NCBI GenBank assembly: GCA_905233745.1
Contig: CAJODA010000004.1
Coordinates: 1-62,700 of the forward strand
Reading direction: 5' to 3'
Length of the DNA stretch: 62,700 nucleotides
Origin: an uncultured Bacteroidales bacterium
GTDB lineage: Bacteria; Bacteroidota; Bacteroidia; Bacteroidales; WCHB1-69
The stretch's first letter is position 1. Every line of letters starts with the position of its first letter. The notes below the pieces were generated by a model that saw nothing but the letters and a program-made list of their open reading frames with translations, had not been told where the DNA came from and searched no databases. Both the position numbers and the translations under genes were made by a program. Shown piece after piece: positions 1 through 62,700 of the stretch.

Positions 1-1
1 C

Positions 2-337
2 CGGAAGTTGTTTGAAGTGTGCCAAATGTCAAAACTCACAACTATGGAAAAAAATGATTATGAGAAGAGCATCTTTGAATACGAGGATGTGCAGGACGCC
101 TTGGAATGCATGCGCCGACACTCACTTCAGGAGGGCTATGAGCAAGGGATACAGCAAGGATTACAACAAGGGATGCAGCAAGGAATACAGCAAGGAATGC
201 AACAAGGTAAAGAAGAAGCGCTCTTCCAAACGGCGCGGAACTTCTTGGATTTGGGTGTTTCTCTCGCCGATGTGGCCAAGGCCACAGGTCTGAGCGAGGA
301 GGAGATACTTGCGCACGAAGGTAATGCTGGCTTTTAG
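2..337 (+). CDS. C-terminal part of an Rpn/PD-(D/E)XK nuclease-family putative transposase (truncated by window edge)
   Basis: Frame open from base 2; KLFEVCQMSKLTTMEKNDYEKSIFEYEDVQDAL followed by (G[ILM]QQ)n repeats and a C-terminal ATGLSEEEI helix typical of this family. Confidence 0.7.
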   Translation, partial: RKLFEVCQMSKLTTMEKNDYEKSIFEYEDVQDALECMRRHSLQEGYEQGIQQGLQQGMQQGIQQGMQQGKEEALFQTARNFLDLGVSLADVAKATGLSEEEILAHEGNAGF

Positions 338-340
338 CCA

Positions 341-462
341 TTGGTCATTGGGCTTTGGTTGTTGGGCTTTGGTTGTTGGTCGTTGGTCGTTGGGCTTTGG
401 TCATTGGTCTTTAATATATCCCCCAATTCCCAATTCCCAACTCCCAACTCCCAATTCCTAAC
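341..462. repeat. Heptanucleotide array, TTGGNNN x10 followed by inverted-type NCCCAAN x6
   Basis: TTGGTCA TTGGGCT TTGGTTG TTGGGCT TTGGTTG TTGGTCG TTGGTCG TTGGGCT TTGGTCA TTGGTCT (341-410), then CCCCAAT TCCCAAT TCCCAAC TCCCAAC TCCCAAT TCCTAAC (421-462). Confidence 0.9.
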
Positions 463-526
463 TCCCCTCAAGCACCCCTTTCACCGACTTCACCCATGAC
501 CAATCCCCGACAGCTCATTTTTTTTG

Positions 527-534
527 TATATTTG
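527..534 (+). promoter_or_regulatory. Bacteroidota-type -7 box TATATTTG
   Basis: TAnnTTTG match upstream of the CDS at 558. Confidence 0.55.
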
Positions 535-557
535 CGGCCTTGTAAAAGTAGCGAATT

Positions 558-2612
558 ATGGCATTTTCCAATCCTCTTCTACTCTTCGGTCTTTTCGCCA
601 TTCTTGTGCCGATTCTCATACATCTGTTCAACTTCAGACGATATAAGACTATCTATTTCTCCAACGTGAAAATGCTGGAGGACATCAAGAAGAAGACCAG
701 GAGGGAACAGACTATCCAGCAGCTGGTGGTGCTGGCACTGCGCATCTTTGGCATCGCTGCTTTGGTTCTAGCCTTCGCCCAACCTTATATCCCCGCCAAA
801 GGGCAGAAAAACAAACACGGCAACCTCATCACAGTCTTCCTTGACAACTCCTATTCCATGGGAGCCCATAGTGAGAACAGCGCCCTGTTGTACGATGCTA
901 CGGATGCCGCCAAGGCCATCGTCAACGCTTTCGATTTCTCCGATGACTTTGTGCTCACCACCCATGATTTCTCCGGTGAAGAGTCGCACATTCTGAACCG
1001 CGACCAGATGCTGGAGATGCTCGACAAGGTCCAAATCTCCCCCAACAGCCATTCACTGAGAGAGATACTTGCCTTCGAACAGAACACATGCGCCAACTCC
1101 CAAAAGAGCAACATTGTCCATTACTATATCTCCGACTTTCAAAAGAACAACTTCAGCATCTCCCAGCTGAAATCCGACAGCAACACCACCACATTCCTAG
1201 TGCCCATGCCTGTTGAAGAGCGTTCCAATGTGGGCATCGACAGCTGCTGGTTCCTCTCCCCCATCTTCAAAGTCGGCAACCAGGTAACCCTGATGGCCCG
1301 GGTGCACAATTATGGCAGCAAAGACCTCAACATGCTGCCCGTGAAACTGTATGTGAACGACAAGCAGAAAGCCATCGCCGCCATCGACCTCAAGGCTGGC
1401 GACTATATGGATTGCCGCATGACCTATAATGTGGACGAGACCGGCACCCAATGCGCCCGCCTGGTCATCGAGGACGCACCCATCACGTTCGACGACCAGT
1501 TGTTCTTCACCTACAACGTCACTGACAACACCAACATCATCGCCATACAGGAAAAGGACAACAACCGGTTCCTGCAATCCCTCTACGGCAAGGATTCTGT
1601 TTTCAACTATCAGACCATGCCTTACACGCAGGTCAACTACTCCTTGCTGAAAGGCTGCGATGTGGTCATTCTCAGTGAGGTGCCCAAATTGTCCTCCGGA
1701 CTTGCCGACGAGCTCACCAAGTTTGTGAAAAGCGGCGGCACGCTGCTGGTCTTTCCAGCCAAGGAGATGGACAAGAGCTGGAAACAGTTTCTGGGCAATC
1801 TGGGCGCGGGAACATACGGCGCTCTCCTCAAGAAAGAGCTGAAATGCAGCGGTATCAACACTGAGAGCATCTATTTCAAAGGTGCCTTGGATAACCCAAC
1901 CGAGCATCTTGACATGCCGGTAACCCTCCAGCACCACGCCATCAGCGGCGGCCAGAACGGCAGTGAAACGGTCATGCTGCTGGAAGACGGTTCCCCCATG
2001 TTGAGCGTCTATCCTGTAGAAAAAGGAAAGGTGATCCTCTCCGCCGTGGCTCTGATCGACGAATACGGTAATGCCCACCGTCATGCCCTGGAATTTGTAG
2101 CCTTGCACAACATCGGCATCATGAGTGCCATTCAAGGCAAGCTTTACAACATTATCGGTATTGACCAGATGCAAACCATCCCTCTGCGCAGCAACTCCGG
2201 CGACGGCAGCATCTCCATAAAATCACGGCGCACCAAGTTCGAGTTCATACCCGAACAGCGCAGCCTCGGCAACGAGACCGCCCTCTACTTCCACGACCAG
2301 GTGCAGGAAGGCGGATTCTACGACATTTTGAAGGACGGCGCTATCATCGGAACCCTAGCCTTTAACCAAAACCGCAGAGAGTCCGACCTCAGCTGCTACT
2401 CGGAAAGCGAACTGAAGAAGATGGCACGCTCCTCCGGAAATAACATTGATGTAATAAGTGCAAACACCAAGAACATCGCCAAAACAGCTACTGACAAGCT
2501 CAACGGGAAGCCCCTATGGCTCCTCTTCCTCATACTATCCCTACTCTGCTTCCTCGCTGAAATCGCCGTACTGAGATTCTGGGGAAAACCGAATGTGAAG
2601 GCGGAGGGTTGA
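558..2612 (+). CDS. BatA-domain (N-terminal double-transmembrane) / vWA-like membrane protein
   Basis: N-terminus MAFSNPLLLFGLFAILVPILIHLFNFRRYKTIYFSNVKML typical of the BatA/aerotolerance N-terminal domain; FLDNSYSM vWA-like motif; C-terminal TM. Confidence 0.85.
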   Translation: MAFSNPLLLFGLFAILVPILIHLFNFRRYKTIYFSNVKMLEDIKKKTRREQTIQQLVVLALRIFGIAALVLAFAQPYIPAKGQKNKHGNLITVFLDNSYSMGAHSENSALLYDATDAAKAIVNAFDFSDDFVLTTHDFSGEESHILNRDQMLEMLDKVQISPNSHSLREILAFEQNTCANSQKSNIVHYYISDFQKNNFSISQLKSDSNTTTFLVPMPVEERSNVGIDSCWFLSPIFKVGNQVTLMARVHNYGSKDLNMLPVKLYVNDKQKAIAAIDLKAGDYMDCRMTYNVDETGTQCARLVIEDAPITFDDQLFFTYNVTDNTNIIAIQEKDNNRFLQSLYGKDSVFNYQTMPYTQVNYSLLKGCDVVILSEVPKLSSGLADELTKFVKSGGTLLVFPAKEMDKSWKQFLGNLGAGTYGALLKKELKCSGINTESIYFKGALDNPTEHLDMPVTLQHHAISGGQNGSETVMLLEDGSPMLSVYPVEKGKVILSAVALIDEYGNAHRHALEFVALHNIGIMSAIQGKLYNIIGIDQMQTIPLRSNSGDGSISIKSRRTKFEFIPEQRSLGNETALYFHDQVQEGGFYDILKDGAIIGTLAFNQNRRESDLSCYSESELKKMARSSGNNIDVISANTKNIAKTATDKLNGKPLWLLFLILSLLCFLAEIAVLRFWGKPNVKAEG

Positions 2613-2665
2613 AACCAAACCTTACAAACCTTACGAACTTTATAACCTTATAAACCCAATAAAAA

Positions 2666-4126
2666 ATGAACAAAGACCTATTGAAACTGTATCCCCATGA
2701 TTTGTGGGAGAATTTTGCAAATTTGTGTGATGCTCCGCATCCGTCCAAACACGAAGAAGCTGCTATCAAATGGATGAAGCAATGGGCCAAGGAGCACAAT
2801 GTGAAAGTTGAGCAGGACAAGACCGGAAACCTGCTGTTCACCATTCCGGCCACAAAGGGTATGGAGAACCGCACGCCTGTCATTCTGCAAGGCCACACCG
2901 ACATGGTGCCGCAAGCCGATAGCGACAAGAAGCACGACTTCCTGAAAGACCCCATCGAGCCGATAATTGACAACGGCTGGGTACGGGCCAACAAGACCAC
3001 GCTGGGTGCTGACAACGGCATTGGCGTGTGCGCTGCATTGGCATGTGTCACCACTCCTGGCGTGAAACATGGTCCGCTGGAGATTCTGGTTACCATTGAC
3101 GAGGAGACTGGCATGACTGGTGCCTTCGGTCTGAAGAAAGGCTTCGTGAAAGGTAAAATCCTCATCAATTTGGATTCCGAGACTGAGGGTGAACTCTATG
3201 TGGGTTGCGCCGGTGGCATGGACGCCAACTTCGAGCGCAAGTACACGACCATGCCGACTCCTGAGGACATGAAGGGCTTCCAGCTCGTCGTCACGGGTTT
3301 GCACGGCGGCCACTCCGGCATGGACATTAACATGGGCCGTGCCAACGCCAACAAGATAGCCATCCGGTTCCTCACCATCGCAGTGAAGGAGTATGGCGCA
3401 TGCATTGCCAACATCAACGGTGGCAGTTTGCGCAATGCCATCCCACGCGAGGCTGTAGCCATTCTGGCCGTACCCGCCAAGAAAGCCAACGCATTCAAGA
3501 CCTTCGCCAAGAAGTTTGAAGCTACCGTTAAGGCTGAATTCTCCGCTACGGAAGAGAACCTGTCCGTGAGCGTCAAGGCTGTGGATACTCCCAAGAAAGT
3601 AATCCGCACCAAGGCTCAGAACCAGTTCCTCAACATGGTGTTTGCTATTCCCAATGGCGTGCTCCGCATGAGCGACTCCATGGAGAATCTGGTGGAGACC
3701 TCCAACAACGTGGCCGCCATGAAGGCAGAGAACGGCATCATGACCGTCACCTGTCTGCTCCGCAGCTCCGTTGACAGCGCCAAGAACGCTCTCGGTGACC
3801 GTATGACCGCTATCGCTGAGCTCGCCGAATGTGGTATCGAACTCACGGGTGGCTATCCCGGATGGAAACCCAACATGGAGTCTCCAATCCTGAAGACCTG
3901 CCAAACCGTTTATCAGAAAAAGTTCAACAAAGAACCCAAGATCATGGCTATTCACGCCGGTCTCGAATGCGGTCTCTTCGGTGCCTGCTATCCTGACTGG
4001 GATATGGTATCCTTCGGACCCACCATCGAGCACCCGCACTCACCCGTTGAGCGCGTCAACATCGAAACGGTGGGTAAGTTCTTCGACTTCCTCGTCGAAG
4101 TGCTCGCCAATGTGCCGAAGAAATAA
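2666..4126 (+). CDS. pepD: Aminoacyl-histidine dipeptidase (M20 family, PepD-like), copy 1
   Basis: GHTDMVPQ, LGADNGIGV, DEETGMTGAFGL, HGGHSGMDI motifs. Confidence 0.88.
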   Translation: MNKDLLKLYPHDLWENFANLCDAPHPSKHEEAAIKWMKQWAKEHNVKVEQDKTGNLLFTIPATKGMENRTPVILQGHTDMVPQADSDKKHDFLKDPIEPIIDNGWVRANKTTLGADNGIGVCAALACVTTPGVKHGPLEILVTIDEETGMTGAFGLKKGFVKGKILINLDSETEGELYVGCAGGMDANFERKYTTMPTPEDMKGFQLVVTGLHGGHSGMDINMGRANANKIAIRFLTIAVKEYGACIANINGGSLRNAIPREAVAILAVPAKKANAFKTFAKKFEATVKAEFSATEENLSVSVKAVDTPKKVIRTKAQNQFLNMVFAIPNGVLRMSDSMENLVETSNNVAAMKAENGIMTVTCLLRSSVDSAKNALGDRMTAIAELAECGIELTGGYPGWKPNMESPILKTCQTVYQKKFNKEPKIMAIHAGLECGLFGACYPDWDMVSFGPTIEHPHSPVERVNIETVGKFFDFLVEVLANVPKK

Positions 4127-4150
4127 TGTACTTAAACATCATCTGGTCCA

Positions 4151-4182
4151 AAGAAGCGCCCCGTAAAGGCGCTTCTTTTTTT
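4151..4182 (+). terminator. Rho-independent terminator
   Basis: AAGAAGCGCC-CCGTAAA-GGCGCTTCTT hairpin followed by a T run, downstream of pepD. Confidence 0.85.
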
Positions 4183-4212
4183 GTATTTTCCTCTGATTAT
4201 CATAAAAAACAC

Positions 4213-4220
4213 TACTTTTG
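4213..4220 (+). promoter_or_regulatory. -7 box TACTTTTG
   Basis: TAnnTTTG match before the putative antitoxin gene. Confidence 0.5.
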
Positions 4221-4241
4221 CAAAATCAAAAATCATGTAAA

Positions 4242-4448
4242 ATGAAACGAAAAAAATACAAGACGACCGAATACACCTCCAAAGTCGTGGAACCAGCTAT
4301 CATCTATGGCCAGACAGCTGTACAAAAGGATGGCTCAACCAACAAAACCACTTCCACTGAAACAATTTGCAAATCGGATCGCATGACCGTGGAAGAGTAC
4401 TTTGGAATTATTCACACCATGATAGACGATTATTATGACAACCTATAA
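4242..4448 (+). CDS. Small hypothetical protein, putative antitoxin of a type II TA pair
   Basis: Short ORF overlapping the start of a RelE/ParE-like reading frame by 14 nt. Confidence 0.55.
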   Translation: MKRKKYKTTEYTSKVVEPAIIYGQTAVQKDGSTNKTTSTETICKSDRMTVEEYFGIIHTMIDDYYDNL

Positions 4449-4743
4449 AATTGAAGTCAGCACTTCTGCAAAGATGGACATTGCATAGTTAATGGATTTC
4501 TTAAAGAAGGTAATGTCACGAGAGAATGCACACAAATATGTCGATATCATGGCCTGTGAAATCCAAAATCTTTCCTTTCTCGCCAATTTCTATCATCCCA
4601 GCCAATATGCCACCATCCGTCGATTAAACCCTAAAGCATGTCACATGGTGTCGCACAACAAAAAATGGGTTTACATCTTTCACAAAGAGAATCAAACAGT
4701 GGTTGTGGACCGTATCAGGCCTTCGAAATTGATTGCACGATAA
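4435..4743 (+). pseudogene. RelE/ParE-like toxin interrupted by in-frame TAG
   Basis: ATG 4435 gives MTTYKIEVSTSAKMDIA-TAG(4486-4488)-LMDFLKKVMSRENAHKYVDIMACEIQNLS...KKWVYIFHKENQTVVVDRIRPSKLI; typical ParE N-terminus and C-terminal strands in one frame. Confidence 0.7.
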
Positions 4744-4746
4744 TCA

Positions 4747-5346
4747 CTAAAAAATCCTGCTATTCCCCTGGCGCAACTGCTCTTCCGTAGGCTCCATCTG
4801 GGTGATGGTGTCCACTTTTATCTCTATGGGAGGACCGAGTTTTGGCCGTTGAGAGTTGGGTGTTGGAGATTGGGGGTTGGCCGTTGGTTGTTGGGAGTTG
4901 GAGGTTGGTTGTTGGCTGTTAGGAGTTGAACTTTGAACTTTGAACCTAGAGCCTTGAACCTTGGACTCTGAATTTTGGACTCGGTCGCTAGCCGTTGGCT
5001 GTTGGGGGTTGGGGGTTGGGGGTTGGGAGTTGGCTGTTGGAAGTTGGGAGTTGGATGTTGGGAGCTGGGAGTTGGGGGTTGGGGTATTGGGTGTTGGGTG
5101 TTGGGGATTGGGGGCTGGCTGTTTGGTGCTGGTCGTCTCCTGTATTTGATTATGGGATTTGGTGTTATGAATGACGATTACGCCTGCGGTTATAGAAACC
5201 ACCAGGGCGGATACTACAGCGATAGTCCAAGCGGGGAGGCCGGTTTTAATGCCGGCGCGCTTGGCGAAACGTTTCCAGGCGGAATGTTTGTAGGGGTATT
5301 CCGCTTTCTCTGCCTTCTCTTTTATCAATTGGTCAAAATCTGCCAT
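4747..5346 (-). CDS. Single-pass membrane protein (putative anti-sigma-like) with low-complexity PTPNSQ tail
   Basis: Directly follows the ECF sigma gene; cytoplasmic N-terminus, one TM ([21 protein letters not shown]), then heptad P/T/N/S/Q repeats. Confidence 0.65.
4850..5135. repeat. Heptanucleotide GTTGGNN/NNCCAAC array inside a CDS, interrupted by a TTGAAC/TTGGAC-type array
   Basis: Runs such as ttgggggttgggggttgggggttgggagttggctgttggaagttgggagttgg, with ttgaactttgaactttgaacctagagccttgaaccttggac in the middle. Confidence 0.85.
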
Positions 5347-5349
5347 ACC

Positions 5350-5910
5350 TTATTCGTTATACATTTTCACTATCTCGTTTTTGAGACGGGTGCGGGCGGC
5401 GTTCACGTGCCAGGCGGAGGTACCTTCACTGATGCCCATCTGCTGCGCAATCTCGGCGTGCGAGTAGCCGTCAAACACGAACAGGTTGAACACAGTACGT
5501 GTCATGGGCGGCAATTGCTGTATCAGCGAGATGATGGCCTCCGAAGAGAGCGCACCCACAGCAGCGTTCACGTCATAGCCGATCTGTTCTGACTCGGCCA
5601 CATCCGCCAAGTCGGTCATTTCTGCCTTTGGGGCGTACTTGCGACGATGGTCGAGTGCCGCATTGATCATCACCCGTTTCATCCACGATTCGAAAGAACC
5701 CGTGTTTTCATATTTGTCAAGGTTGGAAAACACTTTCAAGAAACCTTCGCTGAGCATATCCTCAGCCTCGTCCGTACTGTCCGCATAGCGCATACAGAGC
5801 CGGAACATGGGGCTATAGAAATGCTTGAAAAGCTTCTGCTGCGCTCTCGGGCTGCCGTTTCGACAGCCTTCCAGCCAACGAGCCGTTCTTGCATTGTCAT
5901 GCTCTTTCAT
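5350..5910 (-). CDS. RNA polymerase sigma factor, ECF sigma-70 family
   Basis: Sigma2 ([20 protein letters not shown]) and sigma4 ([45 protein letters not shown]). Confidence 0.92.
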
Positions 5911-5965
5911 TAAGTATAACGAAAATCGTAAGGAAAACTTTGGGTATCAGACGTAAAAAAACGGA

Positions 5966-6568
5966 TTAATTTTTCAAGAACTTGACTCCTAATGAGACAA
6001 CCACCGAATTTTGTTTCCACGTATAGTTATCCGACGTGTTCGGAATCAGCTTGTCGGCAGCAAAATCATAACGCGCATCCAGCGTAACGTGCCCGAAGTC
6101 AAAGCCCAGGCCCACCTGCCCGGCCCATTGCATCTTGCCTTCCTGATCCACCAGAGGATCAATTTCTTTCAAGTTGCTTCCGATCCTGAATCCGAAGCGC
6201 GGCCCGATGAACAAATGCATTTTGAATTTCTCTTTATTGATGAAATGGTAGCCCAACAATGCCGGAACGTCAATGAAATGCTGATGAAGTTGGACATTCT
6301 CCTGAACATTATGTACGAATGAGCTCGCATCTGTCAGTTTGGTGTTTTTGAATGAATAGCACACCTCCGGCTGAAAGTAGAACCGATTGCCAAAGCGCAT
6401 GAAAAAGCCGGCGTCCACTCCTGGGGAAAGCCGGGTCTGCTTGTTGTAATTGGTGGCATTGGCCGCCACCTTGATGCCGATATTGAACTGTGCATTGGCA
6501 CAAACGGACAAGCCCAACAATAAAACGGACAACAGCAACACTCTTCTCAACAGGATTACCTTTTTCAT
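5966..6568 (-). CDS. Outer-membrane beta-barrel (porin/PorT-like) family protein
   Basis: Signal peptide; alternating strands; NIGIKVAANATN..., C-terminal VVVSLGVKFLKN. Confidence 0.75.
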   Translation of the reverse strand: MKKVILLRRVLLLSVLLLGLSVCANAQFNIGIKVAANATNYNKQTRLSPGVDAGFFMRFGNRFYFQPEVCYSFKNTKLTDASSFVHNVQENVQLHQHFIDVPALLGYHFINKEKFKMHLFIGPRFGFRIGSNLKEIDPLVDQEGKMQWAGQVGLGFDFGHVTLDARYDFAADKLIPNTSDNYTWKQNSVVVSLGVKFLKN

Positions 6569-6631
6569 AACAGACAGAAATTAAACGGCCGCAAAAATAG
6601 AAAAAAAATGTATTATAAGACACCGAATATA

Positions 6632-6673
6632 GCAAGAGAGAGGAATTGCCTGTGGCAATTCCTCTCTCTCTTG
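6632..6673. terminator. Long hairpin adjoining the tRNA-Arg 3' end (processing/termination hairpin)
   Basis: caagagagaggaattgcc-tgt-ggcaattcctctctctcttg; no strong T run. Confidence 0.5.
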
Positions 6674-6747
6674 TGATTCCGCTGCGACTCGAACGCAGAA
6701 CCTGCTGCTTAGAAGGCAGCTGCTCTATCCAGTTGAGCTACGGAACC
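6674..6747 (-). tRNA. tRNA-Arg(TCT)
   Basis: Reverse complement ggttccgtagctcaactggatagagcagctgccttctaagcagcaggttctgcgttcgagtcgcagcggaatca; anticodon TCT; acceptor stem GGTTCCG/CGGAATC. Confidence 0.95.
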
Positions 6748-6770
6748 ATAGTCTCTATTCGTAGGACTGG

Positions 6771-6845
6771 TCGGGATAGCCTGATTCGAACAGGCGACCT
6801 CCTGCTCCCAAAGCAGGCGCGATAACCGGACTACGCTATATCCCG
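6771..6845 (-). tRNA. tRNA-Pro(TGG)
   Basis: Reverse complement cgggatatagcgtagtccggttatcgcgcctgctttgggagcaggaggtcgcctgttcgaatcaggctatcccga; anticodon TGG; acceptor CGGGATA/TATCCCG. Confidence 0.95.
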
Positions 6846-6931
6846 TCTCTTTTTTGCGGCTGCAAAAGTACACTTTTTTTCTTTACCTTGGAATGCCGTG
6901 TTAAAAAACCTTTCACAACCCCGTTTTTTTG

Positions 6932-6939
6932 TACTTTTG
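6932..6939 (+). promoter_or_regulatory. -7 box TACTTTTG immediately before queA
   Basis: TAnnTTTG ending 9 nt before ATG 6948. Confidence 0.55.
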
Positions 6940-6947
6940 CCGCCGCT

Positions 6948-8213
6948 ATGACAGATTCACGAGACATCCGGATTGAAGACTTCAACTATGAGCTCCCAGA
7001 GGAGCGTATCGCCTTTTTCCCCGCAGCACAGCGGGACCACTCCAAACTGCTGATTTACCGTGACGGGGAGATTACAGACAGCCGTTTTGACCGGCTGCCG
7101 GATTTTCTACCCTCCGGTTGCCTGTTGGTTTTCAACAATTCCAAGGTCATCCATGCGCGGCTATTGGTGAACAATGCCACGGGTGCTGCGATAGAGATCT
7201 TCTGTCTGGAACCGCTCCGTCCCACCGCCGATCCCGCCACCGCCTTCGCGCAGACCGGCGAGGTGGCCTGGAAGTGCATGGTGGGCAACGCCAAACGCTG
7301 GAAACATCCTTTGCAAATTGAGGTTCCCCTGGGCAATAAAACCGTCACTGTAACCGCTACCAAAGGTGAGAACACGGAGAGCACTTTTGAGGTCACTTTC
7401 CAATGGGACGACCCCACCGTGTCTTTCGCCGAATGGCTGGAACACTATGGCAAGATTCCCCTTCCGCCCTACATCAAACGTGCCGCAGATGAGAACGATG
7501 AATTGCGTTATCAGACAGTCTATGCCAAGCACGACGGCTCCGTAGCGGCCCCCACCGCCGGACTGCACTTCACCCCCGATGTATTCAAGGCTCTGCGGCA
7601 GAAAGGCATTGACACCGACTTTGTCACCCTTCATGTGGGCGCGGGCACATTCAAGCCCGTCAGCAGTGAAACAATCGGGGAACACTACATGCACGAGGAG
7701 AAGATTGTCATCAACGAAGCGCTGATTGAGCATCTGCAGGGAAGTTTGGACAAGCTGTGCATTGTGGTAGGCACCACAGTAGCCCGTACTTTGGAGTCTC
7801 TGTTCATCATGGGGGCGAAGCTGCACATGGGCCGGCCGGATCCGCTCACGGTCAGCCAGTGGGAGATATACGATGACCGCGCGCTGGGGCAAGTTCCCGT
7901 GGAAGCATCACTCGAAGCGCTCCGGAAGCAATTGCATGAGCAGCACACCGACCTTTTGCGCGGGGCCACCAGCCTCATCATCCTTCCGACTTACCAGCCC
8001 CGGATGGCTCAAGGCATCATCACCAATTTCCACCAGCCACAAAGCACACTCCTGCTGCTCATCTCCGCATTCGTGGGCGACAACTGGCGCAAAATCTACC
8101 GCCATGCCCTGGACAACGGCTACCGGTTCCTCAGCTATGGCGACTCGAACCTGTACTTCAGAACTCCACATAGTGCCCCAATTTCTCCATCAGCTCCGGA
8201 TACGCATGCGTAA
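6948..8213 (+). CDS. queA: S-adenosylmethionine:tRNA ribosyltransferase-isomerase
   Basis: FNYELPEERIAFFPA, VFNNSKVIHARL, GSVAAPTAGLHFT, HVGAGTFKPV motifs. Confidence 0.95.
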   Translation: MTDSRDIRIEDFNYELPEERIAFFPAAQRDHSKLLIYRDGEITDSRFDRLPDFLPSGCLLVFNNSKVIHARLLVNNATGAAIEIFCLEPLRPTADPATAFAQTGEVAWKCMVGNAKRWKHPLQIEVPLGNKTVTVTATKGENTESTFEVTFQWDDPTVSFAEWLEHYGKIPLPPYIKRAADENDELRYQTVYAKHDGSVAAPTAGLHFTPDVFKALRQKGIDTDFVTLHVGAGTFKPVSSETIGEHYMHEEKIVINEALIEHLQGSLDKLCIVVGTTVARTLESLFIMGAKLHMGRPDPLTVSQWEIYDDRALGQVPVEASLEALRKQLHEQHTDLLRGATSLIILPTYQPRMAQGIITNFHQPQSTLLLLISAFVGDNWRKIYRHALDNGYRFLSYGDSNLYFRTPHSAPISPSAPDTHA

Positions 8214-8844
8214 TACGCTGTAGCTCTTCCAGAGAGGTGATACCACCATGCTTGTTTCTGTAATTTAAGATGGTCTTCGTCAGATAGGCATCAAAATAGG
8301 GATGTTTCACCATATCCGCGTATGTGGCCGTGTTGACATTGACTTTCCTGACATCACCTGCGTGCACTACAAAGTATCTCTCCAGCAAATCCCCGGGAAT
8401 GTCCTGCAGCACATACACCTCCTGCAACTGCGCCAGCGAATAGAACCCGCCCAGGCGGTCACGATACTCAACCAGCTTGGCCGCCCGTTTACTGCCAAAC
8501 ATCGGCACTACCGTAATATCCGAGGTGTCACATCGGTTAAGATCAATCTTCACAATCTCATACATGGGCTGTTTCGCGGATTTCCCCTTTCGAGGAACTG
8601 TATCACCGTAAAACTTATGGAAATCCCTGTCATAGGATGTTCTCCGACCCTGGTCCAAGGAATCGCGGATTGCCTCCTGCCGGAGGTTAAACTCCTCGAA
8701 CACGGCCGCATACGCCGCCACATTCCCGTCAAACCCGGGTTTACCATCATACAGATAATAAAAGAGATAACTGAATAGAATAAAGGCCAGCAACACCAAC
8801 GATGCCACCCATTCACCGCTTGTAAAATCGAATTTTGTTTTCAT
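8158..8844 (-). CDS. ComEA-like helix-hairpin-helix membrane-anchored protein
   Basis: N-terminal TM; HhH repeats DLNRCDTSDITVVPMFGSKRAAKLVEYRDRLGGF, NVNTATYADMVKHPYFDAYLTKTILNYRNKHGG. Confidence 0.8.
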   Translation of the reverse strand: MKTKFDFTSGEWVASLVLLAFILFSYLFYYLYDGKPGFDGNVAAYAAVFEEFNLRQEAIRDSLDQGRRTSYDRDFHKFYGDTVPRKGKSAKQPMYEIVKIDLNRCDTSDITVVPMFGSKRAAKLVEYRDRLGGFYSLAQLQEVYVLQDIPGDLLERYFVVHAGDVRKVNVNTATYADMVKHPYFDAYLTKTILNYRNKHGGITSLEELQRITHAYPELMEKLGHYVEF

Positions 8845-8913
8845 GCGGCAAAAATAAAAAAAGATTCAACGAAACCGTCAAATCTTTCATGAAAAAATTC
8901 TATACAATATATA

Positions 8914-11754
8914 TTATCGTATAATAGTCAACGACCCGTTATAAGTAACGGTTTTGGCTTTCCCTTTGTAATAGAAAGAGAAGTAGTACACCCCGTCAGA
9001 CACTCCGGTAGCATCAAACACCTGGGAGCCCCGTTGCAACTGCCCGTTGCGGGTAAATGTATCGTAGTTGTTCGCCTCATAAACCTTCTTACCCCATCGG
9101 TCGAAGATTTCCAGTTTGTTGTTGCGATAACCATCAGGATCATCAGCATGCAAACTCGTATTCAGATTCTCAATGGCAAAGACATCATTAATGCCGTCGC
9201 CGTTAGGGGTTATGACATTGGGGAAGATAAGATCCTGTTCGATAACCACCGTATGCGTAATCTCACTGGAGCATCCATCCCCTGTTTCTATACGGAGGGT
9301 CACGTCATAGTCACCCCATTGGCTATAGATGTGATCAGGCGAAACATTAGCCGTATCGGTCTCTCCGTCACCGAAGTTCCAGAGGAATGAGGTCCCCGGA
9401 GCGGTCATCATAATAGTATCCGAGTAGGTCGTAAAATGCACCAAGCCGTTGTTTTCGCCCATGAGGGATATTTCCGGGTCTGCGGCAAATTCCGCCAAGG
9501 GCTGCAAGCTAATATGAACAGAGTTCCACTTGTACATGGTATCGGTACAGCCGCCTGGGGTTGTGACAATCAGCAGCACGCTGAACACACCCTGTTCATC
9601 AATCACGAAGGATGGATGGCTCAGATTTGAGCTGTAGCGCAAAGAACCTAAGCTGTCTATAATTATCCACTCGCACTGGACATCATCAGGGTAACTGTTG
9701 TTTTCAATGCGCAAGGCCAATGGGGCGCACCCTTGGGGCTCCAGCAGTTCAAAGTCCGCAACAGGATTCTCCAGAGTGGTGATGTGAATCGTATCCTTGC
9801 CATGGCACGTGAGGTTGGCGGCGGCATTGTAATAACCAAGGTCAACTATATAGTCACCTTCACTGGCCACCGTAATCTGCTGGGTATCGTCACCCGTACT
9901 CCATACGCAGGTCATTCCATACGGCAAAGAGTCTATTCTCAGCACCGCCCTTTCGCCGTAACAGAGGCCGATATCTTCGCCAAGGCGGGGTTCCGGACTT
10001 TGAACTACGGTCACCCTAACCACAGTGTCGTAATCACAGCCGAAATCGTCGGTGGCATGTATTGTATAAGGCACCACACCAGCCTCGACAAACCGGATAT
10101 GGTGGCCATGAGCACCGGGACCGGTGATGAAGGTACTGTCTGTATGCACTGTATAATCCCACGTTTCGGGCAGGAGCATGGAGTCTAGCGCGAGTTCCCA
10201 TTCGGCGATATAGCCATTGTCACCGCTCCATCCGTCAATCACCGTAATGGTCCAGATACCGTTCAAGCTGCAACCGATAAGCTGGGAAAAGGATTCATCC
10301 GGGCGGTAAACCTGGGTCATATTCTCCACGTTAGTGGAGTCAATCACATTGCCATGGATATTAACATTTTCATAGACGTGTCTGTTACCTCGGGCATAGC
10401 TGTACCCATAGGCAGGGTCTGTGTTCTCTGACCAGCAATAGTTCCAAGGTTGGCCGATGGGATTGTACAACGGGTCACACTTCTCCGCACTATTGTTGAC
10501 ATCACCGACAATTCCCAGGTGTGCGCTGTGCGACACGCCAGAGGTTTGCTGCCATCCCCAGGGTTGCGGAATGCTGGCAGCGCAAGCCGCCGAACCAGAG
10601 GAGCCGTATTTATTCAGCACTTTCACGGTCTGCTGCTCCGGACAGGCCAGCTCAATGTACAGGTCGCCCACATAGGAATGCTCCATCTTGATGCGCAGAT
10701 AGAGAATGTCGTCGGCACTCTGAATACGGGAGTTAGCGGCAAAGGAGGTGAACTTCACCGGTGACTGGTATGCACAGCCGCCGCCGCAGTTCACACCGTC
10801 AGGCAGGAAAATAGTGTCTTTGACAACCAAGGCCGCATCCTGATGACTATGCTTAGAATCGACAACTTGCACCATAAAATTGGAGTTTGGGCCGAAAGTG
10901 ATATCCGCCTCCTCACCAGAACAATAGGGCCCTATCCTTGACAAGCCCCGGATAGGCGACTGTGATGTCCGGACCCTAAAAGAAACGGGCATCGTTGAAG
11001 TACAACCGTTCACATCAATGATATTGACCGAAATATCATAACCATGGCCGGGCACAAACTGATAGTCCAGCTTGTTCACGCCATAGGTTTCAATGGTTTC
11101 AAAGCCCATGTTCCACACGAAAGTGGAATTAGCGTCTGACTGATGATAAAGGCCGTCATTCTCTGGAAAGATGCCGTGAGCCTCCAGATGGAGAGTCTCA
11201 TTACCACATACATTCATATAGGCTAAACCATCATCCTCCACTTGCGGAAAACGGGAGCACAAAGCGGAATCCAATTCCAGACTCACTTGCTGGCAAGGTG
11301 CCGAACAGGAGGTGGTGATGATGAAGCCGTTCCCTTCGTAGCTGCGGTCCGTCACAAATTTCAAAGTAATGGCACCACTGCTGTTGCTCACGGATGCAGA
11401 GAACACAATCTGTGCAGATGTATAGGCACGGATCAACGAATCATTCAATGCTGTAATCAGAGCTGCGTTATTGTCAGTAGCTGCATCATAAATAAACAAT
11501 GTATCGGAAGGATGAACATTAAAGGCGCTCACATCAATGGAGATGGTGACACAGGGAAGCGCATTGTCGGATGAGTAGATGGTCAGCCGGTCAGTCCGGT
11601 TGTTGCCGTAACCCGACCCACTGCCTCCATTGTCATAGATGATGAAATTGCATCCTCTGACCACGCTCAAACTGCCCCCCATATTGAGAGGGGTCTGTGC
11701 CCAAAGAGCCACGGCCGAAAAGGTGAAATAAAATAGAATGAACACTTTTTTCAT
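8914..11754 (-). CDS. Large secreted T9SS type B cargo (CUB-like, proprotein-convertase P-like, PKD domains; CHU_C C-terminus), paralog A
   Basis: Signal peptide; PKD FLWNFGDGETDT; C-terminal LIFPNVITPNGDGINDVFAIENL...FDRWGKKVYE...YNGSLTIIR. Confidence 0.85.
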   Translation of the reverse strand: MKKVFILFYFTFSAVALWAQTPLNMGGSLSVVRGCNFIIYDNGGSGSGYGNNRTDRLTIYSSDNALPCVTISIDVSAFNVHPSDTLFIYDAATDNNAALITALNDSLIRAYTSAQIVFSASVSNSSGAITLKFVTDRSYEGNGFIITTSCSAPCQQVSLELDSALCSRFPQVEDDGLAYMNVCGNETLHLEAHGIFPENDGLYHQSDANSTFVWNMGFETIETYGVNKLDYQFVPGHGYDISVNIIDVNGCTSTMPVSFRVRTSQSPIRGLSRIGPYCSGEEADITFGPNSNFMVQVVDSKHSHQDAALVVKDTIFLPDGVNCGGGCAYQSPVKFTSFAANSRIQSADDILYLRIKMEHSYVGDLYIELACPEQQTVKVLNKYGSSGSAACAASIPQPWGWQQTSGVSHSAHLGIVGDVNNSAEKCDPLYNPIGQPWNYCWSENTDPAYGYSYARGNRHVYENVNIHGNVIDSTNVENMTQVYRPDESFSQLIGCSLNGIWTITVIDGWSGDNGYIAEWELALDSMLLPETWDYTVHTDSTFITGPGAHGHHIRFVEAGVVPYTIHATDDFGCDYDTVVRVTVVQSPEPRLGEDIGLCYGERAVLRIDSLPYGMTCVWSTGDDTQQITVASEGDYIVDLGYYNAAANLTCHGKDTIHITTLENPVADFELLEPQGCAPLALRIENNSYPDDVQCEWIIIDSLGSLRYSSNLSHPSFVIDEQGVFSVLLIVTTPGGCTDTMYKWNSVHISLQPLAEFAADPEISLMGENNGLVHFTTYSDTIMMTAPGTSFLWNFGDGETDTANVSPDHIYSQWGDYDVTLRIETGDGCSSEITHTVVIEQDLIFPNVITPNGDGINDVFAIENLNTSLHADDPDGYRNNKLEIFDRWGKKVYEANNYDTFTRNGQLQRGSQVFDATGVSDGVYYFSFYYKGKAKTVTYNGSLTIIR

Positions 11755-11881
11755 AATGTTTGATTTTTAATGTTTGATTATTGATTGATGTATGATTCAT
11801 TTCTTTTTTATTTATTAATTTGAATTAAAAAACATATCTGACTTACATCCTTATAGCGTCTATTCCGCTGTATAGCAAACA

Positions 11882-11912
11882 TCCGCCAAATATCTTTATG
11901 GTATTTGGCGGA
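11882..11912 (-). terminator. Hairpin between the two CHU_C paralogs (terminator-like or regulatory)
   Basis: tccgccaaatatc-tttat-ggtatttggcgga inverted repeat; weak T tail. Confidence 0.45.
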
Positions 11913-11966
11913 CGTATGGAAGATATCCTTTCAACGGACTTCTTCAACCAAACGAAATAGCGTAGT

Positions 11967-14828
11967 TTATCGTATAATAGTCAGTGATCCGTTATAAGTA
12001 ACTGTCTTAGCTTTTCCTTTGTACTGGAACGAGAAGTAGTAAACGCCATCTGCCACATTGGAAGCGTCGAAGATCTGGCTGCCGGGTTGAATCTGTCCGT
12101 CGCGTGAGAATGTGTCGTAGTTCTTGGCCTCATACACTTTCTTGCCCCAGCGGTCATATATGATCAGTTTGTTGTTGCGATAGCCGTCGGGATCTTCCGG
12201 ATTCACATTCGTGTTGAGGTTCTCGATAGCGAACACATCGTTGGACCCGTCCCCATTGGGTGTAATAATGTTGGGGAAGATGAGATCCTGTTCGATAACC
12301 ACTGTATGCGTGATCTCACTGGAACATCCATCACCGGTTTCTATATGGAGGGTTACGTCATAGTCACCCCATTGGCTATAGATGTGATCAGGAGAAAACG
12401 TGACCGTGTCAGTCTCTCCGTCACCAAAGTTCCAGGAGAAGGAGGTACCTGCATCGGTCATCAGCGTGGAGTCGGAATAGGTAATGAAATGCACTTGTCC
12501 GTTATTCTCACCCATAAGAGAGATTTCAGGATCGGCGACAAATTCTGCAACAGGCTGGGCGTTCACGTGCAAATGGTTCCAATAGATCACGGTATCCGAG
12601 CAGCCGTTTTCAGTGAAAGATACCAGAGATACTGTATATACGCCGGGGTCGTCAATCTTGAACACAGGTTCCTTCTGGTTGGAGAACCGTACAGTTGTAG
12701 CATTCTCATCCATAATCTGCCATTGGTAGGATGCATTCTCCGGGGTGGAGTTATTGGTAAACTTAACCGTCAGAGGAGCACATCCACTTATCGTATTGGC
12801 TTCGAAGTCCAGCACTGGCATTTCATAAAAGACCAGATTTACCGTATCCGTTCCCCTACAGGTAAGTCCTGTTACTGGATCGCTTGTCTCCACGTACACC
12901 GTGTACTGTCCTTCGGTGGCCACGCTGGTAGTCGGAGTATCATCGCCGGTACTCCAGGTGTAAGTGGTGTTGGGGGCATCATATCCGGCATCAAGGGTAA
13001 TACGCTGTCCGTAGCATTCGGTTTTGTCCTCACCGAGGTTGGGTTGCGGTGACTGGGTCACGCGAAGCACCATATTGGTGTCATACTGGCATCCGAATCC
13101 ATCTATAATACGTGCAGTGTAATTGATATTACCGGAGTCGGCAGGGACAACCACGCCGTCCGCCGCGCCCGGACCGATAAGATAGGCTGTGTCAACGGTC
13201 AGGTCAAATCCCCAGTTGGTGGGAAGGAGGGTCGGATTGAGAGCCATCTCCCAGCCGCAGATCCAACCGTTGTCAATGGAGAAAGCGTCAATAACCTGGA
13301 TAGACCAGTCGCCGTTCAACGGACAGTTCTGCAATTTGGTAAAGAAGTTGTCATCCGGGTGATAGACATTGGTCATGTTTGCCACATTAGTGGAGTCGGC
13401 ACTTACGCCAGAGCCATAGGGGTTGTTGGTGCTATGGTGGCTACAGGATTCATAGACATACCCACTGCCGCACGCATATTGATAGCCTTCCGTGACATTA
13501 TTTGACCAGCAATAGTTCCAGCATGTTCCCATAGGGTTCGTATTGGGGTCGCATTTGTTAGAGGAGTTATCGTTGTTATCATTTGCAAGACCGAAATAGG
13601 TGCCTGTGCTACCCGACACTATCCAGCCTCGTTCACTCTGCGGCACCATGCTGGAACAACCGGAAGAACCGCTGCCGCCATATTTCATAATCGTGGCATA
13701 TTGGCCGTTGGGACAAGTCAGTTTGATCCAGATATCCCCCATGAAGGAGTGTTCCATGTTGATACGCACATACAGAATGTCGTTAATGGAAGAAATCTTC
13801 GCCGACGGGGAGAACATGTCAAACGTCACTGAGGAGGTATAGGCACAGCCGCCTCCGCAGTCTTGGCCGTCAGGCAGGAATATGGTGTCCGGCACACCAA
13901 GTGCAGTCTGTCGGTAACTGCTCACGGTATCCACCTGGATATTGGAAATCATGTCATAACCGATTGTAAGGTTCACCTCATCTCCCGTGCAGACCGGGGC
14001 CAGCGGGGAAATCTCACGAATGGGGTTTCTGGAGGTCATCACCCTGACTTTGCGGGCCATGAGGGCCTCACAGCCATGGTCGTCAATAATCAGCAGGGTG
14101 AGGTCATAGGCATTTCCGGCAGGGAAATAGTGATCCAGCACATAGCCGCCAACTGTTTCAATAGTGGTATCACCCAAATCCCATCTGAAGCGGGACGTTT
14201 GGTCACTCTGGTGATAGTTATAGTCATTGTCGGGATAGCGTCCACGAGCCACCAAGTGGACAGTGTCGTACTCACAAAGCTGCATATAGTAATATCCGGA
14301 GTCGGCATTCAGGATGGGGAAATGGTTGGAGGCATTCATGTCAAACTGTATTTCCACACGTTGGCACAACTGCACGCAGGAAGTGTACATCTTGAAACCG
14401 GTGCCACCGCCGGAGCCGTTGGTTTTAAAACGGATTGTAACCTCACCTGTCTGGCTGCGCATTGTAGCGGCAAAGGAAAGCGTCACATCGCCATATACGG
14501 ACACCAGAGAGTCATTCAGCACAGCCAGGAGCATGGAATCCACCATGTTGGGGCCATCATAAATGAAAACCGTGTCGGTAGGGTGCACGTTGAAAAAGTT
14601 CAGCGGTATATCCACCTTGACGGCAGGGTGTGTGGCATCGTTGGAATGTATGGTCAAATGGTCGTCGCGGTTGGAAATATAATCGCCATTCTCACCACCG
14701 CTATCATAGATGGTGAAACCACAACCCGTCTGCGGTGACACGGACGAACCTATCACCAGACTCTGCGCCTGGGCGGCAAAAAAGCCCATCACTAAAAGAG
14801 TAAGTAAATATAACTTTTTCATAATCAA
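11967..14828 (-). CDS. Large secreted T9SS type B cargo, paralog B
   Basis: Same architecture as 8914..11754; C-terminal FPNIITPNGDGSNDVFAIENL...YDRWGKKVYE...YNGSLTIIR. Confidence 0.85.
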   Translation of the reverse strand: MIMKKLYLLTLLVMGFFAAQAQSLVIGSSVSPQTGCGFTIYDSGGENGDYISNRDDHLTIHSNDATHPAVKVDIPLNFFNVHPTDTVFIYDGPNMVDSMLLAVLNDSLVSVYGDVTLSFAATMRSQTGEVTIRFKTNGSGGGTGFKMYTSCVQLCQRVEIQFDMNASNHFPILNADSGYYYMQLCEYDTVHLVARGRYPDNDYNYHQSDQTSRFRWDLGDTTIETVGGYVLDHYFPAGNAYDLTLLIIDDHGCEALMARKVRVMTSRNPIREISPLAPVCTGDEVNLTIGYDMISNIQVDTVSSYRQTALGVPDTIFLPDGQDCGGGCAYTSSVTFDMFSPSAKISSINDILYVRINMEHSFMGDIWIKLTCPNGQYATIMKYGGSGSSGCSSMVPQSERGWIVSGSTGTYFGLANDNNDNSSNKCDPNTNPMGTCWNYCWSNNVTEGYQYACGSGYVYESCSHHSTNNPYGSGVSADSTNVANMTNVYHPDDNFFTKLQNCPLNGDWSIQVIDAFSIDNGWICGWEMALNPTLLPTNWGFDLTVDTAYLIGPGAADGVVVPADSGNINYTARIIDGFGCQYDTNMVLRVTQSPQPNLGEDKTECYGQRITLDAGYDAPNTTYTWSTGDDTPTTSVATEGQYTVYVETSDPVTGLTCRGTDTVNLVFYEMPVLDFEANTISGCAPLTVKFTNNSTPENASYQWQIMDENATTVRFSNQKEPVFKIDDPGVYTVSLVSFTENGCSDTVIYWNHLHVNAQPVAEFVADPEISLMGENNGQVHFITYSDSTLMTDAGTSFSWNFGDGETDTVTFSPDHIYSQWGDYDVTLHIETGDGCSSEITHTVVIEQDLIFPNIITPNGDGSNDVFAIENLNTNVNPEDPDGYRNNKLIIYDRWGKKVYEAKNYDTFSRDGQIQPGSQIFDASNVADGVYYFSFQYKGKAKTVTYNGSLTIIR

Positions 14829-14843
14829 CTGTTATCTTAGAGA

Positions 14844-15287
14844 TTAATATTGATATTGGTTAAGACTAGCCTGTTCACGGCTCTCGTATTCATACTTTGA
14901 ATGGATATTGATACAGTATCCGGGAGTATGCATCTGAACCACCGTCACTTTGTTAGCCGACTGAGGGAACGTAAAGTCGTAGGGATTCAGACAGCCCTCG
15001 CGGATAATCTTGGCCTCGTCCACCTTAACACCGGGATTGGCGTACTCTTCCAGATAACCCACCACATCAGCTCCATCCTCATATTTGGTGGAGAGCATGG
15101 CGAAGTTAACCATCTTGAAGTTCATACGGAACAACTTGGCGAAGTCGTTGTCGTACATGTTCTCAATTTCAGTCTGGGAGAAAATCTGATACATTTTCTT
15201 GTCCAGGACAAAATCACTTTTGGGCTTCTGACAGAAACCTGTCAGCACCAGCCCAAGTAAAAAGCAAAACAGAATACTCTTTTTCAT
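14844..15287 (-). CDS. Secreted hypothetical protein
   Basis: MKKSILFCFLLGLVLTGFCQ signal peptide; 15 nt upstream of paralog B. Confidence 0.65.
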   Translation of the reverse strand: MKKSILFCFLLGLVLTGFCQKPKSDFVLDKKMYQIFSQTEIENMYDNDFAKLFRMNFKMVNFAMLSTKYEDGADVVGYLEEYANPGVKVDEAKIIREGCLNPYDFTFPQSANKVTVVQMHTPGYCINIHSKYEYESREQASLNQYQY

Positions 15288-15403
15288 AATGGTAGATTGT
15301 CATTAAAGTTTGCAAAAATAACATTTTATGTGAAAAAATCAACATAAAAATTCACTTCCATTTTAAAAGTCGCAACACCTTGAAAAAATGTTACAATATC
15401 ATT

Positions 15404-17305
15404 TTATTTTTTAAAAAAGATTTTGTTTTGGTCTATTAACCAACGCATTACGTTAAGAACATCCTCTTCTTCATATTGAGTGGCGAGACGGTCTCGGATG
15501 GCCTTCTCCTGCAATCCCTGCTGATGCAGGGCAAGGATACGCTTGGAAATTGTCTGGAATTTCTTATCGGACACCGCCTTTCTGCCCGTTTGCAGGCACG
15601 CGTCACACTGACCGCACGCAGGACTTTTCATCTCTCCAAAATAGCGCAGCAGCAGACGGCTACGGCACACGTCCGTGGTCGCGACGTACTCGCGCACAGC
15701 CTCCACACGTTCCTGAGCCTTGCTCTTCTGAACTTCATAAACAGCCGGATCGAAGTAGATGTGTTTTTCGGGCATTCTATCTTGCAAGAAGATAATCAGG
15801 GGTATTTCGTTCTGCGGCTGGTACGACAGCACGCCCGCCTGGTGCAGCGTTCGCAGATGCCCGGCCACCTCTTCCTCCGTCATTTCCGCACGAAGTGCAA
15901 GTGTCCGTTCTTCGATCTTCACATACTGGGTGAACACCCCTCCATAGGAGCGGAGCAACAACTTGACGAATTCGGCCTCCTCCGGATGATTCTCCTCGTA
16001 TGTCATCAGCTCCTCTCCATTGAACTTGAAGTGGATTTGGGAGGTTTCCCTCAGATGTTCGGAAAGGGCTATTACGCCGGCCTTCTCCAAAAACCTGACC
16101 GCGTTGAAAAGCTGAACAGGGTCCATCTTCATGCGCTTGGCATGTTGTTCTATGTAAAAGGGCTTTATGGTATTTTTGCCTGTACCCATCTCGATGCGGT
16201 AGTATTGGCACAGGTCTTCATAGACCTCCCGTATTTTGTCCATTGGCGGGAACGAGAGGGTAAGGTTTCGGGAGAGCTGCCGCAGGTCATTGCTGTCATA
16301 AAGCAGGATTGCCACAGCGGGTTTCTCGTCACGGCCCGCACGTCCGGCCTCTTGAAAGTAGGCTTCCAGCGAATCGGGCGTGTCGATATGGACCACAAAA
16401 CGCACATCCGGTTTGTCAATGCCCATTCCGAACGCGTTGGTCGATACAATGACGCGTGTTTTGCCCGTCATCCAGTCATTCTGACGCAAGTCGCGCGTTT
16501 TAGGGTCCAGGCCAGCGTGGTAGAAGTCGGCGGGGATGCCATGTTCCCGCAGGAAGCCTGCCACCTCTGCCGTCTTGCGACGGTTGCGGACATATACGAC
16601 ACCCGTACCCGGGTAGCGTTGCATAATGCGAAGCATCCGCCCGTTCTTATCCTCCTCCTTCACCACAAAATAGGTCAGGTTGTCTCTCTTGAAACTCTTT
16701 TGGAAAACATTCTCCTTTTTAAAATCCAGGCGATATTGGATATCCTTCACCACCTCGGGAGTGGCGGTGGCCGTGAGCGCCAGCACGGGCGCATCCGGGA
16801 ACACCTTCCGGACATTTGCAATCTCCAGATAGGGAGGACGAAAATCATAGCCCCACTGCGAGATGCAATGGGCCTCATCCACCGCAATCATCTTCACCGG
16901 CATCTTCTCCAGATTCACGCGAAAAGTATCGGTCTGCAGGCGCTCCGGAGAGACATACAAAAAACGGTACTCCGGGTCGAACATCACATTCTGAACAGCA
17001 TCCTGAATCTGACTGTAATTCATGCCGGAATAGAGTGCTGCGGCTTTGATGCCGCGAGCCTTCAGATGGGCCACCTGGTCCTTCATCAGGGCTATAAGCG
17101 GGGATACGACAATACACAGTCCCTCCAGCGCCAACGCGGGAACCTGGAAGCAGATGGACTTTCCGCCGCCGGTAGGCAAAAGGGCCAGCGTGTCATTACC
17201 CGCCAAAACAGAAAGAATAATATCCTCCTGCAGCGGGCGGAACCCGTCGTAGCCCCAATATTGCTTCAATATCCGGCGAACTCGCTGTGAATCTTCGTTT
17301 TTCAT
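15404..17305 (-). CDS. recQ: ATP-dependent DNA helicase RecQ-family
   Basis: LLPTGGGKSICFQVPAL, VDEAHCISQWGYDFRP, QEAGRAGRDEKPA, Zn-binding CGQCDAC; start set at MKNEDSQRVRR. Confidence 0.92.
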   Translation of the reverse strand: MKNEDSQRVRRILKQYWGYDGFRPLQEDIILSVLAGNDTLALLPTGGGKSICFQVPALALEGLCIVVSPLIALMKDQVAHLKARGIKAAALYSGMNYSQIQDAVQNVMFDPEYRFLYVSPERLQTDTFRVNLEKMPVKMIAVDEAHCISQWGYDFRPPYLEIANVRKVFPDAPVLALTATATPEVVKDIQYRLDFKKENVFQKSFKRDNLTYFVVKEEDKNGRMLRIMQRYPGTGVVYVRNRRKTAEVAGFLREHGIPADFYHAGLDPKTRDLRQNDWMTGKTRVIVSTNAFGMGIDKPDVRFVVHIDTPDSLEAYFQEAGRAGRDEKPAVAILLYDSNDLRQLSRNLTLSFPPMDKIREVYEDLCQYYRIEMGTGKNTIKPFYIEQHAKRMKMDPVQLFNAVRFLEKAGVIALSEHLRETSQIHFKFNGEELMTYEENHPEEAEFVKLLLRSYGGVFTQYVKIEERTLALRAEMTEEEVAGHLRTLHQAGVLSYQPQNEIPLIIFLQDRMPEKHIYFDPAVYEVQKSKAQERVEAVREYVATTDVCRSRLLLRYFGEMKSPACGQCDACLQTGRKAVSDKKFQTISKRILALHQQGLQEKAIRDRLATQYEEEDVLNVMRWLIDQNKIFFKK

Positions 17306-17439
17306 ATCACGGCCGCAAAAATACAAAAAACGATTAGAGTGAAAATTGATAATTATCAATAAACATTGAGAATCAGTATTTTAAAAATTTCATTTGCTTA
17401 AAAAACATTAAAAAAGGGTTGGGTTTGCAAATAATATTG

Positions 17440-17447
17440 TATATTTG
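17440..17447 (+). promoter_or_regulatory. -7 box TATATTTG
   Basis: TAnnTTTG with TTG about 18 nt upstream; before CDS 17468. Confidence 0.55.
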
Positions 17448-17467
17448 CCGCCTTAAAAATAGAAAAA

Positions 17468-17689
17468 ATGGGTAAAAAGAGATTCCTTTTACATATTATA
17501 ATTGTCTTGTTCTGTGTTGCTTTCGCATTATCTTTCACCTCTTGCAGCACGTCGAAAAGTGGAACCAAGTCTCCGTCCTCTTATTCCAAGAAGAGAACAC
17601 GTCACCAGCCCAACTGGAATGCTACCACATCGCAGACCACCACGTACCACATCCGCAAGCACAATTCCCGTAAAAGTCAAAACAACTAA
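17468..17689 (+). CDS. Small lipoprotein with basic tail
   Basis: Signal peptide plus lipobox-like SFTSC; Lys/Arg/His-rich C-terminus. Confidence 0.55.
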   Translation: MGKKRFLLHIIIVLFCVAFALSFTSCSTSKSGTKSPSSYSKKRTRHQPNWNATTSQTTTYHIRKHNSRKSQNN

Positions 17690-17719
17690 CCGGCCCCCGG
17701 TTATTTATCTTTCGTCTTT

Positions 17720-18676
17720 ATGAAAAAAAATTGCCAAACTATATATATAGTTCTTTTTGTATTGTTTGTCACTGGCATCATTTCCCATGCCAATGCACAG
17801 GACAACCGCTTTCAGTTCAGTGTAGTGAATGACACTGCGCACATTGACACCGCGATTCCCGAGGACACGTTGGGAGAGATGGCGGGCATTGAAGAAAATC
17901 TGGCCTCATTTGACAACGTGGACCACGGTGACGGAATGTTATTCACCTATTTCAACTGGATGCCCGGGTACGGACGCTACCAGCATTTCGACATCATCAA
18001 CATTCATTACAAGCATGTGGGGTCAGCGCCCAAGGACACGCTGGTTCTGACCGGGTACCATCATCCCGCCAACCATAAGAAAACCTCCGACTACGGCTGG
18101 CGCCGTCGCAGAATGCACCGTGGCGTGGACCTGGGGTATCCTACAGGCACCCCTGTGGCTGCAGCTTGGGATGGTCAGGTGCGCATCTCCAAAGGCAGCA
18201 ACACCGGCGGTTATGGCAATCTCATCGTCATCCGCCACGAGAACGGCCTGGAGACCTACTATGCACACCTCTCTCGCCGGCTGGTGAACCCGGGGCAGAT
18301 TGTGCACGCCGGTGAAATCATTGGACTGGGCGGCAACACGGGGCGCTCTTACGGTTCCCACCTGCACTTCGAAATCCGATACCTCGGCCAGGACATCAAC
18401 CCCAACCGATTAGTGGATTTTGAGAACTTCACGTTGAAGTACGACACCATGTACGTGTCTGGCTATAGCGTCTCCACCCCCAACCCGACACAAAATGATC
18501 CGACACAAGCGGATCCTGCCAAACAGCAGCCTGCCACAGCCTACTATAGAGTAAAAAAAGGCGACAATTTAGGCAAAATCGCCCAAAAATTTCACACATC
18601 CGTTTCCAAGCTCAAAAAGCTCAACCATCTCCGTAGCGACTTTATCCGCGAAGGCCAACGCCTGCGCGTCAGATAG
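17720..18676 (+). CDS. M23 family peptidoglycan endopeptidase with C-terminal LysM
   Basis: HRGVDLGYPTGTPV, HLHFEIR; LysM YYRVKKGDNLGKIAQKFHTSVSKLKKLN. Confidence 0.92.
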   Translation: MKKNCQTIYIVLFVLFVTGIISHANAQDNRFQFSVVNDTAHIDTAIPEDTLGEMAGIEENLASFDNVDHGDGMLFTYFNWMPGYGRYQHFDIINIHYKHVGSAPKDTLVLTGYHHPANHKKTSDYGWRRRRMHRGVDLGYPTGTPVAAAWDGQVRISKGSNTGGYGNLIVIRHENGLETYYAHLSRRLVNPGQIVHAGEIIGLGGNTGRSYGSHLHFEIRYLGQDINPNRLVDFENFTLKYDTMYVSGYSVSTPNPTQNDPTQADPAKQQPATAYYRVKKGDNLGKIAQKFHTSVSKLKKLNHLRSDFIREGQRLRVR

Positions 18677-18683
18677 CTCCTCC

Positions 18684-20885
18684 ATGAGAAGACCCCGGCA
18701 TATCTTGTCCACCTTCTGCTGTCTGTGCCTCATCTTGGTAACCCAGGCACAGCACACGACCGATGATTTCAGTTTTTTCCGTCCCCAAAACCCACCCTGT
18801 GTCATTAGTGGCGATACCCTTCTAATGCCCTGGGCCGGTGGGTTCAACGCCCCGCACTTCTCGGAAACAGACTTGGACATGGATGGTGTCAAGGACCTCT
18901 TCGCCTTTGACAAACACGGCAACCGCGTGCTCACCTTTTTGCGCCGCGGCAACCATTATGTATATGCCCCGCAATATGCACGCCTGTTCCCCGAATTGCA
19001 CGACTGGGCATTCCTCAAGGACTACAACAATGACGGCAAGCCCGACATCTTCACCTACGGTCTGGCAGGAGTGCGCGTGTTCAAGAACATCTCCGACAGA
19101 CAGCCAGCCTTCCAGCTGGTTACCGAACAGTTGCAGGCATACTATTACAACGGCTATGTCAACATCTTTGTCTCTCCCGACGACTACCTGATTGTGGAAG
19201 ACTTCGACCATGACGGGCACCTCGACATACTGAACTTCTGGGTGCTCGGAAAATATGTACACCACCTGCGGAACTACAGCAACGACCCGGAGCAGTTCGA
19301 CTTCCGCCTGGAGTCGGAATGTTGGGGGCACTTTGAGGAGGCCGCCGACAACAACACCATCACCCTGAATTCCGACTGCAACAATAAAGGCGGTGGCGAT
19401 GGGCAAACCCGTCACACAGGTTCTTCCATGCTGCTGCACGATTTCGACAGCAACGGTCTTCCCGACATCCTTATCGGAGACATAGACTACCCGAACCTTA
19501 TTGCGCTCTATAACCACGGGAGTGTCCGGGAGGCACGCATGACGATTCAGGAGACGGCATTCCCTGCCGGTTCTCCGGTGCACCTCTACTCCATGCCCGC
19601 CCCCGCCCTTGTGCATTTACCGGGGAACGACATCCCCGCCCTACTGGTGTCACCATCCGACCCATCATTGAACAAATCCCAGGACCTCAACTGCGTATGG
19701 CGCTATGACTACGACACCCTGCTGCGGCAATACACCCTCACCAACACCGCATTCCTTCAAGAGGAGATGATAGACGTTGGCAGCGGCTGCCGCCCAGTAC
19801 TCTTTGATTGGAACGGTGACGGCCTGGTGGACCTCTTCCTAGCCAACTACGGCAGCTTCGACAGCGCACAGTACTCCAACGGATTTCTCACCTCCCACTA
19901 CTCCTCTTCCATTCAATACTACCAAAACACAGGCTCAGCCACTCAACCGACATTCCGGCTGCAGGATCCTGACTTCGGCCATCTGAAAGCGCTCAACTAC
20001 CAAGCGTTACATCCTACTTTCGGCGACTTTGACGGGAATGGGTCCACGGATATGCTCTGCGGCCATGAGGATGGCACGCTACTGCTGGTCCCCCACCAAA
20101 GGCTCACCACAGGAGTGGGAGAAATCACCCGGAACTTCCAAGGCATTGACGTGGGCAAGCACAGCACCCCCACCCTCTTTGATCTGGACCACGACGGCCG
20201 CGAGGACCTCATCATCGGCAACCAGCGCGGGCTGCTGAGCTATTATCGTAACATCGGCACCAGCGGACATACTGACTTTGAACACGTCACTGACACACTC
20301 GGCGGTGTCGATGTGCGCAATTTCGAGCAATCCTATTTCGGTTACAGCGTGCCTTGTTTTCACCGCGATTCGCTGAACGGAACCGTGCTGTTCTGTGGTA
20401 GCGAGCAGGGCCGCATTTTCTACTATAAGGATATTGACGACAATCTTCCGGGGGCCTTCAGTGCTAGCGGTTGCGTTTGGGAGAGCGAGAACGCCGAATG
20501 CCAATACTGCGCCATACCGCTGCGGGAGGGCCGGCGCGTCGGTGCCGCCATCGCCAACCTTGATTGCGATGCCTACCCCGACCTCATCGTGGGCAACTAC
20601 GCTGGCGGAGCCGTTTTCCTCCAAGGACGCACCCCGGCCACTCACGAGGTGGCAACCCGCACCCCCGAACAAACCAACCTACGCGTGCACCCCAACCCCA
20701 CCACAGGCACGATATATGTGGACAGCGACAACCCCATCCCCTGCATCGATCTATACGACCTGACAGGGAGACTACTGTTCCGAAGCAACAACCCGGTCCT
20801 TGATCTCCACACCCTGCCCGACGGGCTCTACATACTCAACATCGACCACCATTCACGGGTGAAAGTGGTCAAAACTTCAAGATAG
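18684..20885 (+). CDS. VCBS/FG-GAP repeat secreted protein with T9SS type A sorting domain
   Basis: Repeated D.DxDGxxD motifs (DLDMDGVKDLF, DYNNDGKPDIF, DFDHDGHLDIL, DWNGDGLVDLF); C-terminal VHPNPTTGTIYV...DLTGRLL...LPDGLYIL. Confidence 0.88.
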   Translation: MRRPRHILSTFCCLCLILVTQAQHTTDDFSFFRPQNPPCVISGDTLLMPWAGGFNAPHFSETDLDMDGVKDLFAFDKHGNRVLTFLRRGNHYVYAPQYARLFPELHDWAFLKDYNNDGKPDIFTYGLAGVRVFKNISDRQPAFQLVTEQLQAYYYNGYVNIFVSPDDYLIVEDFDHDGHLDILNFWVLGKYVHHLRNYSNDPEQFDFRLESECWGHFEEAADNNTITLNSDCNNKGGGDGQTRHTGSSMLLHDFDSNGLPDILIGDIDYPNLIALYNHGSVREARMTIQETAFPAGSPVHLYSMPAPALVHLPGNDIPALLVSPSDPSLNKSQDLNCVWRYDYDTLLRQYTLTNTAFLQEEMIDVGSGCRPVLFDWNGDGLVDLFLANYGSFDSAQYSNGFLTSHYSSSIQYYQNTGSATQPTFRLQDPDFGHLKALNYQALHPTFGDFDGNGSTDMLCGHEDGTLLLVPHQRLTTGVGEITRNFQGIDVGKHSTPTLFDLDHDGREDLIIGNQRGLLSYYRNIGTSGHTDFEHVTDTLGGVDVRNFEQSYFGYSVPCFHRDSLNGTVLFCGSEQGRIFYYKDIDDNLPGAFSASGCVWESENAECQYCAIPLREGRRVGAAIANLDCDAYPDLIVGNYAGGAVFLQGRTPATHEVATRTPEQTNLRVHPNPTTGTIYVDSDNPIPCIDLYDLTGRLLFRSNNPVLDLHTLPDGLYILNIDHHSRVKVVKTSR

Positions 20886-20896
20886 CACACCTGACT

Positions 20897-21367
20897 ATGA
20901 TCATTTTCCACAACAACAAACCTATTGAGTTCCAAACCGAAGAGGCGTTTCTGCAATTTGCCCGGGACTTCCGTATCATCCATGCGGCAGGCGGCATCGT
21001 ACAAAACGAGCAACAAGAGATATTGATGATATTCCGCCTTGAGAAATGGGACTTCCCCAAAGGCAAGGTAGAAGAGGGCGAGCAGTACGCGGAAGCTGCT
21101 GTCAGGGAGGTGCAAGAGGAGACCGGCCTGCAGGGTGTCACACTTGGCACAATGCTGCCTAGCACTTTCCACACCTATGAGCTCCACGGAGAGCCCATCC
21201 TCAAGGAGACGCACTGGTACAACATGCGTGCGCCGAAGCAACCCCTCACGCCTCAAACTATCGAAGACATCAGCCAAGCCGTCTGGGTCTCCCGCAACCA
21301 AGTAACCGCCAACCTAAAGCACTCATACCCCTCTCTCGCCGCCCTGTGGGAAGCGTGGGGTGAGTGA
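20897..21367 (+). CDS. NUDIX hydrolase
   Basis: Nudix box GKVEEGEQYAEAAVREVQEETGL. Confidence 0.93.
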   Translation: MIIFHNNKPIEFQTEEAFLQFARDFRIIHAAGGIVQNEQQEILMIFRLEKWDFPKGKVEEGEQYAEAAVREVQEETGLQGVTLGTMLPSTFHTYELHGEPILKETHWYNMRAPKQPLTPQTIEDISQAVWVSRNQVTANLKHSYPSLAALWEAWGE

Positions 21368-21385
21368 AGTTTGAATACCAAAAAC

Positions 21386-22765
21386 ATGTTCCGTATTATT
21401 CAAATCCTGTTGCTCTCCCTGTTTTGTTGCTGTGCTTCGGCGCAGAACATCTCCGGCTATTGGGAGGGCGTGTTGCACATCACCAAACGCGACTCTCTCA
21501 CCATCGGCATGCTGGTGGAACGGAGGGGCGACTCCATGTCCGTTGTGATCGACAGTCCCGACCAGTACTACAACGACATCGCCACCAGTGAACATACATG
21601 GAGCGACAGTGTCCTGACATGGAGCGTCAGCAGCCTCGGAGCCTCTTTCAACGGCAGACTCTCTGAAGACGGGCAGCACATTGAGGGCAAGTTCCGTCAG
21701 GGAAAATCATTCCCGCTGACATTGGAGCGCGGGCACGAGCGGCGCACCTTGAACCGTCCGCAAACTCCGCATCCCCCCTACCCTTATACAGAAGAGGACA
21801 TCCGCATCTACGACCGGGAGAGCCGGTACAGCCTCATCAACGGCACACTCACCATGCCCGCGGAAACGCCCAAGGCCCTCGTCATCCTCATCACCGGATC
21901 GGGCTGGCAGGACCGCGACGAGACCCTCATGGGGCATAAGCCGTTTCTGGTGATTGCCGACCACCTCACGCGACAAGGATATGCCGTGTTCCGCTATGAT
22001 GACTTTCCGAAAGCCGTTTTCAACAAATCCACCACCTACGATTTCGCCGATGGGGTCACCTTGATTCTAGACTCCCTAAAGCGCCGAAGCGAACTGGCTG
22101 CTCTGCGCACCGGTTTGCTAGGGCACAGTGAAGGCAGTTTGGTGGCTGCAATCGTAGCCGCCCGTGACCCGCGCGTGCAGTTCATCGTCACGCTCGGCGG
22201 CGTGGCCCAGAAGTGCACCGATGTGCTCCTATACCAGCTTCGCGTCATTAGCGAGGCGGAGAGCAAACTGAGCCAACAGGAGATTGACAACTCTGTGGCC
22301 ATCTCGGCCCGCTTGTATCAGGCACTGGACAAGGCCAAAAACGAAAAGCAGGCTGTGCGCATCCTGAACGACGCCTGGCAACAGATCTCGGACCGGCTCA
22401 CCCCGGAAGAGCAGGAGCGCTATGGCATGAATCCCGAAAACAAAGCCGCCTCGATCATGCAGATGTGCTCCCCATGGTTCTTTGCCTTCATCCACTTCAA
22501 TCCCAAAGGTTACCTCCGCAAAGTGAAATGCCCATTTCTGGCCCTTGGGGGAGAAAAGGATCTGCAAGTGGATGCCGTGGCCAACAACCTGCTGTTCGAG
22601 AAGTACCTTCCAAAGAACCCGAAGCACCGGTTTCTTGTCATCCCACAAGCAAACCACATGCTGCAAACCTGCACCATCGGCACCCCTGACGAATATGGCA
22701 AGATAGAGGAAACCATCAAACCTGAAGTATTGGAAATCATCACGGAATGGATAAAAGGACTATAG
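21386..22765 (+). CDS. Secreted alpha/beta hydrolase
   Basis: Signal peptide; LITGSGWQDRDE; GHSEGS nucleophile elbow; C-terminal NHMLQ histidine. Confidence 0.85.
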   Translation: MFRIIQILLLSLFCCCASAQNISGYWEGVLHITKRDSLTIGMLVERRGDSMSVVIDSPDQYYNDIATSEHTWSDSVLTWSVSSLGASFNGRLSEDGQHIEGKFRQGKSFPLTLERGHERRTLNRPQTPHPPYPYTEEDIRIYDRESRYSLINGTLTMPAETPKALVILITGSGWQDRDETLMGHKPFLVIADHLTRQGYAVFRYDDFPKAVFNKSTTYDFADGVTLILDSLKRRSELAALRTGLLGHSEGSLVAAIVAARDPRVQFIVTLGGVAQKCTDVLLYQLRVISEAESKLSQQEIDNSVAISARLYQALDKAKNEKQAVRILNDAWQQISDRLTPEEQERYGMNPENKAASIMQMCSPWFFAFIHFNPKGYLRKVKCPFLALGGEKDLQVDAVANNLLFEKYLPKNPKHRFLVIPQANHMLQTCTIGTPDEYGKIEETIKPEVLEIITEWIKGL

Positions 22766-22839
22766 GCCAAAGATTGGATCCCCGTTCATTTTTCATCTTA
22801 TTTACACATTTTTTAACATTCATCGTATTAAAAAAAACA

Positions 22840-22847
22840 TACTTTTG
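22840..22847 (+). promoter_or_regulatory. -7 box TACTTTTG
   Basis: TAnnTTTG upstream of CDS 22889. Confidence 0.5.
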
Positions 22848-22888
22848 CGGCCTAATTCACAAAAAGAACAAATTAAACACAAAAAAAA

Positions 22889-23413
22889 ATGAAGAAAGTA
22901 CTGATTCTGATGGCAGCAGCTTGCTGTCTGACATTCACCGCCTGCAACAACAACAAACCGGCCGAACAGCCGAAAGAATGCACCGAAATGCAAGGCGAAG
23001 ACCATCCCTGCTGCAAGGACATGACCCCGGAGCAGAAAGCCGAAATGGAAGCTTGTAAGAAAGCTGCCGAAGACTGGGAGAACTGGGAGAACATCACAGA
23101 GGAGCGCAGAGTGGAACTGCTCAACGACCGCAAGGCCAAATATGACGAGATGCAGGCCATGAAGAAAGCCCAGGAGGAGAAGAAAGCCAAATTCGAGGCT
23201 GCCATGAACAACTGGGACAAACTCACCACCGCCGAGAAAAAGGCCGCTTTCGATGAGATGGGCTGCTGCGGAGGTTGCAAGAAAGGCGAGGGCAAATGCT
23301 GCAAAGGCGGCGACAAGCCCGGTTGTCACAAAGAGGGTAAAGCTTGCGACAAAGAGCACAAATGTGCCAAGGAGAAAGGATGTGCCAAAGAGAAAGAATG
23401 CCCCAAGCACTAA
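22889..23413 (+). CDS. Lipoprotein with Cys/Lys/Glu-rich metallothionein-like C-terminus
   Basis: Signal peptide, lipobox TFTAC; 10 Cys in the last ~50 residues (GCCGGCKKGEGKCCKGG...ECPKH). Confidence 0.75.
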   Translation: MKKVLILMAAACCLTFTACNNNKPAEQPKECTEMQGEDHPCCKDMTPEQKAEMEACKKAAEDWENWENITEERRVELLNDRKAKYDEMQAMKKAQEEKKAKFEAAMNNWDKLTTAEKKAAFDEMGCCGGCKKGEGKCCKGGDKPGCHKEGKACDKEHKCAKEKGCAKEKECPKH

Positions 23414-23459
23414 AATCGGTTTGGTTGCCCAAGCAATCAAATTCACGAATAAGAAAAAG

Positions 23460-23489
23460 CACCCGTGTTGAAAGCATGGGTGTTTTTTT
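23460..23489 (+). terminator. Rho-independent terminator
   Basis: CACCCGTG-TTGAAAG-CATGGGTG-TTTTTTT. Confidence 0.75.
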
Positions 23490-23526
23490 ATTTGTAAGAA
23501 ACCGTTTTACAGTATTCCCTTACTTA

Positions 23527-23838
23527 TTACCGCTTGGCGATACGGCGGACTGGAATGCCAACAACCAAGAGAATCACAACACTACTGAGAATCTGCAAAA
23601 AGAACATGGCCGCTTCGCTGGTGATATACGGCGACAGCCATTTCTCCGTCAAATCTATGACAGGCACCACTATAAGACCGATAGAGAGACCGCCAATGAT
23701 TTCTGTGAGGTATGCTTTTTTGCGGACCTCTTTTTCTTCTTTCTGAAGTTTATCTTTGCGGACTTCGACATAGACAGAATAGGCATAGCCCACAAATCCT
23801 ATCAACAGCAGGACAATGTAAACAACTGTTTTCCACAT
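23527..23838 (-). CDS. Small two- to three-TM membrane protein
   Basis: Hydrophobic segments TVVYIVLLLIGFVGYAYSVYV, GLSIGLIVVPVIDL, ILSSVVILLVVGIPV. Confidence 0.6.
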   Translation of the reverse strand: MWKTVVYIVLLLIGFVGYAYSVYVEVRKDKLQKEEKEVRKKAYLTEIIGGLSIGLIVVPVIDLTEKWLSPYITSEAAMFFLQILSSVVILLVVGIPVRRIAKR

Positions 23839-23960
23839 AACTATTATCTATTATCTATTAACTCTCAACTCTCAACCATTATCTTCCCCCGCCCTGTTCC
23901 CAATCTCCGCCACATAAAGAAATGCCGTTCTGTTTTCGGCATGATCGGAAATTTGCCCTT

Positions 23961-23988
23961 GTAGAGACGTGGCATGCCGCGTCTCTAC
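23961..23988. repeat. 28-nt near-perfect palindrome gtagagacgtggcatgccgcgtctctac
   Basis: Self-complementary apart from one symmetric mismatch pair; followed by half-site tgcaacgtgtctc. Confidence 0.85.
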
Positions 23989-24417
23989 GGTGCAACGTGT
24001 CTCGGATTTTCGGGGACAAAGGTACATCTTTTTTAGTTATCAGTGAACGAGTTTCGATGGCAAAAATACACTTTTTCCAACGAATAATTACTGCTTAGTC
24101 GCACTTTTTCCAACGAAAGATTAATGTTTCACTCCAAGCATTGAGAATTTGCAAAATATTCTGCGGCAATTTGCGCGTTCTGCGGGAGAATAAACTCAGT
24201 AGATCACCATGACCAGATGTGTATGTCGGTGGTGATGCATAGCTGGATTAATATCAGGTGCGAAAATACAAAATATTCTTCTCCGCATATCTGGCTTTTA
24301 GCTTTCAGGTACGAATCACAGACAAAAGCTAACAGCCAATAGCCAAAGTCATGCTTGTAGGGTAGAACCATATTTAAAAAAAATTCTTTCCACATCTCGT
24401 ATCTCATTTATTTCTAA

Positions 24418-24425
24418 TATTTTTG
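24418..24425 (+). promoter_or_regulatory. -7 box TATTTTTG before the AbiE pair
   Basis: TAnnTTTG followed by repeated GTTTGTTCAAAAA sites. Confidence 0.5.
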
Positions 24426-24431
24426 CCGCGT

Positions 24432-24470
24432 GTTTGTTCAAAAATAGAAGTTTGTTCAAAAAAATTGAAC
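24432..24470 (+). promoter_or_regulatory. Operator-like direct repeats (GTTTGTTCAAAAA x2) and dyad GTTCAA-N5-TTGAAC
   Basis: 24432-24444 and 24450-24462 direct repeat; perfect inverted repeat at 24454-24470. Confidence 0.6.
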
Positions 24471-24475
24471 ATCGC

Positions 24476-25075
24476 ATGAAAAATGAAAAAAAAGACAATA
24501 TGCAAAAGACAGAATTATTGATCACCTTTTATCTCTTGCGATCGAAAGAGAATGTGAACCGGACGATACGGGAAATTGCCGCTGAAACGGGTGTCTCGGT
24601 TGGGTCTGTACATGGTGTGCTCAAAAAATTGACAGAGCAAGGGTATATCGTGGAATCTGGCGACCGTCGCATCTTGCGCAAACGAGCAAATCTGATTGAA
24701 CGTTGGGCACATGGATATGCAGACGGACTGAAAAACAAGCTGTTAATCAACCGATTCACCTTTCTGACACCACAAGTCAGGGAACAGTGGCAAGACATCG
24801 TGCTGCCATCAAGCTGTCATTGGGGTGGCGAGCCCGCAGCTGCATTATTAGATGCTTACATACAACCGGGGAAATGGGAAGTCTATGTACCCGACAATGC
24901 CAATGCATTGATTATTACGGGAAGAATGATTCCAGCTCCTCAAGGAGAAATTTATGTTCACAAACAATTTTGGCCGGGCAATGAGATGCCGTTGTTGGTG
25001 GTCTATGCCGACCTGCTGGCAACTGGGGATGACCGCTGCCGTGAGGCCGCCGAACGTTTAAAAACGCAGCTGTAA
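24476..25075 (+). CDS. Type IV TA system AbiEi-family antitoxin / wHTH regulator
   Basis: N-terminal winged HTH (TIREIAAETGVSVGSVHGVLKKLTEQGYI); directly followed by NTase toxin. Confidence 0.8.
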   Translation: MKNEKKDNMQKTELLITFYLLRSKENVNRTIREIAAETGVSVGSVHGVLKKLTEQGYIVESGDRRILRKRANLIERWAHGYADGLKNKLLINRFTFLTPQVREQWQDIVLPSSCHWGGEPAAALLDAYIQPGKWEVYVPDNANALIITGRMIPAPQGEIYVHKQFWPGNEMPLLVVYADLLATGDDRCREAAERLKTQL

Positions 25076-25076
25076 A

Positions 25077-25979
25077 ATGGAATATCATATTCATAAAACG
25101 GACTTGCAGAACCGGTTGCTTGCAGATACCTTGCAGGCATTGGCCGAATGTTACGCAAAGATGGGAATGGAATTGTATGTGGTGGGTGCAGCAGCACGTG
25201 ACATCACTATGCATTTGCATAACATACAAAACGTTCCACGTCGCACGCTGGATTTGGATGTCGCAGTAGCCTTGAAAAATTGGGAGCAATACAGTCAGCT
25301 GTCAGACATGCTTTTGCAACGCGATTTTGTGAAAGCACCTGAAAAGCAATGCTTTTATTACGAAGGTATTAAACCATACAAATATGAGGTGGATATAGTC
25401 CCTTTCGGGATGATTGCTGAACAAGAGGTGGTAGCTTGGCCACCTGACGACTCGCCTATAATGTCAGTCCGTTGTTTCAATGATGTAATGCAATATGCTG
25501 ACACAATATGTGTTGAAAACATCTTCTCCTTTAAGATTGCTTCTTTGAGCGGACAGTTCCTGATCAAACTTGACACTTGGTCAGACCGTCACACATCAAC
25601 GAAAAAAGATGCTGCGGACATGGTCTTCTTCCTACAAAACACATATGTGGCGTACGCTTTAGCGCGACCTGAAATACCGCCTGAGATAGATGTAGATGCC
25701 AACCGATTTGACGTGATGGTGGCAGGGGCCGAATGGATAGCCTCCGACCTGAAACAGATGCTCACGACTGAGCATCGGCTTTTTTATGCGAACCTATTTC
25801 ATGAAGAGGTGAGCAAAGGAGAAGAAAGTGCATTGCTGAACGACCTGCTTGACATGTCAAGCACCAAATACTACGACCTGTTCCGCCGCGCCTTGCAGCG
25901 AATGGCGGAAATACTAAACACTTCCCCATTCTTCCCAGCCACACATCCATGCGCCCACATTCTCAACCCTAAACTCTAA
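25077..25979 (+). CDS. AbiEii/AbiGii-family nucleotidyltransferase toxin
   Basis: VVGAAARDITMHL...RTLDLDVAV NTase core, SFKIASLSGQFLIKLDTWSDR...KKDAADM. Confidence 0.85.
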   Translation: MEYHIHKTDLQNRLLADTLQALAECYAKMGMELYVVGAAARDITMHLHNIQNVPRRTLDLDVAVALKNWEQYSQLSDMLLQRDFVKAPEKQCFYYEGIKPYKYEVDIVPFGMIAEQEVVAWPPDDSPIMSVRCFNDVMQYADTICVENIFSFKIASLSGQFLIKLDTWSDRHTSTKKDAADMVFFLQNTYVAYALARPEIPPEIDVDANRFDVMVAGAEWIASDLKQMLTTEHRLFYANLFHEEVSKGEESALLNDLLDMSSTKYYDLFRRALQRMAEILNTSPFFPATHPCAHILNPKL

Positions 25980-25983
25980 ACTA

Positions 25984-26402
25984 TTATCTCTCCACTATCA
26001 CCGCCGCTCCCCCTCCTGGGGGCCAATTCCACACTCAACTTGCCCTCGTCAGGCACGGAAATCGTTTTCTTCTGGTAGTCAACGCCTTTGCGGTGCGCGT
26101 TGTGAACATCCACAAACATCGTCACCGCGCCGGAGGTGATGCCCATGTCCTTAAGGTCAATCTCAATAGTACGGGCGTTCCAGTCGGTGATAGGCTCCTT
26201 GAAGGCGGTCTCGAAGCGGTAGGCCACGCCGGAGTTGTACACGCAGAACACAACGCTATAGCCCGCTTTATACTGGAGATACAGCTCATTATACTGTTCG
26301 TGAATGGTGTCCTTGCGGTACAGCGGGGTTTCTGGTTTGGGTAGTCTGCGACAAAATGGACAATCCGCAGACAAGGAGAAATATGACAAGGAGGTTTTTC
26401 AT
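25984..26402 (-). pseudogene. Degraded GH97 (SusB-like) glycoside hydrolase remnant
   Basis: Signal peptide MKNLLVIFLLVCGLSILSQ in one frame, YNELYLQYKAGYSVVFCVYNSGVAYRFET joined to WNARTIEIDLKDMG...KLSVELAP in a second, GGGAAVIVER-stop in a third; catalytic core missing. Confidence 0.8.
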
Positions 26403-26470
26403 GAGTGTAGCGTTTTGAAAACTACTGCAAAAACACAAAAAAATCCCCCCCCACCAGTGTAACCTTTTGT

Positions 26471-26478
26471 TATTTTTG
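26471..26478 (+). promoter_or_regulatory. -7 box TATTTTTG
   Basis: TAnnTTTG upstream of CDS 26505. Confidence 0.5.
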
Positions 26479-26504
26479 CGTCATCACTATGTAATAGGAA
26501 AAAA

Positions 26505-27527
26505 ATGGAGAATGCTGAATTTTGGGAAAGGATGTATGTGGCCAACATTGGCAAGATGATCGGGCTTTGTCACCGCTATGTCAATGACTTATCGTTGGCG
26601 GAGGATTTAGCGCACGAAGCGTTTCTCAAGGCGATTGAGCGTGCCGACACCTTCCGTGCAACAGGCAATTTCGAGGCCTGGCTCATGCGTATCACCGTGA
26701 ACCACACCATCCAGCACCTGCGAAAGAGAATTGATATGGTGCCGGTTGAGGACGAGGAGACGCCCGATGTTGCCACTGAGGAAACCCCGGTTTTAGGAAT
26801 GGACTTTACTCAAGAGGAATTGCTTCAGACAGTGCAACAACTGCCAGTCCGGGAGCGTACTGTTTTCAATCTCTATGCCATTGACAAACAGTCACACGCC
26901 TACATTGCCGACCTGCTGAATATCTCCATCGCAAGTTCCAAAGAGACGCTGTATCGGGCCCGTAAGCGATTGCGACAGTCGCTCAATCAGATGGCTCAAA
27001 AGCAAGAAAAACGAAAAAAGGGAGTTTTTGTCATGATACTGCTATCATTTTTACATCATTCCGAGGCCGCTCGCACCGACCGGATGTTCCGAAACGGGCT
27101 CTCCTCTTTGGAGTATGCACCGGCGAAACCGTTCTCAACTGTCCAGATACGGCAGGCGGCGGCAGAGGCCCCGTCCAGTTCCGGCGTGTTTGTGGCGACA
27201 CACCGTGCGGCATTAGCCACCGCCACCATTGCGGGGGTTGTCGGCGGAGTCTGCATCTGGCAAGTTGCCCGTACTGCGTTGGCCAACAATCCGTTGCAAG
27301 ATCCGATTCCAACATCCGAATCGTCTGTTTCTATTCCTGTTGACAGTATTGGCGAGAAAAAAATATCTGTTGAGACACATGAAGCGAACATGGCATTGGA
27401 AAACCGCGAGGCGCAAAGCAACACCAAAATCATCATCGTTACCAAAGAAGTTGTGGTGAACGACACGGTTTTTATCCGTGACACCGCCATCGTGAAAGAC
27501 ACGCTCTATTTAATGGAAAAGCCATGA
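26505..27527 (+). CDS. ECF sigma-70 family factor with fused TM segment and extracytoplasmic tail
   Basis: Sigma2 (YVNDLSLAEDLAHEAFLKAIERAD) and sigma4 (LPVRERTVFNLYAIDKQSHAYIADLLNISIASSKETLYRARKRL); TM ALATATIAGVVGGVCIWQVA; tail DTVFIRDTAIVKDTLYL. Confidence 0.85.
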   Translation: MENAEFWERMYVANIGKMIGLCHRYVNDLSLAEDLAHEAFLKAIERADTFRATGNFEAWLMRITVNHTIQHLRKRIDMVPVEDEETPDVATEETPVLGMDFTQEELLQTVQQLPVRERTVFNLYAIDKQSHAYIADLLNISIASSKETLYRARKRLRQSLNQMAQKQEKRKKGVFVMILLSFLHHSEAARTDRMFRNGLSSLEYAPAKPFSTVQIRQAAAEAPSSSGVFVATHRAALATATIAGVVGGVCIWQVARTALANNPLQDPIPTSESSVSIPVDSIGEKKISVETHEANMALENREAQSNTKIIIVTKEVVVNDTVFIRDTAIVKDTLYLMEKP

Positions 27528-29215
27528 AAAAACATTACATCATCCTGTTTTTAGTGCTGGTATTCAGTACGACGGAAGGTCTTCTCGCGCAAAGCACAGA
27601 CACCATGTATGTGGTGAAGCGGCACGTGGTGCGCGACACCGTTTATCTGCGTGACACGGTACGCATCCAAGACACCATCATTATCGCCGACTACATCCAC
27701 AGTGTGGAATTCAAGCGGCTGTTTTACGAGTTGAACGGTGCCGATGCGCAGACGCCGCCCGATTCGTTGGAAAAATTGTGGGCCCAGACGGTTACTTTTT
27801 TGGAAAATCGCGTCGTACATCATGAACAACAAAACGTTTCAACAATGGACAGCATCAAAAAATACGGTTTGGCGGGACTCATGCTGCTGGGCTTGAACGC
27901 CCTCGCGCCTGCGCAGACGCCTTCCCCTTCGCCCGCGGCACATCAGACGAAGGTGCAGAAAGTGCTTCATGACAGCCCATTCAATGGGATCCATTTCGGG
28001 TACACGCTGGAGGCGAATCTGGTTCACCCAGTGGAGATGACAAGTGTGAATACAGGTGCCAAAACATTCTCTTCTCTTCGCTTTGGCGGACGTTTGGGTT
28101 TGGAATGCTCCTACAATTTTGCAGATTATTTCGGCGTGTCGGCGGCCTTGGATTTTGGCTATATAGGGAAGGACAAGAGCGGTGTTTTTTACCCTTACTA
28201 CGGTGTGTCGATGCCTTTGAAGTTTGAGTTTCACCATCCAGTTGCAGACAAATTGTGGGTAACGGCAAATGTTGGGACTCAGCTGCGAATGCCGTGGAGC
28301 ACATTTCTTTACGGTTATGATGGCTCGAAAGGGAGTAATGAATCCAGTAATTATTTAGATGACTTTCAGCAAATAGATTATCATGACTTTGCTTACAACA
28401 GACGTGTGTTTTACGCAGATATTATGGTGGACGTGGGACTCTATTTTCAATTACCGAATCAAGACTATTTACGTTTCTTGGTAGGGTTAAATGTTGCTAC
28501 GACGGATTATTCAAGCGGTACGGTTTTGTCTGGAGCTTATCTTACGATGTATGACTACCCGTACGTATCTCAACGTAACCACTACCTCTACGGCCAGATT
28601 GCCTATTTGCACAGTTTCAGCAAACAGCGAGCCATCATGCAAGCGCAACCTCACTGGAATGCAGACAAGTCATTTTATCGTCATGAGTTTCGGTTGGGGG
28701 TGAGTGATCCCTTAGGCTTTACTTATCTGAGGGAATTGTTTGGTTCTTCTATTTTGGGAGAACCGATAGACGGTATCTCACCCACAAAGCAAATATTCAC
28801 TCCCGTGTTCTCCATGGACTATCATTACCGTGCCTCAAAATGGTTTTGGTTAGGCCTTACCGCTGGTTATAATTTATATAAAGAGAAAGGCTATGGGGAA
28901 CCAGAGAATCTTACGTGGCAGTATAAAGAGCATCATATTCTGATAATGCCCTCTTTGCGGTTCTCCTATCTTAACCGTCCGCATCTGACCCTTTACTCTG
29001 GGCTTTCCGTGGGTTTGTATATTAAACATGGACGAGAATACAGAGATGATGATTGTCTTATCCGGCCGATAACTACTGACCATAACAGAGTGTTCTCCGC
29101 GTTCCAACTTACCGCCTTCGGGTTGAAGGCTGGCGCAAAACACTGGTTCGGCAGTTTCGAACTGGGTGCCGGTATCAAAGGGTTCGTCAATTTTGGGGTG
29201 GGGTACGAGTTTTAA
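27524..29215 (+). CDS. Outer-membrane beta-barrel protein with N-terminal DT-hexapeptide repeats
   Basis: Signal peptide; DTVYLRDTVRIQDTIIIA; many amphipathic strands; C-terminal GAGIKGFVNFGVGYEF; overlaps sigma stop by 4 nt. Confidence 0.78.
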   Translation: MKKHYIILFLVLVFSTTEGLLAQSTDTMYVVKRHVVRDTVYLRDTVRIQDTIIIADYIHSVEFKRLFYELNGADAQTPPDSLEKLWAQTVTFLENRVVHHEQQNVSTMDSIKKYGLAGLMLLGLNALAPAQTPSPSPAAHQTKVQKVLHDSPFNGIHFGYTLEANLVHPVEMTSVNTGAKTFSSLRFGGRLGLECSYNFADYFGVSAALDFGYIGKDKSGVFYPYYGVSMPLKFEFHHPVADKLWVTANVGTQLRMPWSTFLYGYDGSKGSNESSNYLDDFQQIDYHDFAYNRRVFYADIMVDVGLYFQLPNQDYLRFLVGLNVATTDYSSGTVLSGAYLTMYDYPYVSQRNHYLYGQIAYLHSFSKQRAIMQAQPHWNADKSFYRHEFRLGVSDPLGFTYLRELFGSSILGEPIDGISPTKQIFTPVFSMDYHYRASKWFWLGLTAGYNLYKEKGYGEPENLTWQYKEHHILIMPSLRFSYLNRPHLTLYSGLSVGLYIKHGREYRDDDCLIRPITTDHNRVFSAFQLTAFGLKAGAKHWFGSFELGAGIKGFVNFGVGYEF

Positions 29216-29326
29216 AAAGATTCGTTTCATTGAAAAAGAATCCGAATGTGATTTATAATACGTATTAAATGATAAGTTTCGCCTGCACGACCTTCGCGCA
29301 GTCTAGTGCTCAACCAGCGTAAAATC

Positions 29327-31030
29327 CTACTTCACGGGGAACTCGAAATAAGTGTCCGGGAAAGGTTCGTCCCTGAGGGTGAAGTGCCACCATTCGCTAT
29401 CGTAGGGCTTGAACCCGTGTCGTAGCATAGCCTCACGCAGAATCATACGGTTGCGGAACTGCTCCTCCGTAATCCTGTCATTGACCGTATATTCCCCATT
29501 CTCGGGATGACCGCCAAAGTCGGGATGGCTTTCCTCGCCGAACCAGTCGAAAGTGCCGCCCATATCCAGTTCCTTTTCCGTATTCATATCGAAGAGGGTC
29601 AGGTCAACGGTTGAGCCTCGCGTGTGCCCGCTCTTCTCTGCTATGTAATCGAGTTCAAAGAGCCGGCTTTTGTCCACATTGGGGTAGAAATAGCGCCGCA
29701 TAAGCGTATCGGACACATCGGCCCCCCAACGCATAAAATGATCCACCGCCATCTGCGGACGGTAGGCATCGTATATCTTCAACCGGTAGCCGAGGCGCAT
29801 CACATCATCGCTGACGGCCTTCAAGCTGTCGGCAGCCTGTTTCGTCAACAAAGCAACGGGCTGCAAATAGCCGTCAATACGTTCTCCCACAAAATTATAG
29901 GTGCCGTAGTAACGAATCTCCAGAATGGCATCCGGCACCACTTCAGCAATTTTCACAAACTGGCTAGCATCAAGTTCCGGCGCGTTTTTCTTTGGCTCAC
30001 GCAGCTCTTTCGTTCGCACAACACGCTGTTTGCCAGGCATGTCAAACGTTAGGCTAGCGCCATCCGCACGCACGTCCAACGTCACCGGGGCGCCTATAAC
30101 GAGCGGCAAGTTCTTGCGCTCGTGTCCCGCCGGAAATCCGCACATCACCGGGATGTTGTACGGGGCCAAAAGTTCCCGCAACATCTCCACTTCACTATCG
30201 TAGCCCAAGTCTATGTCGCAGTCGGAGAAATCACCCAAGATGACACCCTTGCAATGGGACAGCGCTCCGCTCATTTTCAATACATTGAAAAGACGGTCTA
30301 TGCTGTGCAACGTCTCCTCCACCTCTTCCACGAAGAGGATAAGGTCGGCGCCACCGATTGTCTCGGACTGCATACCCATCAGTGGTGCAAAGGAGGCCAA
30401 ATTTCCACCCACAAGGGTGCCGGTAGCATGTCCGGGAATGTTAAGTTCGTGCGCCGGGAGCTCATAGCGCGGCACCTGGCCCTTGAGCAGGTCACGCACG
30501 AGCGTGCATGAGAGGTCCGTTCCACCCCGTTCGCCAATATTGCAACCCATGACCCCATGGATGCCCATCACACCGGCACACACTTCCATGCCAAGAAGCG
30601 TGGTAATGTCGCTATACCCCACTATCCATTTGGGATTGGAAGTCATCTCCTCCAGCGGAAGCTCCTCCGCCAAATGCAGAGTCCCATAGCCCCCACGCAT
30701 ACAGACGACAGCCTTGATATCAGGGTCGTTGAGCGCCCAGCGAAGATCGGCGAGCCTTTCCTCCGGCGTGCCAGCATACTTGTCCCTGTACCGCTTGCCC
30801 ACATTAGGGCCTACAACCGGCTTAAATCCCCAGTTCTTCAGCACATTCGCCGCCTTGCGGGTTGATTCTTCGGAAACGTAATATGATGGAGTGATGAGTG
30901 CCACCTTGTCCCCGGATTTCAAATAGTCGGGTGCAACACACTTCAATGTCGCGTCACTCTGCTGTCCCTTTGCAAAAGGCACCAGCGTGACAAACAGCAA
31001 TACTAGGAAGGATTTGAAAAACTTTGACAT
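29327..31030 (-). CDS. Secreted fusion: S66 LD-carboxypeptidase + VanX-like D-Ala-D-Ala dipeptidase
   Basis: Signal peptide; S66 GDKVALITPSYYVSEES, GGYGTLHLAEELP, VGYSDITTLL; VanX SGHTRGSTVDLTL, EWWHF. Confidence 0.9.
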   Translation of the reverse strand: MSKFFKSFLVLLFVTLVPFAKGQQSDATLKCVAPDYLKSGDKVALITPSYYVSEESTRKAANVLKNWGFKPVVGPNVGKRYRDKYAGTPEERLADLRWALNDPDIKAVVCMRGGYGTLHLAEELPLEEMTSNPKWIVGYSDITTLLGMEVCAGVMGIHGVMGCNIGERGGTDLSCTLVRDLLKGQVPRYELPAHELNIPGHATGTLVGGNLASFAPLMGMQSETIGGADLILFVEEVEETLHSIDRLFNVLKMSGALSHCKGVILGDFSDCDIDLGYDSEVEMLRELLAPYNIPVMCGFPAGHERKNLPLVIGAPVTLDVRADGASLTFDMPGKQRVVRTKELREPKKNAPELDASQFVKIAEVVPDAILEIRYYGTYNFVGERIDGYLQPVALLTKQAADSLKAVSDDVMRLGYRLKIYDAYRPQMAVDHFMRWGADVSDTLMRRYFYPNVDKSRLFELDYIAEKSGHTRGSTVDLTLFDMNTEKELDMGGTFDWFGEESHPDFGGHPENGEYTVNDRITEEQFRNRMILREAMLRHGFKPYDSEWWHFTLRDEPFPDTYFEFPVK

Positions 31031-31068
31031 TTTTGAATACTAGCTATGAAGTTAAACAGTTTCAGAGC

Positions 31069-32013
31069 TCAACTATTATTGAGCAGGGCAAGGGTTTGGT
31101 CATAAAATTCATCAAAATCATTGATGCGCAGCAGTTGTCGAAGCGTATCTGATGGCAAGCGGAGGTGGAATGCGTAATAGTGCCACAATTCCTTAAGTTT
31201 CGCCAAGGTGCTTTTCTCTTTTACTGCATCCAGCATCTCACTAGTCCAAAGCTGGTAGTATTTCAGGAAGCGCTGGCGACTGTCTCCCGTGTCCATTCCC
31301 TTGAGTTCCTCGGCCAGGAAAGGGTTTTGCAGGACACCTCGGCCCAGCATCCAGTCATCCACGGTCGGGAAGCGGACACTTAGCCGCTGGTAATCTTCCA
31401 CAGAAAACAAGTCACCACTGTAAACGATTCTGTGTGTCGTATGGCGACAGAACACGTCCATTTGTTCTAAGTCGGGGGTACCGTCGTACATCTGCACGCC
31501 CAATCGAGGGTGTATAACAATAAAATCCAGGGGGTAATTCTCCAGGCGTTCCAGAATAGCCAGGCCCTCTGAGGGGTCAAGGAGGCCCAGTCGCATTTTC
31601 ACGGAAAATCTGAAGGGTGTCTGTGTGGTGGCGGCGCGCACCACTGCTTCCACGGTGTCTGGATCGGGCATAATGCCGCACCCGCGCCGCCGGCGCACCA
31701 CTTGGGCCACCGGACAGCCGATGTTCCAGTTGAACGCTTCATAGCCGTACAGATTGTGCACCGCCCGCATGGTATCCACAAAATGATCCGGTTTGTTGCC
31801 CATCAACTGCGGTATGGCCGGCACCTGCGTATTGTGTTTCGGCCAGATGTCACGCCAATTGCGCACATTCAGTTTCGCAGCCTCCTGAACGGGCAAAAAG
31901 GGTGTAACACAACAGTCCATACCGCCAAAGTGGCGATACAGACTGTTGCGGAACATAAAGTTCGTAATTCCGTGCAGGGGCGCCAGCCAGATTCTCATCC
32001 TACTGGACCACAA
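31069..32013 (-). CDS. dus: tRNA-dihydrouridine synthase family protein
   Basis: APLHGITNFMFRN, NWNIGCPVAQVVRRRRGCGIM, FRFSVKMRLG, GRGVLQNPFLAEEL. Confidence 0.9.
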   Translation of the reverse strand: MWSSRMRIWLAPLHGITNFMFRNSLYRHFGGMDCCVTPFLPVQEAAKLNVRNWRDIWPKHNTQVPAIPQLMGNKPDHFVDTMRAVHNLYGYEAFNWNIGCPVAQVVRRRRGCGIMPDPDTVEAVVRAATTQTPFRFSVKMRLGLLDPSEGLAILERLENYPLDFIVIHPRLGVQMYDGTPDLEQMDVFCRHTTHRIVYSGDLFSVEDYQRLSVRFPTVDDWMLGRGVLQNPFLAEELKGMDTGDSRQRFLKYYQLWTSEMLDAVKEKSTLAKLKELWHYYAFHLRLPSDTLRQLLRINDFDEFYDQTLALLNNS

Positions 32014-32974
32014 CTTTTTTGGTCAGCGTCTGGTTCCCTTGTTCAATAAACAGCATGTAAACACCGGGAACCAAGCTGTGGACATTCACCTCTTCCACAC
32101 CTGTGACGTTCTTTCTAAACGCTATTGTACGACCGGTGAGATCTGAAAGTTTATACTGATAACGTTCACCGGAGGCCGGGGCAATGCAGAAACGGTCTGT
32201 TGCAGGGTTGGGATAGATGTTGACTTTCACAGTTTCGTGCTCCGCGACACCCACGTAATAGTTGAGCTCCACGTCATCCACATAGAGTTCTGTAGAGTCG
32301 CTGGTGGTAAATCCACCGGAAGCGATGATAATGCAGATGGAATCGCACGGAGCAAACGGACTGTCAAAGGAGCAAACCAGCTGTGTGTACTCAGGTAAAG
32401 TTTCAGAGACCTCAATTTGCGCATAAGACACAGGGGTGCCATTCTGCTTGGTATAGGCAATAACGCGCATGGTATCCATATTCTGAGGCAGATACTTCAC
32501 CCATAATTTCAGGTTTTCGGGAGTGCTCTCACAGGGCATACCGGAAGCCAAAGAATTCAAGAAAGTGGCCAGAGACTCAATATTATCCATATTCAAGCTA
32601 TCCAAACCGCCACTAATCAAATCCGTAATGACACTCATCGGGATATTGAACTCTCCGGCGCTACCCAACTGGGCGATACCGGGAATCTTCAAGCTGTAAG
32701 AGGTAGAAGGCACACCGATGGTGGAAGCCATCAGTTTGAGGGCATAGTTCCCGCTATGCGCATCAGAGGTTTGTGAACCGAAGTTCGCACTCACAGGATA
32801 GGGAAATTCTCCAATATACGGGAGAGTGGCTATCACATTACCACTGATACTGGTGGTCCAGTTATCCGGCCGGCCATTGGTCCAGTTTTCAAACCCACCG
32901 TTCGGCACTGTGGTTTGTGCCATGGCACATGCCACTAAAGCCACTAAAAAGAGGGAAAAAATCGATTTTTTCAT
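32000..32974 (-). CDS. Secreted protein with T9SS type A sorting domain
   Basis: Signal peptide, TVPNGGFENWTNG; C-terminal VNIYPNPATDRFCI...LSDLTGRTI...LVPGVYMLFIEQG. Confidence 0.85.
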   Translation of the reverse strand: MKKSIFSLFLVALVACAMAQTTVPNGGFENWTNGRPDNWTTSISGNVIATLPYIGEFPYPVSANFGSQTSDAHSGNYALKLMASTIGVPSTSYSLKIPGIAQLGSAGEFNIPMSVITDLISGGLDSLNMDNIESLATFLNSLASGMPCESTPENLKLWVKYLPQNMDTMRVIAYTKQNGTPVSYAQIEVSETLPEYTQLVCSFDSPFAPCDSICIIIASGGFTTSDSTELYVDDVELNYYVGVAEHETVKVNIYPNPATDRFCIAPASGERYQYKLSDLTGRTIAFRKNVTGVEEVNVHSLVPGVYMLFIEQGNQTLTKKVVVQ

Positions 32975-33025
32975 ATTATTGGGATTTTTAAAGATTTAAT
33001 ACAATTGTCAATCCAATATCGTTCA

Positions 33026-33811
33026 TCACCAAACACTGGTCCAATCTTCGCGGTCGCGGACGGAGGGATCTTTCCAATACTCGCGCAGCTTCGCATATTT
33101 GAGAAAACTGTTATGCGCGATAGCTTTGGAGAGCACATATCCGTCAAGTCCGCCGAAGAGGCCGCCACGCAGAAAATAGTTGACGAAAAAGGCAGTGAAC
33201 CCATGGAGAAACGGGGAGAGCGGGCCCGATTTTTTTCCGTTCAGGAAGAGAATTTTAGCGCCACGGGTACTGTAGTTCCGTTCCGGTTTGGCAAAGAGTT
33301 CGTCATAGTTATGATAACGATAGTGTATCAGGTCTGCATCCAGGCGTTTTGTGTTATGAGTGGGCACATAAGCGTGCTGCTTCAGCTGCGCAAACTGCAA
33401 GCGATCTTTGCGGAACACTCTCACCAGGTAGTCGGGATACCAGCGACAGCACTTCACCCACCGCTGGCCGATGTAGTTGCGACGGCGCACTGCGAAACCG
33501 TCGTACTGAGTATGCTCCAAGTCTGTCCGTTGCAACATTTCCACCAACTCATCCGACAATCTCTCGTCTGCATCTATGCTGATCACCCAATTGTTCTTGG
33601 CATATGGCAGTGCCAGGTTCTTTTGCAGCCCGTCACCTATGTATTCGTGCAGATAGACCTTCGCTCCGGCGGCACGCGCCACCTCCACGGTCCGGTCCTT
33701 GCTGTATGAGTCGGTCACAATGACCTCATCGCACACGCGCAACAGCGACTGCACGCACTCGGTGATGTTGCGCTCTTCGTTGAGGGTGGTTATGATGCCG
33801 GTGATGTTCAT
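33026..33811 (-). CDS. Glycosyltransferase family 2 (WaaE/KdtX-like)
   Basis: MNITGIITTLNEERNITECVQSL...VTDSYSKDRTVEVA...WVISIDADERLS. Confidence 0.9.
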   Translation of the reverse strand: MNITGIITTLNEERNITECVQSLLRVCDEVIVTDSYSKDRTVEVARAAGAKVYLHEYIGDGLQKNLALPYAKNNWVISIDADERLSDELVEMLQRTDLEHTQYDGFAVRRRNYIGQRWVKCCRWYPDYLVRVFRKDRLQFAQLKQHAYVPTHNTKRLDADLIHYRYHNYDELFAKPERNYSTRGAKILFLNGKKSGPLSPFLHGFTAFFVNYFLRGGLFGGLDGYVLSKAIAHNSFLKYAKLREYWKDPSVRDREDWTSVW

Positions 33812-33912
33812 GAGGGGTAAACGGTAAAAGGGGTGAAGGGTGTAAAGGGGGTAAAGGGGGTGAATGGGGTGAATGGGGTGAATGAGGTAAAAGGGGTGAA
33901 TGCGGTGAAGGG
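33812..33912. repeat. Degenerate 9-nt array (GGGGTGAAT)n filling the murA-GT2 spacer
   Basis: gggggtgaatggggtgaatggggtgaatgaggtaaaaggggtgaatgcggtgaaggg. Confidence 0.9.
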
Positions 33913-35220
33913 TTATTTGCGGCGTTCGATGGCAGCGCCCAAGTCGTTAAGGCGTTCCACGATATATTGGTAACCGCGGTCGATTTGCTCGACGTTCTGG
34001 ATAACGCTGGTACCCTTGGCGGACAACGCAGCGATAAGCAGGGATACACCCGCACGAATATCCGGAGAGTACATCGTCGTGGCACGTAGAGGTTTACGGC
34101 GTTCAAGTCCGATAACAATTGCCCGGTGGGGATCGCAAAGGGTAATCTGCGCGCCCATCGACTGCAGGTTATCAACAAAGAAGAGGCGGCTCTCGAACAT
34201 CTTCTGATGGATAAGCACGCTGCCACGGGCTTGGATGGCGGTCACAAGTGCGATGCTGATCAAGTCGGGAGTGAAGCCGGGCCACGGGGCATCCGCAATG
34301 GTGAGGATGGAGCCGTCCATGTTGGTCTCCACTTCGTAGAAATCCTGCTCGTGGACCACAATATCATCGCCCTGCAGCTCAAAGTCGATGCCGAGTTTCT
34401 TGAAGGTATAGGGAATGATGCCCAGATGCTGGCATGAACAATCTTTGATTGTAATCGAAGACTGATTCAGGGCGGCCATGCCGATAAAGCTGCCGATCTC
34501 AATCATGTCGGGTAAAATGCGGTGTTCGCAGCCGTGCAGTTTCTCCACACCTTCTATGGTAAGCAGGTTTGATCCGATTCCGGAGATGCGGGCGCCCATA
34601 TTGTTCAGCATAGTACACAGCTGATAGAGATAGGGTTCGCACGCTGCATTGAAGATGGTGGTCTTGCCCTCCGCCAGCACGGCAGCCATCACAATGTTGG
34701 CCGTGCCCGTCACGGAGGCCTCGCTGAGCAGCATGTAAGTGCCTTTCAGATGTTCGGCCTCAAGCTGGAAGAAGTTGCCATCATCCGAAAGATGGATGTT
34801 TGCGCCGAGATTCTCAAAACCTTCAAAGTGGGTGGTAAGCGGACGACGGCCGATCTGATCACCTCCGGGGCGACCAGCGTAAGCCTTGCCAAATCGCGCC
34901 AAAAGCGGTCCGAGCACCATAATGGAAGCCCGAATGGAAGCCGACAACTTGCCAAACTCCGGAGTCGTCAACATCTCAAGATTCACGTCATCAGCCTGAA
35001 AAGTAAACGTGTCCTTGCTGATCTCGGTAATCTTCACTCCCATCAATGAGAGAATGTCCTTATAGCGCCGCGTATCACGGATGTCCGGCAGGTTAGATAT
35101 GGTAACCGGCTCCGAGGTGAGCAGCACAGCAGACAGCACCTGGAGGGCTTCGTTCTTAGCCCCTTGGGGAATAATCTCCCCGTGCAACTTATGACCGCCT
35201 TCTATGATAAACTCTGACAT
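33913..35220 (-). CDS. murA: UDP-N-acetylglucosamine 1-carboxyvinyltransferase
   Basis: GGHKLHGEIIPQGAKNEALQVLSAVLL; GRPGGDQIGRRPL; catalytic region SEASVTGTANIVMAAVLAEG. Confidence 0.94.
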   Translation of the reverse strand: MSEFIIEGGHKLHGEIIPQGAKNEALQVLSAVLLTSEPVTISNLPDIRDTRRYKDILSLMGVKITEISKDTFTFQADDVNLEMLTTPEFGKLSASIRASIMVLGPLLARFGKAYAGRPGGDQIGRRPLTTHFEGFENLGANIHLSDDGNFFQLEAEHLKGTYMLLSEASVTGTANIVMAAVLAEGKTTIFNAACEPYLYQLCTMLNNMGARISGIGSNLLTIEGVEKLHGCEHRILPDMIEIGSFIGMAALNQSSITIKDCSCQHLGIIPYTFKKLGIDFELQGDDIVVHEQDFYEVETNMDGSILTIADAPWPGFTPDLISIALVTAIQARGSVLIHQKMFESRLFFVDNLQSMGAQITLCDPHRAIVIGLERRKPLRATTMYSPDIRAGVSLLIAALSAKGTSVIQNVEQIDRGYQYIVERLNDLGAAIERRK

Positions 35221-35286
35221 GTTTGACTATAAACATTGACTATAAACCATGTACCTTGAACCTTGTACCCTGCACCGGTTCCTCAA

Positions 35287-36519
35287 TTATTCAGGAATGA
35301 CAATCGGGAATTGCTGCGTGAATTCCATACGGTACGGGGCACCGATGATGTTCGTCAGGAAGTCCACATACTGGTCGGTGAACATGAACTTGTTGGAATC
35401 GTAGTATGCGGCTGGGAGGGGGAAGTTGCCCACGTTGCCCATTTCAATTTCAGAGGCATGGAACTCCTCAAGTTCTTCGTAGGGCACGATGTCGCGCATC
35501 ACAGCCATCTTACCGTAATCCTCACGGAGGAGGAGATCCACCACCTTGTCAGCCAGGGTAGAGGTAAGGCGGCGATCGTACTCATAGCACTTGCCAGAAC
35601 GCGGAATGTAACCGGAAATCTGTCCACGAGCCTCAACACCGAGTCTCTTGTTGATTTCGGAAGCGATGACGCCGCTCACGCCACCAAAGCGCGGGTGTCC
35701 ATACTCGTCCAGATCAGAGGAGGCGTAAACCATACCCAGTTCCTGTTTCTCATCATCCCACCAGCGAACGCCTTCAGACACTGCGATAATCAAGCTGTGT
35801 TTCGGGGAGCGCATGTAGTTCTCCTTCACAGACTCAAAGAAGAACTCCTTGCGTTCCTTGGTCATCTCAACCTCAGGAACAAGGGCCATCTGAGCGCCGC
35901 CGAAGATGGCAGAGCCGGTAAGCCAGCCGGCATCACGGCCCATCACCTCCAGCACCATGATGCGCTGGTGAGACTCGTTGGTGGTATGAAGTTTGCTGGT
36001 CAGCTTCTTTATTGCCATGGCACCGGATGCGAAACCGGGGCACAAGACGGTCTCGTGCTGCTGTCCCTGATAATGGTGCCAGGTATGGGTGCGCAAGTCA
36101 TTGTCAATGGTCTTTGGGAATCCGATCACAGGGATGCCGAATTTCTCATACATCTTGCGGGCTGCGCCATTGGTGTCGTCTCCGCCGATGGTCACGAGCA
36201 CATCGATTTTGTATCGCTCAATGTTGCGAAGAATCTGCTGGGAGCGATCCTCAGGATTCTTCTTGCTGGGGAAAGGATTGGTTCTGGAGGAGAGCAATGC
36301 CGTACCACCATAAATACCATTGTAGGAGATATTGGTCAAATCGACCACATCGCCATCTCCAAGCAGACCTTTCCAGCCGCGGAGGATACCGTAAACCTTA
36401 AAACCGAGCATGGACGCCCTATTGCGCACACATTCGATGCTAGAATTGATAGCCGGGGTGTCGCCACCGCCAGAAAGAATGGCTAAAGTTTTGCCTTTAA
36501 ACAATTTGTCTGTTCTCAT
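35287..36519 (-). CDS. 6-phosphofructokinase, PPi-type signature
   Basis: SGGGDTPAIN, IGGDDTNGAA, GFPKTIDNDL, MGRDAGWL. Confidence 0.92.
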   Translation of the reverse strand: MRTDKLFKGKTLAILSGGGDTPAINSSIECVRNRASMLGFKVYGILRGWKGLLGDGDVVDLTNISYNGIYGGTALLSSRTNPFPSKKNPEDRSQQILRNIERYKIDVLVTIGGDDTNGAARKMYEKFGIPVIGFPKTIDNDLRTHTWHHYQGQQHETVLCPGFASGAMAIKKLTSKLHTTNESHQRIMVLEVMGRDAGWLTGSAIFGGAQMALVPEVEMTKERKEFFFESVKENYMRSPKHSLIIAVSEGVRWWDDEKQELGMVYASSDLDEYGHPRFGGVSGVIASEINKRLGVEARGQISGYIPRSGKCYEYDRRLTSTLADKVVDLLLREDYGKMAVMRDIVPYEELEEFHASEIEMGNVGNFPLPAAYYDSNKFMFTDQYVDFLTNIIGAPYRMEFTQQFPIVIPE

Positions 36520-36549
36520 ATAGATAGTCTTTAAAATAATAATTTCACT

Positions 36550-37239
36550 CTATTCTCCTAAAAGCCGGTTGTCTTCCACTCTATGAGTGCTGTCTGTTCT
36601 AATCAGATACTCTTCGCAGCGCATCTCCTCCAAAATTCCATCTACCATTTTGTCCAGAATATAACTCTGAACATCAAAGGAAACAGGTTTGCCCGTAATC
36701 GTATAGTATGTTCCCACCATCTCATCCCAGACGTCGTTCACTTTGAAGATTCCCATACGGATAGCGACTTGGGACCTCATAGCCTCACACACGGTGCTTT
36801 TCTGCATCTTGGCAAAATAATTGGTGATAGCCGGTGATTCGCCCTTAATCAGCTCATCATAATCATACACCACAAGATTGGTAATGGCGTCTGAGAATGC
36901 CGTTTTCGCAACGGAATAACAGCTCTCTGCCATACCGTTGGTGAAAACAACCAGGGAATCGGTGAGGTTTCCATGGCCATGTGCAGCCAGCGTGTCAATC
37001 ATAGCCTGGTTAGAAGCGAAATCTATCTTGTAAATGCCATCTTTATAGGCAGAGAAACCGTCTGCCTTGCAGAGATAGGTTACAGCCGTATCCAAAGAGG
37101 ACTCCAGACATGTTTTAATGGCGTTCGCCTTCTGACCGTTGGTGTATAAGTTGTCGGCATACGTGCCCGTATTATCGTGACAAGCGCTAAAAAGAGCCAA
37201 GCCAAGCACAGCAAGGCATAAGATTCGAATTTTCTTCAT
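36550..37239 (-). CDS. Lipoprotein of unknown function
   Basis: MKKIRILCLAVLGLALFSAC lipobox. Confidence 0.65.
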   Translation of the reverse strand: MKKIRILCLAVLGLALFSACHDNTGTYADNLYTNGQKANAIKTCLESSLDTAVTYLCKADGFSAYKDGIYKIDFASNQAMIDTLAAHGHGNLTDSLVVFTNGMAESCYSVAKTAFSDAITNLVVYDYDELIKGESPAITNYFAKMQKSTVCEAMRSQVAIRMGIFKVNDVWDEMVGTYYTITGKPVSFDVQSYILDKMVDGILEEMRCEEYLIRTDSTHRVEDNRLLGE

Positions 37240-37269
37240 TATTTTATAAAATTTGTGTGCAAAGATACT

Positions 37270-37277
37270 TATTTTTG
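37270..37277 (+). promoter_or_regulatory. -7 box TATTTTTG abutting the birA start
   Basis: TAnnTTTG ends 5 nt before ATG 37282. Confidence 0.55.
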
Positions 37278-37281
37278 CAGT

Positions 37282-38028
37282 ATGAAAAACATGTTGATTC
37301 AATTTATTGATAACGTTCAATCCACCAACAAGTTATTATCTGAAATGGTAATGAATGGCCATGCATCCGGCAGCGCCATTCCTCCATTTTTTGCACTATG
37401 CACCGACCATCAGACGGCAGGCCGGGGGATGGGCTCCAACACATGGTTCAGCGACAGGGGACGTAACATCCTGGCCAGCTTCTATTTTGAACCGGACCTG
37501 CCCGCCTCCAGACAGTTCATCTTCAATCAATATTTCGCCCTAAGCACACTGGTGTTTTTACGGAAAAGACTCCCTAACACGCTCATCAAGTGGCCCAACG
37601 ACATGTATGTTGAAGGCAAAAAGATTGCCGGCATCCTCATCGAACATGCGGTCACAGGCGACCACCTCCGGCACACCATCGCCGGTATCGGCATCAACAT
37701 CAACCAGGACCACTTCCCCGACGATATCCCCCACCCCACTTCTCTGCTATTGGAGACTGGCAACGAGTCGGATCCCCACACCCTATTGGAAGAGTACTGG
37801 CAAATATTGCACGACCAGTTCCCCATCTGCGGTCTAGCCCACGCAGACCAACTTAAAGCAAGATATATCAGCAATCTATATCTATACAATGAGTATCACG
37901 ACTACAATATCCAAGGCATACGGACAGAGGCCCGCATTACCGACCTTGACGAGTATGGGAGATTAGTGCTACACGACAGAAACGGGAAACAATATGTTTG
38001 CGGATTCAAAGAAGCGCAACCCCTTTGA
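37282..38028 (+). CDS. birA: Biotin--[acetyl-CoA-carboxylase] ligase
   Basis: VQSTNKLL, DHQTAGRGMGSNTWFSDRGRNI, IKWPNDMYVEGKKIAGILIE, GIGINI. Confidence 0.93.
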   Translation: MKNMLIQFIDNVQSTNKLLSEMVMNGHASGSAIPPFFALCTDHQTAGRGMGSNTWFSDRGRNILASFYFEPDLPASRQFIFNQYFALSTLVFLRKRLPNTLIKWPNDMYVEGKKIAGILIEHAVTGDHLRHTIAGIGININQDHFPDDIPHPTSLLLETGNESDPHTLLEEYWQILHDQFPICGLAHADQLKARYISNLYLYNEYHDYNIQGIRTEARITDLDEYGRLVLHDRNGKQYVCGFKEAQPL

Positions 38029-38100
38029 AATCCAAAATTCAAAATTCATAGTTAAACCCCTTAAGACCAAGCCCAAAAGCCCAAAAGCCCAAATCCCCTC

Positions 38101-39522
38101 ATGACCCAACCCCAATTCCACAAGAGACTCCAAACGCATTTCGGATTCGAACCGACGGATAGCCAGCGCGAAGTGATGCAGACGTTGTCATCGTTCATCT
38201 TCGAGAAGGGTGAGAACTTCCTTTTCATCCTGCAGGGGTACGCGGGCACAGGTAAGACCAGTCTGGTGAGTGCGTTGATCCGGACATTGGAGGACGTGGG
38301 GGTGAACACGGTTATTCTGGCGCCTACCGGGCGTGCCGCAAAGGTCATCTCACAATATGCAGGTCGCAAGGCATATACCATCCACAAGTGGATTTACCGG
38401 CTGGGCGTGCGCAACGGCATACGGCAGTTTTTCCGCAAGGAGAACAAGTACAGCCACACGCTTTTCATTGTGGATGAGGCCTCCATGATTTCCTCAGAAT
38501 CCGCGCCGGGTGAATTTCCGGGCATGAGCAGTCTGCTGGACGACCTGATGGAGTATGTCTTTTCGGCCCCGCACAACCGGATGCTGTTCATCGGAGACAG
38601 CGCGCAGCTGCCTCCGGTGCACGCCACCGAGAGTCCCGCACTGAGCGCCGAATACCTGCAACATGCATACTGTTTGAACATCAGGGGCAGCCGTCTAACC
38701 GATGTGGTGCGCCAGACGCTGGACTCCGGCATTCTGTACAACGCCACCCTCCTGCGCGACAAGCTGAGCCGCGATGAAATCAGCTTCCCGTTCTTCAGCA
38801 GGAAACCCTTCAACGACTTCACGCGGGTGCCCGGCGGCGAGCTCGAGGACCTGCTCAACAACTTGTACAACCAAAACGACTGTGACGAGATTGTAGCTAT
38901 CACCCGCTCCAACAAGCGTGCCTGGCTCTTCAACAACGAAATCCGAAGCCGCATCCTCTTCCGCGAGAACCGCATCACCACGGGTGATTATCTGATGGCC
39001 GTGAAAAACAACTATTTCTGGCTGGACGAAACCTCCGAAGTGGGATTCATCGCCAACGGCGACATCATGGAAGTAATGGCCATTCACAAACAACAGGAAA
39101 TTTACGGTTTCAATTTCGCTGATGTGACGGTACGGCTATGCGACTACCCGAACTATCCGGACATCGACATCAAAATCATCCTGGAGAGTCTGGAGGTGGA
39201 AGGTCCGTCGCTGACCTACGAGGACAACCAGCGTCTGTATCAGGCAATTGCAGAGGATTTTGAAGACATCGCCAACAAGCGGGCCCGATTTTTGAGAATC
39301 AAGAACAGCCCATTCCTCAATGCCGTGCAGGTGAAGTTCGCCTACTCGCTCACCTGCCACAAAACACAGGGCGGCCAGTGGAAACATGTGCTTATTGACC
39401 AAGGCTATCTGACGGAAGAGAACCTGGACAAGGAGTATCTGCGCTGGCTCTACACGGCTGTAACACGCAGCACACAGAACGTGTATCTGATTAATTTTGA
39501 GGACAAGCTATTCGGAGTGTAA
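38101..39522 (+). CDS. RecD-like ATP-dependent DNA helicase (SF1B)
   Basis: GYAGTGKTSLV Walker A; VDEASMI; GDSAQLPPV; YSLTCHKTQGGQW; YTAVTRSTQNV. Confidence 0.93.
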   Translation: MTQPQFHKRLQTHFGFEPTDSQREVMQTLSSFIFEKGENFLFILQGYAGTGKTSLVSALIRTLEDVGVNTVILAPTGRAAKVISQYAGRKAYTIHKWIYRLGVRNGIRQFFRKENKYSHTLFIVDEASMISSESAPGEFPGMSSLLDDLMEYVFSAPHNRMLFIGDSAQLPPVHATESPALSAEYLQHAYCLNIRGSRLTDVVRQTLDSGILYNATLLRDKLSRDEISFPFFSRKPFNDFTRVPGGELEDLLNNLYNQNDCDEIVAITRSNKRAWLFNNEIRSRILFRENRITTGDYLMAVKNNYFWLDETSEVGFIANGDIMEVMAIHKQQEIYGFNFADVTVRLCDYPNYPDIDIKIILESLEVEGPSLTYEDNQRLYQAIAEDFEDIANKRARFLRIKNSPFLNAVQVKFAYSLTCHKTQGGQWKHVLIDQGYLTEENLDKEYLRWLYTAVTRSTQNVYLINFEDKLFGV

Positions 39523-39538
39523 ATCCCTTTTCTTCAGA

Positions 39539-40468
39539 TTATTTTTTTGTTTCTGCCGCCTTTTCCACTATTTTCGCATAAGCACAATCGCATTCCATGC
39601 TGCTTGTATCCCCATCGATGAACGTAATCTTCTTCTGAATCCTGCTTTTGTCCACACCCGAAGCGACAAAATAATCGGTTATCTTTTTCAGCCTACTTTT
39701 AATCAAGAAAGAAGCAAAGAGGTTTTTAAACCATGATTTCTTACACCAAGTTATCTCAATCAGCAAGCCATAATCCTTATTTTCTCCCAAGACTTTAATG
39801 ATATTTCCTACGTTTTCAAAACTGGGTGCTGACTTTCCAGGTTCAAAAGTAATCTTCACGCTGGTTTCAAGGTTCTGTATTGCAGATTTGGATGCCGTTC
39901 CTCCCGGCTTCTGCTGGACAGTAACCTTTCCCATGCGGGTCCCGTTGTCGCAAATAATGCCAATGCTGCAATCCCTTTTCTCTCGTGAAGGGTTGGGGGC
40001 ACAACGCACAACCAAGTAACTGCCGCCCTCTGAAACCGACAACCAGCTCGTATCCTTAACGGGGACTGATGAAAACCAGTCGCTGCAAGTAATCCTCACG
40101 TCAGAACAAACGCCACCCTCAGCATCAAAAATCAATTCTGAGCCAATGATAAAATCAGACTCCTGTTGACGATGCACCACATAATGCGAATTACCTTTGG
40201 AGCTGTTCGTGTTGCTAGCAGATGATGGGGTATTGAAGGACTTCAGCATATTAGCCGCCGCTTTGCGACAATTCTCCGGATTACTCGGTGTATTGATAAT
40301 GTTCGTCAACACTTTGCGAGCTGCTTCAAGTTGCTTCACATCCTTGGTTTTTCTGTACTTGTCATACATTTTACCTGCCGACTGGATGCGGTCGGCACAA
40401 TCTTGGGCATATACTGTGCAAAGAGGCATACATAACGCCAATAGTAAAAAAACAACAATTCTCTTCAT
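39539..40468 (-). CDS. Secreted BACON-like domain protein with OmpA-like C-terminal segment (last gene of kinase operon)
   Basis: Signal peptide; DAEGGVCSDVRITCSDWFSSV...WLSVSEGGSYLVVRCAPNPSREKRDCSIGIICDNG...VTVQQKPG; RLKKITDYFVASGVDKSRI. Confidence 0.65.
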   Translation of the reverse strand: MKRIVVFLLLALCMPLCTVYAQDCADRIQSAGKMYDKYRKTKDVKQLEAARKVLTNIINTPSNPENCRKAAANMLKSFNTPSSASNTNSSKGNSHYVVHRQQESDFIIGSELIFDAEGGVCSDVRITCSDWFSSVPVKDTSWLSVSEGGSYLVVRCAPNPSREKRDCSIGIICDNGTRMGKVTVQQKPGGTASKSAIQNLETSVKITFEPGKSAPSFENVGNIIKVLGENKDYGLLIEITWCKKSWFKNLFASFLIKSRLKKITDYFVASGVDKSRIQKKITFIDGDTSSMECDCAYAKIVEKAAETKK

Positions 40469-40482
40469 ATTCGTATAGTTCT

Positions 40483-41871
40483 TTAATCTTCGGGAATATA
40501 AATGTACTGTATGGAATCGATAAGGGTGTTCACCTCACTATCGTCGTTGATGAGTTTTGCTAATTTCAAATAGTTCAGCACATTCTCTCGCAAACCGTTT
40601 TCCAAAAATGCCCCGGGCAAGTTCTCCTTGGCCTCGGCAAGGCAATAGTCATGTATATTTCCACGTATAATATTTATGCTGTCCGTGTAAACTTCCTGAA
40701 ATTCAGTATTCTGACAGGCTTGGGCACTATCGAACAAGACAAGCGCGTGTTTGAACCTTTCGAGTTGTCCTTGCGTATTGTCCATACCTTGCTGATAGGT
40801 TTGCACGCCACGTTGGTAAAATCCCATGGCCTCATCGTATGCCTGGTGGGATTTTTTGCCCCGTACACTGAACAATACAACAAGCAGGACAACGACAGCG
40901 ACGCACGCACCTATGATTATTCCCTTAACCGGCAGCTTCTTGGACTTCGGGGATTGTGCATGTGACGACGAATTGGCCGGATACTGACCACTTATATGAA
41001 TGGACGAGCTATTGTACGGGCCATTTGATGTGTGTATGGAGCTTGGTGTGTACGAAATCTGAGCCAGGTGTTCAGCGGCAAACCGCTCCAGATCAGTGGC
41101 AAAAGGCCGGTTGCCCGGCACAGGAGCCAGGCACTGCATGATAACCTCTTTCAAATCATCTGAGTAGTTGGCTGGCAGCGGCGGGACTTCCTCTCCTGCA
41201 AGTTGGGCTTCGCCGCCCTTGCCCCCGAACGGCAACCGTCCGGTGAGCATCTCGTAAAGCGATGCGCCCAACGCCCAAATGTCACTGGCCACCAAGGGCA
41301 TCTGATTCCGCTGGAACTTCTCGGGCGGCATATACGGTCTAGTACCCTGAACCGTGGATTTACCCTCAGCCGATTCGCCTAACATGTGCTTCACATTAGA
41401 GCTGATACCGAAATCGGTGATGATGTAGCTGTTGCCGTCTAACAGCACATTGGCGGGCTTGATGTCCTGGTGAATAATCGGCGGCTGGTGCTCATGCATG
41501 CAGGCCAAACCGGAGGAGACGTCATGCAGAAACTGCCAAGCTTTGCGCTCGCTGCAATTTCCAAGCAAGTCCTCCGCCGATCCGGAATTATAGTACGGCA
41601 TCACCAAATACGGGTGACCCACACAAACACCGAAATACGTGTATTTTAACAGATTGGGGTGATTCAAATTATAGACTAAGGCAAACTCCTGACGGAACAT
41701 CTCTATACCCGACTCGTCCAATTGCGCCGTCGGCAAAAACACCTTTAACACCAGCGTCAGCTGCGCGGAAGTGTCCTCTACAAGCCAAACCTCGGAGAAC
41801 CCTCCTTCTCCAAGTTTCTTCAAAAGTTTATATCGACTGTCAAAAAGGTAGCCTTGTTGTAATCTTGACAT
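40483..41871 (-). CDS. Hanks-type Ser/Thr protein kinase, TM-anchored (HQD catalytic loop)
   Basis: GEGGFSEVWLVED, VLKVFLP, IIHQDIKPANVLLD, ITDFGISS, APE-like PPEKF; TM GIIIGACVAVVVLLVVLFSV. Confidence 0.93.
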   Translation of the reverse strand: MSRLQQGYLFDSRYKLLKKLGEGGFSEVWLVEDTSAQLTLVLKVFLPTAQLDESGIEMFRQEFALVYNLNHPNLLKYTYFGVCVGHPYLVMPYYNSGSAEDLLGNCSERKAWQFLHDVSSGLACMHEHQPPIIHQDIKPANVLLDGNSYIITDFGISSNVKHMLGESAEGKSTVQGTRPYMPPEKFQRNQMPLVASDIWALGASLYEMLTGRLPFGGKGGEAQLAGEEVPPLPANYSDDLKEVIMQCLAPVPGNRPFATDLERFAAEHLAQISYTPSSIHTSNGPYNSSSIHISGQYPANSSSHAQSPKSKKLPVKGIIIGACVAVVVLLVVLFSVRGKKSHQAYDEAMGFYQRGVQTYQQGMDNTQGQLERFKHALVLFDSAQACQNTEFQEVYTDSINIIRGNIHDYCLAEAKENLPGAFLENGLRENVLNYLKLAKLINDDSEVNTLIDSIQYIYIPED

Positions 41872-41931
41872 ATTAGTTGAAAATTAGATTCTGACTTTAA
41901 CAAAGTTGGTCTTCCTCACCAGAGCCAACGC

Positions 41932-43341
41932 TTAATTACCGTTTGTTGAAGTATATTTTTTACTATGCTGGTATCCGAATTCCGGATTCAAATCTGAACT
42001 GCCGTCCGGATCATCACCATCTTGTGTTGGTTGGATGGTATGGCCTTTTGTATTGATATTCTTTTTTTTGAGGCCTTGATTTTTATCCTTTGCAGGCGGG
42101 GTCCCATTCTCAGCAATAGGCTGGTTCTCCTCTTTCTTTTCATGCTTGGTCCCATTCTCCGCAACAGGCTGGTTCTCCTCCACATTTTCATGCGTGGTCA
42201 CCTCCTCAACAACAGGCTTGTTCTCCTCACCTTTATTACCATTATCGTCCTTGACATAGAAAATGGAAAAAATGGCAACGAAAATTGCGATGCCTACAAC
42301 ACAGGCGGCAGCAATAAACCAAGGCATCGGATTCTTCTTCTTTTTCAAAGAGGAGTGTCCATAGTATATATCATCATCCGAATACTGATGGCTATTTGAC
42401 GAAGAATAAACCCCCGACATATAATCTTTTGAGTAACTGCCAGAAGAGGTGTAGTCATTAGAAAAGCCTCTTCCGGATGATGTGTTGTTCGTGTCCGGAC
42501 CATTGAAAGGATTTAAATCCCAGTCCGTAGTCGCCTTTTGGGAGAGATGCCGTTCGGCGTACTGTTTCAGTTCTTTGGCAGTAGGGCGTTCATTAGGATT
42601 TTGGGAGAGGCATTGCCGGATGATTCCTTTCAAATCATCGGAGAAAGAGCTCGGCAATATTGGGATGCCCACGCCATCCAACTGGCTTTGGCCCCCTTTC
42701 CCTCCGAAAGGCAACTGGCCTGTAAGCATTTCGTACAGAGACGCTCCCAATGACCAGATGTCGTTTTCCACCGACACAAGAGGTTCTTCCTGGAATTTTT
42801 CAGGTGGCATATAGGCACGAGTCCCCTGTACAAAACGCTTGTTTTTGAAGAGGCTGTACACGCTTGCGCTAATACCGAAGTCGGTGATAATGAAGTTACC
42901 CTCGTCATCCACCAACACATTAGCGGGTTTAATATCCTGGTGAATAATGGCAGGGCGATGTTTGTGCAGACAAGTGAGTCCCGCTGCCACATCGCGAAGA
43001 TACTGCCAGGCTGTCGGTTCGTCGCATCGTCCGATTAAATTCTCCGCTGAACCAGCGCTATAATAGGGCATCACCAAAAAAGGATAGCCTACACAAATAT
43101 CGTAATAACTGTATTTCAGCAGGTTTGTATGGTTGAGGTCAAACACCAGCGAGAACTCTTTGCGAAAAAGTTCCTTTGCCGTATCGTCCAACGTCTCCGA
43201 AGGAAGGAAAATCTTAAGTGCCATGAGATGCTTGGCCGTGGTATCCTCCACCAGCCACACCTCGGCATATCCGCCTTCGCCAATCTTTTTTTTCAGAAGA
43301 TAGCGTTCGTGAAACAGGAATCCTTCTTGTAAGTGTGCCAT
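41932..43341 (-). CDS. Hanks-type Ser/Thr protein kinase, TM-anchored (HQD catalytic loop) with periplasmic 16-aa repeats
   Basis: GEGGYAEVWLVED, ALKIFLP, IIHQDIKPANVLVD, ITDFGISA; TM FIAAACVVGIAIFVAIFSI; ENQPVAENGTKHEKKEENQPIAENGT. Confidence 0.93.
   Translation of the reverse strand: MAHLQEGFLFHERYLLKKKIGEGGYAEVWLVEDTTAKHLMALKIFLPSETLDDTAKELFRKEFSLVFDLNHTNLLKYSYYDICVGYPFLVMPYYSAGSAENLIGRCDEPTAWQYLRDVAAGLTCLHKHRPAIIHQDIKPANVLVDDEGNFIITDFGISASVYSLFKNKRFVQGTRAYMPPEKFQEEPLVSVENDIWSLGASLYEMLTGQLPFGGKGGQSQLDGVGIPILPSSFSDDLKGIIRQCLSQNPNERPTAKELKQYAERHLSQKATTDWDLNPFNGPDTNNTSSGRGFSNDYTSSGSYSKDYMSGVYSSSNSHQYSDDDIYYGHSSLKKKKNPMPWFIAAACVVGIAIFVAIFSIFYVKDDNGNKGEENKPVVEEVTTHENVEENQPVAENGTKHEKKEENQPIAENGTPPAKDKNQGLKKKNINTKGHTIQPTQDGDDPDGSSDLNPEFGYQHSKKYTSTNGN
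42103..42240. repeat. 48-nt tandem repeat (about 2.8 copies) in the kinase tail
   Basis: cccattctcagcaataggctggttctcctctttcttttcatgcttggt / cccattctccgcaacaggctggttctcctccacattttcatgcgtggt / partial third copy. Confidence 0.85.
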
Positions 43342-43377
43342 AATGAAAAACAGTTCGTGTTGTGGTTTAGCTATCTT

Positions 43378-44832
43378 TTATTGATTTTGGTTCTTTACAT
43401 CAGAACTATTATTCGTCTGCAGCTCGTTATTGTCCAGGTTCTTACCCCCGGTACGGAGCAAATCGTTGCCTCCTGTATTTGATGGGGTGCCCGGAGCATT
43501 CGTGGATTTGCCTGACCTGAGACTCGGCACATCACCATTCGCAGTTGTTCCTGCGGCAGACGAAGCGTCAGCTCTGCCTGCATTCCCCGATTGTGAGTCC
43601 TTGTCTCTCGTTACGGGCTTGGAAGCCGCAGACGGCACGGTCGTGACCGTCTTGTTCTGATGCTGATATTCGACTTCTGTCAGACTGACATCTTCATTGT
43701 CAGAAGTGCTGTTGGAGGATTCTGCCTGTGTGTCCACATGGGTGTTCCCCGGGGTTTGGGAAACTGCATCTCCATTTTCCACTTTCTTGGGTGAATCAAA
43801 GTATCTGAAGCAGGCATAGCCACCTACAAACACTACCACCACAGCCAGAAGTGCGATGAGCGTGTCTTTCAAGCGATTATTTTGGCGGCGGGACGGGTCG
43901 CTTTTCTCGCTTGACACAGCTGCAACATTATTCTTTTGAGTTATGCTCAAGGGATTGCTCTGCTTCACCGGCCGTTCGGGACCTGAAGCCACCTGGCAAA
44001 GCAGCGTGGTCACATTGTCGTGCCAGTGAGCGGCGGCGGCATCTGTCCATAACTGCTCAATGGCCTCTGGCAGATGGTTTGCGTCCGGAATAGTTTCGAT
44101 GACATTCTGGATTTCATCAGTGCGCAGCACCCCGCATAAGCCATCGCTGCAAAGCAGGAAAATGTCGTCTTTGTAAATGTTAATCGGACCCTCCACATCA
44201 GGATTGGCTTTCTCGGAAGGGTTACCGAGACTCCGAGTGATTATATTGTTGTTGGGATGCTCGAAAGCCTCTTCTTCGCTGAGTTGAAGCACCTCCATCA
44301 CATAGGAGTGGTCACGGGACAACATTTTAAGAAAATGGTCAGGTGAGTAGTAATAAATCCGGCTGTCACCACACCATGCATAGTAGGCGGTATTGTTCTC
44401 CAGCAGCCAAAGCAGAGCCACTGTGGTACCCATCCCCTCCTTCTCGCTATCTCTGGCAGCCTCCTTCTTAATGGCAATGTCTGCGGCGACAATAGCCTTA
44501 CGAATAAACTTCTTGATGGCGGCATCAGAAGACATATCCAGATGCTTCATGCCCTCTTCGCTGAATTGATCCTGAAGCGTGGTCACGGCAATCTGGGAGG
44601 CAACCTCCCCGGCGTTCATTCCGCCCATACCGTCAGCCACCACTAACAGACATCCCTTCCCCTGCAGGGGAATCATTTTGGAGAAGTCCCTTACGGTCAC
44701 ATCCCCAAAATGATTCACGGAGGGGTTGGCAACACCCACTTCAGACACCACGAGACAATTGTCCTCATTTGCGCCGTCGCGGGCAGCCCTGTCGCATTGT
44801 ACAGCAATACTCAGTATTGTTTCCTCACTCAT
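43378..44832 (-). CDS. PP2C-family Ser/Thr phosphatase with C-terminal TM and Ser/Thr-rich tail
   Basis: VVADGMGGMNAGEVAS, WCGDSRIYY, LLCSDGL, WHDNVTTLLCQV; TM TLIALLAVVVVFVGGYACF. Confidence 0.93.
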   Translation of the reverse strand: MSEETILSIAVQCDRAARDGANEDNCLVVSEVGVANPSVNHFGDVTVRDFSKMIPLQGKGCLLVVADGMGGMNAGEVASQIAVTTLQDQFSEEGMKHLDMSSDAAIKKFIRKAIVAADIAIKKEAARDSEKEGMGTTVALLWLLENNTAYYAWCGDSRIYYYSPDHFLKMLSRDHSYVMEVLQLSEEEAFEHPNNNIITRSLGNPSEKANPDVEGPINIYKDDIFLLCSDGLCGVLRTDEIQNVIETIPDANHLPEAIEQLWTDAAAAHWHDNVTTLLCQVASGPERPVKQSNPLSITQKNNVAAVSSEKSDPSRRQNNRLKDTLIALLAVVVVFVGGYACFRYFDSPKKVENGDAVSQTPGNTHVDTQAESSNSTSDNEDVSLTEVEYQHQNKTVTTVPSAASKPVTRDKDSQSGNAGRADASSAAGTTANGDVPSLRSGKSTNAPGTPSNTGGNDLLRTGGKNLDNNELQTNNSSDVKNQNQ

Positions 44833-44844
44833 TCTTCAGTGTTA

Positions 44845-45822
44845 CTATTTGTTTTTTCCTTTCTTTTTGCCTTTATTGTTATCCTTTTCAGGAATTATGG
44901 AATCGTCATCCTGACCCTGATTTTTCTTGTCAGAAGCAGACTTTCCTGACGCTGTTGGCTGTGACAGCATCTTCACCAACTCCCACTTGCGGGAGCCGTA
45001 AGGATCCATACGCGCCATGCCCATCAGGTTGAAGCGGATACAGCCGGGCTCATCCACATTCATGTTCAGGAAAGCACCACCGATAACGCTGGCAGGATTA
45101 GCGGGCTGGCGCAAATTGAAGATGGTGTTCTCATTGAACGTGATTGTTGTGGGAATAATCGTACAATGCGTCTCTCCCATATCATCCAAAGAGAACCAAA
45201 CCATATAGCCAGACTTCATGCCATCACCTGTCTCAACACCCAGACCAAGATTATGGAAAGTGGTGTCCAAAACGTTGTAAAAACCTGAAGCGAGCATCTC
45301 GCTAACGGTCTTGTTCATGTCAAACGGACGAAATTCTTTGTCTTTCAACATTTTGTATTGGACATTATCCACCGAAACCATATCTTCGCCGTATTTGTTG
45401 GCATCGAATTTCGGATCCGACTTCCAAGGTTTCAGGAATCGGTTGTCCACTCCGTAGCCATAAGCCAGGAGTGGAACAACACTATATACGGTACCGAAAA
45501 AGTCATTGCCAGAGACATTGCTGCCACTCTCATTGTCACGCACGTTATAGTCCGATTTCACCACAAGGAAAGCGTTTTCCACGGCGCGTTCAATAATGGC
45601 ATTCGCATCAGAAGAGACTCTGGAGGAACTCGGTGCCTGAGGATTGAGGGAAGGTATCTCCTTGTTCTCAGGTGTCACGGCAGACTCTTCGCCGGCGTTT
45701 GTCTTTTCCGCCTGCTCTTTATTGGTTCCTTTCTTGTTCCCATGCAAACTGGGAATATTATTCTGCGCATTGCCAAGCACAACAGCGGCAATAAGCAGGA
45801 ATATTAAGCTAATTTTTTTCAT
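44845..45822 (-). CDS. Secreted hypothetical protein in kinase operon
   Basis: MKKISLIFLLIAAVVLGNAQ signal peptide; Lys-rich C-terminus. Confidence 0.65.
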   Translation of the reverse strand: MKKISLIFLLIAAVVLGNAQNNIPSLHGNKKGTNKEQAEKTNAGEESAVTPENKEIPSLNPQAPSSSRVSSDANAIIERAVENAFLVVKSDYNVRDNESGSNVSGNDFFGTVYSVVPLLAYGYGVDNRFLKPWKSDPKFDANKYGEDMVSVDNVQYKMLKDKEFRPFDMNKTVSEMLASGFYNVLDTTFHNLGLGVETGDGMKSGYMVWFSLDDMGETHCTIIPTTITFNENTIFNLRQPANPASVIGGAFLNMNVDEPGCIRFNLMGMARMDPYGSRKWELVKMLSQPTASGKSASDKKNQGQDDDSIIPEKDNNKGKKKGKNK

Positions 45823-45836
45823 AATCGTTTGAAATT

Positions 45837-47354
45837 TTAGTGGGTGATAGCGGAAATCGGAACGATACTGCCGGAATTATTACCATGACGGGTGGAAACG
45901 AGACCCACCAGATAGTACTTGCCATTTTGCTTGTAGAACACAGGGCCACCGCTATTGCCGTTTTCATAGTTGGCACCGGTCACTGGAATCACACCGTGAA
46001 GCAGACCCGTGTTGGAGGTGGTGGCATATGTGTATTGCGGACGGATGTCGTTCTTGTCGCCGCCTCTTCCGTATGGGAATCCTAACACTTCCAGACGGGC
46101 ACCGGCAGGAAGGTTCTTCGACAACTGGGCATCGGCCACAATGTTGCTGTGTACATTAACCTTGCGATAAGCATAGTCGCTGCCATTGGCAAGATAAATG
46201 GAAAGGCCGTCGCCAAGTTCAACCTTCTTGTCATTCTTACGGCTCACATTGAAGTCGGTGTAGTGGAAGACGCGTTGGTCACCAGTTTTGCTTTCAGCCA
46301 CGATGGTGGCATCGATGATGGCGCCCAGCTGTGACAAGACGTTGGCCACGGTGAAGGTGTTTCCTTCGTCAATGTTGGCCCAGTAAGCCCAAGGTTCCAC
46401 CACGTGACGGGCGGTGATGAAATAGCCGTCGCTGGTGATAAAACCAGTGGCTAACGGGGTCTCGTCACCCACAAAATAGTACTCCCACGGATCGTCGCCG
46501 ATGATATCGTAGGCATCAGAGCTCTTGGGTGCAGAGATGGTGAACTTTGTCATCTTCACGAAATACACATAGGGTTCGAAAGATGTAAGATTGCCAGACA
46601 ATGGAACATCCGCCGGTCTGCTGGGTGTTGCCGGAACAATATTACTGCTTGAAGTACGACTACCACTTTTTCTAAAGCCATCGATAATCTTGCGAAGGCC
46701 AGAAATTTCTTCTTGTGCAGCCTTTGTCTGTTCAACTGCATTCTTTGATTGTTCAATTGCGGCAGCAGCTTCCCCTTTGGCTAATCTCGTCTCCTTGTTG
46801 GCCATTAGCAAGCCTGCGACGAGTCCTGCAATGGCAAGACAGAAGATGATGCATATGGTAACCAAGGCGGTCTTGTAGGGTCTCAGAGCCTGCTGGCGGA
46901 AGAGATTGAGACGGGCGGTCATGCCGATGGACTTCACAAAAGACTGTTCGCCTTGCGGGACGATGAAGCCGAGGCGCGGGCCGTTGTAGGAGAGTTGGAT
47001 TTCATCTCCGTTTTGCAGCATCTGCTCACCCATCACACGCTGACCGTTCACGAACGTGTCATTAGTGCTGCTGCGATGGATAAGTTTCCATTGGTCGCCT
47101 TCGCGGACAATGACGGCGTGCTCACGGCTCACCGTGCCGAACTGCTCGTCAATGAGCACCTGGCACTTCTTGTCGCGCCCGATGAACACCTCATCAATAA
47201 TGAGCTTCTGCTGCTCACCACGGCGGTGTGTTGCCGAGTCATCCTTGTGTTCAATGATAAAATAGCGTCTGCCGTCTCCGCCGAATACGGAGCGCATGCC
47301 GGAATTGATGGTTCCGGAAACCGTTCTTTTGAATTGAGTAGTTTGATTTGCCAT
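45837..47354 (-). CDS. FHA domain - TM - trypsin-like serine protease
   Basis: FHA VFIGRDKKCQVLIDEQFGTVSREHAVIVREG...STNDTFVNGQRV; TM TALVTICIIFCLAIAGLVAGLLM; protease GYFITARHVVEPW, YENGNSGGPVF. Confidence 0.88.
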   Translation of the reverse strand: MANQTTQFKRTVSGTINSGMRSVFGGDGRRYFIIEHKDDSATHRRGEQQKLIIDEVFIGRDKKCQVLIDEQFGTVSREHAVIVREGDQWKLIHRSSTNDTFVNGQRVMGEQMLQNGDEIQLSYNGPRLGFIVPQGEQSFVKSIGMTARLNLFRQQALRPYKTALVTICIIFCLAIAGLVAGLLMANKETRLAKGEAAAAIEQSKNAVEQTKAAQEEISGLRKIIDGFRKSGSRTSSSNIVPATPSRPADVPLSGNLTSFEPYVYFVKMTKFTISAPKSSDAYDIIGDDPWEYYFVGDETPLATGFITSDGYFITARHVVEPWAYWANIDEGNTFTVANVLSQLGAIIDATIVAESKTGDQRVFHYTDFNVSRKNDKKVELGDGLSIYLANGSDYAYRKVNVHSNIVADAQLSKNLPAGARLEVLGFPYGRGGDKNDIRPQYTYATTSNTGLLHGVIPVTGANYENGNSGGPVFYKQNGKYYLVGLVSTRHGNNSGSIVPISAITH

Positions 47355-47403
47355 AATGGAAAAGTTAAGTTGTTAATATTGAGAAATGAATTGTTCATTT
47401 TTA

Positions 47404-48693
47404 TCAAATGCCCTCCACACGTAGTTTCACCTCACCGATAGAGATAATGTCGCCAGCTTTCAGCTCCACACCTTCAAGTCCATGAAGTTCCCTCGAATTG
47501 ACATACGTGCCGTTGAGCGAGTTCTCCCACTTTCCGTCATAGAACTGGCCATCGCGCAAGTACCAGCTATTCTGCACAGGGTTGAACTCCAGCGTGAAGT
47601 GCCTGCGAGAAATGTAGCTTGTATTAAAGTCCTTTATACTAATGTTGTTGCTGATATATTTGCTGTAGCGGCCGCCTGTTACCAAATAAATGTCATCTTG
47701 CAAGAAATCGTTGAGATTATAACGCTTGCCATGTTCCTCGCCCTGCATCACTTTCAGCACCAAACCCTTGCTGATGTTGGTACTGAAATCCAGTACCGGT
47801 GTCATCACACGCGGTTGCTCCTGTTGGTTAGGAATATGCGCCAGCACTTCATCCACACTTTGATAGCGTTTCTCATAATTGGGTTCAAGACACCCGTTCA
47901 GAACAGTCTCCCAATGGCTCAGATGTGGTTTCATGCGCAACTTGTCACGATTCCAGCGCCCGCTCACCGCCTTGTCGATATATGGCTCCAAGTCCGCCTC
48001 ACTCTCCAACCTTCCATAAGGCAATTCGTGGAAAAGTATTTCATACAGAACCACGCCAAATGAAAAGATGTCAGTAGTGGGAAGCACCGTGGCTTTTGCC
48101 TTTTTAGGACGTGTCTGCTCGGGTGCCATGTAGGCAAACGTGCCGAAGATATCCACTTTATTGAAAAGTTTTTTCCAAAACGGGATATCGGCGATGGCAC
48201 CGGTAGTGCCGAAATCAGACAGGGCCACCTTGCCGTCGCTCTTCACCAGAATATTTTCAGGCTTGAGATCGCGGTGGACCTTGCCACTGCGGTGCAAAGC
48301 CTGCAAACCGTATAAGATTTGGCAGGCAATACGTTCATAATTAGGTGAGACATTCTCCACAAGGTTATATAGGTTACCTTTTTGACAGAATTCCATCACA
48401 ATATATGGATTACCCATCACAATATCGTACTCGATAGAATGGACCAAATAGGGGCTGTCAATGCGGCCAGTCTCAAATTCCATCTTGAAACGCTGGACCA
48501 ATTCGGCCCTTTCCTCGCCGGTGCGTTTCCATAATGGCAAAATCTTCAGCGCGTATGGCTGATTACGGGCATCCAACACTTTGAACACCATCCCAAAGCT
48601 TCCCTCTCCCAACGTCTTCTCCACGCGGTAGCGTCCGTTGACGTATTCACCAGCCTTGAAATCGCATTTTTCAGCAAAGTAGTTTTCAGCCAT
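47404..48693 (-). CDS. Ser/Thr protein kinase with C-terminal FHA domain (HRD loop)
   Basis: LGEGSFGMVFKV, YALKILP, KVHRDLKPENILV, LSDFGTTG; FHA YISRRHFTLEF...SLNGTYVNSREL. Confidence 0.93.
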   Translation of the reverse strand: MAENYFAEKCDFKAGEYVNGRYRVEKTLGEGSFGMVFKVLDARNQPYALKILPLWKRTGEERAELVQRFKMEFETGRIDSPYLVHSIEYDIVMGNPYIVMEFCQKGNLYNLVENVSPNYERIACQILYGLQALHRSGKVHRDLKPENILVKSDGKVALSDFGTTGAIADIPFWKKLFNKVDIFGTFAYMAPEQTRPKKAKATVLPTTDIFSFGVVLYEILFHELPYGRLESEADLEPYIDKAVSGRWNRDKLRMKPHLSHWETVLNGCLEPNYEKRYQSVDEVLAHIPNQQEQPRVMTPVLDFSTNISKGLVLKVMQGEEHGKRYNLNDFLQDDIYLVTGGRYSKYISNNISIKDFNTSYISRRHFTLEFNPVQNSWYLRDGQFYDGKWENSLNGTYVNSRELHGLEGVELKAGDIISIGEVKLRVEGI

Positions 48694-48704
48694 ACCAAAA
48701 AAAA

Positions 48705-49556
48705 TTATTTAGTTGAAAATTCGAAATCACGATCACCCATAGACACAATATCACCGTCATGAAGCTCTGTCCGGCGGGTCACCCGGATATAGGTGCTCTT
48801 GAAGGCGCTGCGGTCCTCAATGTACCATTTGCCGTCCTCAAAAGTGAGCAATGCCTGCTGCTGCGAGGTGATAGTGAAATTGTCAGGCTCAGTGTTCTGG
48901 CGGTTCAGGACAACTTCAGCAGAGGAATACTCCTGTTTCACCATTCTCGCTGCGGGCTCATTTTCGTGCGGTACAGGCTGAAGGGAGCAATGTGGAGGCA
49001 GTTCAGGCTCGGTCATCTTTGCCCTTGGATTCTGCATCTGGTGGATATTGACCGTTTTCTTGTTAACAGCTTCTTCTTGATTCGTGGCGGGCACAAAACG
49101 CTCTGTCTTCTTGGCGGCAGAGATATTCTGATCGGGTGCAACATAACGTTCCGTCTTTTTGGGAACTGTCGCATCTCTGTCAGGTGCCACGTATGGTTGG
49201 GTGACCTTAGGGCCAACCGGTTGTTGCTGGAGATTCGGATTGCTGATAACAACAGTCTTCTTTCCCCCTCCATCTTGCATTTGAGGAGGTGTACTGTTCC
49301 CTATCGGACGATGGCATTTCGGACATACCTGCATTCCCGGAAGAATGGGATAGCCGCAGTCGTGCACAGTCACACCGCCACCCTTGGGTTCCTCCGGACG
49401 GGTTTCCATTCGCATTGTTTTTTTGTCGTCATCCACGACAGGAGCTGCAGATGATACCGCAGCAGCCGCTTTACGGTTCTCTTTTAAAGGTGAGCCGCAC
49501 CGGCTACAAAATGTAGCATCATCGGCATTGTTCAGTCCACAAAATTTACATATCAT
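48705..49556 (-). CDS. Zinc-ribbon protein with KKT repeats and degenerate FHA-like C-terminus
   Basis: MICKFCGLNNADDATFCSRCGSPL, CPKCHRPIG; five KKT motifs; C-terminal GKWYIEDRSAFKSTYIRVTRRTELHDGDIVSMGDRDFEF. Confidence 0.8.
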   Translation of the reverse strand: MICKFCGLNNADDATFCSRCGSPLKENRKAAAAVSSAAPVVDDDKKTMRMETRPEEPKGGGVTVHDCGYPILPGMQVCPKCHRPIGNSTPPQMQDGGGKKTVVISNPNLQQQPVGPKVTQPYVAPDRDATVPKKTERYVAPDQNISAAKKTERFVPATNQEEAVNKKTVNIHQMQNPRAKMTEPELPPHCSLQPVPHENEPAARMVKQEYSSAEVVLNRQNTEPDNFTITSQQQALLTFEDGKWYIEDRSAFKSTYIRVTRRTELHDGDIVSMGDRDFEFSTK

Positions 49557-49562
49557 AATCGT

Positions 49563-50138
49563 TTATTTTACTATCAAGTTATTAGTCAAATACCTATTCG
49601 TACCCATCCGCTCATTTGCAGTGACAACTTCCATCTGACTGTTGTCACCGTACAAGTAACAGGTACGCCATGTTTTTTCCGCCTCAACAGCGTAATAGAA
49701 AGGCAGGAACAACGTTCTCCCATAATCACGATAATACTGTTCATCGCCGAACCAGTAGACGGTAATGGGTTTCAAAGGCTGGAATTTTTGATTCTCAGAA
49801 GTGTACAGAGGTTGAAAAGTGCGACATAGCATATCCTTCTCGGAAGCTGCGAGCACCGAACAACGGTCAATGTAATCAAGTAGTCCCTTAGCCTCATCCC
49901 ACGCCGACCTGTCGGTGATTTTTACCGCATCGAACACCTTGCCATCCTTGTTCACACCACCGCGGATATAAATCACAAAATCGCTTACCTTATTATTATT
50001 AAGGGCATCGTCTATCACATTTGCTATATAGGTGCCATCTGTGTGGTCGCCAAGATTGATACAGAAGAAATAGAAGTCTTGCGCCCGCGACACAAAACCC
50101 GCCAACAATACCACTATAAATATCATTGCCTTTCGCAT
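49563..50138 (-). CDS. Secreted hypothetical protein in kinase operon
   Basis: MRKAMIFIVVLLAGFVSRAQ signal peptide; 6 nt spacing to next gene. Confidence 0.65.
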   Translation of the reverse strand: MRKAMIFIVVLLAGFVSRAQDFYFFCINLGDHTDGTYIANVIDDALNNNKVSDFVIYIRGGVNKDGKVFDAVKITDRSAWDEAKGLLDYIDRCSVLAASEKDMLCRTFQPLYTSENQKFQPLKPITVYWFGDEQYYRDYGRTLFLPFYYAVEAEKTWRTCYLYGDNSQMEVVTANERMGTNRYLTNNLIVK

Positions 50139-50151
50139 ATTCCTTCTGTAT

Positions 50152-51717
50152 TTAAAAATTGTACTTTACACCGAGTTGAAAATCCAGAAACTGGGTTGGC
50201 TGAGTCCAAAGGTTCCGGCAAACGGAGTTGAAATCAGCCGAATTAGCCGAAAGACGGAAACCACCATGTTGTTCAGCCGGTTTTGTGAGAATACGATAAC
50301 GGTACCCGGCTGAAAAATCCAGTGACCATCGTTTATCGGAAGTGATGAAATATTGGGCACCTATTCTTGCAAGAGCATCAACATGCCAACGATGAGTCCT
50401 CATTACATTTTCAGAAAGGTTAACCACATCAAACGTGCCGAAATCATAATATCCGTTCTGATCAATCAGCACGTTGTAATATTCTTCGCCATACAGACCT
50501 GCATAATGCCCGTTGAACGATGCTTTTGCAGGAGAGATAAAAGCCATTGCACCACGAAGGCCCACAGCCGCGAAAACCGACAGACTGGGAATCACATAAT
50601 AGTCATAACGGACAATGGCAGGAATTGCAAACGAAATACTGCGGCCTGCCTCATCATATCCCAACAATTGCGTCTTTCGCGTATATCTGGCGCCATCCGT
50701 GTCGATTGTATCATATTGGTCCACATAGGTATCCGCTGAAAAATGTTGAACGCCGATATCAAGTACCAGACCTGTCTCAAAGGAAACCCTATGCCGGCCT
50801 TTCGCAAAAATCTGGCGCAAGTAGGTTGCACCGACTCGGAAAGTATGGCTTCTGTATGCAATATTTTCGAAAGTGTAGTCAGCGTCCGACGGAACCTCGA
50901 TATTTCCCATGCTTAAAGGCATGACATATCCGAATTCCAAACCAACGGCGTTTTTCACTGTGTTGACGGAAATCGTATGATAGCGAAGCGTGTCGTTATG
51001 AGGGGTGAACTCATATTGGAATGTGGCACAGTTCTGTTTGGAAAGTTGTTTGTACATCTCTGCCGACAACGGCTGGACACGACTGTCCAAATAGGTTTCA
51101 CCACCTCCTACTTCCTTCACTTTCAAAGTTTTAGGAATATATAGTGTATGGGTATTATTCTCATAGTTGGCCAAAATATGCGGTTTCATCCGGTTGTCGG
51201 CACGGTTACACTCTATACGGACAATCTTCGCCGCCTTACGAACAAAACTGTAATCTATGACTAATACCAGACGGCTGACCACAGGGGTGGTATCTGTAAT
51301 AGTATTATATTCTTTGGTCAGCACCGCAGTATAGATTCCCCCAATGTCCGAAAGACTCTGACGGTCAATTTGCACGTCCTTGATGTCGAACTGTCGGAAT
51401 GTTCCCTGCTGCTGCTCATAGAAAGCACAATAGTTGGACAGTGTGACCGAATCTTTTCGGTTCGAATTGTTATACCAATCAATGTGGTCCATATAGACCG
51501 TAGTGTTCTGACTCTCGAAAAGGTTGCGAAAAGCGCCTATTTTCTGAGCATAACGTTCCGTAAGGTTCGCATTATCCACATAGGCATCTACCAATTCAAA
51601 CACCTTTTGATTGGCATACATCACGTCACGAACCGTTTGAGCCATACAGCCGGATGTAGCAAATAACCCACACACCAAAATAGATAATATGACATTTTTC
51701 ATATTCATTGCTGGCAT
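50152..51717 (-). CDS. Predicted outer-membrane beta-barrel protein, first gene of kinase operon
   Basis: Signal peptide; alternating strands; C-terminal FLDFQLGVKYNF. Confidence 0.72.
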   Translation of the reverse strand: MPAMNMKNVILSILVCGLFATSGCMAQTVRDVMYANQKVFELVDAYVDNANLTERYAQKIGAFRNLFESQNTTVYMDHIDWYNNSNRKDSVTLSNYCAFYEQQQGTFRQFDIKDVQIDRQSLSDIGGIYTAVLTKEYNTITDTTPVVSRLVLVIDYSFVRKAAKIVRIECNRADNRMKPHILANYENNTHTLYIPKTLKVKEVGGGETYLDSRVQPLSAEMYKQLSKQNCATFQYEFTPHNDTLRYHTISVNTVKNAVGLEFGYVMPLSMGNIEVPSDADYTFENIAYRSHTFRVGATYLRQIFAKGRHRVSFETGLVLDIGVQHFSADTYVDQYDTIDTDGARYTRKTQLLGYDEAGRSISFAIPAIVRYDYYVIPSLSVFAAVGLRGAMAFISPAKASFNGHYAGLYGEEYYNVLIDQNGYYDFGTFDVVNLSENVMRTHRWHVDALARIGAQYFITSDKRWSLDFSAGYRYRILTKPAEQHGGFRLSANSADFNSVCRNLWTQPTQFLDFQLGVKYNF

Positions 51718-51782
51718 AATATTTTAGTGGTGTGTCGTTTGTTACCGACCTGTATAGTCAAAAGGTAGATTAGTACTTGTGT

Positions 51783-52373
51783 TTATACCAAATTAGAGAA
51801 GCCCATGAAGGCCATGGCCAGAATGCCGGCGGTGATGAGGGCGATTGGCACACCCTTCATGCCTTTGGGAATGTCAACCAGCTCCATCTGTTCGCGGAGA
51901 CCGGCGAAAATCACAATGGCCAACGTGAAACCGATGGCGATGGCCACTGAATAGAAAGTGCTGTCGAGAATAGAGAACCCGTGGGCAGCGATCAACGGTT
52001 GCTCCGTCACCTTGATGGCAATACCCAACACAGCACAGTTCGTGGTAATGAGGGGCAAATAGACACCAAGAGCCCTATAGAGTGAGGGGCTCATCTTCTT
52101 CAGCATGATTTCCACCATCTGGACCAAAGAGGCGATCACCAAGATAAACACGATGGTCTGCAGGAAGGTGATGTTGAGCGGTACCAGAACATACTTCTGC
52201 AATGAAGAGGTCACCAAAGTGGCCAATGCCATGACAAAGGTGACAGCAGCACCCATGCCAAGAGCGGTGTTCACCTTACTGGAGACGCCCAAAAAGGGAC
52301 ATATACCGAGGAACTGCACCAAAATGATATTGTTGACCAATACAGCTCCGATTATCATCAATATGTATTCCAT
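51783..52373 (-). CDS. rnfA: Electron transport complex subunit RnfA
   Basis: MEYILMIIGAVLVNNIILVQFLGICPFLGVSSKVNTALGMGAAVTFV. Confidence 0.92.
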   Translation of the reverse strand: MEYILMIIGAVLVNNIILVQFLGICPFLGVSSKVNTALGMGAAVTFVMALATLVTSSLQKYVLVPLNITFLQTIVFILVIASLVQMVEIMLKKMSPSLYRALGVYLPLITTNCAVLGIAIKVTEQPLIAAHGFSILDSTFYSVAIAIGFTLAIVIFAGLREQMELVDIPKGMKGVPIALITAGILAMAFMGFSNLV

Positions 52374-52401
52374 AATTTCAGTTTTTTACAGATTGGTTTT
52401 T

Positions 52402-52429
52402 GTTGAGACGCACGGCCGCGCGTCTTTAC
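52402..52429. repeat. 28-nt imperfect palindrome gttgagacgcacggccgcgcgtctttac (diverged copy of the 23961 palindrome)
   Basis: Same length and GAGACG...CGTCT arms; lies in the rnfE-rnfA spacer. Confidence 0.75.
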
Positions 52430-52433
52430 CGTA

Positions 52434-53057
52434 TTATTTTGCGGCGCACATTTTGTCCTTGCGTTTATCCTCCACACGGTTGATGATATGGCGCATCAGG
52501 GCCATGATGAAGCCGAGCACGAGGAATGCACCGGGCGCGAGGACGAAAATCAGGATATTGTACTGTGACGGGATAAACTGCCAGCCCATGAAGGAGCCTG
52601 CACCGAGAATTTCGCGCACAGCGGCCACCAAAATCAAGGAGATGGTGAAACCGATACCCATTCCAAGACCATCGAGGATAGAGTCAAACACGCTGTTCTT
52701 GTTGGCGAAGGCCTCGGCACGTCCGAGCACGATACAGTTGACCACAATCAGCGGGATGAAGACGCCAAGGCTCTCGGAGAGCGCGGGCAGAAAACCCTTG
52801 ATGATCAAATCAACCATACTCACGAAGGTGGCGATAATAACGATATAGCACGGAATACGCACCTTATCGGGAATCACATTCTTCAGCAGGGAGATGATAA
52901 TATTGGACATAAGGAGCACGAAGGTCGTGGCGGCACCCATACCGATGGCGTTGTTCACGGAGGTGGTGACAGCCAGCGTGGGGCACATGCCGAGCACCAG
53001 GATAAGGCTCGGGTTCTCCTTGAAAAAACCTTTGGTTAAAATTTTCACTTTACTCAT
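52434..53057 (-). CDS. rnfE: Electron transport complex subunit RnfE
   Basis: KENPSLILVLGMCPTLAVTTSVNNAIGMG. Confidence 0.92.
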   Translation of the reverse strand: MSKVKILTKGFFKENPSLILVLGMCPTLAVTTSVNNAIGMGAATTFVLLMSNIIISLLKNVIPDKVRIPCYIVIIATFVSMVDLIIKGFLPALSESLGVFIPLIVVNCIVLGRAEAFANKNSVFDSILDGLGMGIGFTISLILVAAVREILGAGSFMGWQFIPSQYNILIFVLAPGAFLVLGFIMALMRHIINRVEDKRKDKMCAAK

Positions 53058-53637
53058 GATAATCCTCCTTTACTTTCATAAAAACATTATAAGCCCGTTG
53101 CACGGCATCGCAGTAAGCGCGGGAAGAGATGGTGGCTGCTGTGATGGCATCCACATCGCCGCCGTCTTTAGTCACCTGCAGCTTGTATTCTGCCGGATCG
53201 TTGTTGTTGAACTGTTTGGCGAAATCGCTCTTGTTCTTGTTGATCTTGTCACCGAGGCCAGGGGTTTCGGAAGCCTTAATAACTTCCGTATTCAGGATAA
53301 CGCCCTCGTTGTCAAAGCCCACCATCAGATCGAAGCGACCGGAGAAGGCCTTCATGGTGAAGGTTTCCACACCGGCGCCAAAGAGTTTGCCGTTCTTGTC
53401 GACAGCCTTGTGGACGAGAATGTCATCGCCTTCGAAGTTAACCACGGTATCCACGATTGTGCCGTCGAATCCGGGCAGCACATCACTGAGCGCTTTCTCT
53501 TTCTTCTGTTTCTGTGACAGTTCAATAGGTCCTTTGGTCAGTGCATACACGCCAGTCAGAGCCAGGCCGGCCACCAAGGCGATGGAAGTCAGCACGACCA
53601 CCAATATAATCAATGAAGGTTCTTTTTTCTGTGCCAT
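53050..53637 (-). CDS. rnfG: Electron transport complex subunit RnfG
   Basis: ETPGLGDKI, DAITAATISSRA flavinylation-type motif. Confidence 0.9.
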   Translation of the reverse strand: MAQKKEPSLIILVVVLTSIALVAGLALTGVYALTKGPIELSQKQKKEKALSDVLPGFDGTIVDTVVNFEGDDILVHKAVDKNGKLFGAGVETFTMKAFSGRFDLMVGFDNEGVILNTEVIKASETPGLGDKINKNKSDFAKQFNNNDPAEYKLQVTKDGGDVDAITAATISSRAYCDAVQRAYNVFMKVKEDYHE

Positions 53638-53655
53638 AGTTTTCGGTTTTAAGGA

Positions 53656-54612
53656 TTATTTGGCGAAAGTTCTCGGTTTGCACATCCTGTTAATCAGGGG
53701 TACGAAGGCGTTCATGATCAGAATCGAGAAGGAGACACCTTCGGGGTAGGCGCCGAACATACGGATGATGATGGTGAAGAGACCGCAGCCGCAGCCGAAC
53801 ACAAGCATACCCAACGGGGTCACCGGGGAGGTCACCATATCCGTAGCCATGAAGCATGCGCCAAGGACAAGTCCGCCGGCGAGCACATGGAAGAAGGGGT
53901 TGGCATATTGGTTAGGATCGATGAGCCAGAAGATTCCGGCGAACACGAACACGGTAAGGATGAACGAAACGGGGATATGCCAGCTGATCACTTTGCGGAT
54001 CATCAGGAAGATGGCGCCGATAATCAGGGCGATGGCGGACACTTCGCCAAAGCTGCCGCCCATCTGGCCCAGCAACATGTTCATATAGGTGGGCATTTCC
54101 ACATTGGCGCCCTCCTTGAGGATACCCAGCGGGGTAGGACCCGTGACGGCATCCGCAAAGCCCCATACCGGAACAGGCACTGGCCAGGAGGTCATGGCCA
54201 CCGGGAAGGCGATGAGCAGGAACACGCGGGCCACCAGTGCCGGGTTGAACGGGTTATGCCCCAGACCGCCGAACGGCATCTTGGCAATGCCAATGGCCAC
54301 AATGGCACCCACCACCATCATCCAGATGGGCAGGTTGGAGGGAACGTTGAAGGCAAGCAGCACACCCGTCACCACCGCGGAGCCGTCGCTGACAGTAGGC
54401 TTCACCTTCATGAGGAAACGCTGGATGAGGTACTCAAACAGCACACAGCATCCAACGGACACCAAAGTTAGAATTATCACCGGCAGCCCGAAATAGAAGA
54501 CGGACACCACAAAAGCCGGTATCAACGCAATCACCACCGACCACATGATCTTCTGTACGGAGTCGTCACTGTGGACGTGCGGTGAACCGGAAACATTTAA
54601 CAATCTGTTCAT
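53656..54612 (-). CDS. rnfD: Electron transport complex subunit RnfD
   Basis: SGSPHVHSDDSVQKIMW, GLGHNPFNPALVARVFLL, DAVTGPTPLGIL. Confidence 0.92.
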   Translation of the reverse strand: MNRLLNVSGSPHVHSDDSVQKIMWSVVIALIPAFVVSVFYFGLPVIILTLVSVGCCVLFEYLIQRFLMKVKPTVSDGSAVVTGVLLAFNVPSNLPIWMMVVGAIVAIGIAKMPFGGLGHNPFNPALVARVFLLIAFPVAMTSWPVPVPVWGFADAVTGPTPLGILKEGANVEMPTYMNMLLGQMGGSFGEVSAIALIIGAIFLMIRKVISWHIPVSFILTVFVFAGIFWLIDPNQYANPFFHVLAGGLVLGACFMATDMVTSPVTPLGMLVFGCGCGLFTIIIRMFGAYPEGVSFSILIMNAFVPLINRMCKPRTFAK

Positions 54613-54666
54613 TCTTTCTCTATTTTATTAGGAGGCGCAAAAACTGCGCCCGCATTTGTTTCTATG

Positions 54667-54674
54667 CAAAAATA
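54667..54674 (-). promoter_or_regulatory. Second tandem -7 box TATTTTTG (upstream of rnfD)
   Basis: Reverse complement of caaaaata. Confidence 0.45.
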
Positions 54675-54693
54675 CTCTTCGTCAGAAAACCTG

Positions 54694-54701
54694 CAAAAAT
54701 A
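54694..54701 (-). promoter_or_regulatory. -7 box TATTTTTG (upstream of rnfD)
   Basis: Reverse complement of caaaaata. Confidence 0.45.
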
Positions 54702-54771
54702 CACTTTTTTAATTTAAAATAAAAGATAAAAAATATAAAATATATTATTGTTTATCTTCAATACATTTTTG

Positions 54772-54779
54772 TATCTTTG
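54772..54779 (+). promoter_or_regulatory. -7 box TATCTTTG
   Basis: TAnnTTTG upstream of nrnA. Confidence 0.55.
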
Positions 54780-54799
54780 CAGGCTAAAATTTTCTTGAA

Positions 54800-55837
54800 T
54801 TGAAGAAGCAAGACATCCTTAAAGTCCAGACCGCCTTGCGCGACACGAAAAAGATCGCCATCGTATTCCATTTCAACCCTGACGGGGATGCAGTGGGCAG
54901 TGCCTTGGCGCTTTATCACTATTTCAAAGAGGACGGGTTTGAGGTATCGGTTATCTCTCCGAACCCGTTCCCCGACTTCCTGCACTGGATGCAGGGAAGT
55001 GATGAGATCATCATCGCCCAGAAGAATCTCACCAAGGCCAGAAAAGCCATCAAGAGTGCGGACATGTTGTTTGTGGTGGACATGAATGCGCCGCACCGTG
55101 CAGGACAGGACCTGCAGGGCAGCATTAGCAAATTCGGCGGATTCAAAGTGCTGATCGACCACCACGTGCAACCCGACATCCAATGCGACGTGATGTACTC
55201 CACGCACCTCACCAGCTCCGCCAGCGAACTGGTGTACCATTTCCTATACCGCTATCTGACCCCCAAACGCAAGTTCACACGCCCCATTGCAGAGGCTCTC
55301 TATGTCGGCATCATCACCGACACAGGCTCGCTGACCTATGCTTGTGACCGCCCGAGCACCTATGACGTGCTCCGCAAACTGATCGCCTCCGGCATCAACG
55401 GGGAAGCCATCCACCGGAAAGTGTACGACAACTACACCGAAAGCCGCATCAAGCTGCTCGGACTCGCCCTGTCGCAACGCCTTACCGTGATGCCCGAATA
55501 CGGCGCCTCCTACATGTACCTTACCAAACAGGATTTGCTGGACCACAACTTCCAGATTGGCGACACGGAGGGCTTTGTGAACTACGGACTCTCTATCAAT
55601 GTGGTGAAATTCACGGCATTCTTCACCGAACGCGACAACCGCGTGCGCGTTTCCTTCCGCTCACAAGGGGACTTCGATGTGAACCTCTTCGCCCGCAAGC
55701 ATTTCAACGGGGGTGGCCACCACAACGCCGCCGGCGCTTTCTACAATGGAGATATCCTCGATGCCATAAAGCATTTTGAAAATGTTGTCAAGAAAGAGGT
55801 CAAGCCTATCCGTAACATAAAATCCAAGAACAAATAG
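54800..55837 (+). CDS. nrnA: DHH-family phosphoesterase (NrnA-like oligoribonuclease/PAP phosphatase), TTG start
   Basis: FHFNPDGDAVGSALAL, VLIDHHVQ, GGGHHNAAGAF. Confidence 0.9.
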   Translation: MKKQDILKVQTALRDTKKIAIVFHFNPDGDAVGSALALYHYFKEDGFEVSVISPNPFPDFLHWMQGSDEIIIAQKNLTKARKAIKSADMLFVVDMNAPHRAGQDLQGSISKFGGFKVLIDHHVQPDIQCDVMYSTHLTSSASELVYHFLYRYLTPKRKFTRPIAEALYVGIITDTGSLTYACDRPSTYDVLRKLIASGINGEAIHRKVYDNYTESRIKLLGLALSQRLTVMPEYGASYMYLTKQDLLDHNFQIGDTEGFVNYGLSINVVKFTAFFTERDNRVRVSFRSQGDFDVNLFARKHFNGGGHHNAAGAFYNGDILDAIKHFENVVKKEVKPIRNIKSKNK

Positions 55838-56377
55838 ATGCGTACCAGCGTATCACATATCATCCTTTCCGCCATACTCCTCTGCGTCATCCTTGCCACC
55901 GGCTGCCGCGACAGGAGCACGGGGGAAGTCGTCACCAACAACAAAAAGGCCGCAGAAGACAGAGAGGCTCCCTATATTGAGGGCAACAAGAAAATCCTGC
56001 ATTGGGAAGACGAGGAGATGAGCCTTTTCATCAAACGTTACCGGTGGGACATGCAACGCACAGGTACGGGAATGTACATCCAAATCCTTGACCCCGGCCA
56101 AGGCGACACTTTCCAAGAGGGGGACAATATCACCCTTAAGTACAAGACCTTCCTCCTCAGCGGCGAGATGGTCTATGACTCGGAACACGACGGGGTGAAA
56201 AACTTTACGGTAGCCCGTTCAGAGGAGCTTGAGGCCCTGCACGAAGCCGCCCTCATGCTGCGCCCCGGCGCACGCGCCCGCCTCGTCATCCCCTCTTACC
56301 TGGCCTATGGCGTCAGCGGCGACGGCAACCGCATAAACGGCCGCCTCCCCATCGCCATGACGGTGGAAGTGCAGTGA
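55838..56377 (+). CDS. FKBP-type peptidyl-prolyl isomerase lipoprotein (GldI-like)
   Basis: Lipobox LATGC; QEGDNITLKYKTFLLSGEMVYDSE...LRPGARARLVIPSYLAYGVSGD. Confidence 0.8.
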   Translation: MRTSVSHIILSAILLCVILATGCRDRSTGEVVTNNKKAAEDREAPYIEGNKKILHWEDEEMSLFIKRYRWDMQRTGTGMYIQILDPGQGDTFQEGDNITLKYKTFLLSGEMVYDSEHDGVKNFTVARSEELEALHEAALMLRPGARARLVIPSYLAYGVSGDGNRINGRLPIAMTVEVQ

Positions 56378-56441
56378 GAGACTGAAACATTAAAAACTTT
56401 ATAACTTTACGAACATTACAAACTTTATAAACCAATATTTC

Positions 56442-57512
56442 ATGGAAGAAGAAAAATTTGAACAAGAAGAAAATGTCACAACGAATGATATTCAAGAAGA
56501 AATCAAAGAAGAAGTGACAGAAATTCAAGAAGAAGCAACCGAACCCGTTGCGGAAAAAGCCACCCCTGTAGAGGAGATACCGCCCACAGGCGATGACAAT
56601 GTGGAGAACCCCACCGCTCCGATTTCGAGAAAAAGGCTCTGGATCATCATAGCCGCTGTGATCGGCGTGTTGGCAGTGGCCGCACTGGTTTACTGCCTTA
56701 TTGGCGGATGCAGCAAATACAAAGGATTCAAGAAGGACCGCACCAGCGGCATCTATTACCAGTTCTATGGTGACATCCACGACACGGCCGCCATGCCGAA
56801 GACGGGAGACCTCATCGGCATTCTGTTTTCTTTACGCGCCGGCGACTCCCTGCTCATCCCGATGAGCCCGAACGAGATGCTGATGGACTCTCTGTACAAC
56901 GGAGACATCTACACAGCCCTGCGCATGATGCATGTGGGCGATTCCGCCTGCTTTATCATGGATGGCAAGGAGTTTTTCAAACATTTCATGCAGGATACGA
57001 TTTATCCTTTCGGCAACGACCCACTCTACTTTGAAGCGAAACTGTATGGCCTTATGCCAGCCGCCCAGTTCCAGCAGATGCGTGCCGAATACGAAAAGAT
57101 GATGCAAGACAAGCAGGCTGAAGAGGCCCAAAGCATTAAGGAGTATGTGGCCAAGAACAACATCAAAGTGGAACCCACTCCGGAAGGCATCTACATTGTA
57201 ACCACCAAGAAAGGCACCGGAGCACAACCTCAGCCCATGCAGGACGTAACCGTTCATTACACCGGCAAGTTCCTTAACGGAGAGGAATTTGACAGTTCCA
57301 AGAAGAGTGGCCAACCGTTCACCTTCACCTTGGGTTCCCGCCAAGTGATTCCTGGCTGGGAAATAGCCGTCTCCAAAATGCATGTCGGAGAGAAAGCCAC
57401 CGTGCTTATCCCCTCCGCATTCGCTTATGGAGACAGGGGGAACTACGGCATCCCTCCCTTCAGTCCTCTGGTATTTGACATTGAGGTGCTGAGTGTCAGC
57501 AACGGCGAATAA
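56442..57512 (+). CDS. FKBP-type peptidyl-prolyl isomerase, membrane-anchored
   Basis: VTVHYTGKFLNGEEFDSSKKSGQPFTFTLGSRQVIPGWEIAVSKMHVGEKATVLIPSAFAYGDRG. Confidence 0.92.
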   Translation: MEEEKFEQEENVTTNDIQEEIKEEVTEIQEEATEPVAEKATPVEEIPPTGDDNVENPTAPISRKRLWIIIAAVIGVLAVAALVYCLIGGCSKYKGFKKDRTSGIYYQFYGDIHDTAAMPKTGDLIGILFSLRAGDSLLIPMSPNEMLMDSLYNGDIYTALRMMHVGDSACFIMDGKEFFKHFMQDTIYPFGNDPLYFEAKLYGLMPAAQFQQMRAEYEKMMQDKQAEEAQSIKEYVAKNNIKVEPTPEGIYIVTTKKGTGAQPQPMQDVTVHYTGKFLNGEEFDSSKKSGQPFTFTLGSRQVIPGWEIAVSKMHVGEKATVLIPSAFAYGDRGNYGIPPFSPLVFDIEVLSVSNGE

Positions 57513-57520
57513 TACTGAAC

Positions 57521-59197
57521 ATGAGAATTTCGACCCGACATATTATAACGCTCCTACTGGGGGTTGTGCTTCTGTTCTCTGCATCCTGCAAACGGAATAA
57601 AGATGCCGCAAGCAAACAGTTTCAGGGGAAGAAGCCTTCCCCTGAGGCTGTAACCTATACAGAAGGCCAGAAAGTGGATCTTCTGTCGATAGATACGGCA
57701 TATTACTACTATGGCATGGTCGAAGACAGCAGCTACATCTTCAAGATTGACAAAAAATCCCCAAGCTCCCTCTCAGGTCACTACTACCGGGTCGGCAACT
57801 CCGCCTGGGTGAAAGCGGAACCTTTCAAGATTACTTACAAGAACAGAAACTACTATTTTGAAAAGAACGGCGTTAAAAAGGAGATCCGCTTTTCCATCAC
57901 CATTGACACCGCATCCATCTTCGGTGATTTCACCACAACTCAGATCGGGCTTTTGGACAAGACCCTGGATTTTGAACGCTACCGCAAACCTTTGTATGTT
58001 GAATATGATTCCAAACGGTTCTGTGATTCCGCATTCCACGTAGACACGCAGACAGACGTGACTTACGGCAAGGCAAAGGGTTACTGGTGCTCTTATCCGC
58101 TCAACGACACCAAGTATCTGAAGATGATGACCAAGACTATTGGAAAAACGGCGTCACAGCGGAATCTGGACCTGGCCATGGATGTATATATGCCTGCTGA
58201 CGACACTATGAAGCTGCACCCTCTCATTATGTTCATCCATGGCGGTGCCTTCTATTTCGGTGACAAGGGCGAGTCCAACATGACAAACTATTGCAGGCAC
58301 TTTGCGGCAGAAGGCTATGTGACGGCTTCCATCAACTACCGTATGGGGTTCCTGTTCACAAAACCATCCATCCAGAAGTGCGGATACATAGCCATTCAAG
58401 ACGCCCACGCCGCCCTGCGTTATCTGGTCGCGAACGCCCGGAAATTCGGCATTGACACTACCGCGATTTTTGTCGCAGGTGCCAGCGCCGGAGCGATTAC
58501 CGCCATGAACGTGGCTTTGCTAACCAACAATACACGTCCCACATTTGTACATGATCTGAAGCTTGACCAAAAATTCGGAAAGTTGGAATCTTCCGGCAAC
58601 AATCTACACAACACCTTCAAAATAAAAGGAATCGCCAACCTGTGGGGCGCACTGTACGACCTTTCTGTCATCAAGAACAACCGCATCCCCATCATCTCCT
58701 TCCACGGCACAGAAGATGATATTGTCCCTTACGATGAAGGGATTCCCTTCTCATTTTTGACTTCAGGGATAGGAGGGCTTCTTTTCGACAAGATGTATGG
58801 ATCTAAATCCATCCACAAAAAGATGGACGAGCTGCACATCCACAACAAGTTCTACCCGATAGAGGGAGCCGGGCACTCGCCTTTCCAGGATCCGGACGGC
58901 AAACTCAACCAGCACTACTATTTTATTCAAAGCAAAATCAATGATTTCTTTTATGACCTGTTGTGCGGAAACTGCTCTGTATCTTACGACAAATTGAATC
59001 CACGGTCATTTTCCCTTTCCAACGACCACATCAAAGCCGTGAGCTGGGAGGCTAAAGGCGGGTTTATCACCAAGGTGGGCAAAAACAGCGTCGATGTAAT
59101 CTGGGCCAAAGACGCGCCCTCCTGCACACTGATTGTTTCCGGCCAATTGGACAACGGTGCCACTTTCACTAAGCAACTCCATATTAAAACTAAATAA
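57521..59197 (+). CDS. Alpha/beta hydrolase (carboxylesterase-like) lipoprotein
   Basis: Lipobox LFSASC; IHGGAFYFGDKG; GASAGA; HGTEDDIVP; GAGHSPF. Confidence 0.85.
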   Translation: MRISTRHIITLLLGVVLLFSASCKRNKDAASKQFQGKKPSPEAVTYTEGQKVDLLSIDTAYYYYGMVEDSSYIFKIDKKSPSSLSGHYYRVGNSAWVKAEPFKITYKNRNYYFEKNGVKKEIRFSITIDTASIFGDFTTTQIGLLDKTLDFERYRKPLYVEYDSKRFCDSAFHVDTQTDVTYGKAKGYWCSYPLNDTKYLKMMTKTIGKTASQRNLDLAMDVYMPADDTMKLHPLIMFIHGGAFYFGDKGESNMTNYCRHFAAEGYVTASINYRMGFLFTKPSIQKCGYIAIQDAHAALRYLVANARKFGIDTTAIFVAGASAGAITAMNVALLTNNTRPTFVHDLKLDQKFGKLESSGNNLHNTFKIKGIANLWGALYDLSVIKNNRIPIISFHGTEDDIVPYDEGIPFSFLTSGIGGLLFDKMYGSKSIHKKMDELHIHNKFYPIEGAGHSPFQDPDGKLNQHYYFIQSKINDFFYDLLCGNCSVSYDKLNPRSFSLSNDHIKAVSWEAKGGFITKVGKNSVDVIWAKDAPSCTLIVSGQLDNGATFTKQLHIKTK

Positions 59198-59205
59198 CCC
59201 AAATC

Positions 59206-61059
59206 ATGAGCAGAATCAAAGTGGCAAGACAGAATCGTTCCACCTTGAGAAGAGTGTTATTGATCTGCATTTGCATCTTATGTATCAGCGGATGCACCAA
59301 ACTGAAGGGAAAAGTCGAGCCAAAGCCGCACTGGTTCAAGTACTACAGCGTTTTTAACAACGGCGACTATCAAGCCTATTTTCAAGAGCATATGGGCATT
59401 GACAGCCTCTTTGCCGATGAACCTTACCGTGAATGGTTCTACGGGACAGAACCGAGCCCGGTTTGGACAGCCAACGGACTTCAGGAGCACCGGACCGATG
59501 CACTGTTGGAGCAACTGTCCCTTTCTTACGAGCATGGCATTCCATCCTCATTCTTCGGATATGACACCCTGGTGGCCAGTATCCGGCGTCTTCATGACCA
59601 CGAATTTCCCAACACCGACAGTCTCTACGCTGTTCTCTTCAATCTGGAGCACGCCCTCACCAAGGCATATGTGCAATATGCCCACGCACTGCAATTCGGC
59701 GCCACTGACCCCAAAGTGGTGAACGGCGGCAAATGGCTATATAAGATGATCCAGCCCGACAGCTCCTTCTACCGGCAGCTGGCAGACGGCATTGCAGAGG
59801 TGAGCAACACCTTAACCACCATGAAGCCTACCGACACTATATACCTGCGGTATCAGGAAGAGTTGCTACGGCTCTATCCTTTGAAGGATACATTGTTGGA
59901 GGAGATTCCCGTGAAGTCTGTCAAGAAGGGGCACACCAGCGACATCATCCCGCTGGTATGCCGCCGGCTGCGCCTCACCGGCGAACTGCCCGAAAACTAT
60001 CCCGACACCACCTTGCTAACCAGCCAGGTAATAGAGAGTATCAACCTGTTCAGAATCGCCAACAACATTCCCACCTGTGACTCTCTGGGCAAAGAGACTA
60101 TCGAGAAACTCAACCGGCCCGTCTCTTACTACCTTGACAAATTGAGCGCCAACATGGAACGGTTGCGCTGGCGCACGGCTGCCACAAAGGCAGATAATTT
60201 CATTGCGGTGAACATTCCCGATTTCACCTTGCAGGCTTTCGTTAATCAGAAGTGCGAGTTCAAGACGAAAATCTGCTGTGGAAAGACCCAGAACCCGAAA
60301 AATGACCCTTCGCGGGTGCACAACGGCATCACCAAAGCATACAAGGCCGAAACCCCGCTGCTGCACAGCGAAATCCGCCGTATCATTCTCAATCCCGAAT
60401 GGAATATCCCATACGACATCGTCAAGAATGAGTATTACTACAAACTGTGCAAAAACAACACGGCCGTCATCAACCGCGAACAGCTGTACATCATAGACAC
60501 ACGAACAGGGAAATATGTGGCTCCGGAGTCTATCGACTGGACCAAAATCAAGCGCAACAACATCCCCTACCGGCTGTTCCAAAGCTCCGGAAGGCACAAC
60601 GCCCTCGGTCTGGTCAAGTTCGACTTTGCCAACACCGAATCGGTATATTTGCACGACACGAACAACAAGGGCGCCTTCAAACGTCGTGTGCGCACCTTCA
60701 GCCACGGCTGCGTGCGCGTGGAGAACCCCTTCGACCTTGTTAACATTCTCTATGCCTACAACGAATTCGACGAATGGGAGCTGGAAAGACTGGGCATGGT
60801 TATGGGTGAGGAACCCATAACCAAGAAAGGCGAAAAGTATCTGGAGAAGATGGAGGAGAAAGAGACCGAACGCTATGAGAAACTTTCGGATGAGGAGAAG
60901 CTATACTACCGCAAGCTCCGCCCAACGCCCGTTCATCTTCCTAAAGCCATGCCCCTCTTCATCGAATATTACACCTGCTTCGTTGGCGACGACGGACAGA
61001 TGCAATACCGGGAAGACATCTATTACAAAGATGACAATATCTTGAATGTAATGAGATAA
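59206..61059 (+). CDS. L,D-transpeptidase (YcbB-like) family protein
   Basis: ERLRWRTAATKADNFIAVNIPDFTL; SHGCVRVENPFDL catalytic motif. Confidence 0.9.
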   Translation: MSRIKVARQNRSTLRRVLLICICILCISGCTKLKGKVEPKPHWFKYYSVFNNGDYQAYFQEHMGIDSLFADEPYREWFYGTEPSPVWTANGLQEHRTDALLEQLSLSYEHGIPSSFFGYDTLVASIRRLHDHEFPNTDSLYAVLFNLEHALTKAYVQYAHALQFGATDPKVVNGGKWLYKMIQPDSSFYRQLADGIAEVSNTLTTMKPTDTIYLRYQEELLRLYPLKDTLLEEIPVKSVKKGHTSDIIPLVCRRLRLTGELPENYPDTTLLTSQVIESINLFRIANNIPTCDSLGKETIEKLNRPVSYYLDKLSANMERLRWRTAATKADNFIAVNIPDFTLQAFVNQKCEFKTKICCGKTQNPKNDPSRVHNGITKAYKAETPLLHSEIRRIILNPEWNIPYDIVKNEYYYKLCKNNTAVINREQLYIIDTRTGKYVAPESIDWTKIKRNNIPYRLFQSSGRHNALGLVKFDFANTESVYLHDTNNKGAFKRRVRTFSHGCVRVENPFDLVNILYAYNEFDEWELERLGMVMGEEPITKKGEKYLEKMEEKETERYEKLSDEEKLYYRKLRPTPVHLPKAMPLFIEYYTCFVGDDGQMQYREDIYYKDDNILNVMR

Positions 61060-61065
61060 TGCAAT

Positions 61066-61091
61066 AGGGGGCGCAAATTTTTGCGCCCCCT
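61066..61091. terminator. Bidirectional hairpin between convergent genes
   Basis: agggggcgcaaatttttgcgccccct. Confidence 0.75.
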
Positions 61092-61098
61092 CACTTTA

Positions 61099-62565
61099 TT
61101 ATTTCAATAATCTGAAGAACTCCATCAGAAGGTCCCAACACATCTGGACCGTCTTGATTTCAAGTTTTTCATCAGGCGAGTGCACGCCTCTAAGGGTCGG
61201 TCCTATGGAAACCATATCCAAGCCCGGATACTTCTCGGAGAAGAGACCGCATTCCAGACCGGCATGGATAGCCAGCACTTCCGGTTCCTTTTGGAAGAGA
61301 TTCTTGTACGCGTCAACCAGCACGCGGAGCACTTCGGAGTCCGGGTTAGGATTCCAGCCAGGATAACCGTCACCGGAAACCACATCAGCGCCAATCATCC
61401 AGAACGCGGTAGAGACCCTGTCCACAATCGCTTGCTTCTTGGACTCCACCGAGCTGCGCTGACTGGTAGTGATGATAATCTTATCGTCCACTTTCTTCAC
61501 AGAGGCCAGATTGGTGGAAGTCTCCACAAAGCCGGGGATATCCTGTGACATGGCCTGCACACCATGCGGGCACACAAGCAGAGCATTCAAGAGGTCAATC
61601 TGCAAAGACTCTTCAAGAACCATGTCCACTGCATCGGCCGGTTCGATGGTCAATGCAACACCGCTATCGGTCGTATGGAACTCACTCTTCAGTGTGGCAT
61701 CCATCTCTTTGACATAGGCTTCCAGGGATTCCGAATTGACAACAGGCACGGTCACTATTGCATGGCCTTCGCGTGCGATAGCGTTGCGCAGGTTACCGGC
61801 TTGAATGTCTGCCACGCGAATATCGTAATCGCAGTATGCATTCCAAAGCACGCGTGTGAGCAGTTTAACGGCATTACCACGGCCTTTGTTGATGTCATCA
61901 CCGGAGTGTCCGCCCTGCAAACCTTTCACCATAATTTTGTAGAAAGCGCATTCATTATCCTCAAGGTCTTTCACATTCTCATAGTCGCACTCCAGAGTTG
62001 CCACGGTATCTTTGCCGCCAGCGCAACCGATGAAGAACTGGCCTTCATCCTCAGAGTCAAGGTTGATGAGCATCTTGCCGCTCATGAAGCCGGCCTCCAA
62101 AGCCTTGGCACCACTAAGGCCTGTCTCCTCATCAATGGTGAAAAGGCACTCAATCGGGCCGTGTTGCAACTCCTTGTCGTCAAGAATTGCGAGTGCAATG
62201 GCCATGCCAATACCGTCATCTGCACCGAGGGTGGTACCTTTGGCCTTGAGCCACTCCCCATCCACATAGGTCTGAATGCCGTCCTTCTCAAAATCGAAGT
62301 TCACATCATTGTTCTTTTCACAAACCATATCCATGTGGGACTGGAAAATCACGGGAGTGACATTCTCCTTGCCTGGGGTGGCAGGCTTGGAAATCAGCAC
62401 ATTGCCGACCTTGTCGCGCTTGGTAGGCAGTCCGAGAGCCAAGCCGGTCTTCTCCAACCACTCCGATATTCTTTCCTCTTTTTTGGACGGGCGTGGAATC
62501 TTGGTAATCTCATTGAAATAGTAAAAAACCTTTGCAGGCTTTAGATTTAACATTTCTTCATTCAT
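61099..62565 (-). CDS. pepD: Aminoacyl-histidine dipeptidase (M20, PepD-like), copy 2
   Basis: QSHMDMVCEKN, LGADDGIGMA, DEETGLSGAKAL, GGHSGDDINKGRGNA. Confidence 0.92.
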   Translation of the reverse strand: MNEEMLNLKPAKVFYYFNEITKIPRPSKKEERISEWLEKTGLALGLPTKRDKVGNVLISKPATPGKENVTPVIFQSHMDMVCEKNNDVNFDFEKDGIQTYVDGEWLKAKGTTLGADDGIGMAIALAILDDKELQHGPIECLFTIDEETGLSGAKALEAGFMSGKMLINLDSEDEGQFFIGCAGGKDTVATLECDYENVKDLEDNECAFYKIMVKGLQGGHSGDDINKGRGNAVKLLTRVLWNAYCDYDIRVADIQAGNLRNAIAREGHAIVTVPVVNSESLEAYVKEMDATLKSEFHTTDSGVALTIEPADAVDMVLEESLQIDLLNALLVCPHGVQAMSQDIPGFVETSTNLASVKKVDDKIIITTSQRSSVESKKQAIVDRVSTAFWMIGADVVSGDGYPGWNPNPDSEVLRVLVDAYKNLFQKEPEVLAIHAGLECGLFSEKYPGLDMVSIGPTLRGVHSPDEKLEIKTVQMCWDLLMEFFRLLK

Positions 62566-62603
62566 AGTGAAAATATTTTAAGTTGATAAAAAATTCGAGG
62601 TGG

Positions 62604-62611
62604 CAAATGTA
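62604..62611 (-). promoter_or_regulatory. -7 box TACATTTG (pepD copy 2)
   Basis: Reverse complement of caaatgta. Confidence 0.5.
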
Positions 62612-62670
62612 CATAATTTATAAAATCGCACAGACGCATAAAAATAATACGCGCAAACCGCAGGATTCTG

Positions 62671-62678
62671 TATCTTTG
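62671..62678 (+). promoter_or_regulatory. -7 box TATCTTTG for a gene beyond the window
   Basis: tatctttg near the right edge. Confidence 0.45.
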
Positions 62679-62700
62679 TAATTTAATTCGCAAACAGTTA

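Follow-up and report, generated by a model that had tools for sequence, protein, structure and literature searches.

In many bacteria, few long tandem repeats are as common as heptamer arrays. Direct repeats of the heptamer TAACTGA have been described in Beggiatoaceae, cyanobacteria and some Bacteroidetes (MacGregor 2015, PMC4679880), and GGGNATC heptamer arrays, which are under-represented on the coding strand of open reading frames (ORFs), in Xanthomonas and Nostoc (Rehm 2015, PMC4692102); a literature search for heptanucleotide repeats in the phylum studied here found only these two papers. Long simple sequence repeats (SSRs) with units of 5–11 nt, heptamers being the commonest, were reported by Mrazek 2007, according to the account of that work given in PMC4679880.

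The arrays analysed here share with the TAACTGA repeats a 7-nt unit, a mostly intergenic location, a patchy distribution and an admixture of other heptamers; in both systems one orientation is stop-free and encodes one heptapeptide (LSVISYQ in theirs), and some sets lie within ORFs, there at the protein periphery (PMC4679880). Unlike the TAACTGA repeats, which consist of one fixed word in mostly short sets, the present arrays are longer, use degenerate words and differ between species as dialects, and their occupancy of linkers in conserved genes is established by comparison of orthologues; neither TAACTGA nor its reverse complement is the word among the units read. With the arrays of Rehm 2015 (PMC4692102) they share intergenic heptamers whose G-rich strand reads as sense downstream of stops and as antisense upstream of starts, a G-quadruplex-prone composition (seen here as a motif only) and under-representation on the coding strand of ORFs. 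The Rehm words GGGNATC and GGGGA(C/T)T are not those of the present arrays, which occur in another phylum and turn over between species, whereas the Rehm arrays prefer four units and are associated with raised genomic stability around the repeats. An excess of heptamers is common to the SSRs of Mrazek 2007, for which slippage was proposed; in those, as PMC4679880 relates, multiples of 3 are likeliest in coding regions, unlike the 7-nt units found here in coding linkers. Heptamer arrays (PMC4679880, PMC4692102), one-sided stop-freedom and some ORF-internal sets (PMC4679880) are already known. What appears to be new is the repeated occupation of linkers and the existence of species dialects: in the literature searched, which is not complete, we came across neither species-specific word sets nor linker occupancy anchored by orthologues.

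The window, by which we mean the whole 62,700-nucleotide stretch analysed, contains a heptamer array at approximately 4839–5132, within a minus-strand ORF at 4747–5346. Our reading, which we consider likely, is that a degenerate heptamer array, one of a genome-wide class of 7- and 9-nt spacer repeats, took over the linker of a conserved membrane protein encoded beside an ECF sigma factor gene, a length-tolerant stretch that joins the transmembrane segment to the C-terminal motif. We observe common word families, the linker position, kept protein ends, a homologue in the sister species, recurrence in further genes, polA among them, and words that differ by species.

The array comprises two blocks of CCAACNN on the coding strand flanking a block of a second heptad resembling GGTTCAA/TTGAACC. 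On the minus strand, block A (4992–5132) has approximately 20 units with one 8-nt step, the second type together with its junction occupies 4930–4990, and block B (4839–4929) has 13 units. Unit parsing yields 33 CCAACNN-like units, spaced by exactly 7 nt inside blocks with that one exception. Tandem Repeats Finder (TRF) reports period-7/21 arrays at 4842–4928 and 4994–5123 and a TTGAACC-type array at 4926–4972, and three copies of TTGAACN match without mismatch at 4926–4945. The linker DNA has a lag-7 identity of 0.67 (z = 13.4), equalled by none of 2,000 codon shuffles, and identities of 0.23–0.42 at lags 4–6 and 8–10. The locus thus consists, like bacterial heptanucleotide long SSRs, of 7-nt tandem units far above chance. 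The preliminary description had placed a heptanucleotide array in a coding region at 4850–5135; TRF, lag-7 identity and unit parsing all bear out the array itself, with its boundaries corrected as above. A higher-order 21-nt period is not significant in the coding array (unit lag 3, p ~0.4), so frame-keeping duplication in three-unit steps is not visible.

Because 7 mod 3 is 1, changes of register inside the array cost nothing within it. The same principle, that an oligomer repeat whose unit length is not divisible by 3 reads alike in all frames, was reportedly set out on theoretical grounds by Ohno in 1984, in a work whose title PMC3654881 cites; the array analysed here is an example from nature, with a degenerate core free of stops. 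Both CCAACNN and NGTTCAA are free of stops in every frame for any N, whereas for TTGAACN each frame contains TGA, and a TAG can arise in NNGTTGG. Translated, the C-rich sense reading gives hydrophilic heptads of Pro, Thr, Asn, Ser and Gln (PTPNSQ), and the G-rich reading peptides rich in Trp, Leu and Val. The actual array departs from this ideal: stops are absent from two sense frames and number 3 in the third, and the antisense frames contain 4, 2 and 3 of them. The earlier idea of frame-neutral entry of a 7-mer array is borne out, the sense orientation being the stop-free one, and the accompanying statement that such an array has no stops and encodes the same heptapeptide in all frames holds for ideal arrays, where it could even have been put more strongly given that CCAACNN and NGTTCAA exclude stops at any N, but not for the real one. 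With 2–4 stops per antisense frame, antisense openness applies to parts of the array and not across it, and we rejected it as a special property; the ORF at 4975–5592 lies mostly outside the array. Finally, an array was proposed to change length without breaking its gene. This is correct for net changes in multiples of 3 nt, but gains or losses of one or two units would shift the frame of the conserved C-terminal motif; with conserved sequence beyond the array, the net insertion has to be divisible by 3.

The ORF at 4747–5346 encodes a 199-aa protein with a single transmembrane segment, judged by eye from the sequence, and in the congeners read its orthologues come immediately after the same sigma gene. 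The conserved N-terminus and transmembrane segment (approximately residues 1–62; 5161–5346, minus strand) are 0.66 identical to those of the sister genome G016 and 0.34–0.59 identical to those of other congeners. A C-terminal motif of 29 residues (4750–4836, minus strand) follows the array in frame, with identities of 0.82 to G016, G024 and G030 and 0.40–0.68 to others. The genus-wide conservation of this motif led us to reject the view of the array as a C-terminal tail: with conserved sequence in frame beyond it, the array is a linker and the protein the product of a real gene. Upstream on the same strand lie the ECF sigma factor gene (5350–5910; Pfam Sigma70_r2, 4.7e-15, and r4_2, 3.7e-14; the match to the Bacteroidota-type model TIGR02985 is below its cut-off) and, in the same neighbourhood, a gene for an outer-membrane beta-barrel protein (5966–6568, minus strand; Pfam OMP_b-brl_2, 2.3e-20). 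Orthologues of the sigma factor occur in 32 of 61 genomes, all of the same genus. As in ECF anti-sigma genes, the ORF is beside the sigma gene, co-directional with it and encodes a single transmembrane segment. The protein has no Pfam or NCBIfam match above cut-off and matched no known anti-sigma family, so that 'anti-sigma-like', the earlier label, is a putative assignment from gene neighbourhood.

Orthologues downstream of the same sigma gene were read in 28 other congeneric genomes, one per species (G004 was missed by the motif used). All 28 have a conserved N-terminus with transmembrane segment, a variable hydrophilic linker of 71–99 aa and a C-terminal motif conserved around VDTI(T/K)xxxPTDEEL. 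Linker length in the comparison ranges from 71 to 106 aa, and the linker of the window is only 0.15–0.39 identical to those of congeners; the array is thus variable while the ends of the gene are kept, rather than conserved in sequence and length as a selected tail had been expected to be. In the sigma factor tree the window genome and G016 are sisters (support 99/93), and the strongly heptamer-periodic linker is confined to these two (G016 lag-7 identity 0.57, z = 10). Their heptads differ, G016 using AATCCNN and CCAAAAG words besides CCAAC. G024, next to this pair, has a short plain linker. The linker of G030 (L078:1010–1270) holds approximately 4 decayed copies of a dispersed palindrome, GTAGAGACGCA...TGCGTCTC, which has 25 perfect-arm copies in that genome. 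With heptamers in one pair of species and palindrome copies in another, the linker is a settling site for different dispersed repeats. A dispersed 22-nt palindrome, GAGACGCA-N6-TGCGTCTC, also occurs at 28 places in the window genome, its central six bases usually self-complementary as well.

Short tandem repeats misassemble easily and the window comes from a fragmented draft genome of 130 contigs, which raises the prospect of an assembly or gene-calling artefact. We regard this as highly improbable, since the frame is intact through the array into the conserved C-terminal motif, the independent genome G016 has the same architecture, and like insertions recur in other genes and genomes.

The linker might instead be a selected PTPNSQ protein repeat, acting as a spacer or binding segment, with the DNA periodicity as its by-product. 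Consistent with this, a linker of at least 71 aa is present in every orthologue read, and the linkers of the other congeners are hydrophilic too. Further, unit position 7 is more conserved where it falls at codon position 2 (10 of 11 are C), which hints at some protein-level constraint. By contrast, the core of the coding array is fixed at 22 of 23 four-fold synonymous sites while its residue-changing N positions are mostly variable, and the entropy profile of the heptamer closely resembles the one seen in the genome's intergenic arrays. The same unit rules apply outside genes. The linkers of other species have no sequence in common, and the array alternates with an unrelated heptad type. The pattern follows heptamer position, not codon position, and the array looks DNA-driven; selection for the peptide repeat as its origin seems to us quite improbable.

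The takeover that we favour draws on a genome-wide class of arrays. Tandem periodicity was surveyed in 403 kb selected around arrays and in 400 kb sampled regardless of them; in both it is mainly of 7 and 9 nt and their multiples. Most arrays occupy short spacers: in the latter sample 11 of 13 lie in spacers, with up to 89% of the DNA in ORFs of at least 150 aa, an over-representation in non-coding DNA like that of heptanucleotide SSRs. Their words include GTTGGNN, TTGAACN and GGTGAAN, and a GGTGAA core is common to 7-nt words and 9-nt words of the GGGGTGAAT type. In the window, a 9-nt array (33813–33915) fills the spacer between murA and the next gene; the corresponding spacer contains other repeat words (heptads) in G030, G024 and G019 and no array in G004, G001 and G005. 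Companion 9-nt arrays of GGGGTGAAT/GGGGTACAT words likewise fill spacers at L136:11649–11852 and L153:68–186. Near the start of the window is an intergenic inverted pair (339–476), a GTTGG-type array followed by a CCCAAC-type one, absent before the same gene in G016, G024 and G030; similar G-rich/C-rich spacer pairs occur at L163:3182–3279 and L171:6830–6954. Across the phylum, four tandem copies of CCAACNN occur in 39 of 398 genomes and 20 genera, with a patchy distribution.

The orientation of these arrays bears on another explanation, that they are functional elements at the DNA or RNA level (G-quadruplexes or hairpins, for example in termination or translation control) and that the copy in the gene is kept for that function. 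The ratio of G-rich to C-rich sense strands is 28:10 near stops and 4:30 near starts (Fisher 9e-8), the strand rule of Rehm 2015, as counted from crude gene calls in stretches picked for their arrays, the array-blind sample being too small to confirm it. All 11 inverted pairs run G-rich then C-rich, with arms that are not exact complements. As a sequence motif, a canonical G-quadruplex (G3+N1-7) occurs on the plus strand, antisense to the coding array, at 5004–5027 and again at 5060–5114, and 4 of the 6 such motifs of the window fall in these arrays; for other heptamers the same rule and in vitro G-quadruplex folding have been reported (PMC4692102). This account nevertheless appears unlikely to us, given that several congeners lack arrays in the same spacers, that most orthologues of the 4747–5346 gene lack the array, and that the orientation counts come from array-selected stretches.

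Heptamers have entered other coding sequences as well. In polA, an insertion lies between the 5′–3′ exonuclease and the 3′–5′ exonuclease-like domains (L144:7168–7213). At this site the words are of the CCAAC type in the window genome, G016 and, judged from the protein, G029; G004 and G033 have TCTCACY words there and G030 has CCCTGA words, whereas more distant congeners show no period. A GH97 glucosidase carries a heptamer insertion of approximately 24 residues relative to solved homologues, another protein a heptamer array in its T9SS sorting tail, and the pseudouridine synthase of G012 an array at its N-terminus. Inside recognisable genes the C-rich strand is the sense strand. Words within genes tend to match those of the spacers of their own genome: arrays of three TCTCACN units number 31 in G004, 21 in G033, 1 in G030 and none in the window genome, and AATCCNN arrays number 11 in G016 (control 2) and 1 in the window genome (control 2). 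The words do not follow the dialect everywhere, since G016 has 32 TCTCACN arrays, mostly of the TCTCACR form, and yet its polA array is CCAAC-type.

Another explanation is purely local replication slippage, in which each array grows from a chance short duplication on site with no exchange between sites. For heptamers among the long SSRs of bacteria, slippage is what has been proposed in print (Mrazek 2007, as summarised in PMC4679880), and several spacer arrays show a 14-nt alternation that fits local duplication. On this model alone one would not expect the same words at many unrelated loci of a genome, changing together between species, nor a coding array whose neighbouring NN pairs lack autocorrelation, nor the absence of periods 5, 8 and 10 among the arrays in the period surveys; we think it improbable as the full explanation. 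A bolder view, which we hold tentatively and somewhat short of even odds, is that the heptamer dialect of each species is maintained because its arrays are actively copied into one another (concerted evolution, ectopic templating), a process that writes repeats into tolerant linkers, as at the site in the housekeeping gene polA, rewritten with a different heptapeptide per lineage.

For the takeover of the linker, array length may change by slippage or unequal exchange, and copying between arrays would keep them similar within a genome and spread them. Entry into a gene would survive where the site is a linker or loop, where the C-rich strand is sense and so gives stop-free, hydrophilic Pro/Thr/Asn/Ser/Gln heptads, and where the net length is divisible by 3, leaving conserved downstream sequence in frame. 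In-gene arrays thereby offer a natural route from non-coding repeat DNA to protein with the frame kept and the gene unbroken. Because conserved protein anchors the coding copies on both sides, the linker and polA loci offer a clean setting for following word replacement and for weighing copying against local slippage.

Some further repeats were seen at these loci. The polA segments of G004 and G033 (L220, L221) are nearly identical and the sigma factor tree does not group the two genomes, perhaps reflecting gene transfer. In G006, G022 and G012 (L226, L229, L231), which form a separate clade, polA has a possible other repeat at the same site, encoding RANxRDPxxxxIERSEII. Lastly, positions 1–340 of the window contain the C-terminal part of an ORF with QQGIQQGMQQG repeats (a 12/24-nt tandem repeat at 141–207), of which the G016 homologue has fewer copies.
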